Below are positions 1-64,000 of a stretch of DNA of 64,000 bases, piece after piece; position 1 is the stretch's first letter; the number at the start of each line of letters is the position of its first letter. Below the pieces are notes generated by a model that was not told the origin of the DNA, made no database searches, and worked only from the letters and a program-made list of their open reading frames with translations. The position numbers and the translations under genes were made by a program. This DNA comes from Microvirga aerilata. Its GTDB lineage: Bacteria; Pseudomonadota; Alphaproteobacteria; Rhizobiales; Beijerinckiaceae. The stretch is from assembly GCF_016743775.1 (NCBI RefSeq), contig NZ_JAEQMY010000008.1:62001-126000 (forward strand), written 5' to 3'.

Positions 1-1
1 C

Positions 2-52
2 AACCACGACGATGTGTTCTGGAGGTTTGTTGGCGCGATCCTGCCCGACTAA
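2..52 (+). CDS. Possible C-terminal end of a gene entering from the left edge
   Basis: An open frame enters from the left edge and stops with TAA at 50-52, giving a last segment of sixteen residues ending in FWRFVGAILPD. The hydrophobic/aromatic composition looks coding, but the piece is too short to identify. It would be transcribed toward the integrase. It could equally be a chance open frame. Confidence 0.25.
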   Translation, partial: NHDDVFWRFVGAILPD

Positions 53-252
53 GCGACGCGAAAGGCAGCGCCACGATGCCATTATACGAGCCAGGATCAT
101 CAAGCATAACTTGCCGTCATTAAAGCACAATTTCCAGACTTCCGTAGTTTACCCCCAAGTTTCTACGGTCATAAGGTGGTTGCGCGATAACCGAAAACCT
201 TTAGCTTTGATGCTGACTATTGATAATGCGCCCTATCGATACTGAGACGTTG

Positions 253-1209
253 ATGACCGACCTCACCACTGCACCCGACCACCTCCCCTCCCCCGACCTG
301 CTCGAACTCGAACAAGCGGCTTCCGAGATCGCCTCTCAGGCTCGCTCCGCTAATACCGTGCGCGCCTACCAGAACGATTGGTCCCATTTCTCTTGCTGGT
401 GCAGTGACAAGGGCCTCCAGGCGCTCCCTGCCCTACCCCGGACTATTACCATTTATATGACGGCGCACAAAGACCGGTATTCAATGGCAACACTCAACCG
501 TCGCCTGTCCTCGATTGCAGCGGCTCATCGAATGGCCGACCATCCCTTCGATACGCGCTGCCGCGAGATCGCACTCGTGATGGATGGGCTGCGTCGCACC
601 AAGACAGTCCGCCAGCGTCAGGTCACAGCATTGACCACCCCGCTGCTCAAACGCGCCCTCGACGGCATCTCTGGAACTCTGGCAGACCGACGTAATCGTT
701 CCCTCACTCTTCTTGGGATGGCTGGTGCCCTCAGGCGCTCTGAAATCGTCGCGCTGAATGTCTCGGACCTTACATTCTCGCCCGAGGGCGTGCGGCTCCT
801 CATCAGGCACTCCAAAGGGGATCAATTCGGAGAGGGTCAAGTCATTGCAATCGCACGGACCAATTCCGACCTTTGTCCGGTCTCTAACCTGGAAGCGTAC
901 CTGAGACAGGCCACGATCACCGAAGGTCGCGTGTTCCGGGCTATTGATCGTCATGGCAATCTCAAGACCAGCATGACTGATCAAAGTGTGGCCCTCATCG
1001 TTAAGAAGCTATGCGGTGAGGCTCGGCTCGAAGGCGATTATTCCGGCCACAGCCTTCGCGCAGGTTTTGCGACACAGGCCGCTAAGAGCGGTGTGGAAGA
1101 GCGCAAAATCGCGTCCACCACCAGACACAAGAATATGGAGGTGCTCCGGAGGTACATTCGGGAGGGCAGCTTGTTCGCGAACGCGGTTACGGCTGATCTG
1201 GACCTATGA
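253..1209 (+). CDS. Tyrosine recombinase / site-specific integrase
   Basis: This is a phage- or island-type tyrosine recombinase that should catalyse integration and excision of the element. An N-terminal SAM-like core-binding domain (SANTVRAYQNDWSHF onward) covers roughly the first 110 residues and a catalytic domain follows. The active-site set can be read: Arg in GALRRSE, Lys in HSKGD, His-x-x-Arg in GHSLRAG, His in TTRHKNM and the nucleophile Tyr in LRRYIREG. ATG at 253 was chosen; a TTG at 220 and an ATG at 226 lie upstream in frame. The gene sits at the end of the island opposite the tRNA-Gly gene, about 22.6 kb away, which is unusual because such integrases normally lie beside the target tRNA. 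It may belong to a different or older insertion. Confidence 0.9.
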   Translation: MTDLTTAPDHLPSPDLLELEQAASEIASQARSANTVRAYQNDWSHFSCWCSDKGLQALPALPRTITIYMTAHKDRYSMATLNRRLSSIAAAHRMADHPFDTRCREIALVMDGLRRTKTVRQRQVTALTTPLLKRALDGISGTLADRRNRSLTLLGMAGALRRSEIVALNVSDLTFSPEGVRLLIRHSKGDQFGEGQVIAIARTNSDLCPVSNLEAYLRQATITEGRVFRAIDRHGNLKTSMTDQSVALIVKKLCGEARLEGDYSGHSLRAGFATQAAKSGVEERKIASTTRHKNMEVLRRYIREGSLFANAVTADLDL

Positions 1210-1420
1210 CCTCTAACATGCAGCGGGCAATCGTCTATGTGCTACGCCTAGATTGACCTGAAACCGTCAACCGCACGGCACGAGACCCAAGCCACAGGTA
1301 TTATTGGCGATCTCCACAGCACGGGCATTACGACCGCTGTCTATTTGGCTCCCTCATAACATTAGGAAACTAAAACACTAACGGCTGCGTTCAGCTAAGC
1401 CACGTCCAGTGGGGAAAGTA

Positions 1421-2620
1421 ATGCCTAAGAACGTCATTGAAATATTCGCGAGAGGAAATCAGGAGCTATTCCACTCCGCATTTCTAGCATGGCTAATGGA
1501 TGATCAAGCCGACCACGGGTTAGGCAAACAGTTCCGGGCTGAGTTGCTGAGGCAGCTACCGCCTGAACTCGGATATGAGCCAGAAGGCGAATATTCAGTT
1601 CATACCGAGTATCAAGTCGGCAACAATCGATTTGACATTTTGCTGAAACCAAATTCTGACCGCTCGTTGAAAAACGGTCTTGTGCTCGAAAATAAGATCA
1701 AGAGCTTCGGACATTACTCTCAAGCGAATAATTACAGCCAGCTTGGCTACGACGTAGCGTTCCTTGCTCTCCTTCCCCAGACAATTTCCGAAGATACCAG
1801 AAACCATTTCATTACAATCAACTATAGGTTCATCTGCAACACTCTTGGGAACTGCCTGCTTGATAAAGAAAACTGGCATCAAAGGCTCGTTCAAGAGTAC
1901 AAAGAATTTTTAAATGCGAAGCTAACTGTCTATGAAAGTCTCTACGAATATTGCCTCGGAAACATAGATTTCTCTACATACGCAACCAAGGTCGCACTGA
2001 GCGCAGGTACTTCTGATTTCGGGGATAACGATATACGAACGGTAAATTACTATTACTATCACGTTCTCCGAGACTACATTCGCTCGAATGCGCCTGACTT
2101 GTGTTTTGGCACTGCCGGTTATGATGAGGCGAGCAAAAACATTGTTAATACTAACTGGATGATTGAAAAGAATATGCGCGGGGCTCCTTTCATGGAAGCT
2201 CTAAGTTTTCAGCCATTTGATACCCCACCTTGGTCGCTTCATACCGAATTCAAAGACATGCACGAACGAGAGTCCATTGTGATTGCGCCACGGCTTGAGG
2301 TTTGGTTGGACCCGAGGGGTCTAGCAATGTGGCTTAAGGCGAACGAAGCAGAGAATGTCGCGCTGACAGCCGAACGTGACATGGGCCTTCAGGCGACCAT
2401 TATGCTTGGGACGTGGAATGCTGAAATGCGTGCCGCCTTGAGACGACACCCTTACCAGGAAGTGCTCAATCTCCGACCTAGAGCAACAAGAAACTTCCAT
2501 GCGGAGTTTGTATCCATGGCGGACCTTCCCTTTGCAACAATGACGGCTCGAATCAGGGAGATGATGTTGAAGGTGTTTGACCGCGCTGAGAAAAATGAGC
2601 CTTCTGCACAAGCATCCTAA
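1421..2620 (+). CDS. PD-(D/E)XK nuclease family protein
   Basis: The 399-residue protein carries a PD-(D/E)XK nuclease core of the PDDEXK_4 type near its N-terminus. The helix FHSAFLAWLMD is followed by RFDILLK (acidic metal ligand) and LVLENKIKS (Glu-x-Lys pair), with a Gln-rich helix after it (YSQLGY). Such proteins are metal-dependent DNA endonucleases common in defence loci. The remaining 250 residues are not recognised. ATG at 1421 is preferred over a GTG at 1409 because GGGGA at 1411-1415 is well placed for it. The gene is followed after 36 bases by a Cys/His-rich protein and then a Sel1 protein, so the three look like one operon upstream of BREX. Function in defence is inferred from motif and location. 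Confidence 0.7.
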   Translation: MPKNVIEIFARGNQELFHSAFLAWLMDDQADHGLGKQFRAELLRQLPPELGYEPEGEYSVHTEYQVGNNRFDILLKPNSDRSLKNGLVLENKIKSFGHYSQANNYSQLGYDVAFLALLPQTISEDTRNHFITINYRFICNTLGNCLLDKENWHQRLVQEYKEFLNAKLTVYESLYEYCLGNIDFSTYATKVALSAGTSDFGDNDIRTVNYYYYHVLRDYIRSNAPDLCFGTAGYDEASKNIVNTNWMIEKNMRGAPFMEALSFQPFDTPPWSLHTEFKDMHERESIVIAPRLEVWLDPRGLAMWLKANEAENVALTAERDMGLQATIMLGTWNAEMRAALRRHPYQEVLNLRPRATRNFHAEFVSMADLPFATMTARIREMMLKVFDRAEKNEPSAQAS

Positions 2621-2656
2621 ACTCATCCTGCTAGGAACGTTGGAGGGCAAGCAGTC

Positions 2657-3091
2657 ATGGCTACTCCCCTTGACGAGATATCCCCTCAGTACCTTACTGA
2701 GGTACGTGAACGCGAGCGAGGTACCTGGAGGGAAAAACTTCGAAAGCGATATCCTAACTGGACTAAACAACTCCAGTGGGGCTTTGAGCACGGGGACGGG
2801 TGGCGCACTATTACAGAGCGCGTCTTTGCTGATCTCGCGACGATTGTCGGAACAGATAATCCTGAGATGGAGGTGCATCAGATCAAAGCGAAGGTCGGCA
2901 CCTATAATTTCTACATCGATGCCTCACATCTTCCTGCGGTGCAGCGAGCCGCCATCGAAGCGCGACTCACCGAGGCAAATTCAGAAGCTGGAGCTACGTG
3001 CGAGACATGCGGGAGACCGGGGCAACTGATCCGGGATCGTGGTTGGTATCACGTAGCGTGTCCAGCACACGAGGTGCGTGACATTCAATAG
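2657..3091 (+). CDS. Hypothetical protein with C-terminal Cys/His zinc-binding motif
   Basis: A 144-residue soluble protein. The N-terminal half is charged and contains YPNW, GFEHGDGW and IKAKVGTYNFYID; the C-terminus holds CETCG, then GWYHVACPAH, a likely C-x2-C / C-x2-H zinc site. This layout resembles a family of small phage-associated hypothetical proteins that I know only as uncharacterised. GGAGG at 2642-2646 supports the ATG. It lies between the nuclease-like gene and the Sel1-repeat gene with short gaps on both sides. Confidence 0.6.
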   Translation: MATPLDEISPQYLTEVRERERGTWREKLRKRYPNWTKQLQWGFEHGDGWRTITERVFADLATIVGTDNPEMEVHQIKAKVGTYNFYIDASHLPAVQRAAIEARLTEANSEAGATCETCGRPGQLIRDRGWYHVACPAHEVRDIQ

Positions 3092-3109
3092 AGCGAACTG
3101 GATTGTTGA

Positions 3110-4816
3110 GTGGACGTAGGTCACGGCATGCTCCTGGCAGCAGTACTCGCGTATCTTCTTATCGGCCTTCTTGCCGTGTTTATTGGGCCTGCGGCTCGAA
3201 GCATCCGGCATGAGGGCCGCATGATGCGTAGAGATCAATCCATTCCAGGATGGAAGATAGCGGTTTTCCAAACAGTTCTCGCTCTTGGAACGATCCTGTT
3301 GTGGCCTATCCTCGTGCCATCTGCGGCGCGGTCCCGGAACATTTATAGCACGCCGCAGTCTCAAGATCGTGTGCGCGGCCTTGAAGAGCTAGTGAACATG
3401 ATGTCGGCGCTGAATCCAGACGCCGTAGATGCAGATGAACTGCCCAATGCTCGCGGCGCGTTTGGTTTATCAGAGCACAACCCGATACCCACCCGGTCCA
3501 TTGTTGAGAGCCGAAATTTCCTCGAAAGACTACGCACCTCCGATGGTACGAAGGTACTGTATGAGCGCATCGGATCGTTCTCCTCAGAAGCAACGAATCT
3601 TCCAGTGGATGGATATCGGATTACCCGTCCTGATGGCTCATCCCATGTAACGCTTTACTTCTCGCCCTACCAGAAACGCACCTCGGCGAAGGTGCCCCAT
3701 GGCTTTGGCCTGATCGATAGTCGAACTGGGCAAATCACATTCGCTGGCGATACGAGGACGGCTCCCAAACAGTGCGGGTTTGCAACCAAGGATTTTCCTG
3801 ACGCTTCGGAACCTTCCCCTGACGGCGATGACAGCTTGGTCATCTCTCCAAAAACTAAGGCTTCAGAAGAGCTTCCTGCTTCGCATCGTGAAGACGACAG
3901 TCCTAGAAATGCTCCCTCCCCTGGAATAGGCACATCACGGGATGGCCCGAAGGAGGCTGCGACAGTTAAACCGAGAGAGGCCAATCCATTCCCGCACGAC
4001 ATTGCAGATTTGCGGGCCGCCGCCCAGAGCGGTGACCCAGAGTCCCAGTATGCACTCGGTCTTCGATTTATTTACGGCCATGGCGTCGAAAGGAGCCGCG
4101 TGCTCGGCGAACGTTGGCTTTCTCAGGCTGGTCAGTCAGGGCATGTCGAAGCCCAGTTTTCTCTCGGTGTTCTTCATTGGGACGGTCTTCTCCTCGATCA
4201 CGGCGCGCAACAGGCGAGACTCTGGTTAGAGCTTGCAGCAAAGCAGGGTCACACTAAAGCTTTGAATATGCTGCCAATTGTTCAAGCGCGTTGCCAGTCG
4301 AGGCCGACCGAAGTCTCGGAGGCTGCCCCGCAGGAAAAGACCACAGAGTCCAATCCGGCTAAAGCTTCGGACGCTGCTCCGCAGGAAAGGGCAGCGCGAT
4401 CCAACATTACAAAGACGAGGATTCGGTCCATCCGGTGGCCTGCTCAGGATGGTCTGCCGCCTGTGGGCGGACGCAGGCCGCGCACCGCGCATTTTGAATT
4501 TTCAGTCGATGCCGCGATCACCGACAGCGAAAACCACCGCTTGTTCAGGCGCGGAGTGGCTAAAGGAAAACGATGCCTCAAAGCTGCGGAACAAGCACTG
4601 ATGATGCGGCTCGTCTCTTTCCCTGACCTCACAGCCAGTGATGAGCGCGTTCGCATGGTTGCTCGTGCAATTGCATCACGACGCGGATACACTTTAGTCG
4701 GTGAAGCAATCGGGATGGAGGACCTTATTGATGGCTCCGATCCTCTGTTTGATGAGCGGCGTGCCGCCTTCATCTCGGGTGTTTTCGCGGGCATCGACGG
4801 CACTGAAGACGAGTGA
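3110..4816 (+). CDS. Membrane-anchored Sel1-repeat protein
   Basis: The 568-residue protein begins with two hydrophobic segments (about residues 7-28 and 47-70), continues with a low-complexity Pro/Ser/Thr/Glu-rich region and then carries Sel1-like (TPR-type) repeats at about residues 297-400: DIADLRAAAQSGDPESQYALG and QSGHVEAQFSLGVLHWDG, then LELAAKQGHTKALNML. The last 130 residues are unrecognised. Sel1 repeats mediate protein-protein contacts. The start is the GTG at 3110; an ATG at 3128 in frame is an alternative and would leave the first membrane segment intact. Its closeness to the upstream gene suggests cotranscription. Function unknown. Confidence 0.6.
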   Translation: MDVGHGMLLAAVLAYLLIGLLAVFIGPAARSIRHEGRMMRRDQSIPGWKIAVFQTVLALGTILLWPILVPSAARSRNIYSTPQSQDRVRGLEELVNMMSALNPDAVDADELPNARGAFGLSEHNPIPTRSIVESRNFLERLRTSDGTKVLYERIGSFSSEATNLPVDGYRITRPDGSSHVTLYFSPYQKRTSAKVPHGFGLIDSRTGQITFAGDTRTAPKQCGFATKDFPDASEPSPDGDDSLVISPKTKASEELPASHREDDSPRNAPSPGIGTSRDGPKEAATVKPREANPFPHDIADLRAAAQSGDPESQYALGLRFIYGHGVERSRVLGERWLSQAGQSGHVEAQFSLGVLHWDGLLLDHGAQQARLWLELAAKQGHTKALNMLPIVQARCQSRPTEVSEAAPQEKTTESNPAKASDAAPQERAARSNITKTRIRSIRWPAQDGLPPVGGRRPRTAHFEFSVDAAITDSENHRLFRRGVAKGKRCLKAAEQALMMRLVSFPDLTASDERVRMVARAIASRRGYTLVGEAIGMEDLIDGSDPLFDERRAAFISGVFAGIDGTEDE

Positions 4817-4900
4817 AGGCAACTGAGACAGGCGCTGCTTGAATCCCATCCTTGATGAAGGCTATCCTGTTACCTAGAGCATGGGATTCGACATAGAAAC

Positions 4901-5785
4901 ATGGGCTTGGATTATAGTGCGAATTGGGCGGTTTTCTTCAGGCGCTATGGCGTTGAGAATGATCCAACAGGGTACGAGGACATCCATATTGGGACCCTTT
5001 ATGTGGACGAGGATGAGTTCGGGCACATCAGCGAACTTCAGATCGAGCCATTTAGCTCGGAAGAAAAGCTGCTTCTGGAGGATGAACTTCAAGAGTTTGA
5101 TGAAGACCGCCCTGAGTCTGAGCCTCTAGTTCCCTATTTCTTCAGATGGAATGCAAAGAAGAAGGTAGTAGAGGCTTCTGACGTTCACAAATTCCCTGAG
5201 GAATTCCTCTGCGCATCGTTTCCGACGAAGCGTGCAAGATCGGACGATGACGATGAGGACGATGGCCCACTCTTTTGGAATATCCTTCGCAACTCCCATG
5301 GCCTGCTGAGTCAGGTGAGAAGAGGCGAACCGGTCTTCATGGTAGGACGGCCAGGACCGAGACGAGGCCCACCAGGAAAACGGCGTCTTGAGCCCGTAGA
5401 GGATAGAGTACACACATTTTGTCGCGCGAAGATATCTGCGGTGGACGCAAATGCTCTACCCCGAACCGTTCCGACATCCCTCACGTTTGATCTCAGGTGC
5501 AAATTGGACGGATTTCTGGTTAACCGAGACGCGACATTTGGCATGGCGCAGTTTGGTAATTCAGCCGTGCCAATCATGCTCCGTCCGGACGGCAGTATCG
5601 TATCAGGTAGCCCTAGAAGCCTTCGTGAGTTAGGTTGGACGAACCTCCATGGCCGTCGCATCAACGAGCGCGAAGGACTTTGTATATGGTGGAACGGAGA
5701 TCACTTAGCTACCCACTATCGAGTGTCCAGCCTGACCGACAAGTGCGGCATCGAGACTGCGACATCTGGCGAGGCAGGCGAGTAA
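4901..5785 (+). CDS. Unknown protein, paralogue of the gene at 22167-23069
   Basis: A 294-residue soluble acidic protein without a recognised domain. It shares ordered blocks with the minus-strand gene at 22167-23069: VFFRRYG near the N-terminus, GTLY, VPYFF(R/K)WN, ASFP, PLFW after an Asp/Glu run, VPTSL with DLR, GWTNL, and a C-terminal GLCIWWNGDHL. Conservation from end to end between two genes in one island suggests two subunits or two variants of one function. No catalytic motif is evident; the strongly conserved Trp/His/Asp block at the C-terminus is the best candidate for a binding or active site. It lies just before the BREX genes on the same strand. No clear ribosome-binding site is visible before the ATG. 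Confidence 0.65.
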   Translation: MGLDYSANWAVFFRRYGVENDPTGYEDIHIGTLYVDEDEFGHISELQIEPFSSEEKLLLEDELQEFDEDRPESEPLVPYFFRWNAKKKVVEASDVHKFPEEFLCASFPTKRARSDDDDEDDGPLFWNILRNSHGLLSQVRRGEPVFMVGRPGPRRGPPGKRRLEPVEDRVHTFCRAKISAVDANALPRTVPTSLTFDLRCKLDGFLVNRDATFGMAQFGNSAVPIMLRPDGSIVSGSPRSLRELGWTNLHGRRINEREGLCIWWNGDHLATHYRVSSLTDKCGIETATSGEAGE

Positions 5786-5961
5786 CTCATAAGCCACACA
5801 CGAGGAAACGAGGCGAAATCAGGCGGAACGTGCCGAGGCATCGCTTCGCCTAAGTTGCAAATTTCCCTCAGGTATGGATTCTCGCTCTCGTTCCCCTTAG
5901 GTTCACGTTGTCTTCGCTCGGTCAGTCCCCCTACTCTCGCAAACTAAGCCTTTAAAAATCC

Positions 5962-6384
5962 ATGGCTTTGGGGGCAAAAATGGTGGAGGTCTTGCTTAGG
6001 GCAGGAACAGTCGAGGTGCTGCTCGCAGCAGTTGCGGCGCTCGTTGTTACTGTGGTCATTCTGGTGATCTCCATTCGTCTGAAGCATAATTTCATTACAA
6101 TTATTGAGCCGCTCACCCGCGACGTGATTGGCCAGCTTCTCCGTGCTGAGACTGAATTAGTTCGCCGCACTAGCGAGGATCATGCGCGCAGCATTCGGGA
6201 TGAATTAGCCGACAGAGTTCGCGACTTTCAGGAGAACACCAGTCGGACATTCTCGGTGCACTTCGACGGCATGAACGGTCAAATCCGCACTTTCGGCGAG
6301 CGGCTTGATGGAGGCATCAAGGCGCACGGTGTCACTGGCTCAATTCTGGTGAACTGGAACACACCTACTGTATCGTGCGCGTGA
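5962..6384 (+). CDS. Short membrane-anchored coiled-coil protein, possibly a truncated RmuC-like protein
   Basis: The 140-residue protein has one strong transmembrane segment (about residues 18-40) followed by a charged helical stretch (RSIRDELADRVRDFQENTS, then FGERLDGGIKA) that reads like the N-terminal anchor and coiled coil of RmuC-type proteins. RmuC proteins normally continue for another 250 or more residues with a nuclease-like domain, which is absent here; the last fourteen residues look unrelated to the coiled coil. The stop TGA (6382-6384) overlaps a possible GTG start of brxA. It may be a degraded gene left at the edge of the BREX cassette, or a short genuine protein. The RmuC assignment is tentative. 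Confidence 0.45.
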   Translation: MALGAKMVEVLLRAGTVEVLLAAVAALVVTVVILVISIRLKHNFITIIEPLTRDVIGQLLRAETELVRRTSEDHARSIRDELADRVRDFQENTSRTFSVHFDGMNGQIRTFGERLDGGIKAHGVTGSILVNWNTPTVSCA

Positions 6385-6980
6385 TCGTGAGAACTCCCTA
6401 CCGAATGTCATTTTCGACGGGCGGGCTCTTCGTTAACGAGAGCGTGGAAATCGCGCGCTTGCACGAACAGGGTTCCGACTGGGCAGAAACCATCACGAGA
6501 GCACTCATTGATGGACCCACCCGTCTTCCCAAGCGGGACTCGAACCGGCGGACTGTCCGCGAAATCGCCAATCGCCTGTCCTGCTTGACCGATGAGGAGC
6601 GTGAGTACCTGACCAACAGCGCGGACCGAGCGGAAAAGCAGGCACTTCTATGGCTGGCGACCTGTCGCGCGTATGCCTTTGTCCGAGACTTTGCCATTGA
6701 GGTGATCCAGGACAGGCTATCGTCCCACCGGTCTGACCTGCCTTTGGACGTGTTTGATCAGTATTTTGACAGCAAGTCCGAGTGGGACGAGAACCTCGCG
6801 GCAATTAGCCCAACTACTCGTCGGAAGCTTCGTCAGGTCCTTTTCCGGATCATGCGCGAAGCCGGGATTATCAACACCGTCAACACGATCCAACCAACCT
6901 ACCTAAGCTCGGCATTGCGAACTTTGATCGGGAAAACGACCCCAAACGACTTCCTTGTTTTTCCCGGTCTTCAGCAATGA
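6381..6980 (+). CDS. brxA: BREX system protein BrxA (DUF1819)
   Basis: First gene of the BREX locus. BrxA is a small helical DNA-binding protein needed for some BREX systems. The N-terminal block YRMSFSTGGLFVNES is typical of the family, followed by SDWAETITRAL, the DEEREYL region, and near the C-terminus RKLRQVLFRIMREAGII. About 200 residues matches the family. The start is uncertain: GTG at 6381 overlaps the upstream stop (GTGA), GTG at 6387 and ATG at 6405 are alternatives, and no Shine-Dalgarno sequence is obvious. The stop overlaps the brxB start as ATGA. Confidence 0.88.
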   Translation: MIVRTPYRMSFSTGGLFVNESVEIARLHEQGSDWAETITRALIDGPTRLPKRDSNRRTVREIANRLSCLTDEEREYLTNSADRAEKQALLWLATCRAYAFVRDFAIEVIQDRLSSHRSDLPLDVFDQYFDSKSEWDENLAAISPTTRRKLRQVLFRIMREAGIINTVNTIQPTYLSSALRTLIGKTTPNDFLVFPGLQQ

Positions 6981-7594
6981 AAGCGCGCCCTATGTCTGGA
7001 CCACCGACAGCAAAGGAACGGTTTGAGCACCTTCTTAAGGTCGTTTCGAGTGAACGGTTCCTAACCAAGCAGGGCTTGGGCAACGAGGTTCCATTTTTCA
7101 TCTGCTCATTCGATCCGGCAGAAGCCTTCGAGGTCGCAGAGGATGTCAGCCTGCTGGCTAAAAATCTTCAGAATCTAGGCCTCACGGTCCTCCAGATCGA
7201 CCTTTATGACCTCTCCCTATCGATCCTTGAAGAGCGTGGCATCTTGGACGAGGTGCTGGTGATAGAGCCAGGACACAGCAAGGCCGAGATCAAAGAACTG
7301 CTCCAAGGCGTCCTGGACCCTGCCGCGCATCTCATTCCGAGGATCGGCCAGATGATCGCGTCTGTGCCACATGACGTCATCTTCATAACGGGGGTCGGCG
7401 AAGTGTATCCGTACATCAGATCGCACAACGTGCTGAACAACCTACAGAGTACGGCAAAGGACAGACCTACCGTGATGTTCTTCCCTGGTACCTATACGCA
7501 TGCGCTGGCGACGGGGGCTTCACTCGATCTATTCGGCATGCTTCACGACGACAAATACTACCGCGCCTTCAACATCATGAATTATGAGGTCTGA
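6977..7594 (+). CDS. brxB: BREX system protein BrxB (DUF1788)
   Basis: A 205-residue protein of the DUF1788/BrxB family, a small component of BREX that is required for defence in studied systems. Typical features are the start ERFEHLLKVVSSERFL, the central VLQIDLYDLSLSIL, and the end VMFFPGTYTHALATGASLDLFG preceding FNIM. The ATG overlaps the brxA stop by four bases (ATGA), indicating translational coupling, and brxC follows after five bases. Confidence 0.9.
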   Translation: MKARPMSGPPTAKERFEHLLKVVSSERFLTKQGLGNEVPFFICSFDPAEAFEVAEDVSLLAKNLQNLGLTVLQIDLYDLSLSILEERGILDEVLVIEPGHSKAEIKELLQGVLDPAAHLIPRIGQMIASVPHDVIFITGVGEVYPYIRSHNVLNNLQSTAKDRPTVMFFPGTYTHALATGASLDLFGMLHDDKYYRAFNIMNYEV

Positions 7595-7599
7595 CACTC

Positions 7600-10500
7600 A
7601 TGTCCCTCCACATGCGTGATATTTTCATCAAGCCCGTTGACCGTCCAATTGATGGTGTCATCAAAGCGGACGATGAGGCGAGCCTCCGGGATGAACTCGA
7701 CGAGTATGTCATTACACGCGAAATCGCCCAGCGGCTCGGTGACTTCCTCCATGCTTACAACAATTACAGCACCGCAAACGGCGTGTGGATTTCCGGGTTC
7801 TTCGGCTCAGGCAAGTCTCACCTCCTGAAAATGCTGGCTTACCTGCTAGAAAACCGGCAGGTTGATGGAGTTCCGGCTTACAACCTGTTTAAGGACAAGA
7901 AGGAGTTGAAAGACGATCCGATGCTGGCAGGCGCGCTGCGCAAGGCCATATCGATCCCGTCAAGGAGCATCCTCTTCAACATCGATCAAAAGGCCGACGT
8001 CATTTCGAAAACTGAGGTGGATGCACTCCTCGCGGTCTTTCAAAAGGTGTTTGACGAGACCTGCGGCTATTATGGCAAACAGCCGCATATCGCCCAGTTT
8101 GAGCGCGATCTCGACAGCCGTGGCGTGCTACTGGCGTTCCAGGATGCCTATCTGGCGGTTGCCGGGAAGCCATGGACGCGTGGTCGCGAGCAGGCGCTAC
8201 TTGAGGGCAGCAACATCGCCACGGCCTACGCAAAGGCGACGGGCGCGCCTGAGACGGACGCAGCGGGAATCCTCAACCGGTATCGGTCCGAGCATCGGGT
8301 TTCGATTGAGGATTTTGCCAACACGGTGAAGGCCTGGATCGACACCCAGGCTCCGAAATTCAGGCTGAATTTCTTCGTGGACGAGGTCGGGCAGTACATC
8401 GCCGATAACACGAAGCTCATGACCAACCTTCAGACTATCGCGGAGAGCCTCAACACCAAGTGCAAGGGGCAGGCCTGGATCATCGTCACGGCGCAGCAGG
8501 ATATGGCATCCGTGATCGGCGACATGAACGCGAAGCAGGAGAACGACTTCTCCAAAATTCAGGCCCGTTTTGCGACTCGCATGCCCCTGAACAGTGCTGA
8601 CGTCGCTGAAGTCATCCAGCGTCGCCTGCTGGCGAAGACAGAGGAGGGCGTCGCCAAGCTCGCCAATCTTTATGCCCGTGAGGAGAACAACCTCCGAACA
8701 CTCTTCGACTTCGCGGACGGCTCCGTACGGCTGAAGAACTACCGGGATAGGGATCACTTCATTCAGAGCTATCCCTTCCCGCCCTTTCAGTACACTCTGT
8801 TCCAGTTGGCAATCACATCGCTGTCGCAGCATAACGCCTTCGAGGGAAAGCATAGCTCTGTTGGCGAGCGCTCGATGCTGGGCGTTTTCCAGGAGGTCGC
8901 GAAGTGGATCGCCGACTACCCGGTCGGTGATCTGGCGACCTTCGACTTGATGTTCGAGGGCATTCGCTCCGCCCTAAAGTCGTCGGTGCAGCAGTCCATC
9001 CAGCTTGCGGAAAAGAACATTGAAGGAATCGACCCGTTTGCGCTTCGGGTTCTGAAGGCTCTGTTTCTGGTCAAGTATGTCAAAGAGTTCAAACCAACAG
9101 TTCGCAACATCAGCATCCTCCTGCTGTCGGAATTCAACGCCGACCTGGTCGCCCAAAAACGGCAGATCGAGGAGGTGCTGAATCTGCTTGAGCGCCAGAC
9201 GCTGATCCAGCGGAACGGGGAGGCCTACGAATTCCTCACGAATGAGGAGGTCGATGTCCAGAACGAGATCAAGGCGCTCGACGTCGATCCCTCCGAGATC
9301 GCGAAGGAACTGGAGACCCTCATTTTCGAAGACACGATCCGGCAAAAGAAGATCAAGCATGTCAGCACGGGCAACGAGTATCCCTACAGCCGCAAGCTGG
9401 ACGACCGGCTTCTCGGTCGAGAGTACGAACTCGCCATCAATGTTGTGAGCCCGTTCGACGACGATTCAGGTTCGCCTGAAGGTGTCCGGATGCGGACACT
9501 CTCGCGTGACGAACTCGCCGTGGTGATGCCGCAGGATGTGCGGTTCATCCGCGACCTGACCTTGTTCAAAAAGAAGGACAAGTTCCTGCGCCAAGCCGCG
9601 ACAGCCACCCAGCAAGAAGGGCGCACGCGGATCGTGGGTGAAATCCGGGAGCAGATGACCCGCAATCGCTCCGATCTTAAGACCCGCCTACACACTCTCA
9701 TGACCGACGCCAAGATGTTCCTGCGCGGTGAAAACGTAGAGATCGCAGGCGAGGACCCGCAGGAACGGGTCGTGAAGGCCTTCCAGAGCTTGGTAGACAA
9801 GACCTATGTCAGCCTCCCCATGCTCCGGGGCCTAACCTATTCCGAAGCCGATATCGCGCGTGCGTTGAAGCCCTCTGGGGGCTTGTTCGGTGCCGAGGGC
9901 GTGGGCCTGACAGAACCCGAGCAGGAAATCCTGAACTTCGGCAACAGCCAAGCGAAGCTGGGTGTCCGCGTCACCGTGAAGGCGCTGCTGGAGAAGTTCG
10001 AGACCAAGCCGTACGGCTGGCCCACAGCGGCGGTGCTTTGCATCACGGCCAGCCTGATCGCGCGCAACAAGCTCGAAGCCCGGTCGGATGGGACGCTGTT
10101 GGAGGGCTCCGATCTTGAGAAGGCGCTGCGAAACTCCAACCTCCTGGCCAACATCGTCCTGACACCGCAGGTCGAGTTCCAACCTTCGCAGATCAAGCGG
10201 CTGCGGGACTTTTATAAGGACTTCTTTGACGCTCCTGTCGATGGCAACGATGCCAAGGTGCTGGCGGCTGAAACCGCTGCCGGGTTTGATAAAGTGCGCC
10301 GGGAGACCGAGCTACTGCTCGCGCAGGAGGACAGTTTCCCATTCCTTGCCGCATTGCGCGATGTGTCATCCACGCTTGCGCAGGTCAGCGGGAAGCCTGC
10401 CGCATGGTACCTGACCGATCTTGCCCCCTTCGAAGACAAGCTGCTCGACGCGAAGGAGGAAATCCTCGACCCGATCCGCGCCTTCATGGGCGGTCCGCAA

Positions 10501-11130
10501 CGCACAATCTATGACGAGATCAGCAAGTTCCTCAAAGCGCACGCGGCGAACTTCCAGCAGGTCGGGGCGGCAGAGGCGGAAGCCATCCGCAAAGCGCTGG
10601 CTGATCCAGCCTGCTACAAAGGAGCGAAACTCCAGAACTTGAAGACCGGATATCACGCCCTCAAGGATAGGGTCGATCTGAAGATCATTGAGGAGCGTAA
10701 GGCGGTCGAGGCCGAGATCGCCACCTGTAAGGCGAAGATCGAGGCCCTGCCTGAAATCGAGAAGCTGAGCAGCGCGCAGCGTGCTGCTGTTCTTTCACCC
10801 ATTGAAAGGGCAAGCCAGGGGCTTGGCGACATCGTGCTTATCGCGGTCCTGCGAAACCACGCGAACGACATCCGCACAACGTTGTACCCCGCCCTGTTGG
10901 AAGAGGTCATCCACCTCGCCCGACCGGTTGAGGCACCCCAGCCCGAGCCGGGCCTAGGGGAAGGCGGCGCTCCGCCGCCGACGCCGCCGCGTCTCATCAA
11001 GCGGCAGGACATCCGGATTACCTTCGCCAAGTCGATCCTGTCCAGTGATAGCGACGTGGATGCCTATGTCGAGGGGCTGCGCACAGCCATGCTCGCCGAA
11101 ATCAATGCCGGAAAAGAGATCATCGTCTGA
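7600..11130 (+). CDS. brxC: BREX system P-loop ATPase BrxC
   Basis: The 1,176-residue ATPase is the large motor protein of BREX (PglY/BrxC family, ORC/Cdc6-like AAA fold). Walker A is GFFGSGKSH at about residues 66-74; a Walker B-type stretch LNFFVDEVGQYI lies at about 254-265, followed by a sensor-like WIIVTAQQDM. The long C-terminal half is helical, with coiled-coil stretches such as KIIEERKAVEAEIATCKAKIE, and a Pro/Gly linker (PPPTPPR) before a conserved end. Full length and intact. Its stop TGA shares one base with the pglX ATG. Confidence 0.95.
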   Translation: MSLHMRDIFIKPVDRPIDGVIKADDEASLRDELDEYVITREIAQRLGDFLHAYNNYSTANGVWISGFFGSGKSHLLKMLAYLLENRQVDGVPAYNLFKDKKELKDDPMLAGALRKAISIPSRSILFNIDQKADVISKTEVDALLAVFQKVFDETCGYYGKQPHIAQFERDLDSRGVLLAFQDAYLAVAGKPWTRGREQALLEGSNIATAYAKATGAPETDAAGILNRYRSEHRVSIEDFANTVKAWIDTQAPKFRLNFFVDEVGQYIADNTKLMTNLQTIAESLNTKCKGQAWIIVTAQQDMASVIGDMNAKQENDFSKIQARFATRMPLNSADVAEVIQRRLLAKTEEGVAKLANLYAREENNLRTLFDFADGSVRLKNYRDRDHFIQSYPFPPFQYTLFQLAITSLSQHNAFEGKHSSVGERSMLGVFQEVAKWIADYPVGDLATFDLMFEGIRSALKSSVQQSIQLAEKNIEGIDPFALRVLKALFLVKYVKEFKPTVRNISILLLSEFNADLVAQKRQIEEVLNLLERQTLIQRNGEAYEFLTNEEVDVQNEIKALDVDPSEIAKELETLIFEDTIRQKKIKHVSTGNEYPYSRKLDDRLLGREYELAINVVSPFDDDSGSPEGVRMRTLSRDELAVVMPQDVRFIRDLTLFKKKDKFLRQAATATQQEGRTRIVGEIREQMTRNRSDLKTRLHTLMTDAKMFLRGENVEIAGEDPQERVVKAFQSLVDKTYVSLPMLRGLTYSEADIARALKPSGGLFGAEGVGLTEPEQEILNFGNSQAKLGVRVTVKALLEKFETKPYGWPTAAVLCITASLIARNKLEARSDGTLLEGSDLEKALRNSNLLANIVLTPQVEFQPSQIKRLRDFYKDFFDAPVDGNDAKVLAAETAAGFDKVRRETELLLAQEDSFPFLAALRDVSSTLAQVSGKPAAWYLTDLAPFEDKLLDAKEEILDPIRAFMGGPQRTIYDEISKFLKAHAANFQQVGAAEAEAIRKALADPACYKGAKLQNLKTGYHALKDRVDLKIIEERKAVEAEIATCKAKIEALPEIEKLSSAQRAAVLSPIERASQGLGDIVLIAVLRNHANDIRTTLYPALLEEVIHLARPVEAPQPEPGLGEGGAPPPTPPRLIKRQDIRITFAKSILSSDSDVDAYVEGLRTAMLAEINAGKEIIV

Positions 11131-14100
11131 TGAATACCAACAAGCTCAAGAGGCTCGCCCAAGACGCCCGCACCTATCTCATCGGACAGGTCACCTCGAA
11201 ACTCGGCCTTGTCCTGACCGAGGGCAGCGCCGCGCGGCGCGAAGTTCCAGCAGCGGTGCAGGAACTGGAGCGCAACATCCTGGCGACGTCCCAGGCGCAG
11301 GTGATCGAGAAAGTTGCCTACACGTGGTTCAATCGATTCACCGCGCTCCGCTTCATGGATGCGAACGGTTACACCAACCCGCGTGTTGTCACACCAGCCG
11401 AAGGGGCCACCCGACCCGAGATTTTGGCAGATGCCGTCGCCGGGCACTTTGACGATGCCATACCGGCCACGACACGCGCCACCGTCACGGCTTTGCTCGA
11501 TGGCCGCATGCCGTCGCGTGATGCGCAGGGCGAGGCCTTTCGCCTTCTCCTCGTCGCTATGTGCAACCGCTGGCATGGCCATATGCCATTCATGTTCGAG
11601 AAGATTGCGGATTTCACCGAGCTTCTCATGCCTGAGGACCTACTGTCCCCCAATAGCGTCCTGTCGCGCTTGCGCGACGAGATGACGGATGCGGATTGCC
11701 AGGACGTCGAGGTGATCGGCTGGCTATACCAGTTCTACATCAGCGAAAAAAAGCAGCAGGTGTTCGACGCACTGAAAAAAAATGTGAGGATCACAGCGGA
11801 TAACATGCCTGCCGCGACGCAGCTTTTCACGCCGCACTGGATCGTTCGCTATCTCGTCGAGAACTCTCTGGGCCGCCTCTGGCTGTTAAACCGGCCAAGC
11901 TCGAAGCTCGCGGAGCGGATGGACTACTACATCAACTCGGAGGAGCCCGAGACGGACTTCCTGCGCATCTCCCGCCCCGAGGACATCCGCATCTGCGATC
12001 CGGCTTGTGGCTCGGGCCACATGCTGACCTATGCCTTCGACCTGCTCCATGCCATCTATGAGGAAGAGGGCTATGAGGCGACGCAAATCCCGGCGCTGAT
12101 CCTCACGCACAACCTGCATGGCGTCGAGATCGACGACCGCGCAGGTGCGCTGGCCGCTTTCGCGCTGACCATGAAGGCGGCGGAAGCACTTGGGCGCAGG
12201 CGGTTCCTGCGCTTCGAGGTCCAGCCGAATATCTGCGTGATGCAGGATGTGCGTTTTACGACAGCCGAGATGCAGGACGTGGCCTCGGTTGTTGGGCGCG
12301 ATCTCTTCACGAGCGAATTGAGGGAGACGCTCGCCCAGTTCGAGCGGGCGAAGAACTTCGGATCGCTGATTGTGCCGAAGCTGCGCAATCCCGCTGAGGT
12401 TGCCCGAGTTGTACGGCTCAACGACTTTGGTGGCGACCTGCTGCTGCGGGACGTGCAAGAGCGGGTACTGAAGGTCCTGGAGATGGCGGAGGCTCTGTCG
12501 CCCAAATATCACGTGATGGTGGCCAATCCGCCATACGCCGGTTCTAAAGGCTTGAATGACTCCCTTGGTGAGTGGGTCAAAGACAGATATCCAAATGCCA
12601 AGTCAGACCTGTATGCAGCTTTCATTGAGCGCGGGCTAAGGCTGATTATGCCGAAGGCCTTTTGTGCAATGGTGACGATGGAAAGCTGGATGTTTCTTTC
12701 TTCGTCCGAGAAGCTTCGAGAAAAGATTTATTCGCAAGCTGCGATCCTGTCTATGGTGCATATGCCCTACCTTGGGAAGGGTAGCACAAGTATGGGGATC
12801 AATTTCGGAACAACAGCGTTTGTGTTAGAGAACATCTTCCGTCCAGCATTATTGGCAAACTATTATTGTCTGAGATATTTTGAGTCAGACGCATTCGGTG
12901 TTCCCCTGCACTTTCCTCCAAAAAACGAGCGTCAGTCTACAGCGTCCATCAAAGATTTCGAAAAGATTCCTGGAGCGCCAATTGCTTACTGGGTAAGCAA
13001 AGCTGTTTACGAGATTTTTGAGCGGTCTCCCTCACTCGGAGAACTGGGCGCGCCAACACACGGTGTCGTCACGGGGGATAATGATCGCTTTCTGCGACAA
13101 TGGCACGAGGTTTCACGGACTCGAACGGGCTTCGGCTGCTCAGATCGCCAGACTGCGTTGACTACTCGCGCAAAATGGTTCCCCGTCAGCAAGGGGGGGC
13201 CTTTCAGGCGCTGGGCTGGAAATCTGGAGTATGTGATCGATTGGGAAAATGATGGCTTTGTACTTCAAACAACAAAGCACCACACCGGACGGATTCGCGC
13301 TACGAATTTCAATCTGACGCGGATATTCCAGCCAGGCATAACTTGGTCCACAATTACAAGTGGATCGTTCAGCATGCGATATCTCCCTTCTGGGCTCCTT
13401 TTTGAGAGTAAGGGGTCAGTCTGCTTCTGCAAAACAGAAGAAGAAAGGTTATTTTTGCTGGCGCTTACGAACACTAAAGTCACAAGTGCCCTGTTGCTTA
13501 TAATGTCTCCAACACTAGACTTTCACGAAGGGCCGATGAGTCGGATTCCTATCGTATCCATTGATCATGGGCCTACTGTTCGATTGGCCTCGCGGCTCAG
13601 GGACTTATCTCTCGCGGATTGGAATGGACAAGATATATCGTGGGACTTCATGCATTTACCGCTGCTTGCGCCCGTTTACAGGGCCGAAACGTTGGCAGGA
13701 GCATACAACTATCTGCGTGCTCACTGGCGTGACATGACGGACGAGATGCAGCGGTTGGAGGAAGAGAACAACCGTATTTTCATCGACGCCTATGGCTTGC
13801 ACGATGAACTCGGCCCCGAGGTGGCGCTGGATGAAGTTAGTCTCACGTGCAACCCCGCCTATCGGTATGGGGGCAATCTGACCGAGGCTGAAAAAGAAAC
13901 GCGCCTCCTTGCCGACACCATTGCCGAGTTCATGCACTACGCTGTCGGCTGCATGTTCGGACGCTACAGCCTTGACGTGCCCGGCCTGATCCTCGCCAAC
14001 CAGGGTGAGGGGCTTGCCGACTATTTGGGCCGCGTGCCGGAGCCGAGCTTCATGCCGAACGAGGACAACGTCATCCCGGTGCTCGATGGCGACTGGTTCG

Positions 14101-14645
14101 CAGACGACATCACCGAGCGCTTCCGCAAATTCCTGCGCGTCACCTTCGGCGAAGCGAAACTCCAGGAAAACCTCACCTTCATCGAGGCCGCGCTTGGCAA
14201 GGACATTCGGAAGTGGTTCACGCGCGACTTTTTCGACTACCACGTCCGGCGCTTCAAGAAGCGGCCCATCTACTGGATGTTCTCATCCCCCAAGGGCAGC
14301 TTCAATGCGCTCATCTACATGCATCGCTATCGCCCCGACACGGTCAGCGTGCTCCTGAACGACTATCTTCGGGAGTACATTTCGAAGCTCCAGACGGAGC
14401 GGGCGCGGCTGGAAAAGCTGTCCGACGACCTCGCGGCCTCGCAGGGGCAGAGGACACGGGCGCTGAAGGATGTCGCCACGGTCATAAAGCAGATCGACGA
14501 ACTGACCACATGGGAGCGCGACGTCGTCTTCCCGCTCGCCCAGTCCAAGATCGAGATCGACCTCGACGAGGGAGTGAAGCGCAACTACCCCCGGTTCGGT
14601 GCGGCGCTGAAGCCCATCAAGGGCTTGGAGGCGGCGGATGAGTGA
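11130..14645 (+). CDS. pglX: BREX adenine-specific DNA methyltransferase PglX
   Basis: The 1,171-residue N6-adenine methyltransferase marks host DNA at an asymmetric site so that BREX distinguishes self from phage. The SAM-binding motif I DPACGSGHML starts at residue 290 and the catalytic motif IV NPPY is at 466-469; an N-terminal helical domain precedes them and a target-recognition region of about 600 residues follows. The stretch around 12,540-13,700 is visibly more AT-rich than the rest of the gene and lies where the target-recognition part is expected, consistent with specificity exchange by recombination. It starts at the brxC stop and overlaps pglZ by eight bases. Confidence 0.95.
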   Translation: MNTNKLKRLAQDARTYLIGQVTSKLGLVLTEGSAARREVPAAVQELERNILATSQAQVIEKVAYTWFNRFTALRFMDANGYTNPRVVTPAEGATRPEILADAVAGHFDDAIPATTRATVTALLDGRMPSRDAQGEAFRLLLVAMCNRWHGHMPFMFEKIADFTELLMPEDLLSPNSVLSRLRDEMTDADCQDVEVIGWLYQFYISEKKQQVFDALKKNVRITADNMPAATQLFTPHWIVRYLVENSLGRLWLLNRPSSKLAERMDYYINSEEPETDFLRISRPEDIRICDPACGSGHMLTYAFDLLHAIYEEEGYEATQIPALILTHNLHGVEIDDRAGALAAFALTMKAAEALGRRRFLRFEVQPNICVMQDVRFTTAEMQDVASVVGRDLFTSELRETLAQFERAKNFGSLIVPKLRNPAEVARVVRLNDFGGDLLLRDVQERVLKVLEMAEALSPKYHVMVANPPYAGSKGLNDSLGEWVKDRYPNAKSDLYAAFIERGLRLIMPKAFCAMVTMESWMFLSSSEKLREKIYSQAAILSMVHMPYLGKGSTSMGINFGTTAFVLENIFRPALLANYYCLRYFESDAFGVPLHFPPKNERQSTASIKDFEKIPGAPIAYWVSKAVYEIFERSPSLGELGAPTHGVVTGDNDRFLRQWHEVSRTRTGFGCSDRQTALTTRAKWFPVSKGGPFRRWAGNLEYVIDWENDGFVLQTTKHHTGRIRATNFNLTRIFQPGITWSTITSGSFSMRYLPSGLLFESKGSVCFCKTEEERLFLLALTNTKVTSALLLIMSPTLDFHEGPMSRIPIVSIDHGPTVRLASRLRDLSLADWNGQDISWDFMHLPLLAPVYRAETLAGAYNYLRAHWRDMTDEMQRLEEENNRIFIDAYGLHDELGPEVALDEVSLTCNPAYRYGGNLTEAEKETRLLADTIAEFMHYAVGCMFGRYSLDVPGLILANQGEGLADYLGRVPEPSFMPNEDNVIPVLDGDWFADDITERFRKFLRVTFGEAKLQENLTFIEAALGKDIRKWFTRDFFDYHVRRFKKRPIYWMFSSPKGSFNALIYMHRYRPDTVSVLLNDYLREYISKLQTERARLEKLSDDLAASQGQRTRALKDVATVIKQIDELTTWERDVVFPLAQSKIEIDLDEGVKRNYPRFGAALKPIKGLEAADE

Positions 14646-17136
14646 GCGAATCGCCGCTTCGCTCGCGCGGCTCTTCGAGGAGCAGCGGATCGTCTTCTGG
14701 TACGACGCCGCCCACGACATGCGGGCGGATTACGACAGCATCGACTTGCCCGATGTCGTGAAGCTGGAGATCGCCAACAACCAGTTCGGCCTCAAATACC
14801 GCATCTTGCGGCAGGAGAAGGAAAGGAAATTCCTGCTCTACCATGCCGGTCCCCGCCCGGCAGAGGCCGAGGACTGGCTCCTCGACTTATATCTAGCCAG
14901 CGCCGAATTGCGGGCGGACCAGACGGCAATGCTGCTTGCCGAACTTGGAATCGACCAGAAGCTCGATGCTGTCGTCCGCGAACATAGCGAGTTCTTTAGG
15001 GCCAAGAGCCGCGTCGAGGCGTTCAAGAAGGCGCTCAAGCCGAGCGACAATGCCACGCAACTCCGCCTGCGGATGCTCGCCGTGTGTGCCAATGCGCCCG
15101 GCGGCTTGGATACCGTGATCGAGGCGTTGCTGGCCGAGGCAGCCCAGGAGCGCGAGGAGGCGCTGAAGCTGGTCGAGCGTTGCGGCCTGACGGGCTTCCT
15201 CTGGAAGCAGATCGGTAATGCCTATGGCTACCACGCGAAACCACCGGGGATGGACGACTTCACCATCTCGCTGTTCAAGGCATGCTACGCGATGAGCCTC
15301 GCCGAGGACTCCGCGCTGAATGCCGAGGCTTTTGTGCTGTTCCGCCGTTGGAAGAATGACCGAACCGGTGCCAAGCATTTCGAAACGCTGGCCGCGCGCT
15401 TCGAAGGGCCGTTGGCAATCAAGTCCGATCTTGCGAAGCGCGATTTCCGTGACCTGATCGAGATGGACATCTTCGAGGAGGTGGACCGGCATGTCATTCG
15501 CAATATCGTCCATGGCATGGCCGAGCAGACTGTGACGCCGGTCGAGGTGCTGCGTTGGGTCCAGCAACGGCGAAACAGTCATTGGTACGAGAAATTCAAG
15601 GACATCTACGACGCTCTGCGATTCGCCGCTGAATTCACGAAAGGGCTCAGCGAAGTTACGCTGAGCATGACCAGCCTCGCCGAGGGGTTCAGCCGCTATG
15701 CCACGACGTGGTTCCGCCTCGATCAGCACTACCGACGTTTCATCCACCACTACCAAAACAGCGCCCAGGCTACTCTGCTGGGGAGCGTCTTCGAGCGGAT
15801 CGAGAACCTGTACGTCAACAATTTCCTCGTGAAGCTCAACGACGCGTGGCAGGAGCAGATCAACAAGGTGACAGTCTGGGATATTCCGGAAGTGGATCGC
15901 CAGATCACTTTTTATCGCGATCAGGTCGCCGCGTTCCGTCGCCGCGACCAGAAGGTCTGCGTAATTATTTCGGATGCCCTGCGATACGAGGCGGCGGAAG
16001 AGTGCCTGAGCCGAATTCGCGCGTTGGACCGTTTCGACGCGGAGTTGAAGCCGATGCTCGGCGTCCTGCCAAGCTACACCCAACTTGGGATGGCTGCCCT
16101 GCTGCCCAACAAGGCGCTGCGCATCGCCGAAGGCGATAGCACGCTCGTCTTCGATGGCGAGCAGCCCACAAGCGGCTCCGCCAACCGCGAGAAACGGCTG
16201 GCGACCGGTCGCGATGGCGACCGCGTCGCGGTCCTTGGCGCAGAGGAACTCCGGAACTTCAAGTCAGATCAGGCGAAGGAATTCTTCCGCGACCATGACG
16301 TGATCTACGTCTACCACAACCAGATCGATGCCATCGGCGACAAGGTCGCCACGGAGGACGATCTGGCGGATGCGGTGGAAGACACGCTGGACGAGATCGT
16401 GGTGCTGGTTCGCAAGCTGACCTCGGCCAACGCCTCGAACATCCTGATCACCGCCGACCATGGCTTCATTTACCAACATCGCCCCATTGAGGAGAGCGAC
16501 TTCTCCGTCGCAGAAGTGCTGGGGAATGTCCTAGCCCGCAACCGCCGCTTCGTGCTGGGCAAGAACCTGCCCCCTACACCCGGTTTGAAAAAGTTCACCT
16601 CAGACCAGCTTGGGCTGGCTGGTGATCTCGACATCATGATCCCGAACTCGATCAACCGATTGCGGTTGAAGGGAGCCGGAAGCCGGTTTGTTCACGGCGG
16701 TGCATCGCTACAGGAGATCGTAGTGCCGGTAATCCGGGTGGCCAAGCGCCGGGAAAGCGATGTCCGTCAGGTAGACGTTCAGATCATCAGCACCGGCAAG
16801 AACCTAATCACTTCGGGACAGTTGGCGGTGATGTTCTACCAGGCCCAACCAGTGACGGACAAGGTGCAGCCGCGCAGCCTTCGCGCAGGAATTTTCGCCT
16901 CCAATGGCGAGTTGGTCTCCGACGTTCACGACCTGACATTCGGGTTTAAATCCGAGAATCCGCGCGAGCGGGAACTGCCCCGCAAATTCCTGCTGTCCAG
17001 GAAAGCGGATCAGCACAACAATGAGGACGTGTTCCTGCGCCTTGAAGAGCGTGTTGGGACAACCAGCCACTTCCAGGAATATGCGAGCCAGCGCTTCCAG
17101 CTTCGCCGTGGCATCGCAACCGATTTCGATTTTTGA
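14638..17136 (+). CDS. pglZ: BREX alkaline-phosphatase-superfamily protein PglZ
   Basis: An 832-residue PglZ protein. The alkaline-phosphatase-like domain shows its metal-binding motifs: VCVIISDALRYEA at about residues 438-450 and ILITADHGFIY at about 601-611, with the RFVHGGASLQEIVVPV block following. PglZ is essential for BREX and structural work on the family supports metal-dependent phosphodiesterase-like activity. N-terminal about 280 residues form the DUF-like helical region typical of BREX type 1 PglZ. It overlaps pglX by eight bases; brxL follows after twelve bases. Confidence 0.94.
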   Translation: MSERIAASLARLFEEQRIVFWYDAAHDMRADYDSIDLPDVVKLEIANNQFGLKYRILRQEKERKFLLYHAGPRPAEAEDWLLDLYLASAELRADQTAMLLAELGIDQKLDAVVREHSEFFRAKSRVEAFKKALKPSDNATQLRLRMLAVCANAPGGLDTVIEALLAEAAQEREEALKLVERCGLTGFLWKQIGNAYGYHAKPPGMDDFTISLFKACYAMSLAEDSALNAEAFVLFRRWKNDRTGAKHFETLAARFEGPLAIKSDLAKRDFRDLIEMDIFEEVDRHVIRNIVHGMAEQTVTPVEVLRWVQQRRNSHWYEKFKDIYDALRFAAEFTKGLSEVTLSMTSLAEGFSRYATTWFRLDQHYRRFIHHYQNSAQATLLGSVFERIENLYVNNFLVKLNDAWQEQINKVTVWDIPEVDRQITFYRDQVAAFRRRDQKVCVIISDALRYEAAEECLSRIRALDRFDAELKPMLGVLPSYTQLGMAALLPNKALRIAEGDSTLVFDGEQPTSGSANREKRLATGRDGDRVAVLGAEELRNFKSDQAKEFFRDHDVIYVYHNQIDAIGDKVATEDDLADAVEDTLDEIVVLVRKLTSANASNILITADHGFIYQHRPIEESDFSVAEVLGNVLARNRRFVLGKNLPPTPGLKKFTSDQLGLAGDLDIMIPNSINRLRLKGAGSRFVHGGASLQEIVVPVIRVAKRRESDVRQVDVQIISTGKNLITSGQLAVMFYQAQPVTDKVQPRSLRAGIFASNGELVSDVHDLTFGFKSENPRERELPRKFLLSRKADQHNNEDVFLRLEERVGTTSHFQEYASQRFQLRRGIATDFDF

Positions 17137-17148
17137 GGACGTTAGGGA

Positions 17149-19230
17149 ATGTCGGACCTGAACGCCAAGATCAATGCCCACTTCGCAGGCTTTGTGGTCC
17201 GAAAGGACCTCGTGAAGGCGGTCAAGGGCAATGCCATTGTCCCTACCTACGTGCTGGAGTACCTCCTGGGCCAGTACTGCGCGACGGACGATGAGGCCTC
17301 CATCGAGACTGGCATCGATACGGTGAAGGATATTTTGCGGAAGCACTATGTGCACCGGAACGAGGCCGGGCTGATCCAGTCCACTATCCGCGAGAGAGGC
17401 CGATACAAGGTTATCGACCGCATCAGCGTGGCTCTAAACGAAAAGACAGACGCCTATGAGGCCACGTTTGAGAACCTCTCCATCAAGCGCGTCGGGGTCG
17501 ATAGCGTTACCGTGAAAGCCAATCCCAAGCTGTTGGTAAGCGGGGTCTGGTGCATCGCCGATGTCCAATATGAACACTCAGAGGACGCGCGGGTCTCGCC
17601 CTGGCTGATTGAGGCGCTCAAGCCGATTCAGATTGCGAGCATCGATTTCGAGGGCTTCGTTGAAGCGCGGAGGGCGTTCACAACAGAGGAGTGGATCGAC
17701 GTTCTATTGCAGAGCATTGGTTTCGATCCGGCGGCATTCGGAAAGCGCAGCAAGCTCCTGCAACTGATGCGCCTGATCCCTTTCGTGGAGCGGAACTACA
17801 ACCTGATTGAACTCGGACCCAAGGGAACTGGCAAGTCGCATGTCTACTCGGAATTTTCGCCCCACGGTCAACTAATCTCCGGAGGCGAGGTCAGCGTTCC
17901 CAAGCTTTTCGTCAACAATTCCAATGGGCGGATCGGCCTGGTTGGCTTTTGGGACGTGGTTGCGTTCGACGAGTTCGCCGGACGAGAGAAATCGGCCAAC
18001 AAGGCGCTGGTCGATATCATGAAAAACTATATGGCGAATAAGACCTTTTCGCGCGGCATCACACCCATTGGCGCGGAAGCGAGCTTCGCCTTCGTGGGCA
18101 ACACGGCCCACAACGTGCCCTACATGCTGAAGAACAGTGACCTGTTCGAGGAACTCCCGCCCCAGTTCCACGACTCGGCGTTCATCGACCGGCTTCATGC
18201 CTATCTTCCGGGCTGGGAGGTTGATGTGATCCGTGCGGAAATGTTCACGACCGGATTTGGCTTTATCGTGGACTACCTCGCTGAAATCCTCCGCCACCTG
18301 CGCGGTGACGACCTATCACATCGGCATCAAGCGTTCTTCGCCGTTGGCCCGCAAATCTCGACCCGAGATCGTGACGCCATCCACAAGACAATGTCTGGTT
18401 TAATGAAGTTGCTGTTTCCCGCTGGGGGCGAAACGGAGGCGGAGGTCGAAGAACTTCTGCGGCTGGCGATGGAGAGCCGCAAGCGCGTGAAGGACCAATT
18501 GAAGCGGATCGACTCGACCTATCCGCCCGTTGACTTCCATTTCGTGTCAAAGGCGGGCCGGAAGGTTGTTGTAACGACCCTGGAGGAGGACGAATTCCCT
18601 CAGTTCTATTACCTGCATGCAGCCAGCGAGCCAAAGCTGCGCAGCCAGATCGGTGAAGAAGGCGAAGCAGCCCCGGCGGAACGTGAGGAGCAAAACTCAA
18701 AGGGAGCCAGTGCCGCCGTCGTGACCAAGCCTCCATCCTCCGAGGCCAAAGAGGGGCACTTCGTGTTTGCTGAGAACCGCAAGGGCATCACTTTCGACAA
18801 GCTTTTCGGCCCGTACCTCCGGGGTGCTACGAAGATCGTGGTCACCGACCCGTACATCCGACTCTTCTACCAGGTCCGCAATGTGATGGAGTTGGTGGAA
18901 ACCGTGATCAGGTTGAAAGCACCTGAGGAGCAGGTGGCCATGCAACTCGTCACGTTCCCTGATAGTGTAAACCCCGAGAAACAAGCGGACAATTTGAATG
19001 CCATTATGACAGCGTGTGAGGGAACAGGCGTCACCTTTACGTGGGCTTTCGACGGCACCGGCACGGGACACGCTCGTCACATCACCACCGATACAGGGTG
19101 GAAAATATCATTGGATCGAGGCTTGGACATCTTCCAACAGTACGCGATGAACGATGCCTTCAATCTCGCCAATCGCCTTCAGGAACATCGGGCTGTAAAG
19201 CAGTTCGAGGTGACATACCTGCGAGTTTAG
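17149..19230 (+). CDS. brxL: BREX ATPase BrxL with C-terminal MIT_C-like domain
   Basis: The 693-residue protein is the last BREX core component. The central AAA+ ATPase of the BrxL family is clear: Walker A GPKGTGKSH from residue 223, Walker B VVAFDEFAG with D274-E275, and the NTAHNVPYMLK / FEELPP block. BrxL proteins form MCM-like rings on DNA. The usual C-terminal Lon-type protease region is not recognisable: no GPSAG-type serine motif is present. Instead, after a linker rich in Glu/Ala/Pro (about 503-545), residues 547-693 match the MIT_C (phospholipase-D-like) fold pattern: ITFDKLFGPYL, VVTDPYIR (D567), then GWKISLDRGLDIFQQY. MIT_C is best known from eukaryotic MITD1. Whether this form is common among BrxL proteins cannot be judged here. 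Confidence 0.9.
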   Translation: MSDLNAKINAHFAGFVVRKDLVKAVKGNAIVPTYVLEYLLGQYCATDDEASIETGIDTVKDILRKHYVHRNEAGLIQSTIRERGRYKVIDRISVALNEKTDAYEATFENLSIKRVGVDSVTVKANPKLLVSGVWCIADVQYEHSEDARVSPWLIEALKPIQIASIDFEGFVEARRAFTTEEWIDVLLQSIGFDPAAFGKRSKLLQLMRLIPFVERNYNLIELGPKGTGKSHVYSEFSPHGQLISGGEVSVPKLFVNNSNGRIGLVGFWDVVAFDEFAGREKSANKALVDIMKNYMANKTFSRGITPIGAEASFAFVGNTAHNVPYMLKNSDLFEELPPQFHDSAFIDRLHAYLPGWEVDVIRAEMFTTGFGFIVDYLAEILRHLRGDDLSHRHQAFFAVGPQISTRDRDAIHKTMSGLMKLLFPAGGETEAEVEELLRLAMESRKRVKDQLKRIDSTYPPVDFHFVSKAGRKVVVTTLEEDEFPQFYYLHAASEPKLRSQIGEEGEAAPAEREEQNSKGASAAVVTKPPSSEAKEGHFVFAENRKGITFDKLFGPYLRGATKIVVTDPYIRLFYQVRNVMELVETVIRLKAPEEQVAMQLVTFPDSVNPEKQADNLNAIMTACEGTGVTFTWAFDGTGTGHARHITTDTGWKISLDRGLDIFQQYAMNDAFNLANRLQEHRAVKQFEVTYLRV

Positions 19231-19277
19231 TCTGGGGAGCGAGAGGAGCATTCTCTCATCTTCGGAGGGAAACTTTT

Positions 19278-19328
19278 ATGATCGTCGGATACTATTTTGA
19301 CGATGATAATGGCCGTGACATCAAATAG
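19278..19328 (+). CDS. Possible 16-residue microprotein downstream of brxL
   Basis: A short frame opens with ATG nine bases after a strong ribosome-binding site (GGAGG at 19264-19268) and encodes sixteen residues containing YYFDDDNGRDIK. The pattern (aromatic-aromatic-Asp-x-x-x-Gly-Arg-x-Ile) resembles the repeat unit YIYDEKGRQIA of the 29-residue protein at 21021-21110. Evidence is limited to the ribosome-binding site and this similarity. Confidence 0.3.
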   Translation: MIVGYYFDDDNGRDIK

Positions 19329-19388
19329 CAGCAGCACGATGTTTATTATGACGCTTGCCGTGTCATCATCGGAGGCTGTTATGATCAT

Positions 19389-19787
19389 ATGAAGGCTGCG
19401 ACTATCCTTCTGAGCCACCCATGGCCTTCTGAGTGGTTGCCGAACGTCGAGGGTTATGACCATCGAACGATTCAGGTTGCTCATGATCTCCTTGCTGCGG
19501 CCTGGCGGCACCAAACGAACTGCGGAGAACCAGACCTTTTCTGGCGACATAATGCGTTTTTTGCTTGGGGCTGGCCTTACCAGCCAGTAAACGGCTGGGT
19601 GTACTGGCTTCGGGAGGAAGTCGAATCCTGGAGCGAGCATCCTGAGTTAGTCAGGTTGGTAACGACCATCCTTGCTAATCAGAACAAGGAGGCTGGCTAT
19701 GAGGCAGAGGGTACGCTTGCGAGATTACTCCGCCAGCGTTTTAGCAGTGTGCCTTGGCGGACTTCAGAGAAAGAGCGAAGGGGATGA
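19389..19787 (+). CDS. Hypothetical protein
   Basis: A 132-residue soluble protein rich in Trp and His (LFWRHNAFFAWGWPYQPVNG), with no domain I recognise. GGAGG lies at 19371-19375, thirteen bases before the ATG, somewhat far. Base composition is lower in GC than BREX. It opens the downstream cargo block of small unknown genes on the plus strand. Confidence 0.5.
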   Translation: MKAATILLSHPWPSEWLPNVEGYDHRTIQVAHDLLAAAWRHQTNCGEPDLFWRHNAFFAWGWPYQPVNGWVYWLREEVESWSEHPELVRLVTTILANQNKEAGYEAEGTLARLLRQRFSSVPWRTSEKERRG

Positions 19788-19853
19788 ATGCTCTCGCCCA
19801 TACAACCTGCTATAGTATAGCCTACAATCAGTTTTCCGTATGAGGGTAGCCGC

Positions 19854-20552
19854 TTGAATAATCAACCCACCATTGATTGGACACGCATCGAGTCATTCAT
19901 TGGATATGGCAGGATGGATGCGCCAGTCGTTTTCATTGGCATGGAAGAGGGTTTAGGCTCCGACCAACACCTAGAGGAGGACCTAATCCGCCGCTCGGGA
20001 TACAAGGATATTGAGGAACTGAAAGGCGGTAACCGGAAGGGGCAGCGGACATGGAGAGCAATGTGCGATCTTATGCTCCGTCGTGAGGGTATCAACGATC
20101 TGAATTCAGATAAGCGAAACGACTACCAAGCCAAGAAACTGGGTCGTGCTCACGGCGATACACTCTTAACAGAGCTTCTGCCGTATCCGCACAACAAGGC
20201 GTCAGACTGGCTCTACACACCCTATGGCCGGTATCCTGATAGACAGCAGTATCTCAAAGCCATGCTCCCGACGCGGAAAGGAATGCTACAGGACTTGCTC
20301 CTGCAAACCCGCCGAGAAATCGTCGTGTGCTATGGGAAGGAACACTGGCCGCACTATCGGGATTTGTTCGCCCCCGAAACATCACCACGCTATCGGGAAT
20401 TGCTCAGGGGTATAAAGTGGAAGGACCAGAAGCCGTTCAGCGTAGCGCAGATGAATGAAACCCGGATCGTTCTCGCTCCTCATTTCAGCAGCAGGGCCTT
20501 CAATACAAGCGAGCAATTGAGGGGGTTAAGCAGGGCAGCGCTTTGCGTATAG
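19854..20552 (+). CDS. Uracil-DNA-glycosylase-like superfamily protein
   Basis: The 232-residue protein starts FIGYGRMDAPVVFIGMEEGLG, a pattern typical of a group of uncharacterised proteins with the uracil-DNA-glycosylase-like fold, in which a GMEEG segment replaces the water-activating motif. Further blocks are LLTELLPYPHNKASDW and IVVCYGKEHWPHYRDLF; the C-terminal LAPHFSSRAF occupies the place of the HPS-type loop of true glycosylases. Activity is not established and a nucleic-acid-binding or defence role is only inferred. The start is TTG at 19854, supported by GAGGGTAG just upstream. Confidence 0.6.
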   Translation: MNNQPTIDWTRIESFIGYGRMDAPVVFIGMEEGLGSDQHLEEDLIRRSGYKDIEELKGGNRKGQRTWRAMCDLMLRREGINDLNSDKRNDYQAKKLGRAHGDTLLTELLPYPHNKASDWLYTPYGRYPDRQQYLKAMLPTRKGMLQDLLLQTRREIVVCYGKEHWPHYRDLFAPETSPRYRELLRGIKWKDQKPFSVAQMNETRIVLAPHFSSRAFNTSEQLRGLSRAALCV

Positions 20553-20583
20553 GCGTTCGTTCTCGCGAACATGGGGGATACAT

Positions 20584-20889
20584 ATGCAATGGAATGTTGA
20601 TGGCAGCGTCTGCCCTGCATGTGGCGGGATTGGTCGTGGGTCGCCGCGCTATCCTGCTGCGTTATGCTATTCATGCGAGGCAGACCTCATCGATGAATCC
20701 GGTCGGGCCGTACAGGTGTCGAATAGCGACATGTGGAGTGGTGTCGAAATTCGCGCAAGCCAATCAACCCTGCTAAAAGACGCTCGGCTGTTTGTGAATG
20801 GAATTGAATGCCGAGCGCGGGAAGCTCGCTTCGGTGGGATAGTGGTGCAGCCATTAGTGGCATGGGGACCACGCAAACGCCGCGAGTAG
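20584..20889 (+). CDS. Small zinc-ribbon hypothetical protein
   Basis: A 101-residue protein with an N-terminal C-x2-C...C-x2-C zinc ribbon: CPACG and, about 16 residues on, CYSCEADL. The remainder is a short beta-rich segment without assignment. A purine-rich GGGGG lies seven bases before the ATG. It follows the glycosylase-like gene after 31 bases and may be cotranscribed. Confidence 0.5.
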   Translation: MQWNVDGSVCPACGGIGRGSPRYPAALCYSCEADLIDESGRAVQVSNSDMWSGVEIRASQSTLLKDARLFVNGIECRAREARFGGIVVQPLVAWGPRKRRE

Positions 20890-21020
20890 AACTTCTGGAG
20901 CCTTCACAGCGTCAGAATGGACAATTTCGCTGCTGGCCACGACACGTAATGCCGTTCAGGTATTCGATATAAAATCGTCGCCTCGGCCAGGGCACCACCA
21001 GCAAGCTTAGGAATGGAATT

Positions 21021-21110
21021 ATGGCAATCGGGAACGCCGTCCAGCGAGGACGTATGGTCTATATTTACGACGAGAAGGGTCGTCAGATCGCCTCCACCAC
21101 TGCACGGTAA
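21021..21110 (+). CDS. 29-residue protein, apparently collapsed form of a two-repeat small protein family
   Basis: The frame encodes 29 residues beginning MAIGNAVQRG, then VYIYDEKGRQIA, ending STTAR. From memory, alphaproteobacterial proteins of about 65-70 residues start the same way and contain two YDEKGRQ-type units, the second ending in STSAR-like residues. Here one unit is present, so the N-terminus of the first unit appears joined to the end of the second. Function unknown. It lies alone between the zinc-ribbon and 21155 genes. Confidence 0.5.
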   Translation: MAIGNAVQRGRMVYIYDEKGRQIASTTAR

Positions 21111-21154
21111 TCCGTCCTGTCACTCTGGCTCAAAACTCAGACTCGGAGGTGAAA

Positions 21155-21463
21155 ATGTGGCTCTGCTTCAATAACGCGTTTGTGTCCGCTGTTGCGGATA
21201 GGAATGACCCGAGCCGCTTAATGGTTCGTGCACGCCGTCGCGAGCACTTGACGAACCTTTTTGGCGACGAAGCCGACATCGTCGAAAATGCCGGATCAGA
21301 CTACAAGTACCGCGTATTCGTAGATCGGTCCGTACTGGCTGATATTACCAATAAGACCCTGATGAATCTGAAATACGATAACTTCAAAAACAGCGTGGGG
21401 GACGACACTCTCCACGATCTTTACGCCGATTTTTGGCAACTCCATTATGAGATTCAGAAATGA
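21155..21463 (+). CDS. Conserved hypothetical protein
   Basis: A 102-residue protein beginning MWLCFNNAFVSAVADR and containing LMVRARRREHL, DYKYRVFVDR and YDNFKNSVGDD with a final LHDLYADFWQ. This arrangement is familiar from a widespread uncharacterised family of phages and proteobacteria. ATG at 21155 is preferred: GGAGG at 21145-21149 is spaced correctly for it, while the in-frame GTG at 21149 would overlap that site. Confidence 0.6.
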   Translation: MWLCFNNAFVSAVADRNDPSRLMVRARRREHLTNLFGDEADIVENAGSDYKYRVFVDRSVLADITNKTLMNLKYDNFKNSVGDDTLHDLYADFWQLHYEIQK

Positions 21464-21528
21464 GTTGATCCGAGGCCATGCGTAACCTGCGGCGTGGAAA
21501 TCGGTGGTAGAGTTACAAGTCAGAGGGC

Positions 21529-22005
21529 ATGATGTTGACAGAACTGGCATTAGATTTTGCAGAACCCGCACTCCAGAACGGCAATTGGACTTTGAGAGAG
21601 CAACTTGAAGCCCTTGCCAGCTTTCTGCCGACTTTCACTGCTCCCGGCTTTAGTTTCGGGCATACGGTTGAATCGAGGAAAACAGGAGATGTGTGGAGCA
21701 TACCATACTACGCGACAGCGCCAGAGGCCGACGACTTTGTTCAGGTAGCGAACGACTATGGCTGGGTTCGCAGCTTTGACTGGGGCGAATGGGCGCACTC
21801 GAACGAGGGCAAGCTCTTTCGGACGAACCTTGGTGCCCTCGATCATGCGAGCCCCAACCAGATCGCCAAGGTCCTGACCGCTGTAATTCGGTCTGATCGA
21901 TTTTCCGAAGGAGCACTGGGGAACGCATTTGCATCTGGGATGCTGACGCGGATTGTTCGAAGGGCGAAAGCACTATTGGACGACATCGGCCCTACAACGG
22001 CGTGA
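21529..22005 (+). CDS. DUF6508 family protein
   Basis: The 158-residue protein has the order of blocks I associate with DUF6508: a helix ending LASFLPTFTAPGFSFG, then SIPYYATAPEADDFV, then YGWVRSFDWGEW, then AKVLTAVIRSDRFSEGALGNAFASG. Function is unknown. The adjacent ATG codons at 21529 and 21532 are both possible; GAGGG precedes them. It is the last plus-strand gene of the island cargo and converges on the minus-strand paralogue gene. Confidence 0.65.
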   Translation: MMLTELALDFAEPALQNGNWTLREQLEALASFLPTFTAPGFSFGHTVESRKTGDVWSIPYYATAPEADDFVQVANDYGWVRSFDWGEWAHSNEGKLFRTNLGALDHASPNQIAKVLTAVIRSDRFSEGALGNAFASGMLTRIVRRAKALLDDIGPTTA

Positions 22006-22166
22006 TGTGCTTGCCTGTCCGCTGAGTTACGTCAGAGGTGCCATAATGCGAGTTGTAGCTGAAGCGGAGTGCTGCGGAGCCGTCGATTGTTGGATCGAAT
22101 TTCTCTTCCTCTAGGAGAACTGGCCCTTTCGATCACAGCCTTGCCCTATCTTTCATTAGAATGACC

Positions 22167-23069
22167 TCAGGGTGTAGAGCCCACCCGAGCAAAACACTGA
22201 TCACCCATCGCCTTGATCTGGTATTTCGTGGGTAGATGGTCCCCATTCCACCAGATGCAGAGCCCTTGACCAGGAGTAACGCGGCGGCTGAACAGATTGG
22301 TCCATCCGATCTCCCGAGAGCTTCGCGATGCGCCCGCAACAATGCCGCCATCGGGCTGGATCAGGATCGGGATTTGCTTTGGCCGATGGGGAATATCTTG
22401 ATTGCGATACTGTGCTGATCCGAAAGTCAGTCCCTCATCAATCAAGAATCCATCAGCCCGCGTTCTTAGATCGAGTACAAGGGAGGTAGGGACCTTTGAT
22501 CTGGGATCATCCGAAGCTAGGGATAAGGTGGCTCGGCAGAAGGCTGCCGCACTATCGGCCCTAACAGAGATACCCCTTCCCCTGCGTGGGCCTTTCATGC
22601 GCCGAGGCTTGCCGATAGTTACAATGGGTTCATTTCTCCTTATCCGACCGAAAACCGTGTAAGCACCACGAAGGATATGCCAAAAGAGAGGACGTTCATC
22701 CTCATCTTCAGGGTCCAATGGGGCCTTGGATGGGAATGATGCTGACAGAAATTCATCGGGAAATCCGTAAACGTCGGCGGCTTCGATTTCCTGCTTCTTA
22801 GAGTTCCATTTGAAGAAGTAAGGAACGAACGGGTCTGCGCCTGGATACACGCCATCGAACGGGTCTATTCCTTCTGTAAGCAGCCCCTTATCTTCAGTGC
22901 TAAATGCTTCAATCAGAAATTCCGTAATCTGCCCAAACTCGTCTTCACCTGCGTAAAGCGTACCCACAGGGATATCTTCGAACTCTCTTTGGTCTTCTTC
23001 AGTACCGTAGCGCCGAAAAAACACTCCCTCGTTCTTTTCCGCTTTGAGGTTTGCCCCTAGCAACTGCAT
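22167..23069 (-). CDS. Unknown protein, paralogue of the gene at 4901-5785
   Basis: A 300-residue acidic protein with no recognised domain. It aligns along its length with the protein at 4901-5785: VFFRRYG, VGTLYAGEDEFGQI, VPYFFKWN, LSASFPSKA, ERPLFWHILRG, VPTSLVLDLRTRADGFLI, EIGWTNLFSRR and GLCIWWNGDHLPTKY. It has a short insertion (YRNQDIPHRPKQI) relative to the other copy and a divergent N-terminus before VFFRRYG. It is the only minus-strand gene of the island and the one nearest the tRNA-Gly junction. The two copies frame the BREX locus and its cargo. Confidence 0.65.
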   Translation of the reverse strand: MQLLGANLKAEKNEGVFFRRYGTEEDQREFEDIPVGTLYAGEDEFGQITEFLIEAFSTEDKGLLTEGIDPFDGVYPGADPFVPYFFKWNSKKQEIEAADVYGFPDEFLSASFPSKAPLDPEDEDERPLFWHILRGAYTVFGRIRRNEPIVTIGKPRRMKGPRRGRGISVRADSAAAFCRATLSLASDDPRSKVPTSLVLDLRTRADGFLIDEGLTFGSAQYRNQDIPHRPKQIPILIQPDGGIVAGASRSSREIGWTNLFSRRVTPGQGLCIWWNGDHLPTKYQIKAMGDQCFARVGSTP

Positions 23070-23849
23070 GGCCGCTCTTTGATTTGAGATGAGATTCGCG
23101 CGTTAGAATAGATTCATCTATGGCACTGGATCAATTCTGTCCGATGCGACAGTCCCAAGCCAATTCCTTTCTGCACAGCGCAGAGGGCCTCGGCGAGCCA
23201 CACCCTTCAGTCGGTCCCGGTTGGATTAGTCCGATCCGTTCTGTCAGATGGTTTGACAAAACGAGTTTCGCTCCTGTTCCAGAACCCGCCGATTTGTGTC
23301 TCTGAACACCTTGTTTTCTGGTCATTGCCGAGGCTGGCTGGAGCGTGGTCGCAAACATCTGTATACGGAACAGGGTCGGGGCTCGACATCGCCGTCGTTG
23401 TCTACCTTGTCATCCCCTAATGTGCCGTACTGCTCGGGAGCCTCGCCGACCTTCTTGAGCATCTTCGGAGAACGGGTCTTCGCGGACTTCTAGATCATTC
23501 CGATGATCCCGACGACGAACCGTCAGTCATAGCCACCGTCAAACATGAACAGCATGGTGTGACCTATCTGTCACACTAATACCTATCTACTACCGACATC
23601 CTCCAAGCTCGTGCTGGCCGTCTGCTATCGGCCTGCGATACTGCCGATCTAATCGAATGGCTGGTCAATCTCCCTACAGCCCTGCTGGACAAACGAAGGC
23701 TTTCCAGCCTCGAATCGGCTCAGTCCGTGTGGGGTTCTGTATGGGGTTTCTGGTCGGTTGAACCCCACATTTGCCAGTTGTTCTCGGTTCATTCTGGTTT
23801 CGGCATAGGGTCTATAAACAAGAAAACCCCTGCGTTTGCAGGGGTTTAT
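23070..23849. other. TRNA-proximal non-coding end of the island
   Basis: No convincing gene in 780 bases: open frames here lack ribosome-binding sites and protein-like composition. The stretch contains a perfect dyad GTGTGAC-N6-GTCACAC at 23557-23576 and, nearer the tRNA, TGTGGGGTT at 23728-23736 inverted as AACCCCACA at 23761-23769 with a third related TATGGGGTTT at 23740-23749. Such repeats beside a tRNA 3' end are candidates for recombinase arm sites or for the attachment region, by inference. Confidence 0.4.
23824..23847 (-). terminator. Rho-independent terminator of tRNA-Gly
   Basis: A ten-pair hairpin with arms 23824-23833 and 23838-23847 (CCCCTGC paired with GCAGGGG, extended by A/T pairs) and a four-base loop lies three bases beyond the 3' end of the minus-strand tRNA gene; on the minus strand it is followed by TTTTCTT. 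Confidence 0.75.
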
Positions 23850-23924
23850 TGGAGCGGGCGATGGGAATCGAACCCACGACATTCAGCTTGGGAAGCTGAC
23901 GTTCTACCTCTGAACTACGCCCGC
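23850..23924 (-). tRNA. tRNA-Gly (anticodon CCC)
   Basis: The minus strand folds as a complete 75-base tRNA including encoded CCA: acceptor GCGGGCG/CGCCCGC, D stem GTTC/GAAC, anticodon stem TCAGC/GCTGA with loop TTCCCAA (anticodon CCC), and T arm GTGGG/CCCAT with TTCGATT loop. The discriminator base is T. Its 3' end faces the island, the normal side for integration, so it is the probable right boundary. A duplicated 3' end marking the other boundary is not in the window. Confidence 0.93.
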
Positions 23925-23992
23925 GCGCCCTTATTCATATCCGGCCTTTCCCCGATCCCGCAAGGGGGATTGAAGAAGGGACCCCGTCAGTC

Positions 23993-25084
23993 TCAGCGGA
24001 AGTGCTTCGACAGCTTGAGCCCCTGCGCCTGATAGTTCGACCCCGCCCCTGCCCCGTAGAGCACCCTGGGCCGCTCCGCCATGCGCTCGTAGACGAGCCG
24101 GCCGACGATCTGCCCGTCCTCTAGGATGAAGGGCACGTCGCGGGAGCGTACCTCCAGAACGGCGCGCGCGCCCTCCCCTCCGGCACCCGCATGGCCGAAG
24201 CCAGGATCGAAGAAGCCCGCATAATGGACCCGGAACTCCCCCACGAGGGGATCGAAGGGCACCATCTCGGCGGCGTAGTCCGGCGGCACGTGCACCGCTT
24301 CCTTGGAGGCCAGGATGTAGAACTGACCCGGGTCCAGGATCAGGGTGCGGCCCGCATTGGCGTAAAGCGGCTCCCAGAAATCGTCGATGCGGCAGGAGCC
24401 GGGCTTGTCCACGTCCACGAGCCCCGTATGCCGCTTGGCCCGGTAGCCGATGAGCCTGTCGGAGCCGAAGCCCTCCAGGTCCACGCTCACGGCGACGCCG
24501 TCCTGGATCGAGGGCTCGGCGGAGGTCACGACCCGCTCGTGCTGGTGCAGGGCGTGGAGCTCGGCATCGCTCAGGCGCACCTCGCCCTTGCGCAGGCGCA
24601 GCTGCGACAGGCGCGTGCCGGTTCTGACCAGCACCGGGAAGGTGCGCGGCGAGATCTCCGCGTAAAGGCGCCCCCGGTAGCCCGCCCCGATGGTGTCGAA
24701 TTCCTGGCTCTGGTCCGTGATCACCCGGGTGAACACGTCGATCCGCCCGGTCGAGCTCTTGGGGTTCGCGGCGGCCGAGAGATCCTCCGGCAGGGCCAGC
24801 TCCTCCTGCAGCTCGGCGATGTAGACGCTGCCCGTCTCCAGGATGGCTCCGGCCGCAAGATCGATCTCGTGGAAGCTCAGCTGGGCGAGGCGGTCCTGAA
24901 CCGTGTGGTTGCGCCCCGGCAGGAAGCTCGCGCGCACCCGGTAGGCCCGGCGGCCCAGCCTCAGGTCGAGGCTCGCCGGCTGGATCTGATCGGGGGCGAA
25001 CGGCGTCTCAGGCCTGATCGCGCCCGCGTCCGCGAGGCTCGCGATGGCATCGGCCGACTGAATCCCGTCCTTCAACGCAACCAT
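23993..25084 (-). CDS. dcd: 2'-deoxycytidine 5'-triphosphate deaminase, two-domain type
   Basis: The 363-residue protein belongs to the long alphaproteobacterial dCTP deaminase family (about twice the length of E. coli Dcd), which makes dUTP for thymidylate synthesis. Two dUTPase/Dcd-like beta domains are evident: the first around PASLDLRLGRRAYRV and ANPKSSTGRIDVFTRV, with GYRGRLYAEISPRTFPV; the second around LDPGQFYILASKE and RVHYAGFFDPGFGH. The S-S-T-G-R / D motif is the nucleotide-binding core. It is the first host gene beyond the tRNA junction and reads toward the tRNA. Confidence 0.88.
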   Translation of the reverse strand: MVALKDGIQSADAIASLADAGAIRPETPFAPDQIQPASLDLRLGRRAYRVRASFLPGRNHTVQDRLAQLSFHEIDLAAGAILETGSVYIAELQEELALPEDLSAAANPKSSTGRIDVFTRVITDQSQEFDTIGAGYRGRLYAEISPRTFPVLVRTGTRLSQLRLRKGEVRLSDAELHALHQHERVVTSAEPSIQDGVAVSVDLEGFGSDRLIGYRAKRHTGLVDVDKPGSCRIDDFWEPLYANAGRTLILDPGQFYILASKEAVHVPPDYAAEMVPFDPLVGEFRVHYAGFFDPGFGHAGAGGEGARAVLEVRSRDVPFILEDGQIVGRLVYERMAERPRVLYGAGAGSNYQAQGLKLSKHFR

Positions 25085-25205
25085 GTTGTCTTTCCCAGCG
25101 CCCTGCCCTCCCTGATGGATGAGCCTGGCCGTATCTAGAGCATCGGACTAAAAGCGGAAACCACATTCCGGACCGCATGATGGCCTTCGGAATGTTACGG
25201 AATCC

Positions 25206-25832
25206 TCAACCGCTTTCCCCTTCCTGGTCCCGGAAGGCGTGCCATGCCAGGGTGACCCGCGCCAGGGCGCTCATGAGGGTCAGGCCCGCGAAGGCATAGG
25301 CCAGAACCGGAAACCAGCCCGGCACCAGGATCATGCCGGCAAAGAACAGGATGGTCTCCGTGCCCTCCATGAAGCCGGCCGTGAAGTAGATCGACTTGAT
25401 CCCGCGGGAGGCCGTATCCATGCCCCGCTTGGCCGCAACCGCCGCAAAGGCCAGAAAGCTCGCGCCGTTCACATAGAAGGAGAACAGGAGAGCGGCGGCC
25501 GGAAGCGCAAAGCCCGGGGGCTCCCGCAGGGCGAAGGCCAGGGGCACGGCCCCGTAGACCGCAAAGTCGAAGACGATATCGAGAAACCCGCCCCTGTCCG
25601 TGCGCCGGGTCGCCCGGGCCACGGCGCCGTCGAGCCCGTCGAGGAGCCTGTTCAGCCCGAACAGGACGAGAGCCGCCGCATCCAGGCGCAGGGCGATCGC
25701 AACAGCGCAGGCCAGCCCGACCCCGAACCCCAGGATCGTGACGGCATCGGCCGAAAGCCCCGCCCGGGCAGCGCCCTGCCCGAGACGATCCAGGAACGGA
25801 TCGATCCTGCGCCGCATCCACCCGTCGAGCAT
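25206..25832 (-). CDS. CDP-alcohol phosphatidyltransferase family protein
   Basis: A 208-residue integral membrane enzyme. The family motif D-G-x2-A-R-x8-G-x3-D-x3-D is intact: DGAVARATRRTDRGGFLDIVFD around residues 68-90, and five or so hydrophobic segments follow. These enzymes transfer a phosphatidyl group from CDP-diacylglycerol to an alcohol in phospholipid synthesis; the acceptor cannot be told from sequence alone. The ATG at 25832 is preceded by AGAAGGGG; a longer frame begins at 25895 but its extra N-terminus looks uncoding. Confidence 0.82.
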   Translation of the reverse strand: MLDGWMRRRIDPFLDRLGQGAARAGLSADAVTILGFGVGLACAVAIALRLDAAALVLFGLNRLLDGLDGAVARATRRTDRGGFLDIVFDFAVYGAVPLAFALREPPGFALPAAALLFSFYVNGASFLAFAAVAAKRGMDTASRGIKSIYFTAGFMEGTETILFFAGMILVPGWFPVLAYAFAGLTLMSALARVTLAWHAFRDQEGESG

Positions 25833-25921
25833 GGCCCCTTCTCCCCTGCCTCGATTGACGAGGCCCGCCGGCGGCCTTACCACAGGCGCATGCATTCACT
25901 CCACCGGCTCGAGGCACGCTC

Positions 25922-26314
25922 ATGTACAAGGCTGTGACCCGCGGCATCTCTGTGACGGTAACGCCCCGCTACATGCCCGAAGAGTCCACCCCCGATCATG
26001 GCCGGTACTTCTTCGCCTATACGGTCGAGATCATCAACACGAGCCTCGACCGGGTTCAGCTGCGCGCCCGCCACTGGCGGATCACCGACGAGCACGGCCA
26101 TGTGCAGGAGGTGCGCGGAGCGGGCGTCGTCGGCGAGGAGCCCGTGCTCGGGCCGGGCGAGAGCTTCAGCTACACGAGCGGCTGCCCCTTGACCACGCCG
26201 AGCGGCACCATGCAGGGAACCTACCTGATGGAGACCGCCAGCGGCGAGACGTTCGACGCCGCGATCCCGGCTTTCTCACTCGATATCCCGCGCACGAAGC
26301 GCGTGCTTCACTGA
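25922..26314 (+). CDS. apaG: ApaG protein
   Basis: A 130-residue ApaG-domain protein (fibronectin-III-like beta sandwich), matching the family length. Conserved blocks are FAYTVEIINTS, VQLRARHWRITDEHG, VVGEEPVLGPGESFSYTSG and LTTPSGTMQGTY. ApaG has been linked to divalent cation resistance and diadenosine tetraphosphate-related phenotypes, but its biochemical role is unclear. argE starts seven bases after its stop, so the two are probably cotranscribed. Confidence 0.93.
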   Translation: MYKAVTRGISVTVTPRYMPEESTPDHGRYFFAYTVEIINTSLDRVQLRARHWRITDEHGHVQEVRGAGVVGEEPVLGPGESFSYTSGCPLTTPSGTMQGTYLMETASGETFDAAIPAFSLDIPRTKRVLH

Positions 26315-26321
26315 GGTCCTG

Positions 26322-27494
26322 ATGTCGTCCACCGGTCAGCGGCTGACGCCGCTCGAAATGCTGGCAAAGCTCGTGTCCTTCGACACCGTGAGCTCCAAGT
26401 CCAACCTGCCCCTGATCGAATTCGTGGAAGAGTATCTGCAGGGCTGGAACGTGCCTTACCTGCGCGTGCCGAACGAGGCAGGCGACAAGGCCGCGCTCTA
26501 TGCCACGGTCGGCCCGCAGGACCGGGGCGGGATCGTGCTCTCCGGCCACACGGACGTGGTGCCGGTGACGGGTCAGGCCTGGACGTCGGACCCTTTCACG
26601 CTGCGCGTGGAGAACGGGCGCGCCTATGGGCGCGGCGCGGTGGACATGAAGGCCTTCGACGCGCTGGCCTTGGCGATGGTGCCGGAGTTTCTGGCCGCGA
26701 ACCTCAAGACGCCGATCCACATCATGCTCTCCTACGACGAGGAGACCACCTGCCTCGGGGTGATCGACACCATCCGGCGGCTTGGGCATGACCTGCCTCT
26801 GCCGAAGGCCGCCATCGTGGGGGAGCCCACGATGCTGGAGGTGGTGGATGCGCATAAAAGCGTGGTGACCTTCACCACCACGGTGCACGGCTTCGAGGCT
26901 CATTCCTCGAAGCCTTATCTCGGCGCAAGCGCCGTGATGACCGCGGCCGACATGATCGCCGAGCTGAACCGCATCGGCGACGAGATGATGGAGCGCGGCG
27001 ACACGAGCGGACGCTTCGATCCGCCCTACACCACCGTGCATGTGGGCGTGATCTCAGGGGGCACGGCGCGCAACATCATCTCCAAGTCCTGCAGCTTCCA
27101 CTGGGAATTCCGGGGCCTGCCGAGCCTCGATCCGCAGGAAATCCCCAGCCGGCTCGACCGGTTCGTGCAGGAGACGGCCGTGAAGCGCCTCAACCGCTTC
27201 GGCGAATTCGGCCGGATCGAGACGAAGCTCGAGGTCGCGGTGCCGGGCCTCGCGCCGGAGCCGGGCTCGGCGGCCGAAGTGCTGGCCTTGAGGCTTGCGG
27301 GCAAGAACCACACGCAGACCGTGCCCTTCGGCACGGAGGCGGGCCACTACCAGGCGGCCGGCATTCCCACCGTGGTCTGCGGCCCGGGCTCCATCGATCA
27401 GGCCCATCAGCCCGACGAATACATCACCCTGGACCAGCTCGAGGCGGGCGTAGCCTTCATGCGCCGGCTGGCCGCGACGTGTGCCGGTTCTTGA
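26322..27494 (+). CDS. argE: Acetylornithine deacetylase
   Basis: A 390-residue M20-family zinc metallohydrolase that removes the acetyl group from N-acetylornithine in arginine synthesis. The metal and catalytic motifs are visible: SGHTDVVPV (His/Asp), YGRGAVDMKAF (bridging Asp), SYDEETTCLG (catalytic Glu pair), and the C-terminal PFGTEAGHYQ. The dimerisation domain lies between about residues 180 and 300. argD and argF lie on the opposite strand 1.5 kb away, so arginine genes cluster here. Confidence 0.92.
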   Translation: MSSTGQRLTPLEMLAKLVSFDTVSSKSNLPLIEFVEEYLQGWNVPYLRVPNEAGDKAALYATVGPQDRGGIVLSGHTDVVPVTGQAWTSDPFTLRVENGRAYGRGAVDMKAFDALALAMVPEFLAANLKTPIHIMLSYDEETTCLGVIDTIRRLGHDLPLPKAAIVGEPTMLEVVDAHKSVVTFTTTVHGFEAHSSKPYLGASAVMTAADMIAELNRIGDEMMERGDTSGRFDPPYTTVHVGVISGGTARNIISKSCSFHWEFRGLPSLDPQEIPSRLDRFVQETAVKRLNRFGEFGRIETKLEVAVPGLAPEPGSAAEVLALRLAGKNHTQTVPFGTEAGHYQAAGIPTVVCGPGSIDQAHQPDEYITLDQLEAGVAFMRRLAATCAGS

Positions 27495-27600
27495 GCACGT
27501 CCCGTATCATGTCCCAGCCATGACGAGCAGGCGTCATTCCCGGCACATGGGGTGCGGGAAGGAGTTTCATGGAAGGAGTTCCATGGCGGTGCGCGGGTGA

Positions 27601-27985
27601 ATGGATTCCCTTCCCCTGCGCTTTCGCTCCGGCCGGGAATGACACGGAGGGCAGCGCCACAAGATTAGCGCTCCGCTGTCATCCCCGGCGAGCCGCAGGC
27701 GAGGGAAGGGGATCCACTCACACGTCGAGCCCTATGGATTCCCTTCCCCTGCGATGGCTTTCGCCATCTCCGGCCGGGAATGACACCGCCGCAGCACCCC
27801 TCCCATCCCCGGCCTTTTTCCCAGGCTTCCGATCCTGTGAAGCACCCTCGCCGTCATCCCGGGGCCGCTTCAGCGGAGCCCGGGATCCATAACCGCTGAC
27901 GGCGCTGGTTGAGACGATGCGATAGCCGCTGCGTCCCCTTCTACAGCGTCAGCGTTTATGGATCCCCGCCTGCGCGGGGATGACA
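27601..27985. repeat. Cluster of five intergenic palindromic repeats
   Basis: The gene-free stretch 27495-28035 between argE and hslO holds at least five related hairpin elements. Two start ATGGATTCCCTTCCCCTGCG and end CCGGCCGGGAATGACA (27601-27645, 27734-27785). Three variants have TGTCATCCCCGG... or GTCATCCCGGGG... with GGATCCA ends (27677-27716, 27853-27890) or ATGGATCCCCGC...GGGGATGACA (27958-27985). Both orientations occur. Each folds by its GG/CC arms. Such dispersed intergenic palindromes are typical of GC-rich Hyphomicrobiales genomes; they can act as transcription stops between convergent genes. Confidence 0.75.
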
Positions 27986-28035
27986 GCGGAGGGCAGGCTT
28001 ATGCTTCCAACCTGCTTCAAGCCTCGGACTTGTTT

Positions 28036-29025
28036 TCAAGCCTCAGACTTGGCGATCTCGGCCTCCACCTCGGCGGGGTCGAGATCGTAGAAGCGGGAGC
28101 AGAACTCGCAGGTGATGCCGATGCGGCCGTTGTCGCCCACCATGTCGCGGCGATCCTCCGGCGGGAAGCGCCGCATCATGCCCATGATGCGCTCGTGCGA
28201 GCAGGAGCATTCCTCATGCAGGTGCTGGCCCTCGAACACCCGCACCCCGCGCTCGTGGAAGAGCCGGTAGAGCAGCCGCTCGCTGGAAACGGCCGGATCG
28301 ATCAGCTCGTGATCCTCGACCGTGCCCACCAGGGACTTGGCCTCCATCCAGGCGTCGTCCTCCGACGGCTGTGCGAGATCGTTCGACGGATGCCCTTCCG
28401 GGATGTCGCCGGGATCGAGGTCGGGCTGGCGCAGCCGCTCCGAGGACGAGGGCAGGAACTGGATCATCAGCCCGCCGGCCCGATAGGTGTGGCGGCCGCC
28501 CTCGAACTGCTCGGCCACCGCGAGGCGCACCTGCGTCGGGATCTGCTCGGACTGGCGGAAATACTGGTGCGCCGCCTCCTCGAAGCCCTGGCCTTCGAGC
28601 GCCACCACGCCCTGGTAGCGGCTCCGGTCGGAGCCCTGGTCGATGGTCATGGCAAGGTAGCCGGAGCCGAGAAGCTCGCCCGTTCCCGGGGAGGTGGAGC
28701 CCAGGGCCTCGATCCTGTCCTTGTCGAAGCGGGCCGTGGCGCGAAGCCGATCGGGCGCGTTGAAGTCGACCACCACCATGTCGATGACGCCGTCGGTCTT
28801 GGTCTGAAGCTGGAAGCGCCCTTCCAGCTTCAGGGACGCGCCGAGCATGACGGTCAGCGCCGCCGCTTCGCCGATGACGCGGGCCACCATGTCGGGATAG
28901 CCGTGACGGGCCAGGATCGTGTCGATGGAAGGCCCGAGACGCACCACGCGCCCGCGCACGTCGAGGGGCTCGACCGCGAAAGGCAGGACCACGTCGTCGT
29001 TTCCTTCAAACGAGGCTGAACTCAT
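28036..29025 (-). CDS. hslO: Redox-regulated chaperone Hsp33
   Basis: The 329-residue protein is Hsp33, a holdase chaperone activated by oxidation of its zinc-binding cysteines. The C-terminal redox switch is intact: CSCSHERIM followed about thirty residues later by [12 protein letters not shown]. The N-terminal domain shows [10 protein letters not shown] and [12 protein letters not shown]. The ATG at 29025 overlaps the argF stop as ATGA, so translation is coupled to argF; a longer reading from 29049 would run into argF. Placement with arginine genes is a common alphaproteobacterial neighbourhood rather than a functional link that can be seen here. Confidence 0.93.
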
Positions 29026-29948
29026 GCGCTTGCTGCTCCAAGGCACCACGCGAGGATGCCCTTTTGTGCGTGAAGCCGGTTCTCGGCCTCATCGAAGACC
29101 ACGGATTGCGGACCGTCCATGACCTCGTCCGTCACTTCCTCGCCGCGATGCGCCGGAAGGCAATGCATGAAGACAGCGTCCTTGTCGGCCACGCCCATGA
29201 GCCGGCCGTTGACCTGGTAGGGCTTCAGCAGGTTCTGGCGGCGGAACTCGTCGTCGTCGCCCATGGACACCCAGCAATCGGTGATGACGGCGTGGGCTCC
29301 CTCGGCGGCCTCGAAGGCATCGGTCGTCACGCTGATCTGCGCTCCTTCCTGTTTCGCCCAGGACAAAAGCTCCGGACGGGGGGCAAGTTCCGGCGGCGAG
29401 GCGATGTTCAGCCGGAAATCGAGGCGGGCCGCCGCGTGAACCCAGGAGGCGAGCACGTTGTTGGCGTCCCCCGTCCAGGCGATGGTCCGCCCCTGGATGG
29501 AGCCGCGATGCTCCTCGAAGGTCATGATGTCGGCCATGATCTGGCACGGATGGGTCATCTTGGTCAGGCCGTTGATCACCGGGATCGTGGCGTATTGGGC
29601 AAGCTCCGTCACCATGGCATGGTCGAGGGTGCGGATCATGATCGCGTCCACGTAGCGGGACAGGACCCGCGCCGTGTCGGCGATGCTCTCGCCGCGGCCG
29701 AGCTGCATCTCCTTGCCGGTGAGCATCAGCGTCTCGCCGCCAAGCTCGCGCATGCCCACGTCGAAGGAGACGCGGGTGCGGGTGGAGGGCTTGTCGAACA
29801 CCATGGCGAGAGTCTTGCCCTCCAGGGGACGGTCCTTGGCCTTCTCGCCCCGGCGGCGCTTGGCCTTGATCTCGGATCCCACATCCAGGAGATGGCGGAT
29901 CTCGGCTGCGGAGAAGTCGCTGAGATCGAGGAAGTGACGGGTCTTCAT
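29022..29948 (-). CDS. argF: Ornithine carbamoyltransferase
   Basis: A 308-residue enzyme forming citrulline from ornithine and carbamoyl phosphate. The carbamoyl-phosphate loop [10 protein letters not shown], the THPCQIMAD motif, the ornithine loop around [11 protein letters not shown] and the [11 protein letters not shown] signature are all present. Its ATG overlaps the argD stop (ATGA) and its stop overlaps the hslO start, making a tightly coupled argD-argF-hslO operon. Confidence 0.96.
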
Positions 29949-31153
29949 TGGGCTGCTCCCGGCTGAGCGGCGGTCTTCAGCTCAGTTTCCATGGCCGCGC
30001 AGGCGGCGTCCAGGCGGTTGAAGGCTTCCGCGATGTCCCCGTCGCTCACGATCAGCGGCGGCAGGAGGCGGACCACGTTGTCGCCGGCCCCGATCACGAA
30101 GATCTTCTGGGCGCGGGCGGCGGCGATGAACTCGGTGTTCGGCACCACGGTGCGCAGGCCCATCATGAGCCCCTGCCCCCGCACCTCGGCGATGACCCCC
30201 GGGTGGCGGTCCTTCAGCTCGGCGAGGCGCTGCTTGAGGAGCAGGCCCTTGCGCTCGACCTCCTTCAGGAAGCCGGGCTCCAGGATCACGTCGAGCACCG
30301 CGTTGCCCACCGCCATGGCGAGCGGGTTGCCCCCGAAGGTGGTGCCGTGCGTTCCCGCGGTCAGGCCCTTGGCGGCCTCGGCCGTGGCGAGGCACGCGCC
30401 CATGGGGAATCCGCCGCCGATGCCCTTGGCGACCGACATGATGTCGGGGGTCACGCCGGTCAGCTCATAGGCGAACAGCTTGCCGGTGCGGCCGACGCCG
30501 GTCTGGATCTCGTCGAAGATCAGGAGGAGGCCGTGCCGGTCGCACAGGGCGCGCAGCTCCCGCAGGAAGGCCACGGGAATCTGGCGGATGCCGCTCTCGC
30601 CCTGGATCGGCTCGATCATGAGGGCGGCCGTCTCGGGCACGATGGCGGCCTTCAGGGCCTCGAGATCGTCGAAGGGCACCTGGTCGAAGCCTTCGGCCTT
30701 GGGACCGAAGCCTTCCAGGTACTTGGCCTGCCCGCCGGCCGCGATGGTGCCGAGCGTGCGGCCGTGGAAGGCGCCCTCGAAGGTGATGATGCGGAAGCGC
30801 TCGGGGTTCCCGTTCACGTAATGATAGCGGCGGGCCATCTTCATGGCCGCCTCGTTGGCCTCGGCGCCGGAATTGGAGAAGAACACCACGTCCGCGAAGG
30901 TGTTGTCCACGAGACGCTGCGCCAGCCGCTCCCCTTCGGGGATCTGGACGAGGTTCGAGGTGTGCCAGATCTTGGAGGCCTGCTCGGTGAGGGCCTGCAC
31001 CAGATGCGGATGGGCGTGGCCCAGGGCGTTGACCGCGATGCCGGCCCCGAAATCGAGATATCGCTCGCCATCTCGGCCGAAGAGCCAGGGGCCCTCCCCT
31101 TTCTCGAAGGAAAGTTCGGCGCGTGCGTAGTTCTGCAGCAATGGCGATGTCAC
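29945..31153 (-). CDS. argD: Acetylornithine aminotransferase
   Basis: A 402-residue class-III PLP-dependent aminotransferase acting on N-acetylornithine. Recognisable blocks are [49 protein letters not shown] and the PLP lysine in [15 protein letters not shown] at 31153 is chosen because GGAG stands seven bases upstream; the longer reading from a TTG at 31180 overlaps the leader. A promoter-like sequence, a hairpin with T-run and an Arg-rich short frame lie directly upstream. Confidence 0.93.
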
Positions 31154-31167
31154 GGGTTGTCTCCGCC

Positions 31168-31266
31168 TCAAGGGACCCAAGGTCGCACCCGGGCCCGAAA
31201 AAGAAAGCGCCGCCCTGAGCGGGGCGGCACGGCTGTGGATTCTAACGAGGCTGAAGACCCTGTCAA
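31168..31266 (-). promoter_or_regulatory. ArgD leader: promoter, terminator-like hairpin and Arg-rich short frame
   Basis: On the minus strand TTGACA (31266-31261), a 16-base spacer and TAGAAT (31244-31239) form a good sigma-70 promoter. Immediately after the expected start, GCCGCCC (31228-31222) pairs with GGGCGGC (31215-31209) across a six-base loop and is followed by GCTTTCTTTTTC, the form of an intrinsic terminator. A frame starting GTG at 31230 runs across this hairpin to TGA at 31170-31168, fifteen bases before argD; six of its twenty codons are Arg. This suggests attenuation but GC-rich DNA yields Arg codons by chance. Confidence 0.5.
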
Positions 31267-31525
31267 TTCAAGAGAAATGAACTGACCCATCACAAGGAAT
31301 TTTGACCCAGGGTGAGTTCCTTGGGGAAAACGACATGGCCTGTTCAGGGACTCTTGCGCCGGAGTCCACCCATCCTGTAACTTCGGGGCAGTCGAGTACG
31401 GCATTCGTGCGGCGGCTTTCACCCTCAGGAGCGACCCTCGCAGCGCGGTCGGACATAAAAACCCTGTCCGCGAGGCATCCGGGATTCTGAGTTTCAAAGC
31501 GGCCACCGATGGAGGCAGGTCAAAA

Positions 31526-32077
31526 ATGATAGATGCGGGCGCAACTTGGACGGACGAGCGGGTCGAGCTCCTGAAGAAGCTCTGGATTGACGGTTTGAGC
31601 GCGAGCCAGATCGCCGCCGAGCTCGGCAACGTGACCCGCAACGCGGTGATCGGCAAGGTCCATCGCCTCGGCCTCTCCGGCCGCGCCAAGGATGCCAAGC
31701 CCGCAGGCTCCCCGGCGGCCGCGGCCCGCCCGCGCAAGGCCACCCGCGCTCCCAGCGCGCCGGCCCCCATCGCGCCTCAGCCGCACAACAACAACGTGAA
31801 CAACGTGGTGATCGCCCCGATCCCGCTGCAGCCCGTGATCGAGGAGCCCGCCCTCCTGCCCGACGAGGAGCTTGCGGTTCCCATGTCCGAGCGCGTGACC
31901 ATCATGGATCTGCGCGAGTCCATGTGCCGCTGGCCCATGGGCGATCCGACGAAGCCGGACTTCCGCTTCTGCGGCGGCCGCTCCATCACGGGCCTGCCCT
32001 ATTGCACCCATCACTCGCGGATCGCCTACCAGCCGGTGGCCGACCGCAAGCGCGAACGCAAGCTCGCCCGGGCATAA
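31526..32077 (+). CDS. gcrA: Cell-cycle regulator GcrA
   Basis: The 183-residue protein is GcrA, the alphaproteobacterial transcription factor that works with sigma-70 at promoters bearing GANTC sites methylated by CcrM. The N-terminal helix-turn-helix WTDERVELLKKLW...LSASQIAAELGN...TRNAVIGKVHRLGL is textbook, and the C-terminal RNA-polymerase-binding part has MCRWPMGDP and FCGGRSITGLPYC. A low-complexity Ala/Pro/Asn linker separates them. A shared terminator follows. Confidence 0.96.
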   Translation: MIDAGATWTDERVELLKKLWIDGLSASQIAAELGNVTRNAVIGKVHRLGLSGRAKDAKPAGSPAAAARPRKATRAPSAPAPIAPQPHNNNVNNVVIAPIPLQPVIEEPALLPDEELAVPMSERVTIMDLRESMCRWPMGDPTKPDFRFCGGRSITGLPYCTHHSRIAYQPVADRKRERKLARA

Positions 32078-32100
32078 GACTCCGACGCGATCCAAACGAA

Positions 32101-32136
32101 GAGGCCGCGCTGTGTTCCTGCAGCGCGGCCTCTTTG
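32101..32136. terminator. Bidirectional terminator between gcrA and phoB
   Basis: Twelve-base arms GAGGCCGCGCTG (32101-32112) and CAGCGCGGCCTC (32121-32132) form a perfect stem with an eight-base loop; TTT follows on the plus strand and T-rich sequence (from ACGAA upstream) on the other. It separates convergent gcrA and phoB. Confidence 0.75.
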
Positions 32137-32152
32137 CTTTCATGTTCCGGCG

Positions 32153-32869
32153 TCAGGCGTCGAGCGCCTGCTCCTCGCGGGCGAAGGTCTCGTCGAAGGA
32201 ATAGCCCGCGCCCCTGACCGTCCTGATCGGGTCGGGCCTGCGCGGCAGGTTGATGGCCTTGCGCAGGCGGCCCACATGCACGTCCACCGTGCGCTCGTCG
32301 ATATAAACGTCGTGGCCCCACACGGCGTTGAGCAGGTGCTCGCGGGAGAAGACGCGGCCGGGGCTCTGCATCAGGAACTCGAGCAGGCGAAACTCCGTGG
32401 GTCCGAGATGCAGCTCCTGGCCCGACCGGCGCACCCGGTGGGTTTCGCGATCGAGCTCGATGTCGCCGGCCCTCAGCAGGGTCGCGATATGCGTGGGCTT
32501 CGCCCGGCGCAGGAGCGCGCGCACCCGCGCCAGCAGCTCCGGCACGGAGAACGGCTTGACGATGTAGTCGTCGGCGCCGGTGGCAAGCCCGCGGATGCGG
32601 TCGCCCTCCTCGCCGCGGGCGGTGAGCATGATGATGGGCAGGCGCTCGATCTCCGAGCGCGCGCGGATGCGCCGGCACAGCTCGATCCCGGAAAGGCCCG
32701 GCAGCATCCAGTCCAGCAGCACGATGTCGGGCACCTGCTCCCGCAGGCGGATTTCCGCCTCGTCCCCGCGGGACACGCTGTCCACCTCGTAGCCTTCGGC
32801 CTCGAGGTTGTAGCGCAGCAGCAGCATCAAGGGCTCTTCGTCCTCGACGATCAGAACGCGAGGCCCCAT
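32153..32869 (-). CDS. phoB: Phosphate regulon response regulator PhoB
   Basis: A 238-residue OmpR-family response regulator. Receiver domain: VLIVEDEEP acidic pocket, phospho-acceptor Asp in DIVLLDWMLPG, the conserved Lys in DDYIVKPFS. DNA-binding winged helix: GPTEFRLLEFLM, RTVDVHVGRLRKAI, TVRGAGYSF. It activates pst and other phosphate-starvation genes through Pho boxes. The start follows the phoU stop by two bases; it is the last gene of the pst operon. Confidence 0.95.
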   Translation of the reverse strand: MGPRVLIVEDEEPLMLLLRYNLEAEGYEVDSVSRGDEAEIRLREQVPDIVLLDWMLPGLSGIELCRRIRARSEIERLPIIMLTARGEEGDRIRGLATGADDYIVKPFSVPELLARVRALLRRAKPTHIATLLRAGDIELDRETHRVRRSGQELHLGPTEFRLLEFLMQSPGRVFSREHLLNAVWGHDVYIDERTVDVHVGRLRKAINLPRRPDPIRTVRGAGYSFDETFAREEQALDA

Positions 32870-32871
32870 CC

Positions 32872-33585
32872 TCAGGCTCCCGCTCCGACGGCCGCGTCGA
32901 TGGACCGGTCGTTCTTCGGCCGGTCGATGGCCAGCGTCTCGCCGGTGACGAGGTAATGAACCGTCTCGGCGATGTTGGTGGTGTGATCTCCGATGCGCTC
33001 GATGTTCTTGGCGCAGAACAGGAGATGCGTGCAGAACGAGATGTTGCGCGGGTCCTCCATCATGTAGGTGAGGAGCTCCCGGAACAGGGACGTGTAGAGC
33101 GCGTCGATGGCCCCGTCGCGCTTCCACACGTCGAGCGCCTTTTCCGTGTCCTTCTGCGCGTAGGCGTCGAGCACGTCCTTGAGCTGTCCCAGCACGAGAT
33201 CGTTCATGTGCTGGAGGCCCACGACGATCTTGTGCGGCTGGAACTCGCCGCCGATGGCCAGCGCGCGCTTGGCGATGTTCTTCGCCAGGTCGCCGATGCG
33301 CTCCACGTCGCCGGAAATGCGGATCGCCGAGATGGTTTCGCGCAGGTCGACCGCCAGCGGCTGGCGCCGGGCGATGGTCAGGATGGCGCTCTCCTCCACC
33401 TCGCGGTGCAGGACGTCGAGGCGAGGGTCCGACGCAATCACCGTCTGGGCCAGGGTCTTGTCGTGCCGGGCGAGCGCCGCGACCGCATCGACGAGCATCT
33501 TCTCGGAGATGCCGCCCATCTCGGAGATGCGCTGCCTGAGCCCCTGCAGATCGTTGTCGTAGGAGCTGACGATATGCTCCGCCAT
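32872..33585 (-). CDS. phoU: Phosphate signalling protein PhoU
   Basis: A 237-residue all-helical PhoU protein that couples the Pst transporter to PhoR and restrains PhoB when phosphate is plentiful. Both family repeats carry the metal-binding motifs: ISGDVERIGDLAKNIAKRA and AKNIERIGDHTTNIAE. AGGGAG precedes the ATG at 33585. It lies between pstB and phoB. Confidence 0.95.
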   Translation of the reverse strand: MAEHIVSSYDNDLQGLRQRISEMGGISEKMLVDAVAALARHDKTLAQTVIASDPRLDVLHREVEESAILTIARRQPLAVDLRETISAIRISGDVERIGDLAKNIAKRALAIGGEFQPHKIVVGLQHMNDLVLGQLKDVLDAYAQKDTEKALDVWKRDGAIDALYTSLFRELLTYMMEDPRNISFCTHLLFCAKNIERIGDHTTNIAETVHYLVTGETLAIDRPKNDRSIDAAVGAGA

Positions 33586-33611
33586 GGTAAGACTCCCTTG
33601 AAGCGCTTCGA

Positions 33612-34430
33612 TCAGCCGAAGCGGCCCGTGATATAATCCTGGGTTTGTTTCTTGGCAGGATTCATGAACATCCTGGTGGTCGGTCCGAACTCGACGACCT
33701 CGCCGAGATACATGAAGGCCGTGAACTGCGAGATGCGCGCCGCCTGCTGCATGTTGTGCGTGACGATCACGATGGTGAACTCGGAGCGAAGCTGCTCGAT
33801 CAGCTCCTCGATCTTGCCGGTGGAGATCGGATCGAGCGCGGAGGTCGGCTCGTCGAGCAGGATCACCTCGGGCTTCTGCGCGATGGTGCGCGCGATGCAC
33901 AGGCGCTGCTGCTGGCCGCCGGACAGGCTCATGCCGGACTGACGCAGTTTGTCCTTCGCCTCGTCCCACAAGGCCGCCTTGCGCAGGGCCTCCTCGACGC
34001 GCCCGTCGAGCTCGGACTTCGGCAGCCGCTCGTACAGTTTGATGCCGAAGGCGATGTTGTCGTAGATCGACATGGGAAACGGCGTCGGCTTCTGGAACAC
34101 CATGCCGACGCGGGCGCGCAGCTCGTTCACGTCGATGGACGGCGACAGCACGTTCTGCCCGTCGAGCAGGATCTCGCCATCGGCGCGCTGCTCGGGGTAG
34201 AGGCTGTAGATGCGGTTGAAGGTGCGCAGCAGCGTCGACTTTCCGCAGCCGGACGGGCCGATGAGGGCCGTCACCTGCCGGTCGTAGAAGTCGATGGAGA
34301 TGTCCTTCAGGCTGCGGAAATCGCCATAGTGGAAGTTGAGGTTTCTGACGGCGATGCGAACCGGAACGCCGGTATCGGCGGCAGCCGCGTTGCCGATGGC
34401 GCTGCTTGCGGAGACGGCAATCGTGCTCAT
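33612..34430 (-). CDS. pstB: Phosphate ABC transporter ATP-binding protein PstB
   Basis: A 272-residue ABC ATPase. Walker [11 protein letters not shown]-loop region [19 protein letters not shown], signature LSGGQQQRL and Walker [17 protein letters not shown] are intact and the sequence is typical of PstB. It powers high-affinity phosphate import with PstC and PstA. Its ATG overlaps the pstA stop as ATGA. Confidence 0.96.
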
Positions 34431-35335
34431 CGGACTTGATCCTTCCTCAGGAGCAGGCGCGCCACGACGGACAGCGCCAGAATCGATAGGGTGATGATGA
34501 GGGCGCCGGCCCAGGCCAGCTCGCGCCAGTTCTCATAAGGCGAAAGGGCGAACTGGAAGATCATGACCGGCAGGTTCGCGACGCCGCCCATCAGGTTGGG
34601 GTTGAACCAGAAGTTATTGTTGAGCGCCGTGAAGAGAAGCGGCGCGGTCTCGCCCGCGATGCGGGCGGTTGCCAGCAGGACGCCGGTGACCATGCCGGCA
34701 CGCGCGGCCTTCCAGCTGATGCTGATGATCACCGTCGACATGGGCGCGCCGAGCGCCGCGCCGGCCTCGCGCAGGGAACCCGGCACCAGGCGCAGCATGT
34801 CCTCGGTCGTGCGCACGATCACCGGCACCGCGATGATCGCCAGCGCCACGCCGCCGGCCCAGCCGGAATACCCGCCCATGGGCTGCACCATCAGCATGTA
34901 GACGAAGAGGCCGATGAGGATGCTGGGGGCCGCGAGCAGGATGTCGTTCACAAAGCGGATGATCTCGGCAAGCTTGGAGCCCTTGCCGTATTCCGCCAGA
35001 TAGGTGCCGGCCAGCACGCCGATGGGCGTTGCCACCACGATGCCGAGAACCGTGAGGATCAGGCTGCCCACGATGGCGTTGGCGATGCCGCCGCCCTGGC
35101 TGCCGGGACCCGGGGTCGTTTCCGTGAAGACCGCCGGCGACAGGCCGCCGATCCCTTCGACGAGCAGCATCAGAAGGATCCAGCCGAGCACCGTGGCGCC
35201 GATGACCGTGAACAGCGTGCAGACGACTTTCAGCGCCCGGTCCGCCAGGTGGCGGCTGCGGCGCACGCGCCCCCAGGCGGCAGGGCTCGGCGTCGTCTTT
35301 GCCGTCGCGGGTGTTTGCAAAGCGGTGTCCATCAT
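34427..35335 (-). CDS. pstA: Phosphate ABC transporter permease PstA
   Basis: A 302-residue inner-membrane permease with about six transmembrane segments and the binding-protein-dependent transport EAA-type loop ([21 protein letters not shown]). It pairs with PstC to form the phosphate channel. Two ATG codons stand in tandem at the start; the upstream pstC stop is seven bases away. Confidence 0.94.
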
Positions 35336-35342
35336 CGACCCC

Positions 35343-36317
35343 TTAAGCGACCTTCACGCGCGAGACCAGAATGCGCGCGAGCACGAGCACGGTGAACGTG
35401 ACCAGGAACAAGATGCAACCGAGCGCCATCAGGGCGTTCAACTGCAGGCCGATGGCCTCGTTGAACTCGTTGGCGATCCGCGACGCGATCGTGGAGCCCG
35501 GGTCGAAGAGCGAGCCCGACAGGCGGTTGGCGTTGCCGATGACGAAGGTCACCGCCATGGTCTCGCCCAGCGCGCGGCCGAGACCGAGCATGATCGCGCC
35601 GATGATGCTGACGCCGGCCTGCGGCAGCAGCACGTTGCGCACCACCTCCCAGGTGGTGCAGCCGATGCCGTAGGCGCTCTCGCGCAGGACCGGCGGGATC
35701 TGGTCGAGAATGTCCCGCGCGATCGATGCGATGAAGGGAATGATCATGATGGCCAGGATGATGCCGGCCGTCAGAATGCCGACGCCGGACGGCGTGCGGG
35801 CGTAGAGGATCGTGCCGACGATCGGCAGCCCCTCCACCAGATTGGAGACCGGCATCTGGATGTAGTTGGCGAACAGGGGCGCGAAGACGAAGAGGCCCCA
35901 CATGCCGTAGATGATGCTCGGCACGGCGGCGAGCAGCTCGATGGTCGTTGCCACGGGCCGCTTGAGCCATGGCGGGCAGAGCTGCGTCAGGAAGATCGCG
36001 ATGCCGAGCGAGAGCGGAACGCCGATCACGAGGGCGATCAGCGCCGTGCTCAAGGTGCCCACGATGGCCACCCAGGCGCCGTACTGGTCCTCGTTCACGT
36101 TCCAGACCGTCGACGTGATGAAGCCGAAGCCGAATTCGCGAAAGGCCGGGAGGCCGCCGTAGATCATCGCGCCGATGATCCCCAGCAGCACGATCAGCAC
36201 CAGAAGGGCCGAGCCGAGGCTCGCGAGGCGGAAGACCCTGTCGAAGCTGGGTTTGAAGGATCGGCGAGCAGGAACAACCTGGCTCGACACGAGACGTTCT
36301 TGCGAGAGAGCTACCAT
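35343..36317 (-). CDS. pstC: Phosphate ABC transporter permease PstC
   Basis: A 324-residue permease with about six membrane segments. The EAA loop is [21 protein letters not shown] and the [17 protein letters not shown] block is characteristic of PstC. The periplasmic stretch [21 protein letters not shown] follows the first membrane segment. It begins 35 bases after pstS. Confidence 0.95.
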
Positions 36318-36352
36318 TCGCCGATCCGCTTTGTTATGCCGTCAGGGTCGGC

Positions 36353-37396
36353 TTACTGCTTGATGAGAGGCTGACCCGAAGCGTTCTTGATCTCGCTCGC
36401 CCAAGTGGCGCGAACCTGATCCTTCAACTGAGCGGGCAGCGGCACGTAGTCGAGTTCGACAGCCATCTGGTCGCCGTTCTTGAAGGACCAATCGAAGAAC
36501 TTCAGCGCCTCGGCCACCTGCTCCGGCTTCTCGGGAGCCTTGGGAACCAGGATGAAGGTCGGAGCCGTGATCGGCCAGGCCTCGTCGCCGGGCTGGTTCG
36601 TCAGCGAGATGCCGTAGCCGGGAGCGGACTTCCACTCGGCGTTGGCGGCGGCGGCCTGGAACGTCTTGGCCTCCGGCGACACGAACTTGCCGTTCTTGTT
36701 CTGAAGCTGGGCGAACGGGATGCTGTTCTGCTTGGCGTAGGCGTATTCCACATAGCCGATGGAGTTCGGCACCTGCTTCACGAGAGCGGCGACGCCCTCG
36801 TTGCCCTTGCCGCCCTGGCCGACGGGCCACTGCACGGAGGAGCCGGCGCCCGGGCCGCTCTTCCAGGATTCGGAGACCTGGGACAGGTAGGTGGTGAACA
36901 CGCTGGTGGTGCCCGATCCGTCCGAACGGTAGACCGGCGTGATGTTGGCGTTGGGAAGCGTCACGCCCTGGTTGGCCTGGGCGATCTTGGCATCGTTCCA
37001 CTTGGAGATCTTGCCGTTGAAGATGTCGGCCAGAACCTCGCCGGTCAGCTTCAGCTGGCCCGAGGCGACGCCCTGCACGTTGTACACCGCCACCACGCCG
37101 CCCATGACGGCGGGGAACTGGACGAAGCCGTCCTTCTGCAGCTCCTCACCCTTGAGGGGAGCATCGGTGGCGCCGAAATCGACGGTCTTGGCCCGGATCT
37201 GGCGAATGCCGCCGCTGGAGCCGATGGACTGATAGTTCAGACGGTTGCCCGTCTCCTTGTTGTAGGCCTCGGCCCACTTGGCATAGATCGGGAACGGGAA
37301 GGTCGCGCCTGCGCCCGTGATGTCGGCCGCAGATGCCGTGGTCGTAAGGCTCGCGACGGCAAGGCCGGCCGCAATGGCGTAGGACATAATCTTCAC
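36353..37396 (-). CDS. pstS: Periplasmic phosphate-binding protein PstS
   Basis: The 347-residue precursor has a signal peptide (MSYAIAAGLAVASLTTTASA-AD) and the PstS phosphate-binding residues: GAGATFPFPIYAKW, SIGSSGGIRQI, DFGATDAPL and the RSDGSGTTSVFT loop. GTG at 37396 is preferred because AGGAGA is placed six bases before it; ATG codons at 37414 (which would contain that site) and 37456 also lie in frame. A Pho box lies about 100 bases upstream, so pstS has its own PhoB-controlled promoter within the operon. Confidence 0.94.
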   Translation of the reverse strand: MKIMSYAIAAGLAVASLTTTASAADITGAGATFPFPIYAKWAEAYNKETGNRLNYQSIGSSGGIRQIRAKTVDFGATDAPLKGEELQKDGFVQFPAVMGGVVAVYNVQGVASGQLKLTGEVLADIFNGKISKWNDAKIAQANQGVTLPNANITPVYRSDGSGTTSVFTTYLSQVSESWKSGPGAGSSVQWPVGQGGKGNEGVAALVKQVPNSIGYVEYAYAKQNSIPFAQLQNKNGKFVSPEAKTFQAAAANAEWKSAPGYGISLTNQPGDEAWPITAPTFILVPKAPEKPEQVAEALKFFDWSFKNGDQMAVELDYVPLPAQLKDQVRATWASEIKNASGQPLIKQ

Positions 37397-37492
37397 GATA
37401 AGTCTCCTGTTCATACAAGCGCGACAGGCGGCTTCAAAGCCCCAGGGCCGTGTCACGCGATGGGACAGCTAGGCCCGACGGATGTCTCCTCT

Positions 37493-37520
37493 ACGACAGT
37501 TGGATGACAATTGCATGACA
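37493..37520 (-). promoter_or_regulatory. Pho box upstream of pstS
   Basis: On the minus strand three direct repeats at eleven-base intervals, TGTCAT, TGTCAT and TGTCGT, separated by GCAAT and CCAAC, fit the PhoB half-site pattern. They lie about 97-124 bases before the pstS start in the 182-base gap after phoR. Confidence 0.85.
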
Positions 37521-37578
37521 CCCCGAAAGGATCCCTCGGGAGCCGCCTCAAACCCCCTCGGCCGAGGGGGGGATGGGG

Positions 37579-38898
37579 CTAGGCGGATGACGAGGGGCCG
37601 CCCGGGCCTGCGTCAGGAAGCGTCACCGTGAAACGCGCGCCCTGCCCCGGCTCGCTCGCGATGTCGAGGTGCCCGCGGTGGCGGGTGAGGATGTGCTTCA
37701 CGATGGCAAGGCCGAGCCCGGTTCCGCCCTTGTCCCGGCTCTGCACGACATCGACCCGGTAGAAGCGCTCGGTCAGGCGCGGCAGGTGCTCGGGCGCGAT
37801 GCCGGGGCCGTAATCCTGGACCGAAAGGGCCACATGGGACATCTGCTCCCCGTGGGAGGCGCCGATGCGCACGAGCTCCACATCCACCTTCCCGCCGCTC
37901 TCGCCGTATTTCACCGCGTTCTCGATCAGGTTCTCGGTCACGCGCAGAAGCTCGTCGCGGTCGCCCAGCACGGGAACCGGGCCGCTTGGGAGCTTGGCCT
38001 CGATGACCACCCCGCGCTCCCGCGCGAGCGGCGAGAGCGTTTCCACCATCTGAGACACGATGGCGGCCAGGTCGACGGTCTGCGTCGGCGTCAGATGCGC
38101 CCGCATCTCGATGCGCGACAGGGACAGGAGGTCGTCGATCAGGCGCTTCATGCGCTGCGCCTGCCCTTTCATGATGTCGAGAAAGCGCTCCCGGGCCCTG
38201 GCGTCGTCGCGGGCCGGGCCCTGAAGGGTCTCGATGAAGCCGAGGACCGAGGCGAGCGGCGTGCGCAGCTCGTGGCTCGCATTGGCCACGAAATCGGCCC
38301 GCATGGCCTCCAGGCGCCGGGCGGAGGTGAGATCGCGAAAGAACAGGACCACGCCCGCCTGCACTGCGACGTCGGGGACCGCCGCCCGCAAGGGGCCGAT
38401 ATGCACCTCGAACGTGCGCTCCCTGGGAACGCGCTCGGAATACTCCACCCTCAGGGGCGCGCCGGTTTCCAGCACCTCGTGAATCCCGTCGAGCACATCG
38501 GGACTGCGAAGGGCGAACGACAGGGGATGGCTCGTCTTCAAGCCCGCCAGGAGATCGTGGGCCGCCTTGTTGGCCTCGACCACCAGCACCCGCCCGTCGA
38601 CCAGGATGACCGGGTCCGGGATATGGGCCAGAACGGCTTCCGCCACGCTGGAGCGCTGGGATTTGCGCGGCTGCGACCGCGTTCCGCCTCCAGGGCTGCG
38701 CCTGCGCCCAGCCAGGACGACGCTGGCCACGAGGGCGATCAGGGTTCCGATCAGAAGCCACACGTCGCCGTAGCCTCGCACGGCCGCAACGGCGATCAGC
38801 ACCAGGCAGGCGATGGTGGCGCCACGAAGCGCCGCCTCGCGGATCGCGCCAGGATGCTGCGGGCCGGCTTCCGGCTTGGAGGCGTCAGGATCGTTCAT
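37579..38898 (-). CDS. phoR: Phosphate regulon sensor histidine kinase PhoR
   Basis: A 439-residue membrane kinase: two N-terminal hydrophobic segments (about residues 25-65), a PAS domain (about 95-205, beginning VAEAVLAHIPDPVILVDG), the dimerisation/phospho-acceptor helix FVANASHELRTPLASVLGF, and the ATPase domain with ENLIENAVKYGE, VQDYGPGIAPEHLPRLTERFYR and GGTGLGLAIVKHI. It phosphorylates PhoB when phosphate is scarce. It precedes pstS, which has a separate promoter. Confidence 0.94.
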   Translation of the reverse strand: MNDPDASKPEAGPQHPGAIREAALRGATIACLVLIAVAAVRGYGDVWLLIGTLIALVASVVLAGRRRSPGGGTRSQPRKSQRSSVAEAVLAHIPDPVILVDGRVLVVEANKAAHDLLAGLKTSHPLSFALRSPDVLDGIHEVLETGAPLRVEYSERVPRERTFEVHIGPLRAAVPDVAVQAGVVLFFRDLTSARRLEAMRADFVANASHELRTPLASVLGFIETLQGPARDDARARERFLDIMKGQAQRMKRLIDDLLSLSRIEMRAHLTPTQTVDLAAIVSQMVETLSPLARERGVVIEAKLPSGPVPVLGDRDELLRVTENLIENAVKYGESGGKVDVELVRIGASHGEQMSHVALSVQDYGPGIAPEHLPRLTERFYRVDVVQSRDKGGTGLGLAIVKHILTRHRGHLDIASEPGQGARFTVTLPDAGPGGPSSSA

Positions 38899-38986
38899 GG
38901 GGTGAGATGCGCGGACGGGGATGGCGGGACCTTTGTCCGCCCTGTTTAGGGCAGGCCAAGGCAGGTGTCATCTCCCGCCCCGGACC

Positions 38987-40045
38987 TCACTCGACCACGA
39001 CCTCGTCGTCATCCGGCTTGAACGCGTCCCGGGAGGACCGGATCCGGTTGCGGATCTCGTAGGCCCCCAGGAACGCCAGAGCGATCACAAAGGGAACCAG
39101 ATAATAGCAGAGGCGGTAGAGGAGCAGCGCTCCCAGAACCGGCTCCCGCGGATAGTTCGAGAGCGCCAGGAGAATGGTGGCCTCGAACACGCCGAGCCCG
39201 CCCGGCGCATGGCTTGCGACCCCCAGCATGACCGCGAAGATATAGACCGCCACGAAGGTCTCGAAGCTGAGATTGTGCCCGCCCGGCAGGAGGACGAACA
39301 GGACGCCGGCTCCCGCGCAAACATCGCCCGCGCCGATCAGGATCTGGGCGAGGGACAGGCGAAACCCCGGCAATTCCAGCTTCCAGCCCTGGATCTTCAC
39401 GGCGCGACGCTTGAGCGAGACCCAGATCATGTAGCCGATGACGAAGACGGCGGCGCCCAAGCCCACGAGCTGGTTGACCCAGATATGGGTGTAGACGAGG
39501 CTTGCCAGCTCATCGGCCTGGCTGATCAGGCTCAAGGCGAGAACCAGCGCCATGCCGAGCCAGAAGGTCACGCCGGCGATCACGGTCAGGCTCGCCACCC
39601 GCCCCGGGCTCACCCCCTTGGGGGAATAGATCCAGTAGCGGACGGTGCCGGCCGTGAGCAGCGGGAACCCCAGGGTGAAGCTCACCGCATAGCTCGTGAA
39701 GGATGCAAGGGCCGTGGTGCGATAGGGGATCTGCAGCTTGAGCTGACGGAGCGCGATGGCGTCGTAGCAGGTGAGCAGCCCGTAGCTGATGGCCGTAAAG
39801 AGCACCGCGAGCCCGATCTGGCGCAGGCTTGCCGCCGTGAAAGCGGCTTTCAGTTCATTGACGTCGATCTCTGACACAATGTGCCAGAGAACCACCAGAG
39901 ATGCACCGAACAGGAGGACGCTTGCGGCCATCCCGATCCACGCGAAACGGCGGGAGCGGCGCTCCTTCGGCTGAAGCGCTTCGGCCGACGCCATTTCCGG
40001 CGGGGATACCGGACGGGAACTCATATCATTCATGAAAACTGTCAT
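38987..40045 (-). CDS. MprF-like (lysylphosphatidylglycerol synthase transmembrane region) membrane protein
   Basis: A 352-residue protein with about eight transmembrane segments matching the flippase-like membrane region of MprF (PF03706/UPF0104), here standing alone without the lysyl-transferase domain. Conserved pieces: LTAGTVRYWIY, HAPGGLGVFEATILLAL, and LLYRLCYYLVPF near the end, with an acidic C-terminal tail. Stand-alone copies are common in Proteobacteria and are presumed lipid or polyprenol-lipid transporters; substrate unknown. The start is uncertain: ATG at 40045, 40033 or 40024, or a TTG at 40054. Confidence 0.75.
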   Translation of the reverse strand: MTVFMNDMSSRPVSPPEMASAEALQPKERRSRRFAWIGMAASVLLFGASLVVLWHIVSEIDVNELKAAFTAASLRQIGLAVLFTAISYGLLTCYDAIALRQLKLQIPYRTTALASFTSYAVSFTLGFPLLTAGTVRYWIYSPKGVSPGRVASLTVIAGVTFWLGMALVLALSLISQADELASLVYTHIWVNQLVGLGAAVFVIGYMIWVSLKRRAVKIQGWKLELPGFRLSLAQILIGAGDVCAGAGVLFVLLPGGHNLSFETFVAVYIFAVMLGVASHAPGGLGVFEATILLALSNYPREPVLGALLLYRLCYYLVPFVIALAFLGAYEIRNRIRSSRDAFKPDDDEVVVE

Positions 40046-40285
40046 CAGCCTCAAGCGTGGAAAGGTCGCCTCATGGTGCGAGGGCCGACCTGCATCTATG
40101 CGCTTTCGCCGAGAACCGCCAGACGCCGCCGGCCTTTTAATGGTTTCGCAAGGCTGGCGCTACTCTTTCGCCCGGGAAATCGCGGTTGAAGCCGGATGTG
40201 GGTTGTCAGTCTCGAAAAAGGCCTACAACAATGCTTCCCTTGCTATAGGAGACTTGGCCGCACAGGCGGTCCTCGGGAGTTCTGA

Positions 40286-41677
40286 GTGGATTTCAAGGAA
40301 ACAGAAACTCAATTCGCTGTTCTGGCGGAGTCCCTGCCCCAACTCGTCTGGTCGTCCCGGCCCGATGGCCATGTGGATTATGTGAATCGCCGCTGGCGCG
40401 AATTTACCGGGCTCACGCCCGAGCAGGTCATGGGCAATGGCTGGGAAGCGGCCATCCATCCCGACGACCTGCCCGGCGTTCGAGAGCATTGGCGCCGGTC
40501 CCTTGAAACCGGGCAGGCCTACGAATGGGAGTATCGGGTCAGGACGGCGGCCGGAGACCATGAGTGGTTTCTCAGCCGGGCCACTCCCATTCAGGATCTG
40601 TCAGGAACGATCGCTCGTTGGTTCGGCACGAGCACGAACATCCATGGCCAGAAGAAGGCTGAGGAGGCCCTTCGCCTGCTCGAGAGCCAGTATCGATTGG
40701 CCCTTGAGGCGGCCGATCTCGGAACCTGGCAGATCGATCTGGAAAAGCGCCTGATCACCTGGGACGAGGGAAGCTGCGCCCTCTACGGCCTTCCCCACAA
40801 CGGATTGTACAGCCTCACGCTTGAAGAGGCTTGGACGATGATTCATCCCGAGGATCTGGAGCATGTGAAGGGGCAGATCGCATCCGCTGCCGATCCCGCA
40901 TCCGGCGGCCATTACGACAGCGAATACCGTGCCGTTCTGCCTGACGGCAAACTTCGCTGGTTCCGTTCGCATGGGCAGGCTCTTTACGTGAACGAGGGCG
41001 GCACGTCCCGTGCCGTGACCCTGTATGGGGTCATCAGCGACGTCACGGAACGCCAAGCCCTGGAGGAGGGCCAGAAGCTCCTGACGCGGGAGCTGACCCA
41101 TCGGGTCAAGAACCTGTTCGCCATCGCGAACGGCATGGTGTCGATGACGGCTCGCACGGCGAAAGACCCCAAGGATATGGCCAACTCCCTGCGCGGGCGC
41201 TTGAGTGCCCTCTCGCGGGCGCATGAGCTGGTTCAACCGGTCTCTACAGCGGACTCGGGAGCCGGCACCGATGTGGAGCTCGCCCGCTTGATCGAAGCGG
41301 TTCTTGAGCCCTACAGGCAAACCGGCCAGAACAAGATCACGATCGAAGGCCCCAGCGTCCTTGTCGGCTCCAACACGACGACGAGCCTCGCGCTGGTCCT
41401 GCACGAACTTGCCACCAATGCCGCCAAGTATGGCTCCCTGTCGAGCCCGGAGGGCGAGCTTGCCATCCAGTGGACCGTTCACGATGAGACGGCCGACGTT
41501 CTCTGGACGGAAAGCGGCGGCCCGACCATCGAGGGTCCGCCGGGCTTCGAGGGATTTGGCACTCAACTGTCCCAAAGAAGCATTACCGGGCAGCTCGGGG
41601 GCACCCTGGACCGGGAATGGCGGCCGGAAGGCCTGCGCGTTCACATGACCCTGCCCCTCAGCCGCCTGACCAGCTAG
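40286..41677 (+). CDS. PAS-domain sensor histidine kinase, HWE family
   Basis: A 463-residue soluble kinase with two PAS domains (about residues 8-125, starting FAVLAESLPQLVWSSRPDGHVDYVN, and about 130-258) and an HWE-type transmitter. The phospho-acceptor is H272 in ELTHRVKNLFAIANGM, and the ATPase part shows LVLHELATNAAKYGSLS and the Trp-x-Glu motif LWTESGGP that names the family. No membrane segment, so a cytoplasmic signal such as light or redox is possible; no cysteine typical of LOV photochemistry (NCRFLQ) is seen. GTG start with GGGAG upstream. Partner response regulator not adjacent. Confidence 0.88.
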   Translation: MDFKETETQFAVLAESLPQLVWSSRPDGHVDYVNRRWREFTGLTPEQVMGNGWEAAIHPDDLPGVREHWRRSLETGQAYEWEYRVRTAAGDHEWFLSRATPIQDLSGTIARWFGTSTNIHGQKKAEEALRLLESQYRLALEAADLGTWQIDLEKRLITWDEGSCALYGLPHNGLYSLTLEEAWTMIHPEDLEHVKGQIASAADPASGGHYDSEYRAVLPDGKLRWFRSHGQALYVNEGGTSRAVTLYGVISDVTERQALEEGQKLLTRELTHRVKNLFAIANGMVSMTARTAKDPKDMANSLRGRLSALSRAHELVQPVSTADSGAGTDVELARLIEAVLEPYRQTGQNKITIEGPSVLVGSNTTTSLALVLHELATNAAKYGSLSSPEGELAIQWTVHDETADVLWTESGGPTIEGPPGFEGFGTQLSQRSITGQLGGTLDREWRPEGLRVHMTLPLSRLTS

Positions 41678-41723
41678 CGTTCGCGGACGAAACGCGCTCA
41701 TCGTCCGCACCGGGAAATCCATC

Positions 41724-42269
41724 ATGAATGTTCACCGCCGTGTTCTCGTTCTGGGCGGAGCGCGCTCCGGAAAAAGCAGGACGGCGCTGCAGCTTGCCGA
41801 GCGCGCATCCGCAAGCCGGATCTACATCGCGACGGCTCAGGCCTACGACGACGAGATGCGAGAGCGCATCGCGCAGCATCGCATGGAGCGGGACGGCTCC
41901 TGGCGGACACAGGACTCCCCCTTGGATCTGCCGCAGACGATCCGGGCTCACGTAGGCCCCGGAACGGCTGTGCTGGTGGACTGCCTGACCCTCTGGCTCT
42001 CCAACATCCTGCTGGCCGAGCGGGATCCGGGGCAAGAGACGGAGTTCCTGATACGGGCCATCCAGGAGGCCAGCGGCCCACTCATCCTGGTCTCGAACGA
42101 GGTTGGCCATGGGATCGTGCCTGCAACACCCCTCGGGCGCCGCTTTCGAGATGAGCAGGGCCGGTTGAACCAGCGTATCGCAGAGGCCTGCGACGCGGTC
42201 GTCTTCGTGGCGGCAGGCTGCCCAATCCTGCTCAAGCCAGCCCCCTCGCTGCAGCTGACCTTGGCATAG
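41724..42269 (+). CDS. cobP: Adenosylcobinamide kinase / adenosylcobinamide-phosphate guanylyltransferase
   Basis: A 181-residue bifunctional cobalamin enzyme (CobU in enterobacteria, CobP in aerobic-pathway organisms). The P-loop GGARSGKS lies at residues 11-18; IYIATAQAYDDEMRERIAQHR carries the guanylylated His region; VLVDCLTLWLSNIL is the second nucleotide motif and LVSNEVGHGIVPATPLGRRFRDEQGRLNQ is typical. It activates cobinamide for attachment of the lower ligand. No other cob gene and no cobalamin riboswitch are seen nearby. Confidence 0.93.
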   Translation: MNVHRRVLVLGGARSGKSRTALQLAERASASRIYIATAQAYDDEMRERIAQHRMERDGSWRTQDSPLDLPQTIRAHVGPGTAVLVDCLTLWLSNILLAERDPGQETEFLIRAIQEASGPLILVSNEVGHGIVPATPLGRRFRDEQGRLNQRIAEACDAVVFVAAGCPILLKPAPSLQLTLA

Positions 42270-42704
42270 CTCCGCGACCCCGTAAGCCGGTTTTCACCCT
42301 GGCTCAACGGCCGCTGACGCCGACAGCCTCTCAATTATCACCTCGGCGACTGCATGCAGAACGAGCACTCTTGAGCACAAGCGGAGCTGATCTTCCGTAG
42401 CGGCTTGTCTGGCCCATACCCGGGGGCGGGTCTCAATACTTCGTCTTATTCCCGGTGCGTCATCACGTCATCGAAGCCTTGCCAATTCAGCAAGTATTTT
42501 GTTGAAAAATAAAGATTTCAGAAGAGTTCCCTCTGTATACAGATAGGGCACAAAACGTCGCACTTGGGAACAAACTCCAAGTTTTAAGGTCAAGCTGACC
42601 TATTCTGGACATATCGACCTAGCACATACTCGCCTCGCTTGAACGAAGAACGACCGCAGGCCCGTCTTAACGGCGCAGCGGCACATTCCTGGGGGCTTAT
42701 TCGA
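42270..42704. other. Gene-free stretch before the transglycosylase gene
   Basis: No gene-like frame in this 435-base interval. It turns AT-rich around 42490-42590 (for example AAAAATAAAG), which probably holds the promoter of the downstream gene. No riboswitch or repeat recognised. Confidence 0.4.
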
Positions 42705-43862
42705 ATGCAAAGCGCTCTGACAGCGTCCTGTGACGCGCGCCAGCCAACGACTTTTCGCCGTAAGCACGATGTGAATCTTCGGCCCGGATCTGATCGCGAG
42801 ATCCAAAGCCAATCAAATTTGCAGCGCCGTCAGGCTCTGCTGCGGATGACGAAGACCCTTGGCCTTGGTGCCTGCCTGACGATTGCCGTGGGAGCGGCCG
42901 CACCCCATTCGGCGTCCGCGGCCGAGACGCGCGTCGGAATACCGGCGATCCTCGATGCGGGCCAGAATGCCATCAGGGTTCCCCATACTCAGCCTCAGCG
43001 CCCGTTCAGCACTGCGGCTGATAACATGCGCTCGACGGATCCCTTGGAGGGCATCGTGCCTGTTGCGGCGGCAGACATGGCGAACGCGGAACTGCAAAAG
43101 CAGATCATCCTGACCATCCCGCTGACCAATCCTCCGACGTCGCAAGGCAGCGAGGATGAGGAGCCCATCTCGCGGGAACTCACGGATTATATGGATTTCG
43201 AGGAGATGCGGGTTCCTGTCTGGATCGTGGACACGATCCTGCGCGCCTCCAGGCTGACCGAAGCCGATCCCGTGTACATGATGGCTCTGGCGGACAAGGA
43301 ATCGAGCTTTCTGCCCGGCAACAAGGCCTCGACCTCCTCGGCGGTCGGTCTTTTCCAGTTCATCTCGAGCACCTGGCTCGAGGCTGTTCGCTCCTTCGGT
43401 CCCAAGCACGGCCTGGTCGCCGAAGCTCAGGCGATCGAAGGCCCGACGGGGAAACTGAACGTTGCGAACGAGACGATGCGCGAGCACATTCTCAGCCTGC
43501 GCCGCAACCCCTACCTCTCCGCCCTGATGGCGGCGGAGTTGATGAAGCGGGACAAGGCCAAGATCGAGAACAGGCTCGGCCGCAAGCTCAGCCGCTCGGA
43601 ATTCTATCTCTCGCACTTCTTCGGCGTCGACAGCGCCAGCAGGTTCATTGCCCTGGTGGACGACACCCCGAAGAAGAGCGCGCCCAGCGCCTTCCCGGCT
43701 GCGGCGAAGTCCAACAAGTCGCTGTTCTTCGCCAAGGACGGCAAGAAGACCCGCCAGCTCAGCGTGGCGGAAGTCTATGGCAAGATCGACGACATGATCG
43801 ACAAGCGCCTTAACCGCTACGAGGATGTCTCGATGCGCGCAACGGCGGATGCTTCCTTCTGA
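42705..43862 (+). CDS. Secreted lytic transglycosylase-like protein
   Basis: A 385-residue exported protein with an SLT-type transglycosylase domain that would cleave peptidoglycan. After a long N-terminal region, a hydrophobic segment (LGLGACLTIAVGAAA) ends at SASA-AE, a plausible signal cleavage. The catalytic Glu lies in MALADKESSFLPG, followed by SSAVGLFQFISSTWLE, and the end of the domain by FYLSHFFGVDSASRFI. The start is uncertain: ATG at 42705 is chosen (GGGGG upstream), a TTG at 42639 is in frame, and an internal ATG begins closer to the hydrophobic segment. Its 3' end overlaps the convergent MFS gene by 46 bases. Confidence 0.8.
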   Translation: MQSALTASCDARQPTTFRRKHDVNLRPGSDREIQSQSNLQRRQALLRMTKTLGLGACLTIAVGAAAPHSASAAETRVGIPAILDAGQNAIRVPHTQPQRPFSTAADNMRSTDPLEGIVPVAAADMANAELQKQIILTIPLTNPPTSQGSEDEEPISRELTDYMDFEEMRVPVWIVDTILRASRLTEADPVYMMALADKESSFLPGNKASTSSAVGLFQFISSTWLEAVRSFGPKHGLVAEAQAIEGPTGKLNVANETMREHILSLRRNPYLSALMAAELMKRDKAKIENRLGRKLSRSEFYLSHFFGVDSASRFIALVDDTPKKSAPSAFPAAAKSNKSLFFAKDGKKTRQLSVAEVYGKIDDMIDKRLNRYEDVSMRATADASF

Positions 43863-45160
43863 TCGGCTGCTTCGGCTCCACCCGGAGCTTGGTGAGGCTC
43901 TGCATCTGGCCCAACAGGCTGGTCCTCGGCTTTGATATCGGCACGAGGCGTCAGGCTTGCCGAGGCCGAGCTGCTGGGAGCAATATCCGCAAAGCCGCCT
44001 TTTGCGGGAGAGCGCTGCACCCGAAGGATCCGCACGACGATGAAAGCCGTAAGGCCAAGCGCGGCCACGGCCGAGTAGATGAACAAGCCCTGAGGGCCGA
44101 TCGCCTCCATTGCCATGGCGCCGAACAAGGGGCCGACGGTCACGCCGGCAGCCCAGGAAAACAGAAGGGTGCCGATGGTGGAAACGATCTGCCCTGGCTC
44201 CACGATATCGCAGGCATGGGCCACGCAAACCGAATAGATGCAGAGTGCAAGGCCGCCCCAGGCGGCAAAGGCCCATAGGATAAGCAGGTTCGCGCCTTGC
44301 GCGCTGGCCCAAAGGATCAGGAGGGAGACCAAGCTCGTTCCCGCCGCAAGGCCGGCGATCACGTAACGCCGGTCTGCCCGGTCGGACAGCCACCCGAGGG
44401 GCCATTGCATCGTCAGGCTTCCGGCCTGGAGCGCGAACAGAAGGGCTGCGGCCTGATCCTGACCCAGTCCGATGGTCACGCCGAAGACGGGCGTGATGGC
44501 GATCACCGGGCCGTTGACCAAGCCGACCACGAAGGCTCCCACCACCGCGGACGGCGCGGTGGCGAAGAGCTTTTTCACCTCGATCCGCACGCCCTGCGGC
44601 GCAGCAGGCTCCTTCGTCGTCGTTGCGGCGATGGGAAGGAGCGAGAGCGAGATCAGCGCGCTCACCGCCATGAACAATCCGTCCATGCGAATATCCCCAA
44701 GGCCGATCCCCAGCGGGGACAGCATCAGGGTGACCTTGGTGCAGATCATGTAGACCGAAAGGATCCGGCCCCGGTGGCTGGAGGTGGCGCGGGCGCTGAT
44801 CCAGCCATCCGTCACGGTGAAGATGCAGGCGAGCGTCACCCCGGTCAGGCCCCGCAGGAGGATCCAAGCCAGGGTCGAATGGGCCTGCGTCATGGCCAGC
44901 ACCAAGACGGACACCATGGCCGCAAGGCTGGCGAAGGCGCGGATGTAACCCACATGCCGGATGAAGCTCGGCGCCAGAAAGCACCCCGTGGAGAAGCCCA
45001 GGCCATAGGCCGCCGCAACGACGCCGATCGACGAGACGGAGAGACCCTCCGCCTGCATGCGAAGGGGCATCAGCGCCTGCAGCAGACCATTGCCCGCCTG
45101 CAGCAAGGTGGTTGCCGCCGTAATGGTCCAAATGAGGGCGAGGGAGGAGTGCACGATCAA
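43817..45160 (-). CDS. MFS transporter
   Basis: A 447-residue major facilitator with twelve predicted hydrophobic segments and a hydrophilic C-terminal tail of about sixty residues rich in Ala/Glu/Ser. The loop WPLGWLSDRADRRYVI is the internal MFS signature (G-x-L-S-D-R-x-x-R) in the second half, and RGRILSVYMICTKVTLMLSP is typical of the YcaD/sugar-permease-like group. Substrate unknown. The start is TTG at 45160, or GTG at 45154; neither has a clear ribosome-binding site. The last 46 bases are antisense to the end of the transglycosylase gene. Confidence 0.85.
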   Translation of the reverse strand: MIVHSSLALIWTITAATTLLQAGNGLLQALMPLRMQAEGLSVSSIGVVAAAYGLGFSTGCFLAPSFIRHVGYIRAFASLAAMVSVLVLAMTQAHSTLAWILLRGLTGVTLACIFTVTDGWISARATSSHRGRILSVYMICTKVTLMLSPLGIGLGDIRMDGLFMAVSALISLSLLPIAATTTKEPAAPQGVRIEVKKLFATAPSAVVGAFVVGLVNGPVIAITPVFGVTIGLGQDQAAALLFALQAGSLTMQWPLGWLSDRADRRYVIAGLAAGTSLVSLLILWASAQGANLLILWAFAAWGGLALCIYSVCVAHACDIVEPGQIVSTIGTLLFSWAAGVTVGPLFGAMAMEAIGPQGLFIYSAVAALGLTAFIVVRILRVQRSPAKGGFADIAPSSSASASLTPRADIKAEDQPVGPDAEPHQAPGGAEAADQKEASAVARIETSS

Positions 45161-45315
45161 ATCGGGGGATGCGAAGCGGCGGGCGCGCGGTCAGCAAGAT
45201 AGAGAGCAGGCGCCGCTCAAGATCAAGGGCCGATCATAATCGTTGGCGTGTTCTTTAGTCGGTTGGTCGTATCCGGCTCACGGGCTAAGGCAGGGCCGAA
45301 GGGCCGCCGAGGGCC

Positions 45316-45549
45316 TTACCGGCCCGGGCGGTCCTTCTGAAAGCTCGCGAAGAGATAGAAGCCGTTGAAGCGCACGCCCTCTGCGGCCGCCTTCTTGTCA
45401 AAGCCGAGAGGCGTCGTCTCCTGGTTCTGGATCCGGCCACCGAACTGCCAGTGCGGCTCCACCACGAACGGCGGCACCGAGCGCTCTTCCGGAACTGCGC
45501 AGACGAGGCCGTCCGGTTCCGTACTTCGGAACAGATTGTAGGCGTACAT
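45316..45549 (-). CDS. Small conserved hypothetical protein
   Basis: A 77-residue protein beginning MYAYNLFRSTEPDGLVCAVPE and ending NGFYLFASFQKDRPGR. Similar short proteins (initial MYAYNLF, internal LGFD, terminal RFNGFYLF) occur in Hyphomicrobiales; function unknown. GGAG six bases before the ATG supports it. Confidence 0.6.
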   Translation of the reverse strand: MYAYNLFRSTEPDGLVCAVPEERSVPPFVVEPHWQFGGRIQNQETTPLGFDKKAAAEGVRFNGFYLFASFQKDRPGR

Positions 45550-45740
45550 GTCCTGCTCCTTGGTTTCGGGTCACGAATCGCACCTTGCCGCAAAAGAGTG
45601 ACAGGAGTGTGATATTGCAGCGCAATAAATATAGAATCTGTTCTTTTCCGCCGATTCATGGAAGTGGCGCAAAGGGATAGTCCTTTGCTAGGCTCCTCTC
45701 ATCCCACCGGGTTGGGCAACACAAGAGGGAGCATACCAGC

Positions 45741-47531
45741 ATGATCACTCGAAACGCTCGTCGCAGAAGCCTTGGCGATCTTCGGCCCAGCCATCTCGGA
45801 GTTGGCCTTCTCGGAGTTGGCCTTCTCGCCGGCATTTTCCTGCCGACGCATGTTTCCGCTCAAGCCGTTGCGCCTGCCCCCGAGGCCCCGACGGGACGCA
45901 CTGCCAAGTCCGTCGGCACCGCCACACGGGACATGGTTGCGGCGGCAAACCCTCTTGCCGCACAGGCAGGCCGCGAAATCCTTGCCGCAGGCGGCAGCGC
46001 CGTCGATGCGGCTGTCGCCGTCCAGTTGGTTCTCAACCTCGTCGAGCCGCAAAGCTCCGGCATCGGCGGCGGCGCCTTCATGGTCTTCTGGGATGGAAAG
46101 ACCATGGCCACCCTGGACGGACGTGAAACAGCCCCGGCCGCCGCCAAGCCCGAGCGCTTCTTGGGCCCCGACGGTAAGCCGATGAAATTCTACGACGCCG
46201 TGGTGGGAGGCCGCTCAGTCGGCGTGCCGGGCACCCTGCGCCTGCTGGAGAGCGCCCATAAGAACTGGGGCAAGCTCTCATGGCAGCAGGTTATCGAGCC
46301 CGCAGCCCGGCTGGCCGAGGAAGGCTTTGCGATTTCACCGCGCCTCAACGGCCTCCTGACCCAGGAGAAACATCTTCAGAACGATCCGGTCGCCCGGGCC
46401 TATTTCTATGAGGCCGACGGCACTCCCAAGGCCGTTGGGACCGTGCTCAAGAATCCGGCTTTCGCCAAGACGTTGCGCAGCATCGCCGAAAAGGGCGCCG
46501 AGGCTTTCTATACGGGCGAGATCGCCCAGGACATCGTGGCGACCGTCACGGGTCACCCGACCAATCCGGGCGACATGACCCTGGACGACCTGAAGGGCTA
46601 CAAGGTCCAGGAAAGGGAGGCTCTCTGCGGGAGCTACCGCACCTACAGGATCTGCGGCATGGGCCCGCCGAGTTCCGGACAGGTTGCCGTGCAGCAGATC
46701 ATGGGCATCCTGGAAACGCAGGACATGGCCTCTCTCAAGCCCGGTCCCGAGGCGGTTCACTGGATCGCCGAGGCAGGCCGCCTCGCCTATGCCGACCGAG
46801 CGCTGTTCGTGGCCGATCCCGCCTTCGTGAACGTGCCTGTCAAAGGTCTCACGGATCCCGGCTATCTGAAGAGCCGTGCCGCGCTGATCGATCCCAACAA
46901 GTCCATGGGCAAGGCCAAACCGGGCGACCCGCCGTTCCAGAAGACCTTCCTGTGGGGCGCATCCGACGGGATCGAGTTCGGCACGAGCCACATCTCCATC
47001 GTGGATCGCAACGGCAATGCGGTTTCGATGACAACCACCATCGAGGACGGGTTCGGCGCGAGGATCATGACGAAGAGCGGCTTCCTGCTGAACAACGAGC
47101 TGACCGACTTCTCCTTCGCCACCATGGAAGAGGACAAGCCCATCGCCAACAGGGTCGAGGCGGGCAAGCGGCCCCGCTCCTCCATGGCGCCGACCATCGT
47201 GCTGGACGGCAGCGGCAAGCTTCATGCGGTTGTGGGCTCGCCGGGGGGCAGCCTCATCATCAACTACGTGGCTAAGACGCTCGTCGGCATCCTGGACTGG
47301 AAGCTCGACCCGCAGGTTGCGGCGGACCTGCCCAATGCGGGCAGCCGCAACGGCCCGACCGAGCTGGAAGCCGGCACGGAAGCTGACGGGTGGAAAGCTT
47401 CACTTGAAGCGAAAGGTCATGAGGTCAAGCTGATCGACCAGAACTCCGGCATCCATGCCATCGTCGTCACGCCCACGGGGCTTGTCGGCGGAGCCGACAG
47501 CCGGCGTGAGGGCGTTGCCATCGGCAACTGA
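45741..47531 (+). CDS. ggt: Gamma-glutamyltransferase
   Basis: A 596-residue precursor of a periplasmic Ntn-hydrolase that cleaves and transfers the gamma-glutamyl group of glutathione and related compounds. A signal-like hydrophobic segment (residues about 15-38) ends near VSAQAVA. The autocatalytic nucleophile is T415 in EFGTSHISIVDRNG, where cleavage yields the two subunits; the substrate-binding SGIGGGAFM and MTTTIEDGFGARI blocks and GSPGGSLIINYV are intact. GAGGGAG precedes the ATG. Confidence 0.94.
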   Translation: MITRNARRRSLGDLRPSHLGVGLLGVGLLAGIFLPTHVSAQAVAPAPEAPTGRTAKSVGTATRDMVAAANPLAAQAGREILAAGGSAVDAAVAVQLVLNLVEPQSSGIGGGAFMVFWDGKTMATLDGRETAPAAAKPERFLGPDGKPMKFYDAVVGGRSVGVPGTLRLLESAHKNWGKLSWQQVIEPAARLAEEGFAISPRLNGLLTQEKHLQNDPVARAYFYEADGTPKAVGTVLKNPAFAKTLRSIAEKGAEAFYTGEIAQDIVATVTGHPTNPGDMTLDDLKGYKVQEREALCGSYRTYRICGMGPPSSGQVAVQQIMGILETQDMASLKPGPEAVHWIAEAGRLAYADRALFVADPAFVNVPVKGLTDPGYLKSRAALIDPNKSMGKAKPGDPPFQKTFLWGASDGIEFGTSHISIVDRNGNAVSMTTTIEDGFGARIMTKSGFLLNNELTDFSFATMEEDKPIANRVEAGKRPRSSMAPTIVLDGSGKLHAVVGSPGGSLIINYVAKTLVGILDWKLDPQVAADLPNAGSRNGPTELEAGTEADGWKASLEAKGHEVKLIDQNSGIHAIVVTPTGLVGGADSRREGVAIGN

Positions 47532-47540
47532 CATCAACCG

Positions 47541-47565
47541 AGCGGCCCCGCTCCTTGGGGCCGCT
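47541..47565 (+). terminator. Probable terminator after ggt
   Basis: Arms AGCGGCCCC (47541-47549) and GGGGCCGCT (47557-47565) form a perfect nine-pair stem ten bases after the ggt stop. The following sequence (TCCACTAT) has only a weak T-run. Confidence 0.5.
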
Positions 47566-47594
47566 TCCACTATCGAAAAGGGTTTCAGGTCTCC

Positions 47595-48500
47595 ATGCGT
47601 ATCATCGTCGTCGGCAAGGAAGGACAGGTTGCCCGCTCTCTGGCCGAGCGGGCGCGGGCGCACGGCGCGCAGGCCGTGCTGGTGGGGCGTCCCAAGCTCG
47701 ACCTGGCGGACCCCTCCGGCATCGAGGACGCCCTGATCGAGACCGGCGGCGACGTCATCGTGAACGCCGCCGCCTATACGGCCGTGGACCAGGCGGAATC
47801 CGATCCGGAACTGGCCGAGGCCATCAACGGGATCGGCGCGGGCGTCATCGCGGGTACCGCAGCCGCCATGAACGTGCCGGTGATCCACATCTCCACCGAT
47901 TACGTGTTCGACGGCACGGCCGAGCGCCCCTATCGGGAGGACGACCCGGTGTCCCCGCTCGGGGTCTACGGCGCCTCGAAGCTTCTGGGCGAGGAGGCTG
48001 TGGCCGCGGAGGCGGAAAACCACGTGATTCTGCGCACGGCCTGGGTCTACAGCCCGTTCGGCAAGAACTTCGTCAAGACGATGCTGCGCCTAGCCGCCGA
48101 CCGGGAGGAGCTCGGCGTGGTGTCGGACCAGTTCGGTTCGCCCACGAGCGCCCTCGACATCGCCGACGGCATCTTGGGCGTCAGCCGCAATCTTCTCGAA
48201 AGGCCCAATGACAGGAGCCTGCGCGGCCTGTTCCACATGGCGGGCACGGGCTACACCAACTGGGCCGAGTTCGCCGCCGAAATCTTCACACTGTCCGCCC
48301 GGCTCGGCGGTCCCGGCGCGCGGGTCAGGCCGATCAGGACGGCGGATTATCCGACCCCCGCCAAGCGGCCGGCCAACTCGCGGCTCGACTGCACCAAGCT
48401 GAAAGAAGCGCACGGGGTCGTGCTTCCACCCTGGCAAGCCTCCCTCGAGACATGCGTGAAGCGCCTGATCGCCGATGCCCGCAAGGAGGTCTCCCGCTGA
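47595..48500 (+). CDS. rfbD: dTDP-4-dehydrorhamnose reductase
   Basis: A 301-residue SDR-extended enzyme that makes dTDP-L-rhamnose for surface polysaccharide. NADPH-binding VVGKEGQVARSL, substrate blocks NAAAYTAVDQAE and ISTDYVFDGTAERPY, the catalytic Y-x3-K in YGASKLLGEE, then RTAWVYSPFGKNFVKTML and the C-terminal RPANSRLDCTKL. rfbA, B and C are not in the window, so this copy is separated from the rest of the pathway. Confidence 0.9.
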   Translation: MRIIVVGKEGQVARSLAERARAHGAQAVLVGRPKLDLADPSGIEDALIETGGDVIVNAAAYTAVDQAESDPELAEAINGIGAGVIAGTAAAMNVPVIHISTDYVFDGTAERPYREDDPVSPLGVYGASKLLGEEAVAAEAENHVILRTAWVYSPFGKNFVKTMLRLAADREELGVVSDQFGSPTSALDIADGILGVSRNLLERPNDRSLRGLFHMAGTGYTNWAEFAAEIFTLSARLGGPGARVRPIRTADYPTPAKRPANSRLDCTKLKEAHGVVLPPWQASLETCVKRLIADARKEVSR

Positions 48501-48549
48501 AGAACCCGGCAGCAAGGCGGCCGATGAGGAACTTTCCGCAAAACAAGAC

Positions 48550-48573
48550 GATTGTTCTTTATAAAGAACAATC
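48550..48573. promoter_or_regulatory. Perfect 24-base palindrome before metZ
   Basis: The half-site GATTGTTCTTTA at 48550-48561 is followed without spacer by its exact reverse complement to 48573. It ends thirteen bases before the metZ ATG. A perfect dyad of this length in the 5' region is a strong candidate for an operator of a dimeric repressor controlling metZ; a SAM riboswitch is not seen. Confidence 0.6.
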
Positions 48574-48586
48574 CTAGGATAGCCTG

Positions 48587-49777
48587 ATGACCTCATCCTC
48601 CGCGCCCGACCACCACCTCGAAACCCGGCTCGTTCACGAGGGCCATCAGCGCACGCCCTTGGGCGAGACGTCCGAAGCGCTCTTCCTGACCCAGGGCTTC
48701 ATCTACGAGAGCGCCGAGAGCGCCGAGCGGCGGTTCCTGAACGAGGAGCCGGGCTACAGCTACAGCCGCTTCTCGAACCCGACCGTGGATGCTTTCGAGC
48801 AGCGGATGGCATCGCTGGAGGGAGCGGAAGCCGCCCGCGCGACCGCAAGCGGCATGGCGGCCGTCACGGCTGCGATGGTCGGGCAGGTTCAGGCCGGCGA
48901 CCATGTGGTTGCAGCCCGCGCGCTCTTCGGCTCCTGCCGGTGGGTCGTGGAGGATTTCCTGCCCCGCTTCGGCGTCGGCTGCACCCTCGTCGACGGCCCC
49001 GACCTCAACCGGTGGCGCGAGGCCGTGAGGCCCGAGACGAAAGCCTTTCTGCTCGAGACCCCTTCCAACCCGAGCCTCGAGATCATCGACATCGCGGGCG
49101 TTGCCGCGATCGCCCATGAGGCCGGCGCCACGCTCACGGTCGACAACGTGTTTGCAACGCCGCTTTTTCAAAGGCCCCTCGCCCTGGGGGCCGATTGTGT
49201 GGTGTATTCGGCCACCAAGCACATCGACGGCCAAGGCCGATGTCTGGGCGGCGTGATCCTCGCCTCGACCGAGTTCATCGAAACCAAGGTGCAGCAGTTC
49301 CTGCGCATGACCGGTCCCTCGCTGTCTCCTTTCAACGCCTGGGTGCTTCTCAAGGGCCTCGAGACCCTGCCCCTTCGCGTCGAGCGCCAGACGGCAACAG
49401 CCACCCATCTTGCCGACTCGCTCCACGATCATCCCAAGCTCAGGCGGCTGACCTACCCGGGCCGGCCCGAACATCCGCAGGCCGAGCTGATCAGGCGTCA
49501 GATGAGCGGCGCCTCGACGATGATCGCCCTCGACGTCCGGGGCGGAAAGGAAGGCGCGTTCCGCTTCCTGAACGCTCTGCGGCTGATCCGCATTTCGAAC
49601 AACCTGGGCGATGCGAAAAGCCTCGTCACGCATCCGGCGACCACGACCCATCAGCGCTTCACGCCCGAGCAGCGCGGCGAGATGGGCATCTCGGACGGGC
49701 TCGTGCGCCTGTCGGTCGGGCTGGAGCATCGCGACGACCTGCTGGCGGACATCGCCGGCGCGCTGACGCAGGTCTGA
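48587..49777 (+). CDS. metZ: O-succinylhomoserine sulfhydrylase
   Basis: A 396-residue PLP enzyme of the Cys/Met metabolism family that makes homocysteine directly from O-succinylhomoserine and sulfide. The phosphate-binding YSRFSNPTVDAFEQRM and ATASGMAAVTA, the PLP ring Asp in TVDNVFATP, and the Schiff-base lysine in YSATKHIDGQGR are all present; the C-terminal LIRISNNLGDAKSLVTHPATTTH is typical. A 24-base palindrome lies just upstream. Confidence 0.92.
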   Translation: MTSSSAPDHHLETRLVHEGHQRTPLGETSEALFLTQGFIYESAESAERRFLNEEPGYSYSRFSNPTVDAFEQRMASLEGAEAARATASGMAAVTAAMVGQVQAGDHVVAARALFGSCRWVVEDFLPRFGVGCTLVDGPDLNRWREAVRPETKAFLLETPSNPSLEIIDIAGVAAIAHEAGATLTVDNVFATPLFQRPLALGADCVVYSATKHIDGQGRCLGGVILASTEFIETKVQQFLRMTGPSLSPFNAWVLLKGLETLPLRVERQTATATHLADSLHDHPKLRRLTYPGRPEHPQAELIRRQMSGASTMIALDVRGGKEGAFRFLNALRLIRISNNLGDAKSLVTHPATTTHQRFTPEQRGEMGISDGLVRLSVGLEHRDDLLADIAGALTQV

Positions 49778-49939
49778 GGCGTCCCCATCGCACGCATGAC
49801 GCCGCGGGCTGCGTTTCCTGGTGCTTCCTTCCCTTGGCGGGGCGGATCCGGCGCATCGCCTGCATGATCCAACCTCTCAGGAACGCTGCCATCCGGCCTG
49901 CGTTGGCCTGCAGGTTCGTTCGCACCGTTGGAGGACGCC

Positions 49940-50257
49940 ATGACAAAGCTTCAGCACCTGCCCGCCCTCCTGGCGGGCTGTCTCGTTGCCGGCAGCATGA
50001 GCGGCAGCGCTCTCGCACAGCCACGGATGGACAGGGATCGCGATTGGGACCGTGGGCGCGACCGGCAGGAGCGCGAATGGCGCAGTGAGGAGCGCGACTG
50101 GCGCGACGAGGATCGTGACTGGGATCGCGGCTCCCGCAGGCGCGACCGCGACCGGGTCTGGCGTGAGCGGGATCGCGACTGCTATTACGTCCGCCGCGAG
50201 GCCAGGGACCGTTTCGGCGACATCGTCATTCGGCGCTACCGCGTCTGCGAGGAATAA
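49940..50257 (+). CDS. Small secreted protein rich in Arg/Asp/Trp repeats
   Basis: A 105-residue precursor. The N-terminal segment HLPALLAGCLVAGSMSGSALA-Q reads as a signal peptide; the mature part is a tract of DRDWDR / RDRQEREW-type repeats with alternating charge, ending with a short Tyr/Arg-rich tail holding two Cys (CYYVRREA, RVCEE). GGAGG before the ATG at 49940 rules out the longer TTG reading. Function unknown; similar charged exported proteins occur in related genera. It converges with a second such gene. Confidence 0.7.
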   Translation: MTKLQHLPALLAGCLVAGSMSGSALAQPRMDRDRDWDRGRDRQEREWRSEERDWRDEDRDWDRGSRRRDRDRVWRERDRDCYYVRREARDRFGDIVIRRYRVCEE

Positions 50258-50309
50258 CGGCCTGAGCAGTAAGGCCTGACCTCACTGCTCCAGTCTCCAT
50301 GAATTCTGT

Positions 50310-50705
50310 TTACTGAGGCGGCGGAGAAGCGGGTGCCGGCGCTCCCGGTCGGGCGGCCCCGCCAGACTGCGCCTGCAAGCGGTCGAACATGCGCAAGGCA
50401 GCATCGACACAGGCCTGCGTCGATTCCCGGTCGCCGCAAACCGCGCGAAGCTGCGTGTCGCCGCTGCGCAGGAAGAAGCGGGCGCCGCGTCCGGAGCGAT
50501 CATCGTCGTCGTCGCGGTCGTCGTCGTCGCGCATTCTGGAGCCGCGCCTTCCGTCTCCGTCGCGGTCTCGATCCCGGTCCCACTCGTCGCGGCTTTCGCG
50601 CCAGCCTCCGCGATCGAAATCATCACGATCTCGCGATGAACCCTGGCTCCATGCCGATGTCGACAGGAGGGCAAGCCCGGCAGCCAAGAGAAGAGCTTTT
50701 CGCAT
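50310..50705 (-). CDS. Small secreted protein with Asp/Arg-rich region
   Basis: A 131-residue precursor beginning MRKALLLAAGLALLSTSAWS-Q (signal peptide), followed by a DRDRDGDGRR / DDDDRDDDDD-type acidic-basic tract and then a more ordered part, FFLRSGDTQLRAVCGDRESTQACVDAALRMFDRL, and a Pro-rich end. GGAG six bases upstream supports the ATG at 50705. Two cysteines may pair in the periplasm. It faces the other charged secreted protein gene tail to tail. Acidic Asp-rich tracts could bind cations, by inference only. Confidence 0.65.
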   Translation of the reverse strand: MRKALLLAAGLALLSTSAWSQGSSRDRDDFDRGGWRESRDEWDRDRDRDGDGRRGSRMRDDDDRDDDDDRSGRGARFFLRSGDTQLRAVCGDRESTQACVDAALRMFDRLQAQSGGAARPGAPAPASPPPQ

Positions 50706-50783
50706 GTGAATCTCCGCTCGGAGTTGTAAGGGGGAACAGCGCATGGCCTTCCCCGCAGATATCCCGATGCTGTGGGACGGAAG

Positions 50784-50960
50784 CTACCGTGGTGAACAGG
50801 TGGCCGGGCTCTTGGTTCCGTAGAGACGCCACAAAGCCCCGAGCCCAAGAAAACCCGTCGACGCCGCTGCCACTACGACTATCGTCGTAGCATCCGCATG
50901 ATGCTCGAAAGTAAAAGCGGTGTTGGACGATAGGATATACGCGCTTCCATTTGGGGCCAC
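50784..50960 (-). CDS. Possible small membrane protein
   Basis: A frame of 58 residues from a GTG at 50960 carries one hydrophobic segment (TTIVVVAAASTGFLGLGALW) and a basic C-terminus, in the otherwise gene-free 357-base interval 50706-51062. AGGGGG lies just upstream. Evidence is weak; it may be a chance frame. The rest of the interval probably holds the promoter of the TRAP operon. Confidence 0.25.
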   Translation of the reverse strand: MAPNGSAYILSSNTAFTFEHHADATTIVVVAAASTGFLGLGALWRLYGTKSPATCSPR

Positions 50961-51062
50961 TTGCACCCCCTACCAAAATGACGCACCATCGATGGAGGAA
51001 TAACGCGTCCGAACGAAGAAGACGCGATCCTCCACAATAATCAGGGGGTCAGGGAGGAAGCT

Positions 51063-52199
51063 ATGAAGAAGGATAACAGTCCGGATGCGAAGACCTCGGA
51101 GAGGTCCAAGCATTCGCGCCGCCGTTTTCTGCAAGTGGCCGGCCTTGGCGCTGCCGCAACGGTTGCAGCGCCTCAGGTATCGAGAGCCCAAACGGCGACC
51201 TGGAAGTTCCAGTCCACCTGGCCGAACCGGGACATCTTCCACGAGTTCTGCAACGACTTCGCCAAACGCGTGAACGACATGTCGGGCGGGCGTCTGAAGA
51301 TCGACGTGCTTGCCTCCGGCGCAGTGGTGCCCGCCTTCCAGCTGCAGGATGCGGTGCATGCCGGCATCCTCGACGGCGGCCACGGCGTCGCGGCCTATTG
51401 GTACGGCAAGAACAAGGCCTTCGCGCTTTTCGGCACGGGTCCGTCCTTCGGCTGGAACGCCAACTCGTTCCTCGGCTGGATGAACTACGGCGGAGGCTAC
51501 GATCTCTACAACGAGCTGCAGCAGCAGATCCTGAAGCTCAACATCGTCGGCTTCCTGTCCGGCCCTATGCCGGCACAGCCGCTCGGCTGGTTCAAGAGCG
51601 AGGTCACGTCGGCGGATGCCTTCAAGGGCCTGAAGTATCGCACCGTCGGGCTTGCGGCGGACCTGAACCGTCAGCTCGGCGCGGCGGTGACCATCCTGGC
51701 GGGCGGCGAGATCGTGCCTGCTCTCGAGCGCGGCGTCATCGACGGCGCGGAGTTCAACAACCCGTCGTCGGACCTCGTGCTCGGCTTCCCCGACGTGTCG
51801 AAGAACCTCATGCTCCAGAGCTACCATCAGTCGGGCGAAACCTTCGAGCTCATCTTCAACAAGGCGAAGTACGATGGTTTGCCGGCCGAGCTGAAGGCGA
51901 TCATCAAGTATGCCGCCGAGGCTGAATCGGCCGACATGTCCTGGAAGGCTCTCGATCGCTACTCGAAGGATCTCGAGGCCATCAAGGGCCGCGGCGTCAC
52001 CGTGAGGAAGACGCCCGATTCCGTGCTGAAAGCGCAGCTCGACGCCTGGAACAAGGTCATCGAGGAGTTCTCGAAGGATCCCTTCTTCAAGAAGGTGATC
52101 GACAGCCAGAAGGCCTGGGTTCAGCGCACCTATGCCTACGAGCGCCTCAACGAGCCTTCCCGCGACATGGCCTACGACCACTTCTTCAAAACCGCCTGA
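51063..52199 (+). CDS. TRAP transporter substrate-binding protein, TakP-like
   Basis: A 378-residue periplasmic receptor with a twin-arginine-type signal (SRRRFLQVAGLGAAATVAAP). The mature protein has the DctP-family fold; LASGAVVPAFQLQDAVHAGILDG, YGKNKAFALFG and FLGWMNYGGG strongly resemble TakP, the 2-oxo-acid receptor. Mature residues GEIVPALERGVIDGAEFNNPSSD carry the family DctP signature. GGGAGGAAGC precedes the ATG. It heads a three-gene TRAP operon; 2-oxo acids or related carboxylates are the likely substrates, by similarity. Confidence 0.88.
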   Translation: MKKDNSPDAKTSERSKHSRRRFLQVAGLGAAATVAAPQVSRAQTATWKFQSTWPNRDIFHEFCNDFAKRVNDMSGGRLKIDVLASGAVVPAFQLQDAVHAGILDGGHGVAAYWYGKNKAFALFGTGPSFGWNANSFLGWMNYGGGYDLYNELQQQILKLNIVGFLSGPMPAQPLGWFKSEVTSADAFKGLKYRTVGLAADLNRQLGAAVTILAGGEIVPALERGVIDGAEFNNPSSDLVLGFPDVSKNLMLQSYHQSGETFELIFNKAKYDGLPAELKAIIKYAAEAESADMSWKALDRYSKDLEAIKGRGVTVRKTPDSVLKAQLDAWNKVIEEFSKDPFFKKVIDSQKAWVQRTYAYERLNEPSRDMAYDHFFKTA

Positions 52200-52310
52200 G
52201 GAATGGCGCGCAGGCCCATCTCAACCTGAGAAGCTTCTTCGAACGGAGGGCGGCACTCTTGTGCCGCCCTCATCCCACGTCCCGAGCGCTCCTGCGAAAA
52301 GGCATCGTGC

Positions 52311-52895
52311 ATGCGTTTCGTCTATCTCATAGACCGGATCAACACCTTCATCGGCAAGACGGTGAGCTGGGCCATTCTCGCTCTGACTTTTGCGGTCTGC
52401 TACGAGGTGTTTTCACGCTATGTGCTGCGGGCGCCGACCGAATGGGCGTTCGACGCAAGCTACATGCTCTACGGCTTGCTCTTCATGGTGGCAGGCCCCT
52501 ATGCGCTGGCCCGCAACAGCCATGTGCGGGGCGACTTTCTCTACCGCACCTGGCGGCCCCGCAGGCAGGCGGGACTGGATCTTCTTCTCTACTTCCTCTT
52601 CTTCTTTCCCGGCATCCTCGCCCTCGTCTATGCGGGCATCCCGTTCTCCCAGATGTCCTATCTGATGAACGAGCATTCCATGAACTCGCCGAACGGTCCG
52701 CCGATCTACCCGTTCAAGGCGCTCATTCCGGCCGTGGGAATCCTGATGGCGATCCAAGGTGTCGCGGAGGTCATCCGCTGCATCCACTGCCTGCGCACGG
52801 GCGAGTGGCCGCAACGGCTTCATGACGTGGAAGAAACCGAAAAGCTCATCCTCGAACAAGCCGAACAACAAGGCCTTACGAAAGGGGTTATCTGA
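52311..52895 (+). CDS. TRAP transporter small permease (DctQ family)
   Basis: A 194-residue membrane protein with four hydrophobic segments; the usual DctQ motif is seen in VFSRYVLRAPTEWAFDASYMLYG, followed by LARNSHVRGDFLYR. It forms the membrane complex with the large permease. The stop TGA shares its last base with the next ATG, so translation is coupled. Confidence 0.88.
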   Translation: MRFVYLIDRINTFIGKTVSWAILALTFAVCYEVFSRYVLRAPTEWAFDASYMLYGLLFMVAGPYALARNSHVRGDFLYRTWRPRRQAGLDLLLYFLFFFPGILALVYAGIPFSQMSYLMNEHSMNSPNGPPIYPFKALIPAVGILMAIQGVAEVIRCIHCLRTGEWPQRLHDVEETEKLILEQAEQQGLTKGVI

Positions 52896-54232
52896 TGCTG
52901 GCATCATGGGGGTTGGGGAACCCTGAGCTGGGCGTGGTAATGCTCGGCCTGTTCGTCGTGTTCATCATGTTCGGATTTCCGATCGCCTTCACGCTGATGG
53001 CCTTAGGGTTCGGCTTCGGCTACTTCGCCATGGGCGACATCGTGTTCGCGCTCGTCGTGCAGCGCGCCTACTCGGTGATGACCAACGACACGCTCGTCGC
53101 CATCCCGCTCTTCGTCTTCATGGGCTACATCATCGAGCGGGCGAACATTCTCGACCGGCTGTTCTACTCGATCCAGATCGCCATCGGCGGCCTGCCTGGT
53201 TCGCTTGCCGTCGCGACGCTCCTGACCTGCGCTCTGTTCGCCACGGCCACGGGCATCGTCGGCGCCGTGGTGACGCTCATGGGTCTGCTGGCCTTCCCGG
53301 CCATGCTGAAGGCCGGATACGACGTGCGCCTCTCGGCGGGCGTGGTCTGCGCCGGCGGCTGCCTGGGCATTCTCATCCCGCCGAGCGTCATGCTCATCCT
53401 CTACGGCGCAACCGCGGGCGTGTCCGTGCCGAAGCTTTATGCCGGCGCCCTCTTCCCGGGGCTGATGCTGGCGGGACTTTACATGTCCTACGTCATCATT
53501 CGCTGCGCGATCAATCCGAGCTTGGCGCCCAGGCTGCCGGAGGAGGAGCGCAAGGTTCCGGTCTCCAAGATCTTCCTGTCGCTGGCCACCTCGTTCTTCC
53601 CGCTGGCGCTTCTCATCCTTTCCGTGCTCGGCGCGATCTTTTTCGGCATCGCGACGCCCACCGAGGCTGCGGCGGTCGGTGCGCTCGGCAGCATCCTGCT
53701 TGCGCTGGCCTACCGGTCGCTCTCGTTCGGAAAGCTGCGGGAGTCGGTGATCCTCACCGCGCGCACATCGGCCATGGTGTGCTGGCTGTTCGTGGGCTCC
53801 TTCATCTTCTCGTCGATCTTCGCCTTCCTCGGCGGTCACCAGCCGATCGAGAACTTCGTCACTGCCCTCAACCTGTCGCCGTTCTGGTTCCTGATCCTGA
53901 CGCAGGTGATCATCTTCGTGCTCGGCTGGCCGTTGGAATGGACCGAGATCGTCGTGATCTTCGTGCCGATCTTCCTGCCGCTCCTCGACAACTTCGGCAT
54001 CGATCCGATCTTCTTCGGCATCCTGATCGCGCTCAACATCCAGACGTCGTTCCTGTCGCCGCCGGTGGCCATGGCGCCCTTCTACCTGAAGGGCATCGCG
54101 CCGCCGCATGTGAGCATCAACGACATCTTCGCCGGCGTGATGCCGTTCCTGTTCCTGGTGGTCGTCGCCATGGTCATGTTCTACATCTTCCCGGGGATCG
54201 GGCTTTGGCTGCCGCGCTATCTCTACGGCTGA
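52895..54232 (+). CDS. TRAP transporter large permease (DctM family)
   Basis: A 445-residue permease with about twelve membrane segments that carries out sodium-coupled solute uptake with the small permease and the receptor. Conserved pieces are FPIAFTLMALGFGFGYF, IPLFVFMGYIIERANI, LGILIPPSVMLILYG and IATPTEAAAVGALGS, then VIIFVLGWPLEWTEIVVIFVPIFLPLL. Full length. Confidence 0.93.
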   Translation: MLASWGLGNPELGVVMLGLFVVFIMFGFPIAFTLMALGFGFGYFAMGDIVFALVVQRAYSVMTNDTLVAIPLFVFMGYIIERANILDRLFYSIQIAIGGLPGSLAVATLLTCALFATATGIVGAVVTLMGLLAFPAMLKAGYDVRLSAGVVCAGGCLGILIPPSVMLILYGATAGVSVPKLYAGALFPGLMLAGLYMSYVIIRCAINPSLAPRLPEEERKVPVSKIFLSLATSFFPLALLILSVLGAIFFGIATPTEAAAVGALGSILLALAYRSLSFGKLRESVILTARTSAMVCWLFVGSFIFSSIFAFLGGHQPIENFVTALNLSPFWFLILTQVIIFVLGWPLEWTEIVVIFVPIFLPLLDNFGIDPIFFGILIALNIQTSFLSPPVAMAPFYLKGIAPPHVSINDIFAGVMPFLFLVVVAMVMFYIFPGIGLWLPRYLYG

Positions 54233-54313
54233 GATTGAAGCGCGAAGCCCGGCCATAAGCTGCGCCGTCGAGATGCGGCCCGGCGCCGGAACCGCACCCT
54301 GTCCTTCACGTTG

Positions 54314-54340
54314 GCCTCCTGTTCACGCCGAACAGGAGGC
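54314..54340 (+). promoter_or_regulatory. Hairpin covering the ribosome-binding site of the gene at 54345
   Basis: Perfect eleven-base arms GCCTCCTGTTC (54314-54324) and GAACAGGAGGC (54330-54340) enclose a five-base loop. The right arm contains the AGGAGG Shine-Dalgarno sequence for the ATG at 54345, so the folded RNA would block translation unless opened. Confidence 0.55.
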
Positions 54341-54344
54341 TGCC

Positions 54345-54509
54345 ATGAAATGCCAGTTCTGCCACCAGGATGTCGACAATCCTTGCCATAACGCCGAGGA
54401 GATGCAGCAGCGGGCCGCAAGCCATGTGGATCGCTGCGAGCATGCGCTCAAGGATCATCAGGGCGTGAGAGCCGGCGCGCACCGCAGCGACATTCAGAGC
54501 GGCGGATGA
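54345..54509 (+). CDS. Zinc-binding microprotein, first of two related copies
   Basis: A 54-residue protein starting MKCQFCHQDVDNPCH and containing EEMQQRAASHVDRCEHAL, with a tail ending DIQSGG. The spaced C-x2-C, C-H, H-x3-C set implies one or two bound zinc ions. It is clearly related to the gene at 54944-55123, sharing the Cys/His spacing, EMQQRA and DIQSGG. The ribosome-binding site AGGAGG is present but sequestered in a hairpin. Function unknown. Confidence 0.65.
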   Translation: MKCQFCHQDVDNPCHNAEEMQQRAASHVDRCEHALKDHQGVRAGAHRSDIQSGG

Positions 54510-54513
54510 TCCC

Positions 54514-54714
54514 ATGGCCGGCAAAGGCGACGAGCGCCCCGAAGGCTTGGCCGAGCAGAGCCTGAACACCAGCATCGTGCATCCGGCTGAGGGCAACGCG
54601 GTTCACCGCAACCCTTCGTCCGGCGACAGGACCCTGACCGGAAACGATCAGCGCAAAGGTCTTGAACGAACCGAACCCGCCGATCCGCAATCGGACGACG
54701 GCACCAAACCATAG
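54514..54714 (+). CDS. Small hydrophilic hypothetical protein
   Basis: A 66-residue polar protein with no Cys and few hydrophobic residues (ERPEGLAEQSLNTSIVHPAEG, ending DDGTKP), probably disordered. It starts four bases after the zinc-binding microprotein gene and ends ten bases before the next small gene, suggesting one transcript. The ribosome-binding site is weak (GGCGGATG). Confidence 0.45.
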   Translation: MAGKGDERPEGLAEQSLNTSIVHPAEGNAVHRNPSSGDRTLTGNDQRKGLERTEPADPQSDDGTKP

Positions 54715-54724
54715 GAGTGTGGCG

Positions 54725-54826
54725 ATGGCCCGCAAAGCCCGCATGAGACCGTCTTGGAAGAAAGCCAACCGTCGCAAGCAGAAGGCCTCAGGGTCTCGCA
54801 AGGAGCGCGTGACGCAGCGCAGCTGA
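54725..54826 (+). CDS. 33-residue strongly basic microprotein
   Basis: The frame encodes 33 residues, almost half Arg/Lys (MARKARMRPSWKKANRRKQ and on), with AGGAGTG ten bases before the ATG. A terminator follows directly. Such composition fits nucleic-acid binding, by inference. Confidence 0.45.
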   Translation: MARKARMRPSWKKANRRKQKASGSRKERVTQRS

Positions 54827-54845
54827 GCCTGCAAACCCCTCGCCG

Positions 54846-54876
54846 ACGGCCCGCATTCGCGGGCCGTTTTGCTTTT
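54846..54876 (+). terminator. Rho-independent terminator after the 54345-54826 gene group
   Basis: Arms ACGGCCCGC (54846-54854) and GCGGGCCGT (54859-54867) form a nine-pair stem with a four-base loop followed by TTTGCTTTT. Confidence 0.75.
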
Positions 54877-54943
54877 GCACGGAACTTGAGATTTTGCATC
54901 CACGTTGGCCCTGCAGACGAAACCCGAACCGGAGACCAATCTG

Positions 54944-55123
54944 ATGATCTGCGCATTCTGCCAACAGGACGTGACCGAGCCCTGCCATTCCATCCAGGAA
55001 ATGCAGCAGCGGGCAGAGACCCACATCGATCGCTGCGAGGATGCTTTCGAAAGGCAGGGCGGCGGAAACCGCCCGCAGCGTGCGCCCTCGACCGACATTC
55101 AAAGCGGCGGTCGCAAGAACTAG
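54944..55123 (+). CDS. Zinc-binding microprotein, second copy
   Basis: A 59-residue protein starting MICAFCQQDVTEPCH and containing QEMQQRAETHIDRCEDAF, ending TDIQSGGRKN. Its Cys/His spacing matches the copy at 54345. GGAG lies nine bases before the ATG; unlike the first copy no hairpin covers it, though both leaders share CACGTTGGCC. A TTG at 54905 could extend the frame but lacks a ribosome-binding site. Confidence 0.65.
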   Translation: MICAFCQQDVTEPCHSIQEMQQRAETHIDRCEDAFERQGGGNRPQRAPSTDIQSGGRKN

Positions 55124-55442
55124 GCTCGAGCGGAGCCCGATGCTCCCTCCGACCGAGGCCTGCCGCAACGGCCGGCGCAGGGCCTCGTGAGCAACCAGAC
55201 CACCTGACCTCAACGGCAAAGAGCGGGCAAGGCCCGCTCTTCATGCATGCAAACAAGGCTGCGATTTCACGCGAAGCAAAACAACGTGCAAGCAACGTCA
55301 AGTCAATAGACGGTATAGTTATAACGTTTAAAAGGAGAATACCTTCAAATAGCGATTGTGCTTCGGCGCACATCGGTCATTCTGCGACCGGCTAAAACAA
55401 AACCGTAAAGCCAACCGCGAATGCATTCTGGAGGACCTTTTC
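55124..55442. other. Gene-free stretch with a perfect hairpin
   Basis: No gene-like frame. AAGAGCGGGC (55219-55228) and GCCCGCTCTT (55232-55241) form a ten-pair hairpin that may end transcription of the microprotein gene upstream, although no T-run follows. AT-rich sequence at about 55300-55350 is a probable promoter for the next gene. Confidence 0.45.
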
Positions 55443-55853
55443 ATGACAGCATCTTCACTGAGTTTCCGACTTGCTGTTCTATTCGTCATCGCCGGAATGG
55501 CGATGGGGATCGGCATGGCCGCATCCCAGAACCACGCCATCATGCCGGCCCACGCGCACCTGAACCTGCTCGGCTGGGTGTCGCTGTTCCTTTTCGGCAT
55601 CTACTACGAGCGCCGCCCGAGCCTCGATCAGAGCAGGCTCGCGGTCGCCCAGGTGGTTCTGTGGTCCGTTGGAACCGTGGTTCTGACGATCGCCGTTGCG
55701 GCCATTCATCTGGGCTACACGGCAGCCGATCCGATCGCGGCGCTGTCATCGTTTGTCATTCTGGCCGCCATGCTGATGTTCGCATATTTCGTCTTCCGCC
55801 CGGCCCGCTACATCGCTCCGGCTCCGGCCGTTCACATGACGCCGGCCGAGTAA
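55443..55853 (+). CDS. Small integral membrane protein with His-rich cytochrome-oxidase-like motif
   Basis: A 136-residue protein with four hydrophobic segments. The motif NHAIMPAHAHLNLLGWVSLF, with three His in the second segment, resembles the haem-ligand helices of haem-copper oxidase subunit I and NnrS-like proteins; a further His (AAIHLGYT) lies in the third. Haem or copper binding is an inference from this pattern. GGAGG eight bases before the ATG fixes the start. Function unknown. Confidence 0.65.
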   Translation: MTASSLSFRLAVLFVIAGMAMGIGMAASQNHAIMPAHAHLNLLGWVSLFLFGIYYERRPSLDQSRLAVAQVVLWSVGTVVLTIAVAAIHLGYTAADPIAALSSFVILAAMLMFAYFVFRPARYIAPAPAVHMTPAE

Positions 55854-55860
55854 ACAGCAT

Positions 55861-55890
55861 GCTTCGGGACGCCATCGGCCGTCCCGAAGC
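55861..55890 (+). terminator. Hairpin after the membrane protein gene
   Basis: Ten-base arms GCTTCGGGAC (55861-55870) and GTCCCGAAGC (55881-55890), extendable by one pair, seven bases after the stop. No T-run follows, so terminator function is uncertain. Confidence 0.4.
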
Positions 55891-56147
55891 GCATCGTCTG
55901 GGCATCAAAGCGCAGAACAGCCTCCAGATGAAGGCAGGAGCGCATCAACAAACAGCAGGCTCATCGGCAGATTTCCTTCACAGCCCTGGAAAATAGTCTT
56001 CTTCTCCGACGATCTTTTCGCCGAAACTCAAAGGCGATTTCTTAACTCAGCTGCGGCAAGATCTTTGCTTGTGGAGACAACAGGCAAACCGCAAGCACAC
56101 GCCAAAGGCTTGCTTCACCTTCTGTGGTCTCGGCTGGGGAATTGATC

Positions 56148-56711
56148 ATGAAGGCAAGTCAAACGGAGGTTGTTCGCAGCCTCTCAATCGTCGGCCATGA
56201 CGATAACGGTCCTGCCAGGACCGGAGAGCGGTGGGTGCCCTCGCCAAAGGCACGGCGACCGGCTGCGCCGTCGAAAGCCGCAAGCCTGAAAGCCGACGGC
56301 TTCGGGTTGAAGGCCGCGTGCGGCCTTGGGGATCCGGGAGGCCAGGTCATCCCCTTGGGCAAGCCGGCGATGCTGCAGAATGGCCCGCAGGCTGTTCCGT
56401 GCTCCTTCGATGACGTTCGTCTCGGCTTTGCGGCTCCCGACGATCGGCTGACCTCGCTGAACATTCCGGCGGAGGCGGCGTTCGGGCAAAAGGACCTCTC
56501 CCTGTCCTTCGACATCGAGTTCGACCCCGAGCAGCCCGACAGAATGACCATCAGCCTCCTGGAAGCCGACGAGGACCGCTTCATTCACACCGTCCGGCAA
56601 TCCATTCCCTTTCCCGCAAGGCTCCTTGCCGAGCTCCTCGGCAGGCGCACGGCGACGGCCGAGGAAGCAAGCGCATGGCGGGCCCTGGACGGCGAGGAAC
56701 AGGATCGCTGA
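56148..56711 (+). CDS. Hypothetical protein
   Basis: A 187-residue soluble protein without a recognised domain. The N-terminal 100 residues are Ala/Gly/Lys-rich and probably disordered; the C-terminal half is more ordered (LSLSFDIEFDPEQPDRMTISLLEADEDRFIHTV). GGGGAATTGATC precedes the ATG at 56148; a GTG at 56124 lies upstream in frame. It converges on the next gene. Confidence 0.5.
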   Translation: MKASQTEVVRSLSIVGHDDNGPARTGERWVPSPKARRPAAPSKAASLKADGFGLKAACGLGDPGGQVIPLGKPAMLQNGPQAVPCSFDDVRLGFAAPDDRLTSLNIPAEAAFGQKDLSLSFDIEFDPEQPDRMTISLLEADEDRFIHTVRQSIPFPARLLAELLGRRTATAEEASAWRALDGEEQDR

Positions 56712-56753
56712 ACCGGCAGCCGACGCGGCGCTTCTCCACCGGCGATCCCTTGC

Positions 56754-57137
56754 TCAGCTCGGCTTGTCGGGCTGGTCCGTGGGAAGGGCCAGGTGTTCGC
56801 TCAAGATGCGGACGATCTTCGCCACGTCGCTTCGCGGAAGCGCAAAGGCCGTCGGCCCGAAAGCCGGATGATCGAACGCAAGGGTCGATCCGTCGATATG
56901 CGCAACCTGGATGTGCCACATCGGGTCGACGATGGTCTCGACGCTCTTCCCTTCGAGCGGTTCGGCCGGCGTGCCTGCGATCATGCGGCGCCGTGCCTGT
57001 CCGAGCAGAGCGATGACCTTGGTGAGCTGATCAAGGTTCAAGGCCACGGGAGACGATGGCTCTCCCACGGGGCCGATCTCGACGGTCACGCTCTTCCGGT
57101 CATCGGCAACCCGAACGCCGACACGTGCTTCAGCCAT
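56754..57137 (-). CDS. Hypothetical protein
   Basis: A 127-residue soluble protein beginning MAEARVGVRVADDRKSVTVEIGP, with LNLDQLTKVIALLGQARRRM and MWHIQVAHIDGSTLAFDHPAFGP. No domain recognised. GGAGG eight bases before the ATG at 57137 makes it preferable to the longer frame from 57188. Confidence 0.55.
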   Translation of the reverse strand: MAEARVGVRVADDRKSVTVEIGPVGEPSSPVALNLDQLTKVIALLGQARRRMIAGTPAEPLEGKSVETIVDPMWHIQVAHIDGSTLAFDHPAFGPTAFALPRSDVAKIVRILSEHLALPTDQPDKPS

Positions 57138-57471
57138 GGCATACGCCTCCTTGTTCGCGGCTCTTGCGGCCCAACGGCTTTGGCTCAACGTACCAACGTC
57201 CGGACCCCCCTGCCCGTGCTAAAAAGGGGCACTTGAACCCTCACGATTGGACCCCAGCGCCCGAAGCCGCCACGATCCTTCGCGGTGATGCGCCAGTGCC
57301 GGGCATGACGATGCAGCCCGCCATGAACAACGCGCATCGTTGATGCCTCTTTGGGATTACTGACGAATGGCATCGCCCCCGGCCCGCTTCGACGGGGGGA
57401 TCTTGTTGCTCACCGGCAGGGCGAAGAGATATATTTTCCCTTCATAGACGTCACCATGATCCGGGGGGACC

Positions 57472-57738
57472 ATGCCGATCAGCAAAGCAATGTCCGACGA
57501 GGATCGCAAAAGCCGCCCGCGTCGCGAGGGGATGATCAGCGAGGACGATCTGAAGATCCTGTGGGTCGCGCGCACGCTCACCAACATCGAGTTTCGATAC
57601 TGCGAGGATATGCTCGAACTGGAGCGCAGCCCCATCGAGATCGAGCAGAAGAATTACATAAAAGGGCAGATGCAGTCCAAATATCGCGAACGGCGCCAGC
57701 CCTATCTGGAGCTTCTGAAAAAGCTCAAGCACCAATAG
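57472..57738 (+). CDS. Small helical hypothetical protein
   Basis: An 88-residue charged, mostly helical protein (MISEDDLKILWVARTLTNIEFRYCEDML, then YIKGQMQSKYRERRQPYLELLKKL). A run of G (GGGGGG) before the ATG gives a fair ribosome-binding site; ATG at 57490 is an alternative. Function unknown. Confidence 0.5.
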   Translation: MPISKAMSDEDRKSRPRREGMISEDDLKILWVARTLTNIEFRYCEDMLELERSPIEIEQKNYIKGQMQSKYRERRQPYLELLKKLKHQ

Positions 57739-57811
57739 CCCTGCGGGCGTGCCAACCCTTGAAAGTCACGCGGCCCTTTTTTGGCGAGGCGCGCATCGGG
57801 GCCGCTGCATT

Positions 57812-57928
57812 TTAATGGAAAGTTAGGACGGAGACCAGAATACTGGCTCCATAGGCCAGGAACAGAAGCATCGGCACCAACATCGCGGCCGAAGCGAGCA
57901 GGAATGCCGACAGGCTGAGGCTTCGCAT
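57812..57928 (-). CDS. 38-residue membrane microprotein
   Basis: A short frame read on the minus strand starts ATG nine bases after AAAAGGAG and encodes 38 residues, almost wholly hydrophobic (SLSAFLLASAAMLVPMLLLF and on). It would be a single-pass or hairpin membrane peptide. The clear ribosome-binding site and composition support it. Confidence 0.5.
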   Translation of the reverse strand: MRSLSLSAFLLASAAMLVPMLLFLAYGASILVSVLTFH

Positions 57929-58185
57929 GCTGGGCTCCTTTTCGTGTGGAGCCTGAGCCTACTTGCAACCTGGGCCGTAAAGTGGCGCAACCTGGGCAAA
58001 CAAAAGAGGCCCCGTAAAAGGGACCTCAGTTTCTCGGAGGGAGCAACCAACGCTGTCAGCCACGCATCAGTCTCCATCTCCCGATGCGGAAGGTCAATTC
58101 ACGTATCCTTACCGATCGTGACGGGCTTGAGCGGCGCCGAAGGATGATCCGGTCGCACCTCCGGCAGCGCTCTGCGCCCCCCGTG

Positions 58186-58950
58186 CTAACCGGCCGTCCA
58201 ACCGCCGTCGACCATGAGCGCGGAGCCGGTGACAAGGGCCGAGGCATCGCAGGCGAGATACAGCACGGCTCCCATGAGATCTTCGAGGCGTCCGGTACGC
58301 CCGATCCTGATCTTCGACAGCACCGCCTCACGCACGCCCGGCGCTTTGAGCGTATCCTCGGTCATGGCCGTTTCGATGAAAGTCGGGCAGATCGTGTTCA
58401 CGCGGATGTTGTGCGGCCCGAATTCGATCGCCATGACTTTCGTCATGCCCTCGACGGCGAACTTGCTCGCGCAGTAGACGGAGCGTCCGGCCGCACCGAC
58501 ATGCCCCATCTGCGACGACATGTTGATGATCGATCCACGCTGGCCCGCTTCGATCAGCCGTCGAGCCACCGCTTGCGCCAGGAAGAACGAGGCGCGCACA
58601 TTGAGCCCCATGATGGTGTCGAAATCGTCCTCCGATACGCTGAGCGTCGGTTTGGGGCGATTCACGCCCGCGTTGTTGACCAGGATGTCGTAGGCCGGGC
58701 GCTCTGCGATCAGGGAGGCGACCATGCCCGTCCGGGTCACGTCCAATGCCACGTGATCGGCCGACAGGCCCTTGCCCGAGAGTTCCTCGGCTGCTTGTGC
58801 GACCTCATCGGAGGAGCGCGCCACCAGGGTTACATGAGCCCCGGCCTCGGCCAGAGCCGTTGCGGCCCCCAGGCCGATCCCGCGCCCCGCGCCGGTCACG
58901 AGGGCTCGCCTTCCTTGAAGCGAGAACGACGGCATTCTTGGCAGGTCCAT
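58186..58950 (-). CDS. SDR family oxidoreductase
   Basis: A 254-residue classical short-chain dehydrogenase/reductase. NAD(P) motif TGAGRGIGLG, NNAG in VNNAGVNRP, catalytic Ser in IINMSSQMGHVG and Y-x3-K in YCASKFAVEG are intact, with the C-terminal SALMVDGGWTAG. An Arg at the end of the second strand (LVARSSDE) suggests NADP(H). Substrate unknown; gluconate- or sorbitol-type dehydrogenases share the pattern. ATG at 58950; a GTG lies one codon upstream. Confidence 0.9.
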   Translation of the reverse strand: MDLPRMPSFSLQGRRALVTGAGRGIGLGAATALAEAGAHVTLVARSSDEVAQAAEELSGKGLSADHVALDVTRTGMVASLIAERPAYDILVNNAGVNRPKPTLSVSEDDFDTIMGLNVRASFFLAQAVARRLIEAGQRGSIINMSSQMGHVGAAGRSVYCASKFAVEGMTKVMAIEFGPHNIRVNTICPTFIETAMTEDTLKAPGVREAVLSKIRIGRTGRLEDLMGAVLYLACDASALVTGSALMVDGGWTAG

Positions 58951-59206
58951 CACCTATCTACCTTTGCTCATGAGCCCGCGCCGTCCGGCACCGGCATGCT
59001 CGAGGTCCGCACCCGACAAGATGCTGTTTCCCAATCGGGCAACTTCAAACGATCCGCGCTGCTTCGACCGGCGCGAACGCAGGTCGACGGATGCCTCTTC
59101 CTGAAACGTTCACCCGCGATGAGCGGAGGCTCGATCCCGTGGGGAGCCGGTCGACGATATCAGGAAACCTTCAGGGTGCCAGAAGGGTGAGCGCGAGCCG
59201 CCCGCA

Positions 59207-60490
59207 TCACAGCCGCGCTGCCGCCGCATGGGCGATCTGGGCTCCGACCTCGTAATAGGCCTCCTTCGCCGCCCGATACCGAACGGGCTCGGGCTCGCTC
59301 ATGGGCAGAGGCAGGTCGGCCTCGGAGATTTCCCGCAGGACCAGCCGCGCCAGCATTCTGCCGAAGACGGTTCCGGGCGCGATGCCCCGGCCATTATAGC
59401 CGCTGAAGGAAACGACGTTTCGGCCCAGCCTGTGAAACTTCGGCAGGCTGTTATGGGTCATGCCGATGCTGCCATACCATTCGAACTCGAATTCCACGCC
59501 GGCAAGCTGCGGGAAAAGCTTCTTCAACGCGCGCCGCGCCCAGCTGGGATGAATGGACCGCCCCAGCCCACGAAGCGCGCCGACGCTGCCGACGATCAAG
59601 CGTCCCTGCCGGTCGAAGCGGAAGGAGCTCAGGATCTCCTTCGTATCCCAGACGCCCTGGCGCTCGGGCAGGATCGTGTCGCGCAGGTTGTCGCTCAAGG
59701 GCTTCGTGGCGAGATTGAAATAGGGAAGATGCACGAGCTCGGCACGGACCTGGGGCCACATATGTGCCGTATAGGCGTTGGTGGCCACGATGATCCATTG
59801 GGCCTGGACGGAGCCGCCGGCGGTGCGCACCCTCCAGCCGGCAGGGGTCTCCTGCGCATCCACCACAGGACTTGACGTAAAGATCCGGGCTCCGGCCCCG
59901 ATCGCCGCAGCCGCAAGCCCGCGGGCATAGGCAAGCGGCTGAATGGTCCCGGCGCGAAGATCGAGAAGCGAGCCCGCATAGGCCTTGGTTCCGACCTTGC
60001 GGGCCGTCTCCTCGGCGCCGAGCAGATGCACCGGCGCGCCGCGGGCCTGCCATTGCCGCGCCCTCTCCTGCAGCTCGGCCAAGCCCTTCGGGCCGACCGC
60101 GCAATGCAGCGTGCCGTTCCGTTCGCTCTCGCAGGCGATGGCATGCTTCTCCACAAGCTGGAACACGAGGCTCGGCGCCTCCCCAAGCGCGTGGAGCAGG
60201 CGCTTGCCGTAGACGTCGCCGAGCTCCCCCTGCAGGTCGTCCGGCATCACCCACATGCCGGCATTGACCAGGCCGACATTGCGCCCGGACCCGCCAAAGC
60301 CGATGGCGACACCCTCCAGCACGGCCACGGAGGCTCCGGCCTCGGCCAGGTGGAGCGCCGCCGACAATCCGGTGAAGCCCGCGCCAATCACCACCACATC
60401 GGCGGTCAGGTCGCCCGCCAGGCTGGATGTCGGGACCGCCGGAGGCGCCGAGCGCTCCCATAGGCCATGGCTTCGTGGATCGTCCTGCAT
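59207..60490 (-). CDS. FAD-dependent amine/amino-acid oxidase family protein
   Basis: A 427-residue flavoprotein of the DAO (glycine oxidase / gamma-glutamylputrescine oxidase) family. The dinucleotide-binding VVVIGAGFTGLSAALHLAEAG and the RNVGLVNAGMW block are followed by RAGTIQPLAYARGLA and the C-terminal FSGYNGRGIAPGTVFGRMLA, typical of PuuB-like enzymes. It would oxidise an amine to imine with peroxide formation. The gene is divergent from a LysR regulator, which probably controls it. Confidence 0.85.
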   Translation of the reverse strand: MQDDPRSHGLWERSAPPAVPTSSLAGDLTADVVVIGAGFTGLSAALHLAEAGASVAVLEGVAIGFGGSGRNVGLVNAGMWVMPDDLQGELGDVYGKRLLHALGEAPSLVFQLVEKHAIACESERNGTLHCAVGPKGLAELQERARQWQARGAPVHLLGAEETARKVGTKAYAGSLLDLRAGTIQPLAYARGLAAAAIGAGARIFTSSPVVDAQETPAGWRVRTAGGSVQAQWIIVATNAYTAHMWPQVRAELVHLPYFNLATKPLSDNLRDTILPERQGVWDTKEILSSFRFDRQGRLIVGSVGALRGLGRSIHPSWARRALKKLFPQLAGVEFEFEWYGSIGMTHNSLPKFHRLGRNVVSFSGYNGRGIAPGTVFGRMLARLVLREISEADLPLPMSEPEPVRYRAAKEAYYEVGAQIAHAAAARL

Positions 60491-60541
60491 GCCGCATAAC
60501 CTTTGATCGAGCAGAAGGATTGCTCTGTTCAGCCATCATTC

Positions 60542-60566
60542 CTTCCTGTAATCAGATTCCAGGAAG
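60542..60566. promoter_or_regulatory. Dyad in the divergent oxidase/LysR intergenic region
   Basis: CTTCCTG (60542-60548) is repeated inverted as CAGGAAG (60560-60566) with an eleven-base spacer, within the 130-base region between divergent genes. This size and place suit a LysR-type operator. Confidence 0.5.
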
Positions 60567-60620
60567 CTGCCCCACGGGCAAACCAATTTTCCTTATGAGA
60601 TCATCGCCAAAGGTAATGAA

Positions 60621-61547
60621 ATGGGTACGGCGCGTCGTTTCCTGCCGTCCATGTCGCTGCTGCGGGCCTTCGAGGCGGCGGCACGGCATCAAAGCTTCAC
60701 GGCCGCTGCCGCGGAGCTGAACCTGACACAGGGAGCGGTGAGCCGGCAGATACGGGTGCTGGAGGAGCTTCTCGGCTCCGATCTCTTTCTCAGGGAGCGC
60801 CAGACCGTTCGCCTCACCGCAGCCGGCGAGACCTATGCCCGCGAGATCAGGGAAGCGCTCAAACGGATTTCCAGCGCCACCCTGAGCTTTCGCGCGAACC
60901 CACGGGGCGGCACCCTCAATCTGGCCATTCTGCCGACCTTCGGAACCCGGTGGCTCGCGCCTCGCCTTCCCCGTTTCCTGAGCCATAACCCCGGCATCAC
61001 GATCAACCTGACCACGCGCCTCGCGCCCTTCGACTTCAACCTCGAACAGGCCGACGCCGCGATCCATTTCGGCGGCCCCGACTGGCCGGGCGCCGAGCTC
61101 GAACTGCTCATGAGCGAAACGGTCGTGCCCGCCTGCAGCCGCCTGCTCCAGGAGCAATACGGGTTCGAGAAACCGGGCGATCTGCTGAAAGCGCCTCTCC
61201 TGCACCTCGTTTCGCGGCCCGATGCCTGGGAGCGCTGGTTCGAGGTCAACGGCGCCCTGCCGGAGCCTCTTCAGGGCATGCTGTTCGACCAGTTTGCAAC
61301 AGCCGCCCAAGCAGCCATCTCAGGCCTCGGCATCGCCCTCCTGCCGGAATTCCTCATCCAGGACGAGCTGCGGCGCGGCGATCTCGTGAGGGCTCTCGAC
61401 CTGCCGATGCAAAGCACGGAACAATACTATCTGGCATGGCCCTCGAACCGTTCATCGTACTGGCCGCTGACGGTCTTCCGACACTGGATCGTTCAGGAGA
61501 TGCAGGCGTTCGCCCCAAGCACCCGCGACGCGCCCGAGCGTCCATGA
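60621..61547 (+). CDS. LysR family transcriptional regulator, GcvA-like
   Basis: A 308-residue LysR regulator. The winged helix-turn-helix is LLRAFEAAARHQSFTAAAAELNLTQGAVSRQIRVLEELLGSDLF, and the effector domain begins at about residue 95 (LNLAILPTFGTRWLAPRLPRF), a GcvA-type start. It is divergent from the FAD oxidase gene with a shared 130-base control region, the usual arrangement for regulator and target. Confidence 0.92.
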   Translation: MGTARRFLPSMSLLRAFEAAARHQSFTAAAAELNLTQGAVSRQIRVLEELLGSDLFLRERQTVRLTAAGETYAREIREALKRISSATLSFRANPRGGTLNLAILPTFGTRWLAPRLPRFLSHNPGITINLTTRLAPFDFNLEQADAAIHFGGPDWPGAELELLMSETVVPACSRLLQEQYGFEKPGDLLKAPLLHLVSRPDAWERWFEVNGALPEPLQGMLFDQFATAAQAAISGLGIALLPEFLIQDELRRGDLVRALDLPMQSTEQYYLAWPSNRSSYWPLTVFRHWIVQEMQAFAPSTRDAPERP

Positions 61548-61709
61548 CGGCACGGACTCCGGTGGGTGTTCTTGCGCTGCAGCGGCAGGCCGGCACACAA
61601 GCCACGCTTGGGCAGCAACGCAGCGGCGTGCGTTTCCGGTGTTCAGATGCAACTGGTTTTTGGGTATGTTCCGACCCTGCTCATGGTCGAGCCGAGTGCT
61701 TCGAACCTT

Positions 61710-61785
61710 TGGCGCTCCCTAGGGGACTCGAACCCCTGTTTTCGCCGTGAGAGGGCGACGTCCTAGACCGCTAGACGAAGGGAGC
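61710..61785 (-). tRNA. tRNA-Glu (anticodon CTC)
   Basis: The minus strand gives a 76-base tRNA with encoded CCA: acceptor GCTCCCT/AGGGAGC, discriminator G, anticodon stem TCGCC/GGCGA with loop CTCTCAC (anticodon CTC), and T arm CAGGGG...CCCCT containing TTCGAGT. No island is seen at its ends. Confidence 0.93.
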
Positions 61786-61882
61786 TAGCAAGGTGGAGGC
61801 CGCTCGTATAACCAGCCTTCTGAATCCCTTCAAGCCCTTTTGCTGAAAAAAGCGAACGGCCCCGGTTTTAAATGAGGATGCG

Positions 61883-62881
61883 GTGAACGACGCGACGAGA
61901 CAGGAATGGATCCTGGAAGACGGCATGGCGGCCGAGCGGCTGGACCGCGTGCTGGCGAAACTTCAAAGCGACCTGTCGCGGAGCAGGCTTCAGGCGCTCA
62001 TCCGCGACGGCCAGGTGGCCGTCGACGGGGTGCCGGCGCTCGACCCGAACCGCAAGGTCGGCGGCGGCGCGCATGTGGCCCTCATGGTCCCGCCTCCGGT
62101 TCCGGCGGAGCCGGAGGGCGAGGCGATTGCGCTCACCATCGTGTACGAGGACGACGACGTCATCGTGATCGACAAGCCCGCCGGCCTCGTGGTCCATCCG
62201 GCGGCCGGCCACGAATCCGGCACCCTGGTGAACGCGCTCATCGCCCATTGCGGGGAGAGCCTGTCGGGCATCGGCGGCGTGAAGCGCCCTGGCATCGTGC
62301 ACCGTCTCGACAAGGACACGTCGGGCCTGCTGGTGGTGGCCAAGAACGACCTCGCCCATCAGGCCCTGTCGGCGCAGTTCGCCGACCATGGGCGCACCGG
62401 CCCGCTGGAGCGGGCTTATCTGGCGTTCGTCTGGGGTGTGCCCGACCGAAAGCGCGGAACGGTCGAGGCGGCGCTCGCCCGCAGCACCCACAACCGCGAG
62501 AAGATCGTGGTCGTCTCCGACGAGCGCGGCCGCTATGCCATCACCCATTACGAGGTTCTCGAAAACCTGCCCGCCGCCGCCCCCATGGCGAGCCTGGTCC
62601 GGTGCGAGCTGGAAACAGGACGCACCCACCAGATCCGGGTTCACATGGCCCATCTCGGGCACCCCCTCTTAGGCGACCCGGCCTATGGTTCGGGCTTCAA
62701 GACCAAGGCGAATCGCCTCTCGGAGCAATCGAGAACTGCGCTGGGCGCGCTGAACCGGCAGGCCCTGCATGCGGCGATCCTGGGCTTCGAGCACCCGCGG
62801 AGCGGAGAATTCCTGCGCTTCGAGAGCCCCCTGCCCTCCGACATGGAGGCGCTTCTTCAGGCCCTGCGCGCCGCGATTTAG
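61883..62881 (+). CDS. rluD: RluA-family pseudouridine synthase, probably RluD
   Basis: A 332-residue enzyme that isomerises uridines in 23S rRNA helix 69 if RluD as the domain layout suggests. An N-terminal S4 domain (AERLDRVLAKLQSDLSRSRLQALIRDGQV) precedes the catalytic domain with the nucleophile Asp in GIVHRLDKDTSGLLVVAKN and the ELETGRTHQIRVHMAHLGHPLLGDP block. Start is GTG at 61883 with GAGG five bases upstream. Confidence 0.9.
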   Translation: MNDATRQEWILEDGMAAERLDRVLAKLQSDLSRSRLQALIRDGQVAVDGVPALDPNRKVGGGAHVALMVPPPVPAEPEGEAIALTIVYEDDDVIVIDKPAGLVVHPAAGHESGTLVNALIAHCGESLSGIGGVKRPGIVHRLDKDTSGLLVVAKNDLAHQALSAQFADHGRTGPLERAYLAFVWGVPDRKRGTVEAALARSTHNREKIVVVSDERGRYAITHYEVLENLPAAAPMASLVRCELETGRTHQIRVHMAHLGHPLLGDPAYGSGFKTKANRLSEQSRTALGALNRQALHAAILGFEHPRSGEFLRFESPLPSDMEALLQALRAAI

Positions 62882-63070
62882 CGTCAATCCGTCGCAAAAT
62901 TCAGCCACGCTGGCACCCTTGCGCCCGCCAAGCGTTCACCACGTCTTGAAGCCCGACGCCTCTATTCGGACAAGGTTGAACCGAGTATACAGAGAAGCAC
63001 GGCGGCCGGCCATCGAGGGGGCCGTCACAGGCTTGCCTCGTGGAATGAGGGAGCCAAAGGAGGATAGGAT

Positions 63071-63961
63071 ATGGCTACAGCGCTTCCAGTGCTTGCCAAT
63101 GAAGGAGGCCTTTCGCGCTATCTCGACGAGATCCGTCGCTTCCCCATGCTCGAGCCCCATGAGGAATACATGCTCGCCAAACGCTGGCGCGAGCATGGAG
63201 ATCGCGAAGCCGCTCACAAGCTTGTCACATCCCACCTGCGCCTGGTCGCCAAGATCGCCATGGGCTATCGCGGCTACGGCCTGCCGATCGGCGAGGTGGT
63301 GTCGGAAGGCAATGTCGGCCTGATGCAGGCCGTCAAGCGCTTCGAGCCCGACAAGGGCTTCCGCCTCGCCACCTATGCCATGTGGTGGATCAAGGCGGCG
63401 ATCCAGGAATACATCCTGCGGTCCTGGTCCCTCGTGAAGATGGGCACCACCGCAAACCAGAAGAAGCTGTTCTTCAACCTGCGCAAGGCCAAGGGCCGGA
63501 TCTCCGCGTTCGAGGAAGGCGATCTTCGCCCGGATCAGGTGAAGCAGATCGCCACCCAGCTCGGCGTGACCGAACAGGACGTGGTGGACATGAACCGCCG
63601 GCTCGGCGGCGATGCCTCCCTCAACGCGCCCCTGCGCGACGAGGGCGAGGGCGGCGGCGAGTGGCAGGACTGGCTCGTCGATGCCGGCCAGAGCCAGGAG
63701 CAGATGCTGGTCGAGGAGGAGGAAGGCCAGAACCGGCTGACCGCCCTGCGCAACGCCCTCTCCGTGCTCAACCCGCGCGAGCGCCGGATCTTCGAGGCGC
63801 GCCGCCTCTCGGACGACCCGATCACCCTGGAGGAGCTCTCCTCCGAGTTCGGCGTCTCCCGCGAGCGCGTCCGCCAGATCGAGGTGCGGGCCTTCGAGAA
63901 GATCCAGGAGGCGGTCAAGAAGAACCTGACCCAGATCGAGGCCTCCTCGGCCGACGCCTGA
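63071..63961 (+). CDS. rpoH: RNA polymerase heat-shock sigma factor RpoH
   Basis: A 296-residue sigma-32. Region 2 (LVTSHLRLVAKIAMGYRGYGLPIGEVVSEGNVGLM, RLATYAMWWIKAAIQEYILRSWSLVK), the RpoH box QKKLFFNLRKAK, and region 4 (LNPRERRIFEARRL, LEELSSEFGVSRERVRQIEVRAFEKIQ) are all present. Alphaproteobacteria often carry two rpoH genes; this is one. A well-placed GGAGGATAGG precedes the ATG. Confidence 0.96.
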   Translation: MATALPVLANEGGLSRYLDEIRRFPMLEPHEEYMLAKRWREHGDREAAHKLVTSHLRLVAKIAMGYRGYGLPIGEVVSEGNVGLMQAVKRFEPDKGFRLATYAMWWIKAAIQEYILRSWSLVKMGTTANQKKLFFNLRKAKGRISAFEEGDLRPDQVKQIATQLGVTEQDVVDMNRRLGGDASLNAPLRDEGEGGGEWQDWLVDAGQSQEQMLVEEEEGQNRLTALRNALSVLNPRERRIFEARRLSDDPITLEELSSEFGVSRERVRQIEVRAFEKIQEAVKKNLTQIEASSADA

Positions 63962-64000
63962 GCCCGGCCGAAGTCCCATGAAAAAAGCCGCGCATCAGGC

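Follow-up and report, generated by a model that had tools for sequence, protein, structure and literature searches.

Lon-type BrxL is described from Acinetobacter (8emc). In the accessible text of PMC10164562 its N-terminal and AAA+ parts form rings, heptamers without DNA and hexamers on DNA, whilst its Lon/RadA-like tail, which has no catalytic motif, joins two rings tail to tail. A second form, BrxL-HKD, has been described by Rakesh and Krishnan (2026, PMC12839542). As far as the available part of that paper goes, its authors regard HKD fusions as specific to Type-1 BREX; in these a PLD-superfamily tail replaces the Lon-like one, and activity is expected to survive the change of lysine to arginine which gives its HRD motif. 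Two proteins from other settings are also relevant. SauUSI (7clg) is, in the published excerpts, an ATP-dependent Type IV restriction enzyme with an HxKx4E motif which targets modified cytosine; it pairs through its PLD domains, and the HxK motifs jointly make the site. Human MITD1 (4a5z, 2ymb) joins its C-terminal domain to an MIT domain which binds ESCRT-III, according to the accessible portion of PMC9477494.

The protein analysed here is encoded in a 64,000-nucleotide stretch of Microvirga aerilata DNA (NZ_JAEQMY010000008.1, positions 62,001 to 126,000), referred to below as the window. Its gene closes a run in the order brxA, brxB, brxC, pglX, pglZ type A, brxL (6375-19230), with all genes on the + strand and separated by no more than 13 bases or overlapping. 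By gene content the locus is a complete Type I BREX operon. Its features are as follows.

6375..6980, + strand: brxA (Pfam BrxA 2.6e-48; PADLOC BrxA 3.8e-76)
6977..7594, + strand: brxB (Pfam BrxB 3.3e-41; PADLOC BrxB 1.8e-72)
7600..11130, + strand: brxC, P-loop ATPase (NCBIfam NF033441 1196 bits, cut-off 400)
11130..14645, + strand: pglX (brxX), BREX-1 adenine methyltransferase (NCBIfam NF033452 1370.7 bits, cut-off 500)
14638..17136, + strand: pglZ type A (BREX-1) (NCBIfam TIGR02687 829.8 bits, cut-off 270.35)
17149..19230, + strand: brxL, 693 aa, with BrxL_N at 11-141 (PF20442, 1.3e-47), AAA+ ATPase at 152-461 (BrxL_ATPase, PF13337, 1.1e-126), a linker and MIT_C at 546-692 (all Pfam-A)
18619..18738, + strand: probable flexible linker, brxL codons 491-530 (pLDDT below 50)
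18784..19224, + strand: MIT_C / PLD-like domain, brxL codons 546-692
19069..19092, + strand: HARHITTD, brxL codons 641-648, an HxRx4D motif in place of the PLD HxKx4D

On the 5' side of the operon lie genes for a phage-type integrase, a PDDEXK_4 nuclease-family protein and a Sel1-repeat protein (window 220-1209, 1409-2620 and 3110-4816), an arrangement which suggests an integrated defence island.

The initial annotation had read the end of BrxL as an MIT_C domain on the strength of ITFDKLFGPYL, VVTDPYIR and GWKISLDRGLDIF. This reading was correct in both coordinates and motifs. PF16565 matches the last 147 residues but one with an E-value of 1e-38 (132.9 bits against a cut-off of 25) over profile positions 1-142, which is the whole profile, and all three motifs lie inside the domain. 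The MIT_C tail is real and far beyond chance. The same annotation had reported intact Walker motifs, and both Walker A (GPKGTGKS, G223-S230) and Walker B (D274-E275) are invariant when the window BrxL is aligned with 33 relatives, 34 sequences in all. The protein scores 600.2 bits against NCBIfam TIGR02688 (cut-off 329.3) and 1153.7 bits against the PADLOC BrxL model PDLC02508, with residues 1-692 aligned over positions 1-694 of 698. Since that model covers the whole protein, the full architecture was already present in the 2023 defence library.

The resemblance to Lon-type BrxL stops where the tail begins. A phmmer search of the PDB aligned the Acinetobacter protein with window residues 3-464 only (E 2.8e-136), covering the N-terminal domain and AAA+ core, and matched human MITD1 at 538/540-664 (4a5z, E 5e-10; 2ymb, E 8e-10; 27% identity to the tail). 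No Lon protease family, S16 included, matches the tail in Pfam or NCBIfam. The Lon-type model TIGR02653 reaches 576.7 bits on the window protein against a cut-off of 628.25 and ends at 466 of 675, whilst on ten sampled Lon-type BrxL proteins it is matched to 672-674, with seven above the cut-off and three just below it (613-626). It is therefore the extent of the match, and not the cut-off, which discriminates the tail type. The absence of a Lon serine-lysine dyad, to which the initial annotation had drawn attention, holds for the tail but draws no distinction, because Lon-like BrxL tails are also reported without a dyad in the accessible text of PMC10164562 and PMC12839542.

A predicted model of the tail, the structural comparison that the initial annotation had proposed, gives the MITD1 / PLD fold with no Lon match; the MIT_C reading thereby withstood the refutation that the annotation had itself set out. 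After MITD1 the best match of this model is a restriction enzyme, and the restriction enzymes SauUSI and NgoAVII are both present among the matches; phosphatidylserine synthases score as high as these two, and phospholipases D are also matched. SauUSI shares 9% identity with the window tail in the aligned region and, unlike the window protein, has an SF2 helicase motor with the nuclease at the N-terminus, as its partly available description states. The full-length AlphaFold2 model was poor (mean pLDDT 61.8, with residues 211-365, much of the AAA+ core, also below 50) and served only as a hint of the linker. The 84 residues between the BrxL_ATPase and MIT_C Pfam domains of the window protein compare with a linker at residues 469-497 in the Acinetobacter protein, as far as that source can be consulted, although the two are different measures.

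The fold and family that the tail has in common with MITD1 raise the idea that it binds or acts on membrane phospholipid in the manner of MITD1, recruiting the ring to the membrane where phage DNA enters. We consider this very unlikely, although the phosphatidylserine synthases and phospholipases D among the matches of the predicted model would agree with it, as would a protein of 947 aa from Candidatus Thiodictyon plasmid pTs485 (L124:6631-9474), which joins a Dynamin_N GTPase domain to a C-terminal MIT_C and has no BREX genes in its 18 kb stretch. Dynamins are a membrane-remodelling class. Three further MIT_C genes outside BrxL were found. One, from Paenarthrobacter plasmid pYJN5-1 (L127:5431-6480; 349 aa), combines IF2_N with an MIT_C domain that is 41% identical to the window tail, nearer than to MITD1, again with no BREX genes in the stretch; restriction genes are absent from the annotated stretches around both plasmid genes. 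The other two lie among DNA-restriction genes, which argues against a membrane role. L152:7098-10307 (G554) has MIT_C followed by 17 Sel1 repeats and is clustered with a DpdE-like helicase, an Eco57I-type methylase and an Mrr-type nuclease. L153:6765-7703 (G524) encodes 312 aa with a weak MIT_C (32 bits, cut-off 25); it adjoins an AAA_15 ATPase resembling Menshen NsnB and has a Type III restriction enzyme gene nearby. The restriction enzyme that ranks directly after MITD1 in the predicted fold comparison also speaks against the membrane, as does the published BREX ring, which is soluble and loaded on DNA in the available text of PMC10164562. MITD1 differs in its MIT domain, which a Pfam scan did not find in the window BrxL. 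The initial annotation had suggested binding to nucleic acid or membrane; the former is the better half of that guess, the latter leaning on MITD1 and the one bacterial dynamin fusion.

The motif of PLD nucleases is HxKx4D. The window tail lacks this PLD/HKD signature and has HxRx4D instead, a substitution that extends across the family. In 139 distinct MIT_C domains, drawn from the window, from BrxL of several phyla and from three non-BrxL proteins, and including many close relatives, the equivalent of H641 is H in all but one (Q in L121), that of R643 is R in all but one (C in L186), and that of D648 is D in 130, N in 8 and S in 1; a very divergent domain (L144/L153) had been removed before the count. 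Human MITD1 has H, R and N at the motif, with N for D648, and M for K652. With HxR in nearly all of these domains, the MIT_C family is HxR throughout, and lysine is found at the R643 position in 0 of 139. Because the canonical lysine is absent from every MIT_C domain counted, catalysis by the tail can be called only putative. PLD1 and PLD2, moreover, are classically inactivated by replacing lysine with arginine, so that HRD may or may not preserve activity as the survey expects.

On balance, we lean towards a Type I BREX BrxL whose form is widespread, with a PLD-superfamily (MIT_C) tail replacing the inactive Lon-like one and paired tails cutting DNA held by the ring. Domains, operon, fold and motif conservation, all observed here, are its starting point. 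By analogy with the Lon-type rings, the N-terminal and AAA+ parts would form an ATP-dependent ring on DNA identified by BREX as lacking methylation. From the dimeric PLD site described in partly accessible papers on SauUSI and BfiI, and from the tail-to-tail pairing of Lon-type rings, we infer that the linker-borne tails may pair, as in other single-motif PLD nucleases, and that the pairs may form composite HxRx4D active sites. These sites would reach DNA in the chamber and nick or cut it, with arginine serving in place of the canonical lysine. Against tails that cut DNA counts their position in the Lon-type ring, far from the DNA in the accessible text of PMC10164562.

The tail might instead be a non-catalytic module for pairing or phosphate binding, dimerising rings as the inactive Lon-like tail does and perhaps gripping DNA, whilst PglZ or another partner cuts. 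MITD1 is not known to be catalytic, and it retains most of the same invariant residues. The window tail occupies the place of a catalytically dead, ring-pairing domain, PLD domains pair naturally in the available accounts, and the lack of lysine across the family points the same way. We nevertheless regard a purely structural tail as rather doubtful, since H and R hardly vary across several phyla, whether in BrxL or in other proteins, beyond what a pairing surface would need, and the spacing of the motif is that of a PLD active site.

The initial annotation gave no frequency for the architecture; MIT_C-tailed BrxL is neither rare nor new, and the window protein is a further member. Amongst 398 genomes of the window's phylum, BrxL_ATPase was above cut-off in 17 and MIT_C in seven; all seven were among the 17 and had the domain within the frame of BrxL, and a Lon-like tail was present in the remaining ten (the sample contains the window's own genome, without which the count is 6 of 16). 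The phylum of G400, a Chlorobiaceae MAG chosen for having the domain, gave 33 places above the BrxL_ATPase cut-off in 296 genomes, five of which were left unclassed; the 28 classable proteins comprised 15 with MIT_C, nine whose tail differs and, at about 205 residues, has the length of a Lon-like one, and four without a tail. The Menshen paper is said to have been the first to report an HKD tail. In GTDB contigs the best 80 of at least 420 relatives were all MIT_C-tailed, one being cut by a contig end, a ranking by similarity to MIT_C BrxL which gives no estimate of frequency. The tail was matched in 25 of 72,556 plasmid records with an E-value of 0.01 or less, and in none of 50,697 INPHARED phage records with an E-value of up to 1. 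Genes for brxL also occur on contigs labelled viral in IMG/VR (L110-L119, L166-L180) and, given the lack of an INPHARED match, may be bacterial islands or prophage-borne.

Some candidates were set aside. L008-L011, below the PF16565 cut-off in the first phylum sample, were dropped as chance matches, L008 and L011 being ABC transporter ATPases and the frames of L009 and L010 being printed on the other strand. L162, just above the cut-off at 25.5 bits, reads as an ABC ATPase and was rejected as MIT_C; as L163-L165 are matches of the same kind, the figure of nine of 194 above the PF16565 cut-off overstates true MIT_C. L029 and L145-L147 (below cut-off) and L143 (a fragment with an internal stop) were left out.

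The published survey places the window protein in context, with an 'HKD-endoDNase' tail and HRD motif in 1030 of 2913 Type-1 BrxL proteins in the available part of PMC12839542. The window BrxL answers to the description of BrxL-HKD, having a C-terminal HRD motif (641-648) and a Type I operon, and from motif and position the BrxL-HKD domain of that paper appears to be MIT_C. A word search of its main text, so far as accessible, found no mention of MIT_C, MITD1 or dynamin; PF16565 does appear among BREX genes in a published listing, of which part was available. Two loci sit badly with the claim, in the same accessible text, that HKD-fused BrxL is specific to Type-1. At L155/L221 (G541:C10) and L156/L222 (G768:C44) a BrxL-MIT_C with a very divergent core is accompanied by DUF4007, a weak PglZ match and an Eco57I-type methylase, and at L155 a large ATPase resembles SspC. 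The Eco57I-type methylase beside DUF4007 rules against phosphorothioate Type 4 BREX, and the loci are BREX-like, fitting neither canonical Type 1 nor Type 4. Elsewhere, the BrxL frames of L196 (G610) and L202 (G642), of 477 and 489 aa, stop soon after the AAA+ core, the former grouping with the window's MIT_C clade despite its short frame. On Rhodococcus opacus plasmid pCP135 (L184:1384-3462), brxL immediately follows an AbiEi/AbiEii toxin-antitoxin pair, and the annotation of the 6.5 kb stretch includes no pglZ.

By sequence, the closest bacterial kin of MITD1 found is not the tail of the window's protein but that of a BrxL subclade, made up of L126:4348-6447 (Thioflavicoccus plasmid pTHIMO01), L187, L125, L154, L166-L180 and L218-L220. 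The L126 tail matches human MITD1 with an E-value of 2.2e-39. MITD1 scores 117-144 bits with 40-51% identity against 17 subclade tails. For two divergent BrxL its scores are 88-101 bits with 37% identity, and for the remaining 117 BrxL tails 40-85 bits with 26-36% identity; the window tail is 22-30% identical to the same 17. A careful tree of 47 rows, drawn from 67 (less than 80% alike, or added from plasmids) after removal of 16 rows from the window's side, three that were long and one that was divergent, places MITD1 and seven subclade BrxL rows on one branch with support of 100/100, and a quick tree of 66 rows with the long rows included gives this branch an SH-aLRT of 100. On this branch the placing of MITD1 as sister to the seven rows has support of 90/79, which is not firm; the trees are rooted at the midpoint and human MITD1 is their sole eukaryotic sequence. 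Contamination is unlikely, since brxL lies beside pglZ on a complete plasmid in L126, where the PglZ next to it falls short of the type A cut-off, and beside pglZ and pglX in L154. Tentatively, and at somewhat short of even chances, the PLD-like domain of MITD1, an ESCRT-III partner in cell division, may belong to a mobile bacterial defence domain, sharing with the subclade tail (Thioflavicoccus and Hymenobacter plasmids, related contigs) an ancestor which excludes all other sampled MIT_C tails; a phage-defence effector domain and a cytokinesis domain would then have been exchanged between bacteria and eukaryotes, with bacteria the likelier source. In the literature searched, with preprints and most subscription papers outside its scope, no report was found of the subclade, of a tie between MITD1 and BREX or of horizontal transfer of MITD1.

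In the AAA+ core tree the subclade stands beside a Lon-type BrxL. 'Lon' here denotes any tail longer than 120 residues that MIT_C does not match; in 19 rows it measures 201-209 residues, and only the ten from the sample of the window's phylum are confirmed by the family model. A separate gain of MIT_C by the subclade is not claimed, as its joining with the window's clade was not rejected (p-AU 0.134). A single clade of all MIT_C BrxL was rejected (p-AU 1e-6), mainly through the distant L155 and L156, to which a long-branch warning applies. Two subclade genes are irregular. On a Hymenobacter sp. BRD67 plasmid (L125:7391-9432) brxL is annotated in several consecutive short pieces and looks broken. 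L175:2294-4231, from the viral contig collection, combines in one frame what appears by eye to be part of PglZ with a MITD1-like tail, without a BrxL core; the fusion is likely a deletion or an assembly artefact.

The window BrxL adds a further example, complete and useful, to one of the two main forms of the protein, the role of whose tail we still infer. Identifying the tail as MIT_C supplies a solved structure for it, that of MITD1, and the missing lysine is a weak point of the published 'endoDNase' reading. This identity also raises the question of whether a defence domain was domesticated to become the membrane-binding domain of MITD1, or whether an activity of MITD1 related to phosphodiesters has been overlooked.
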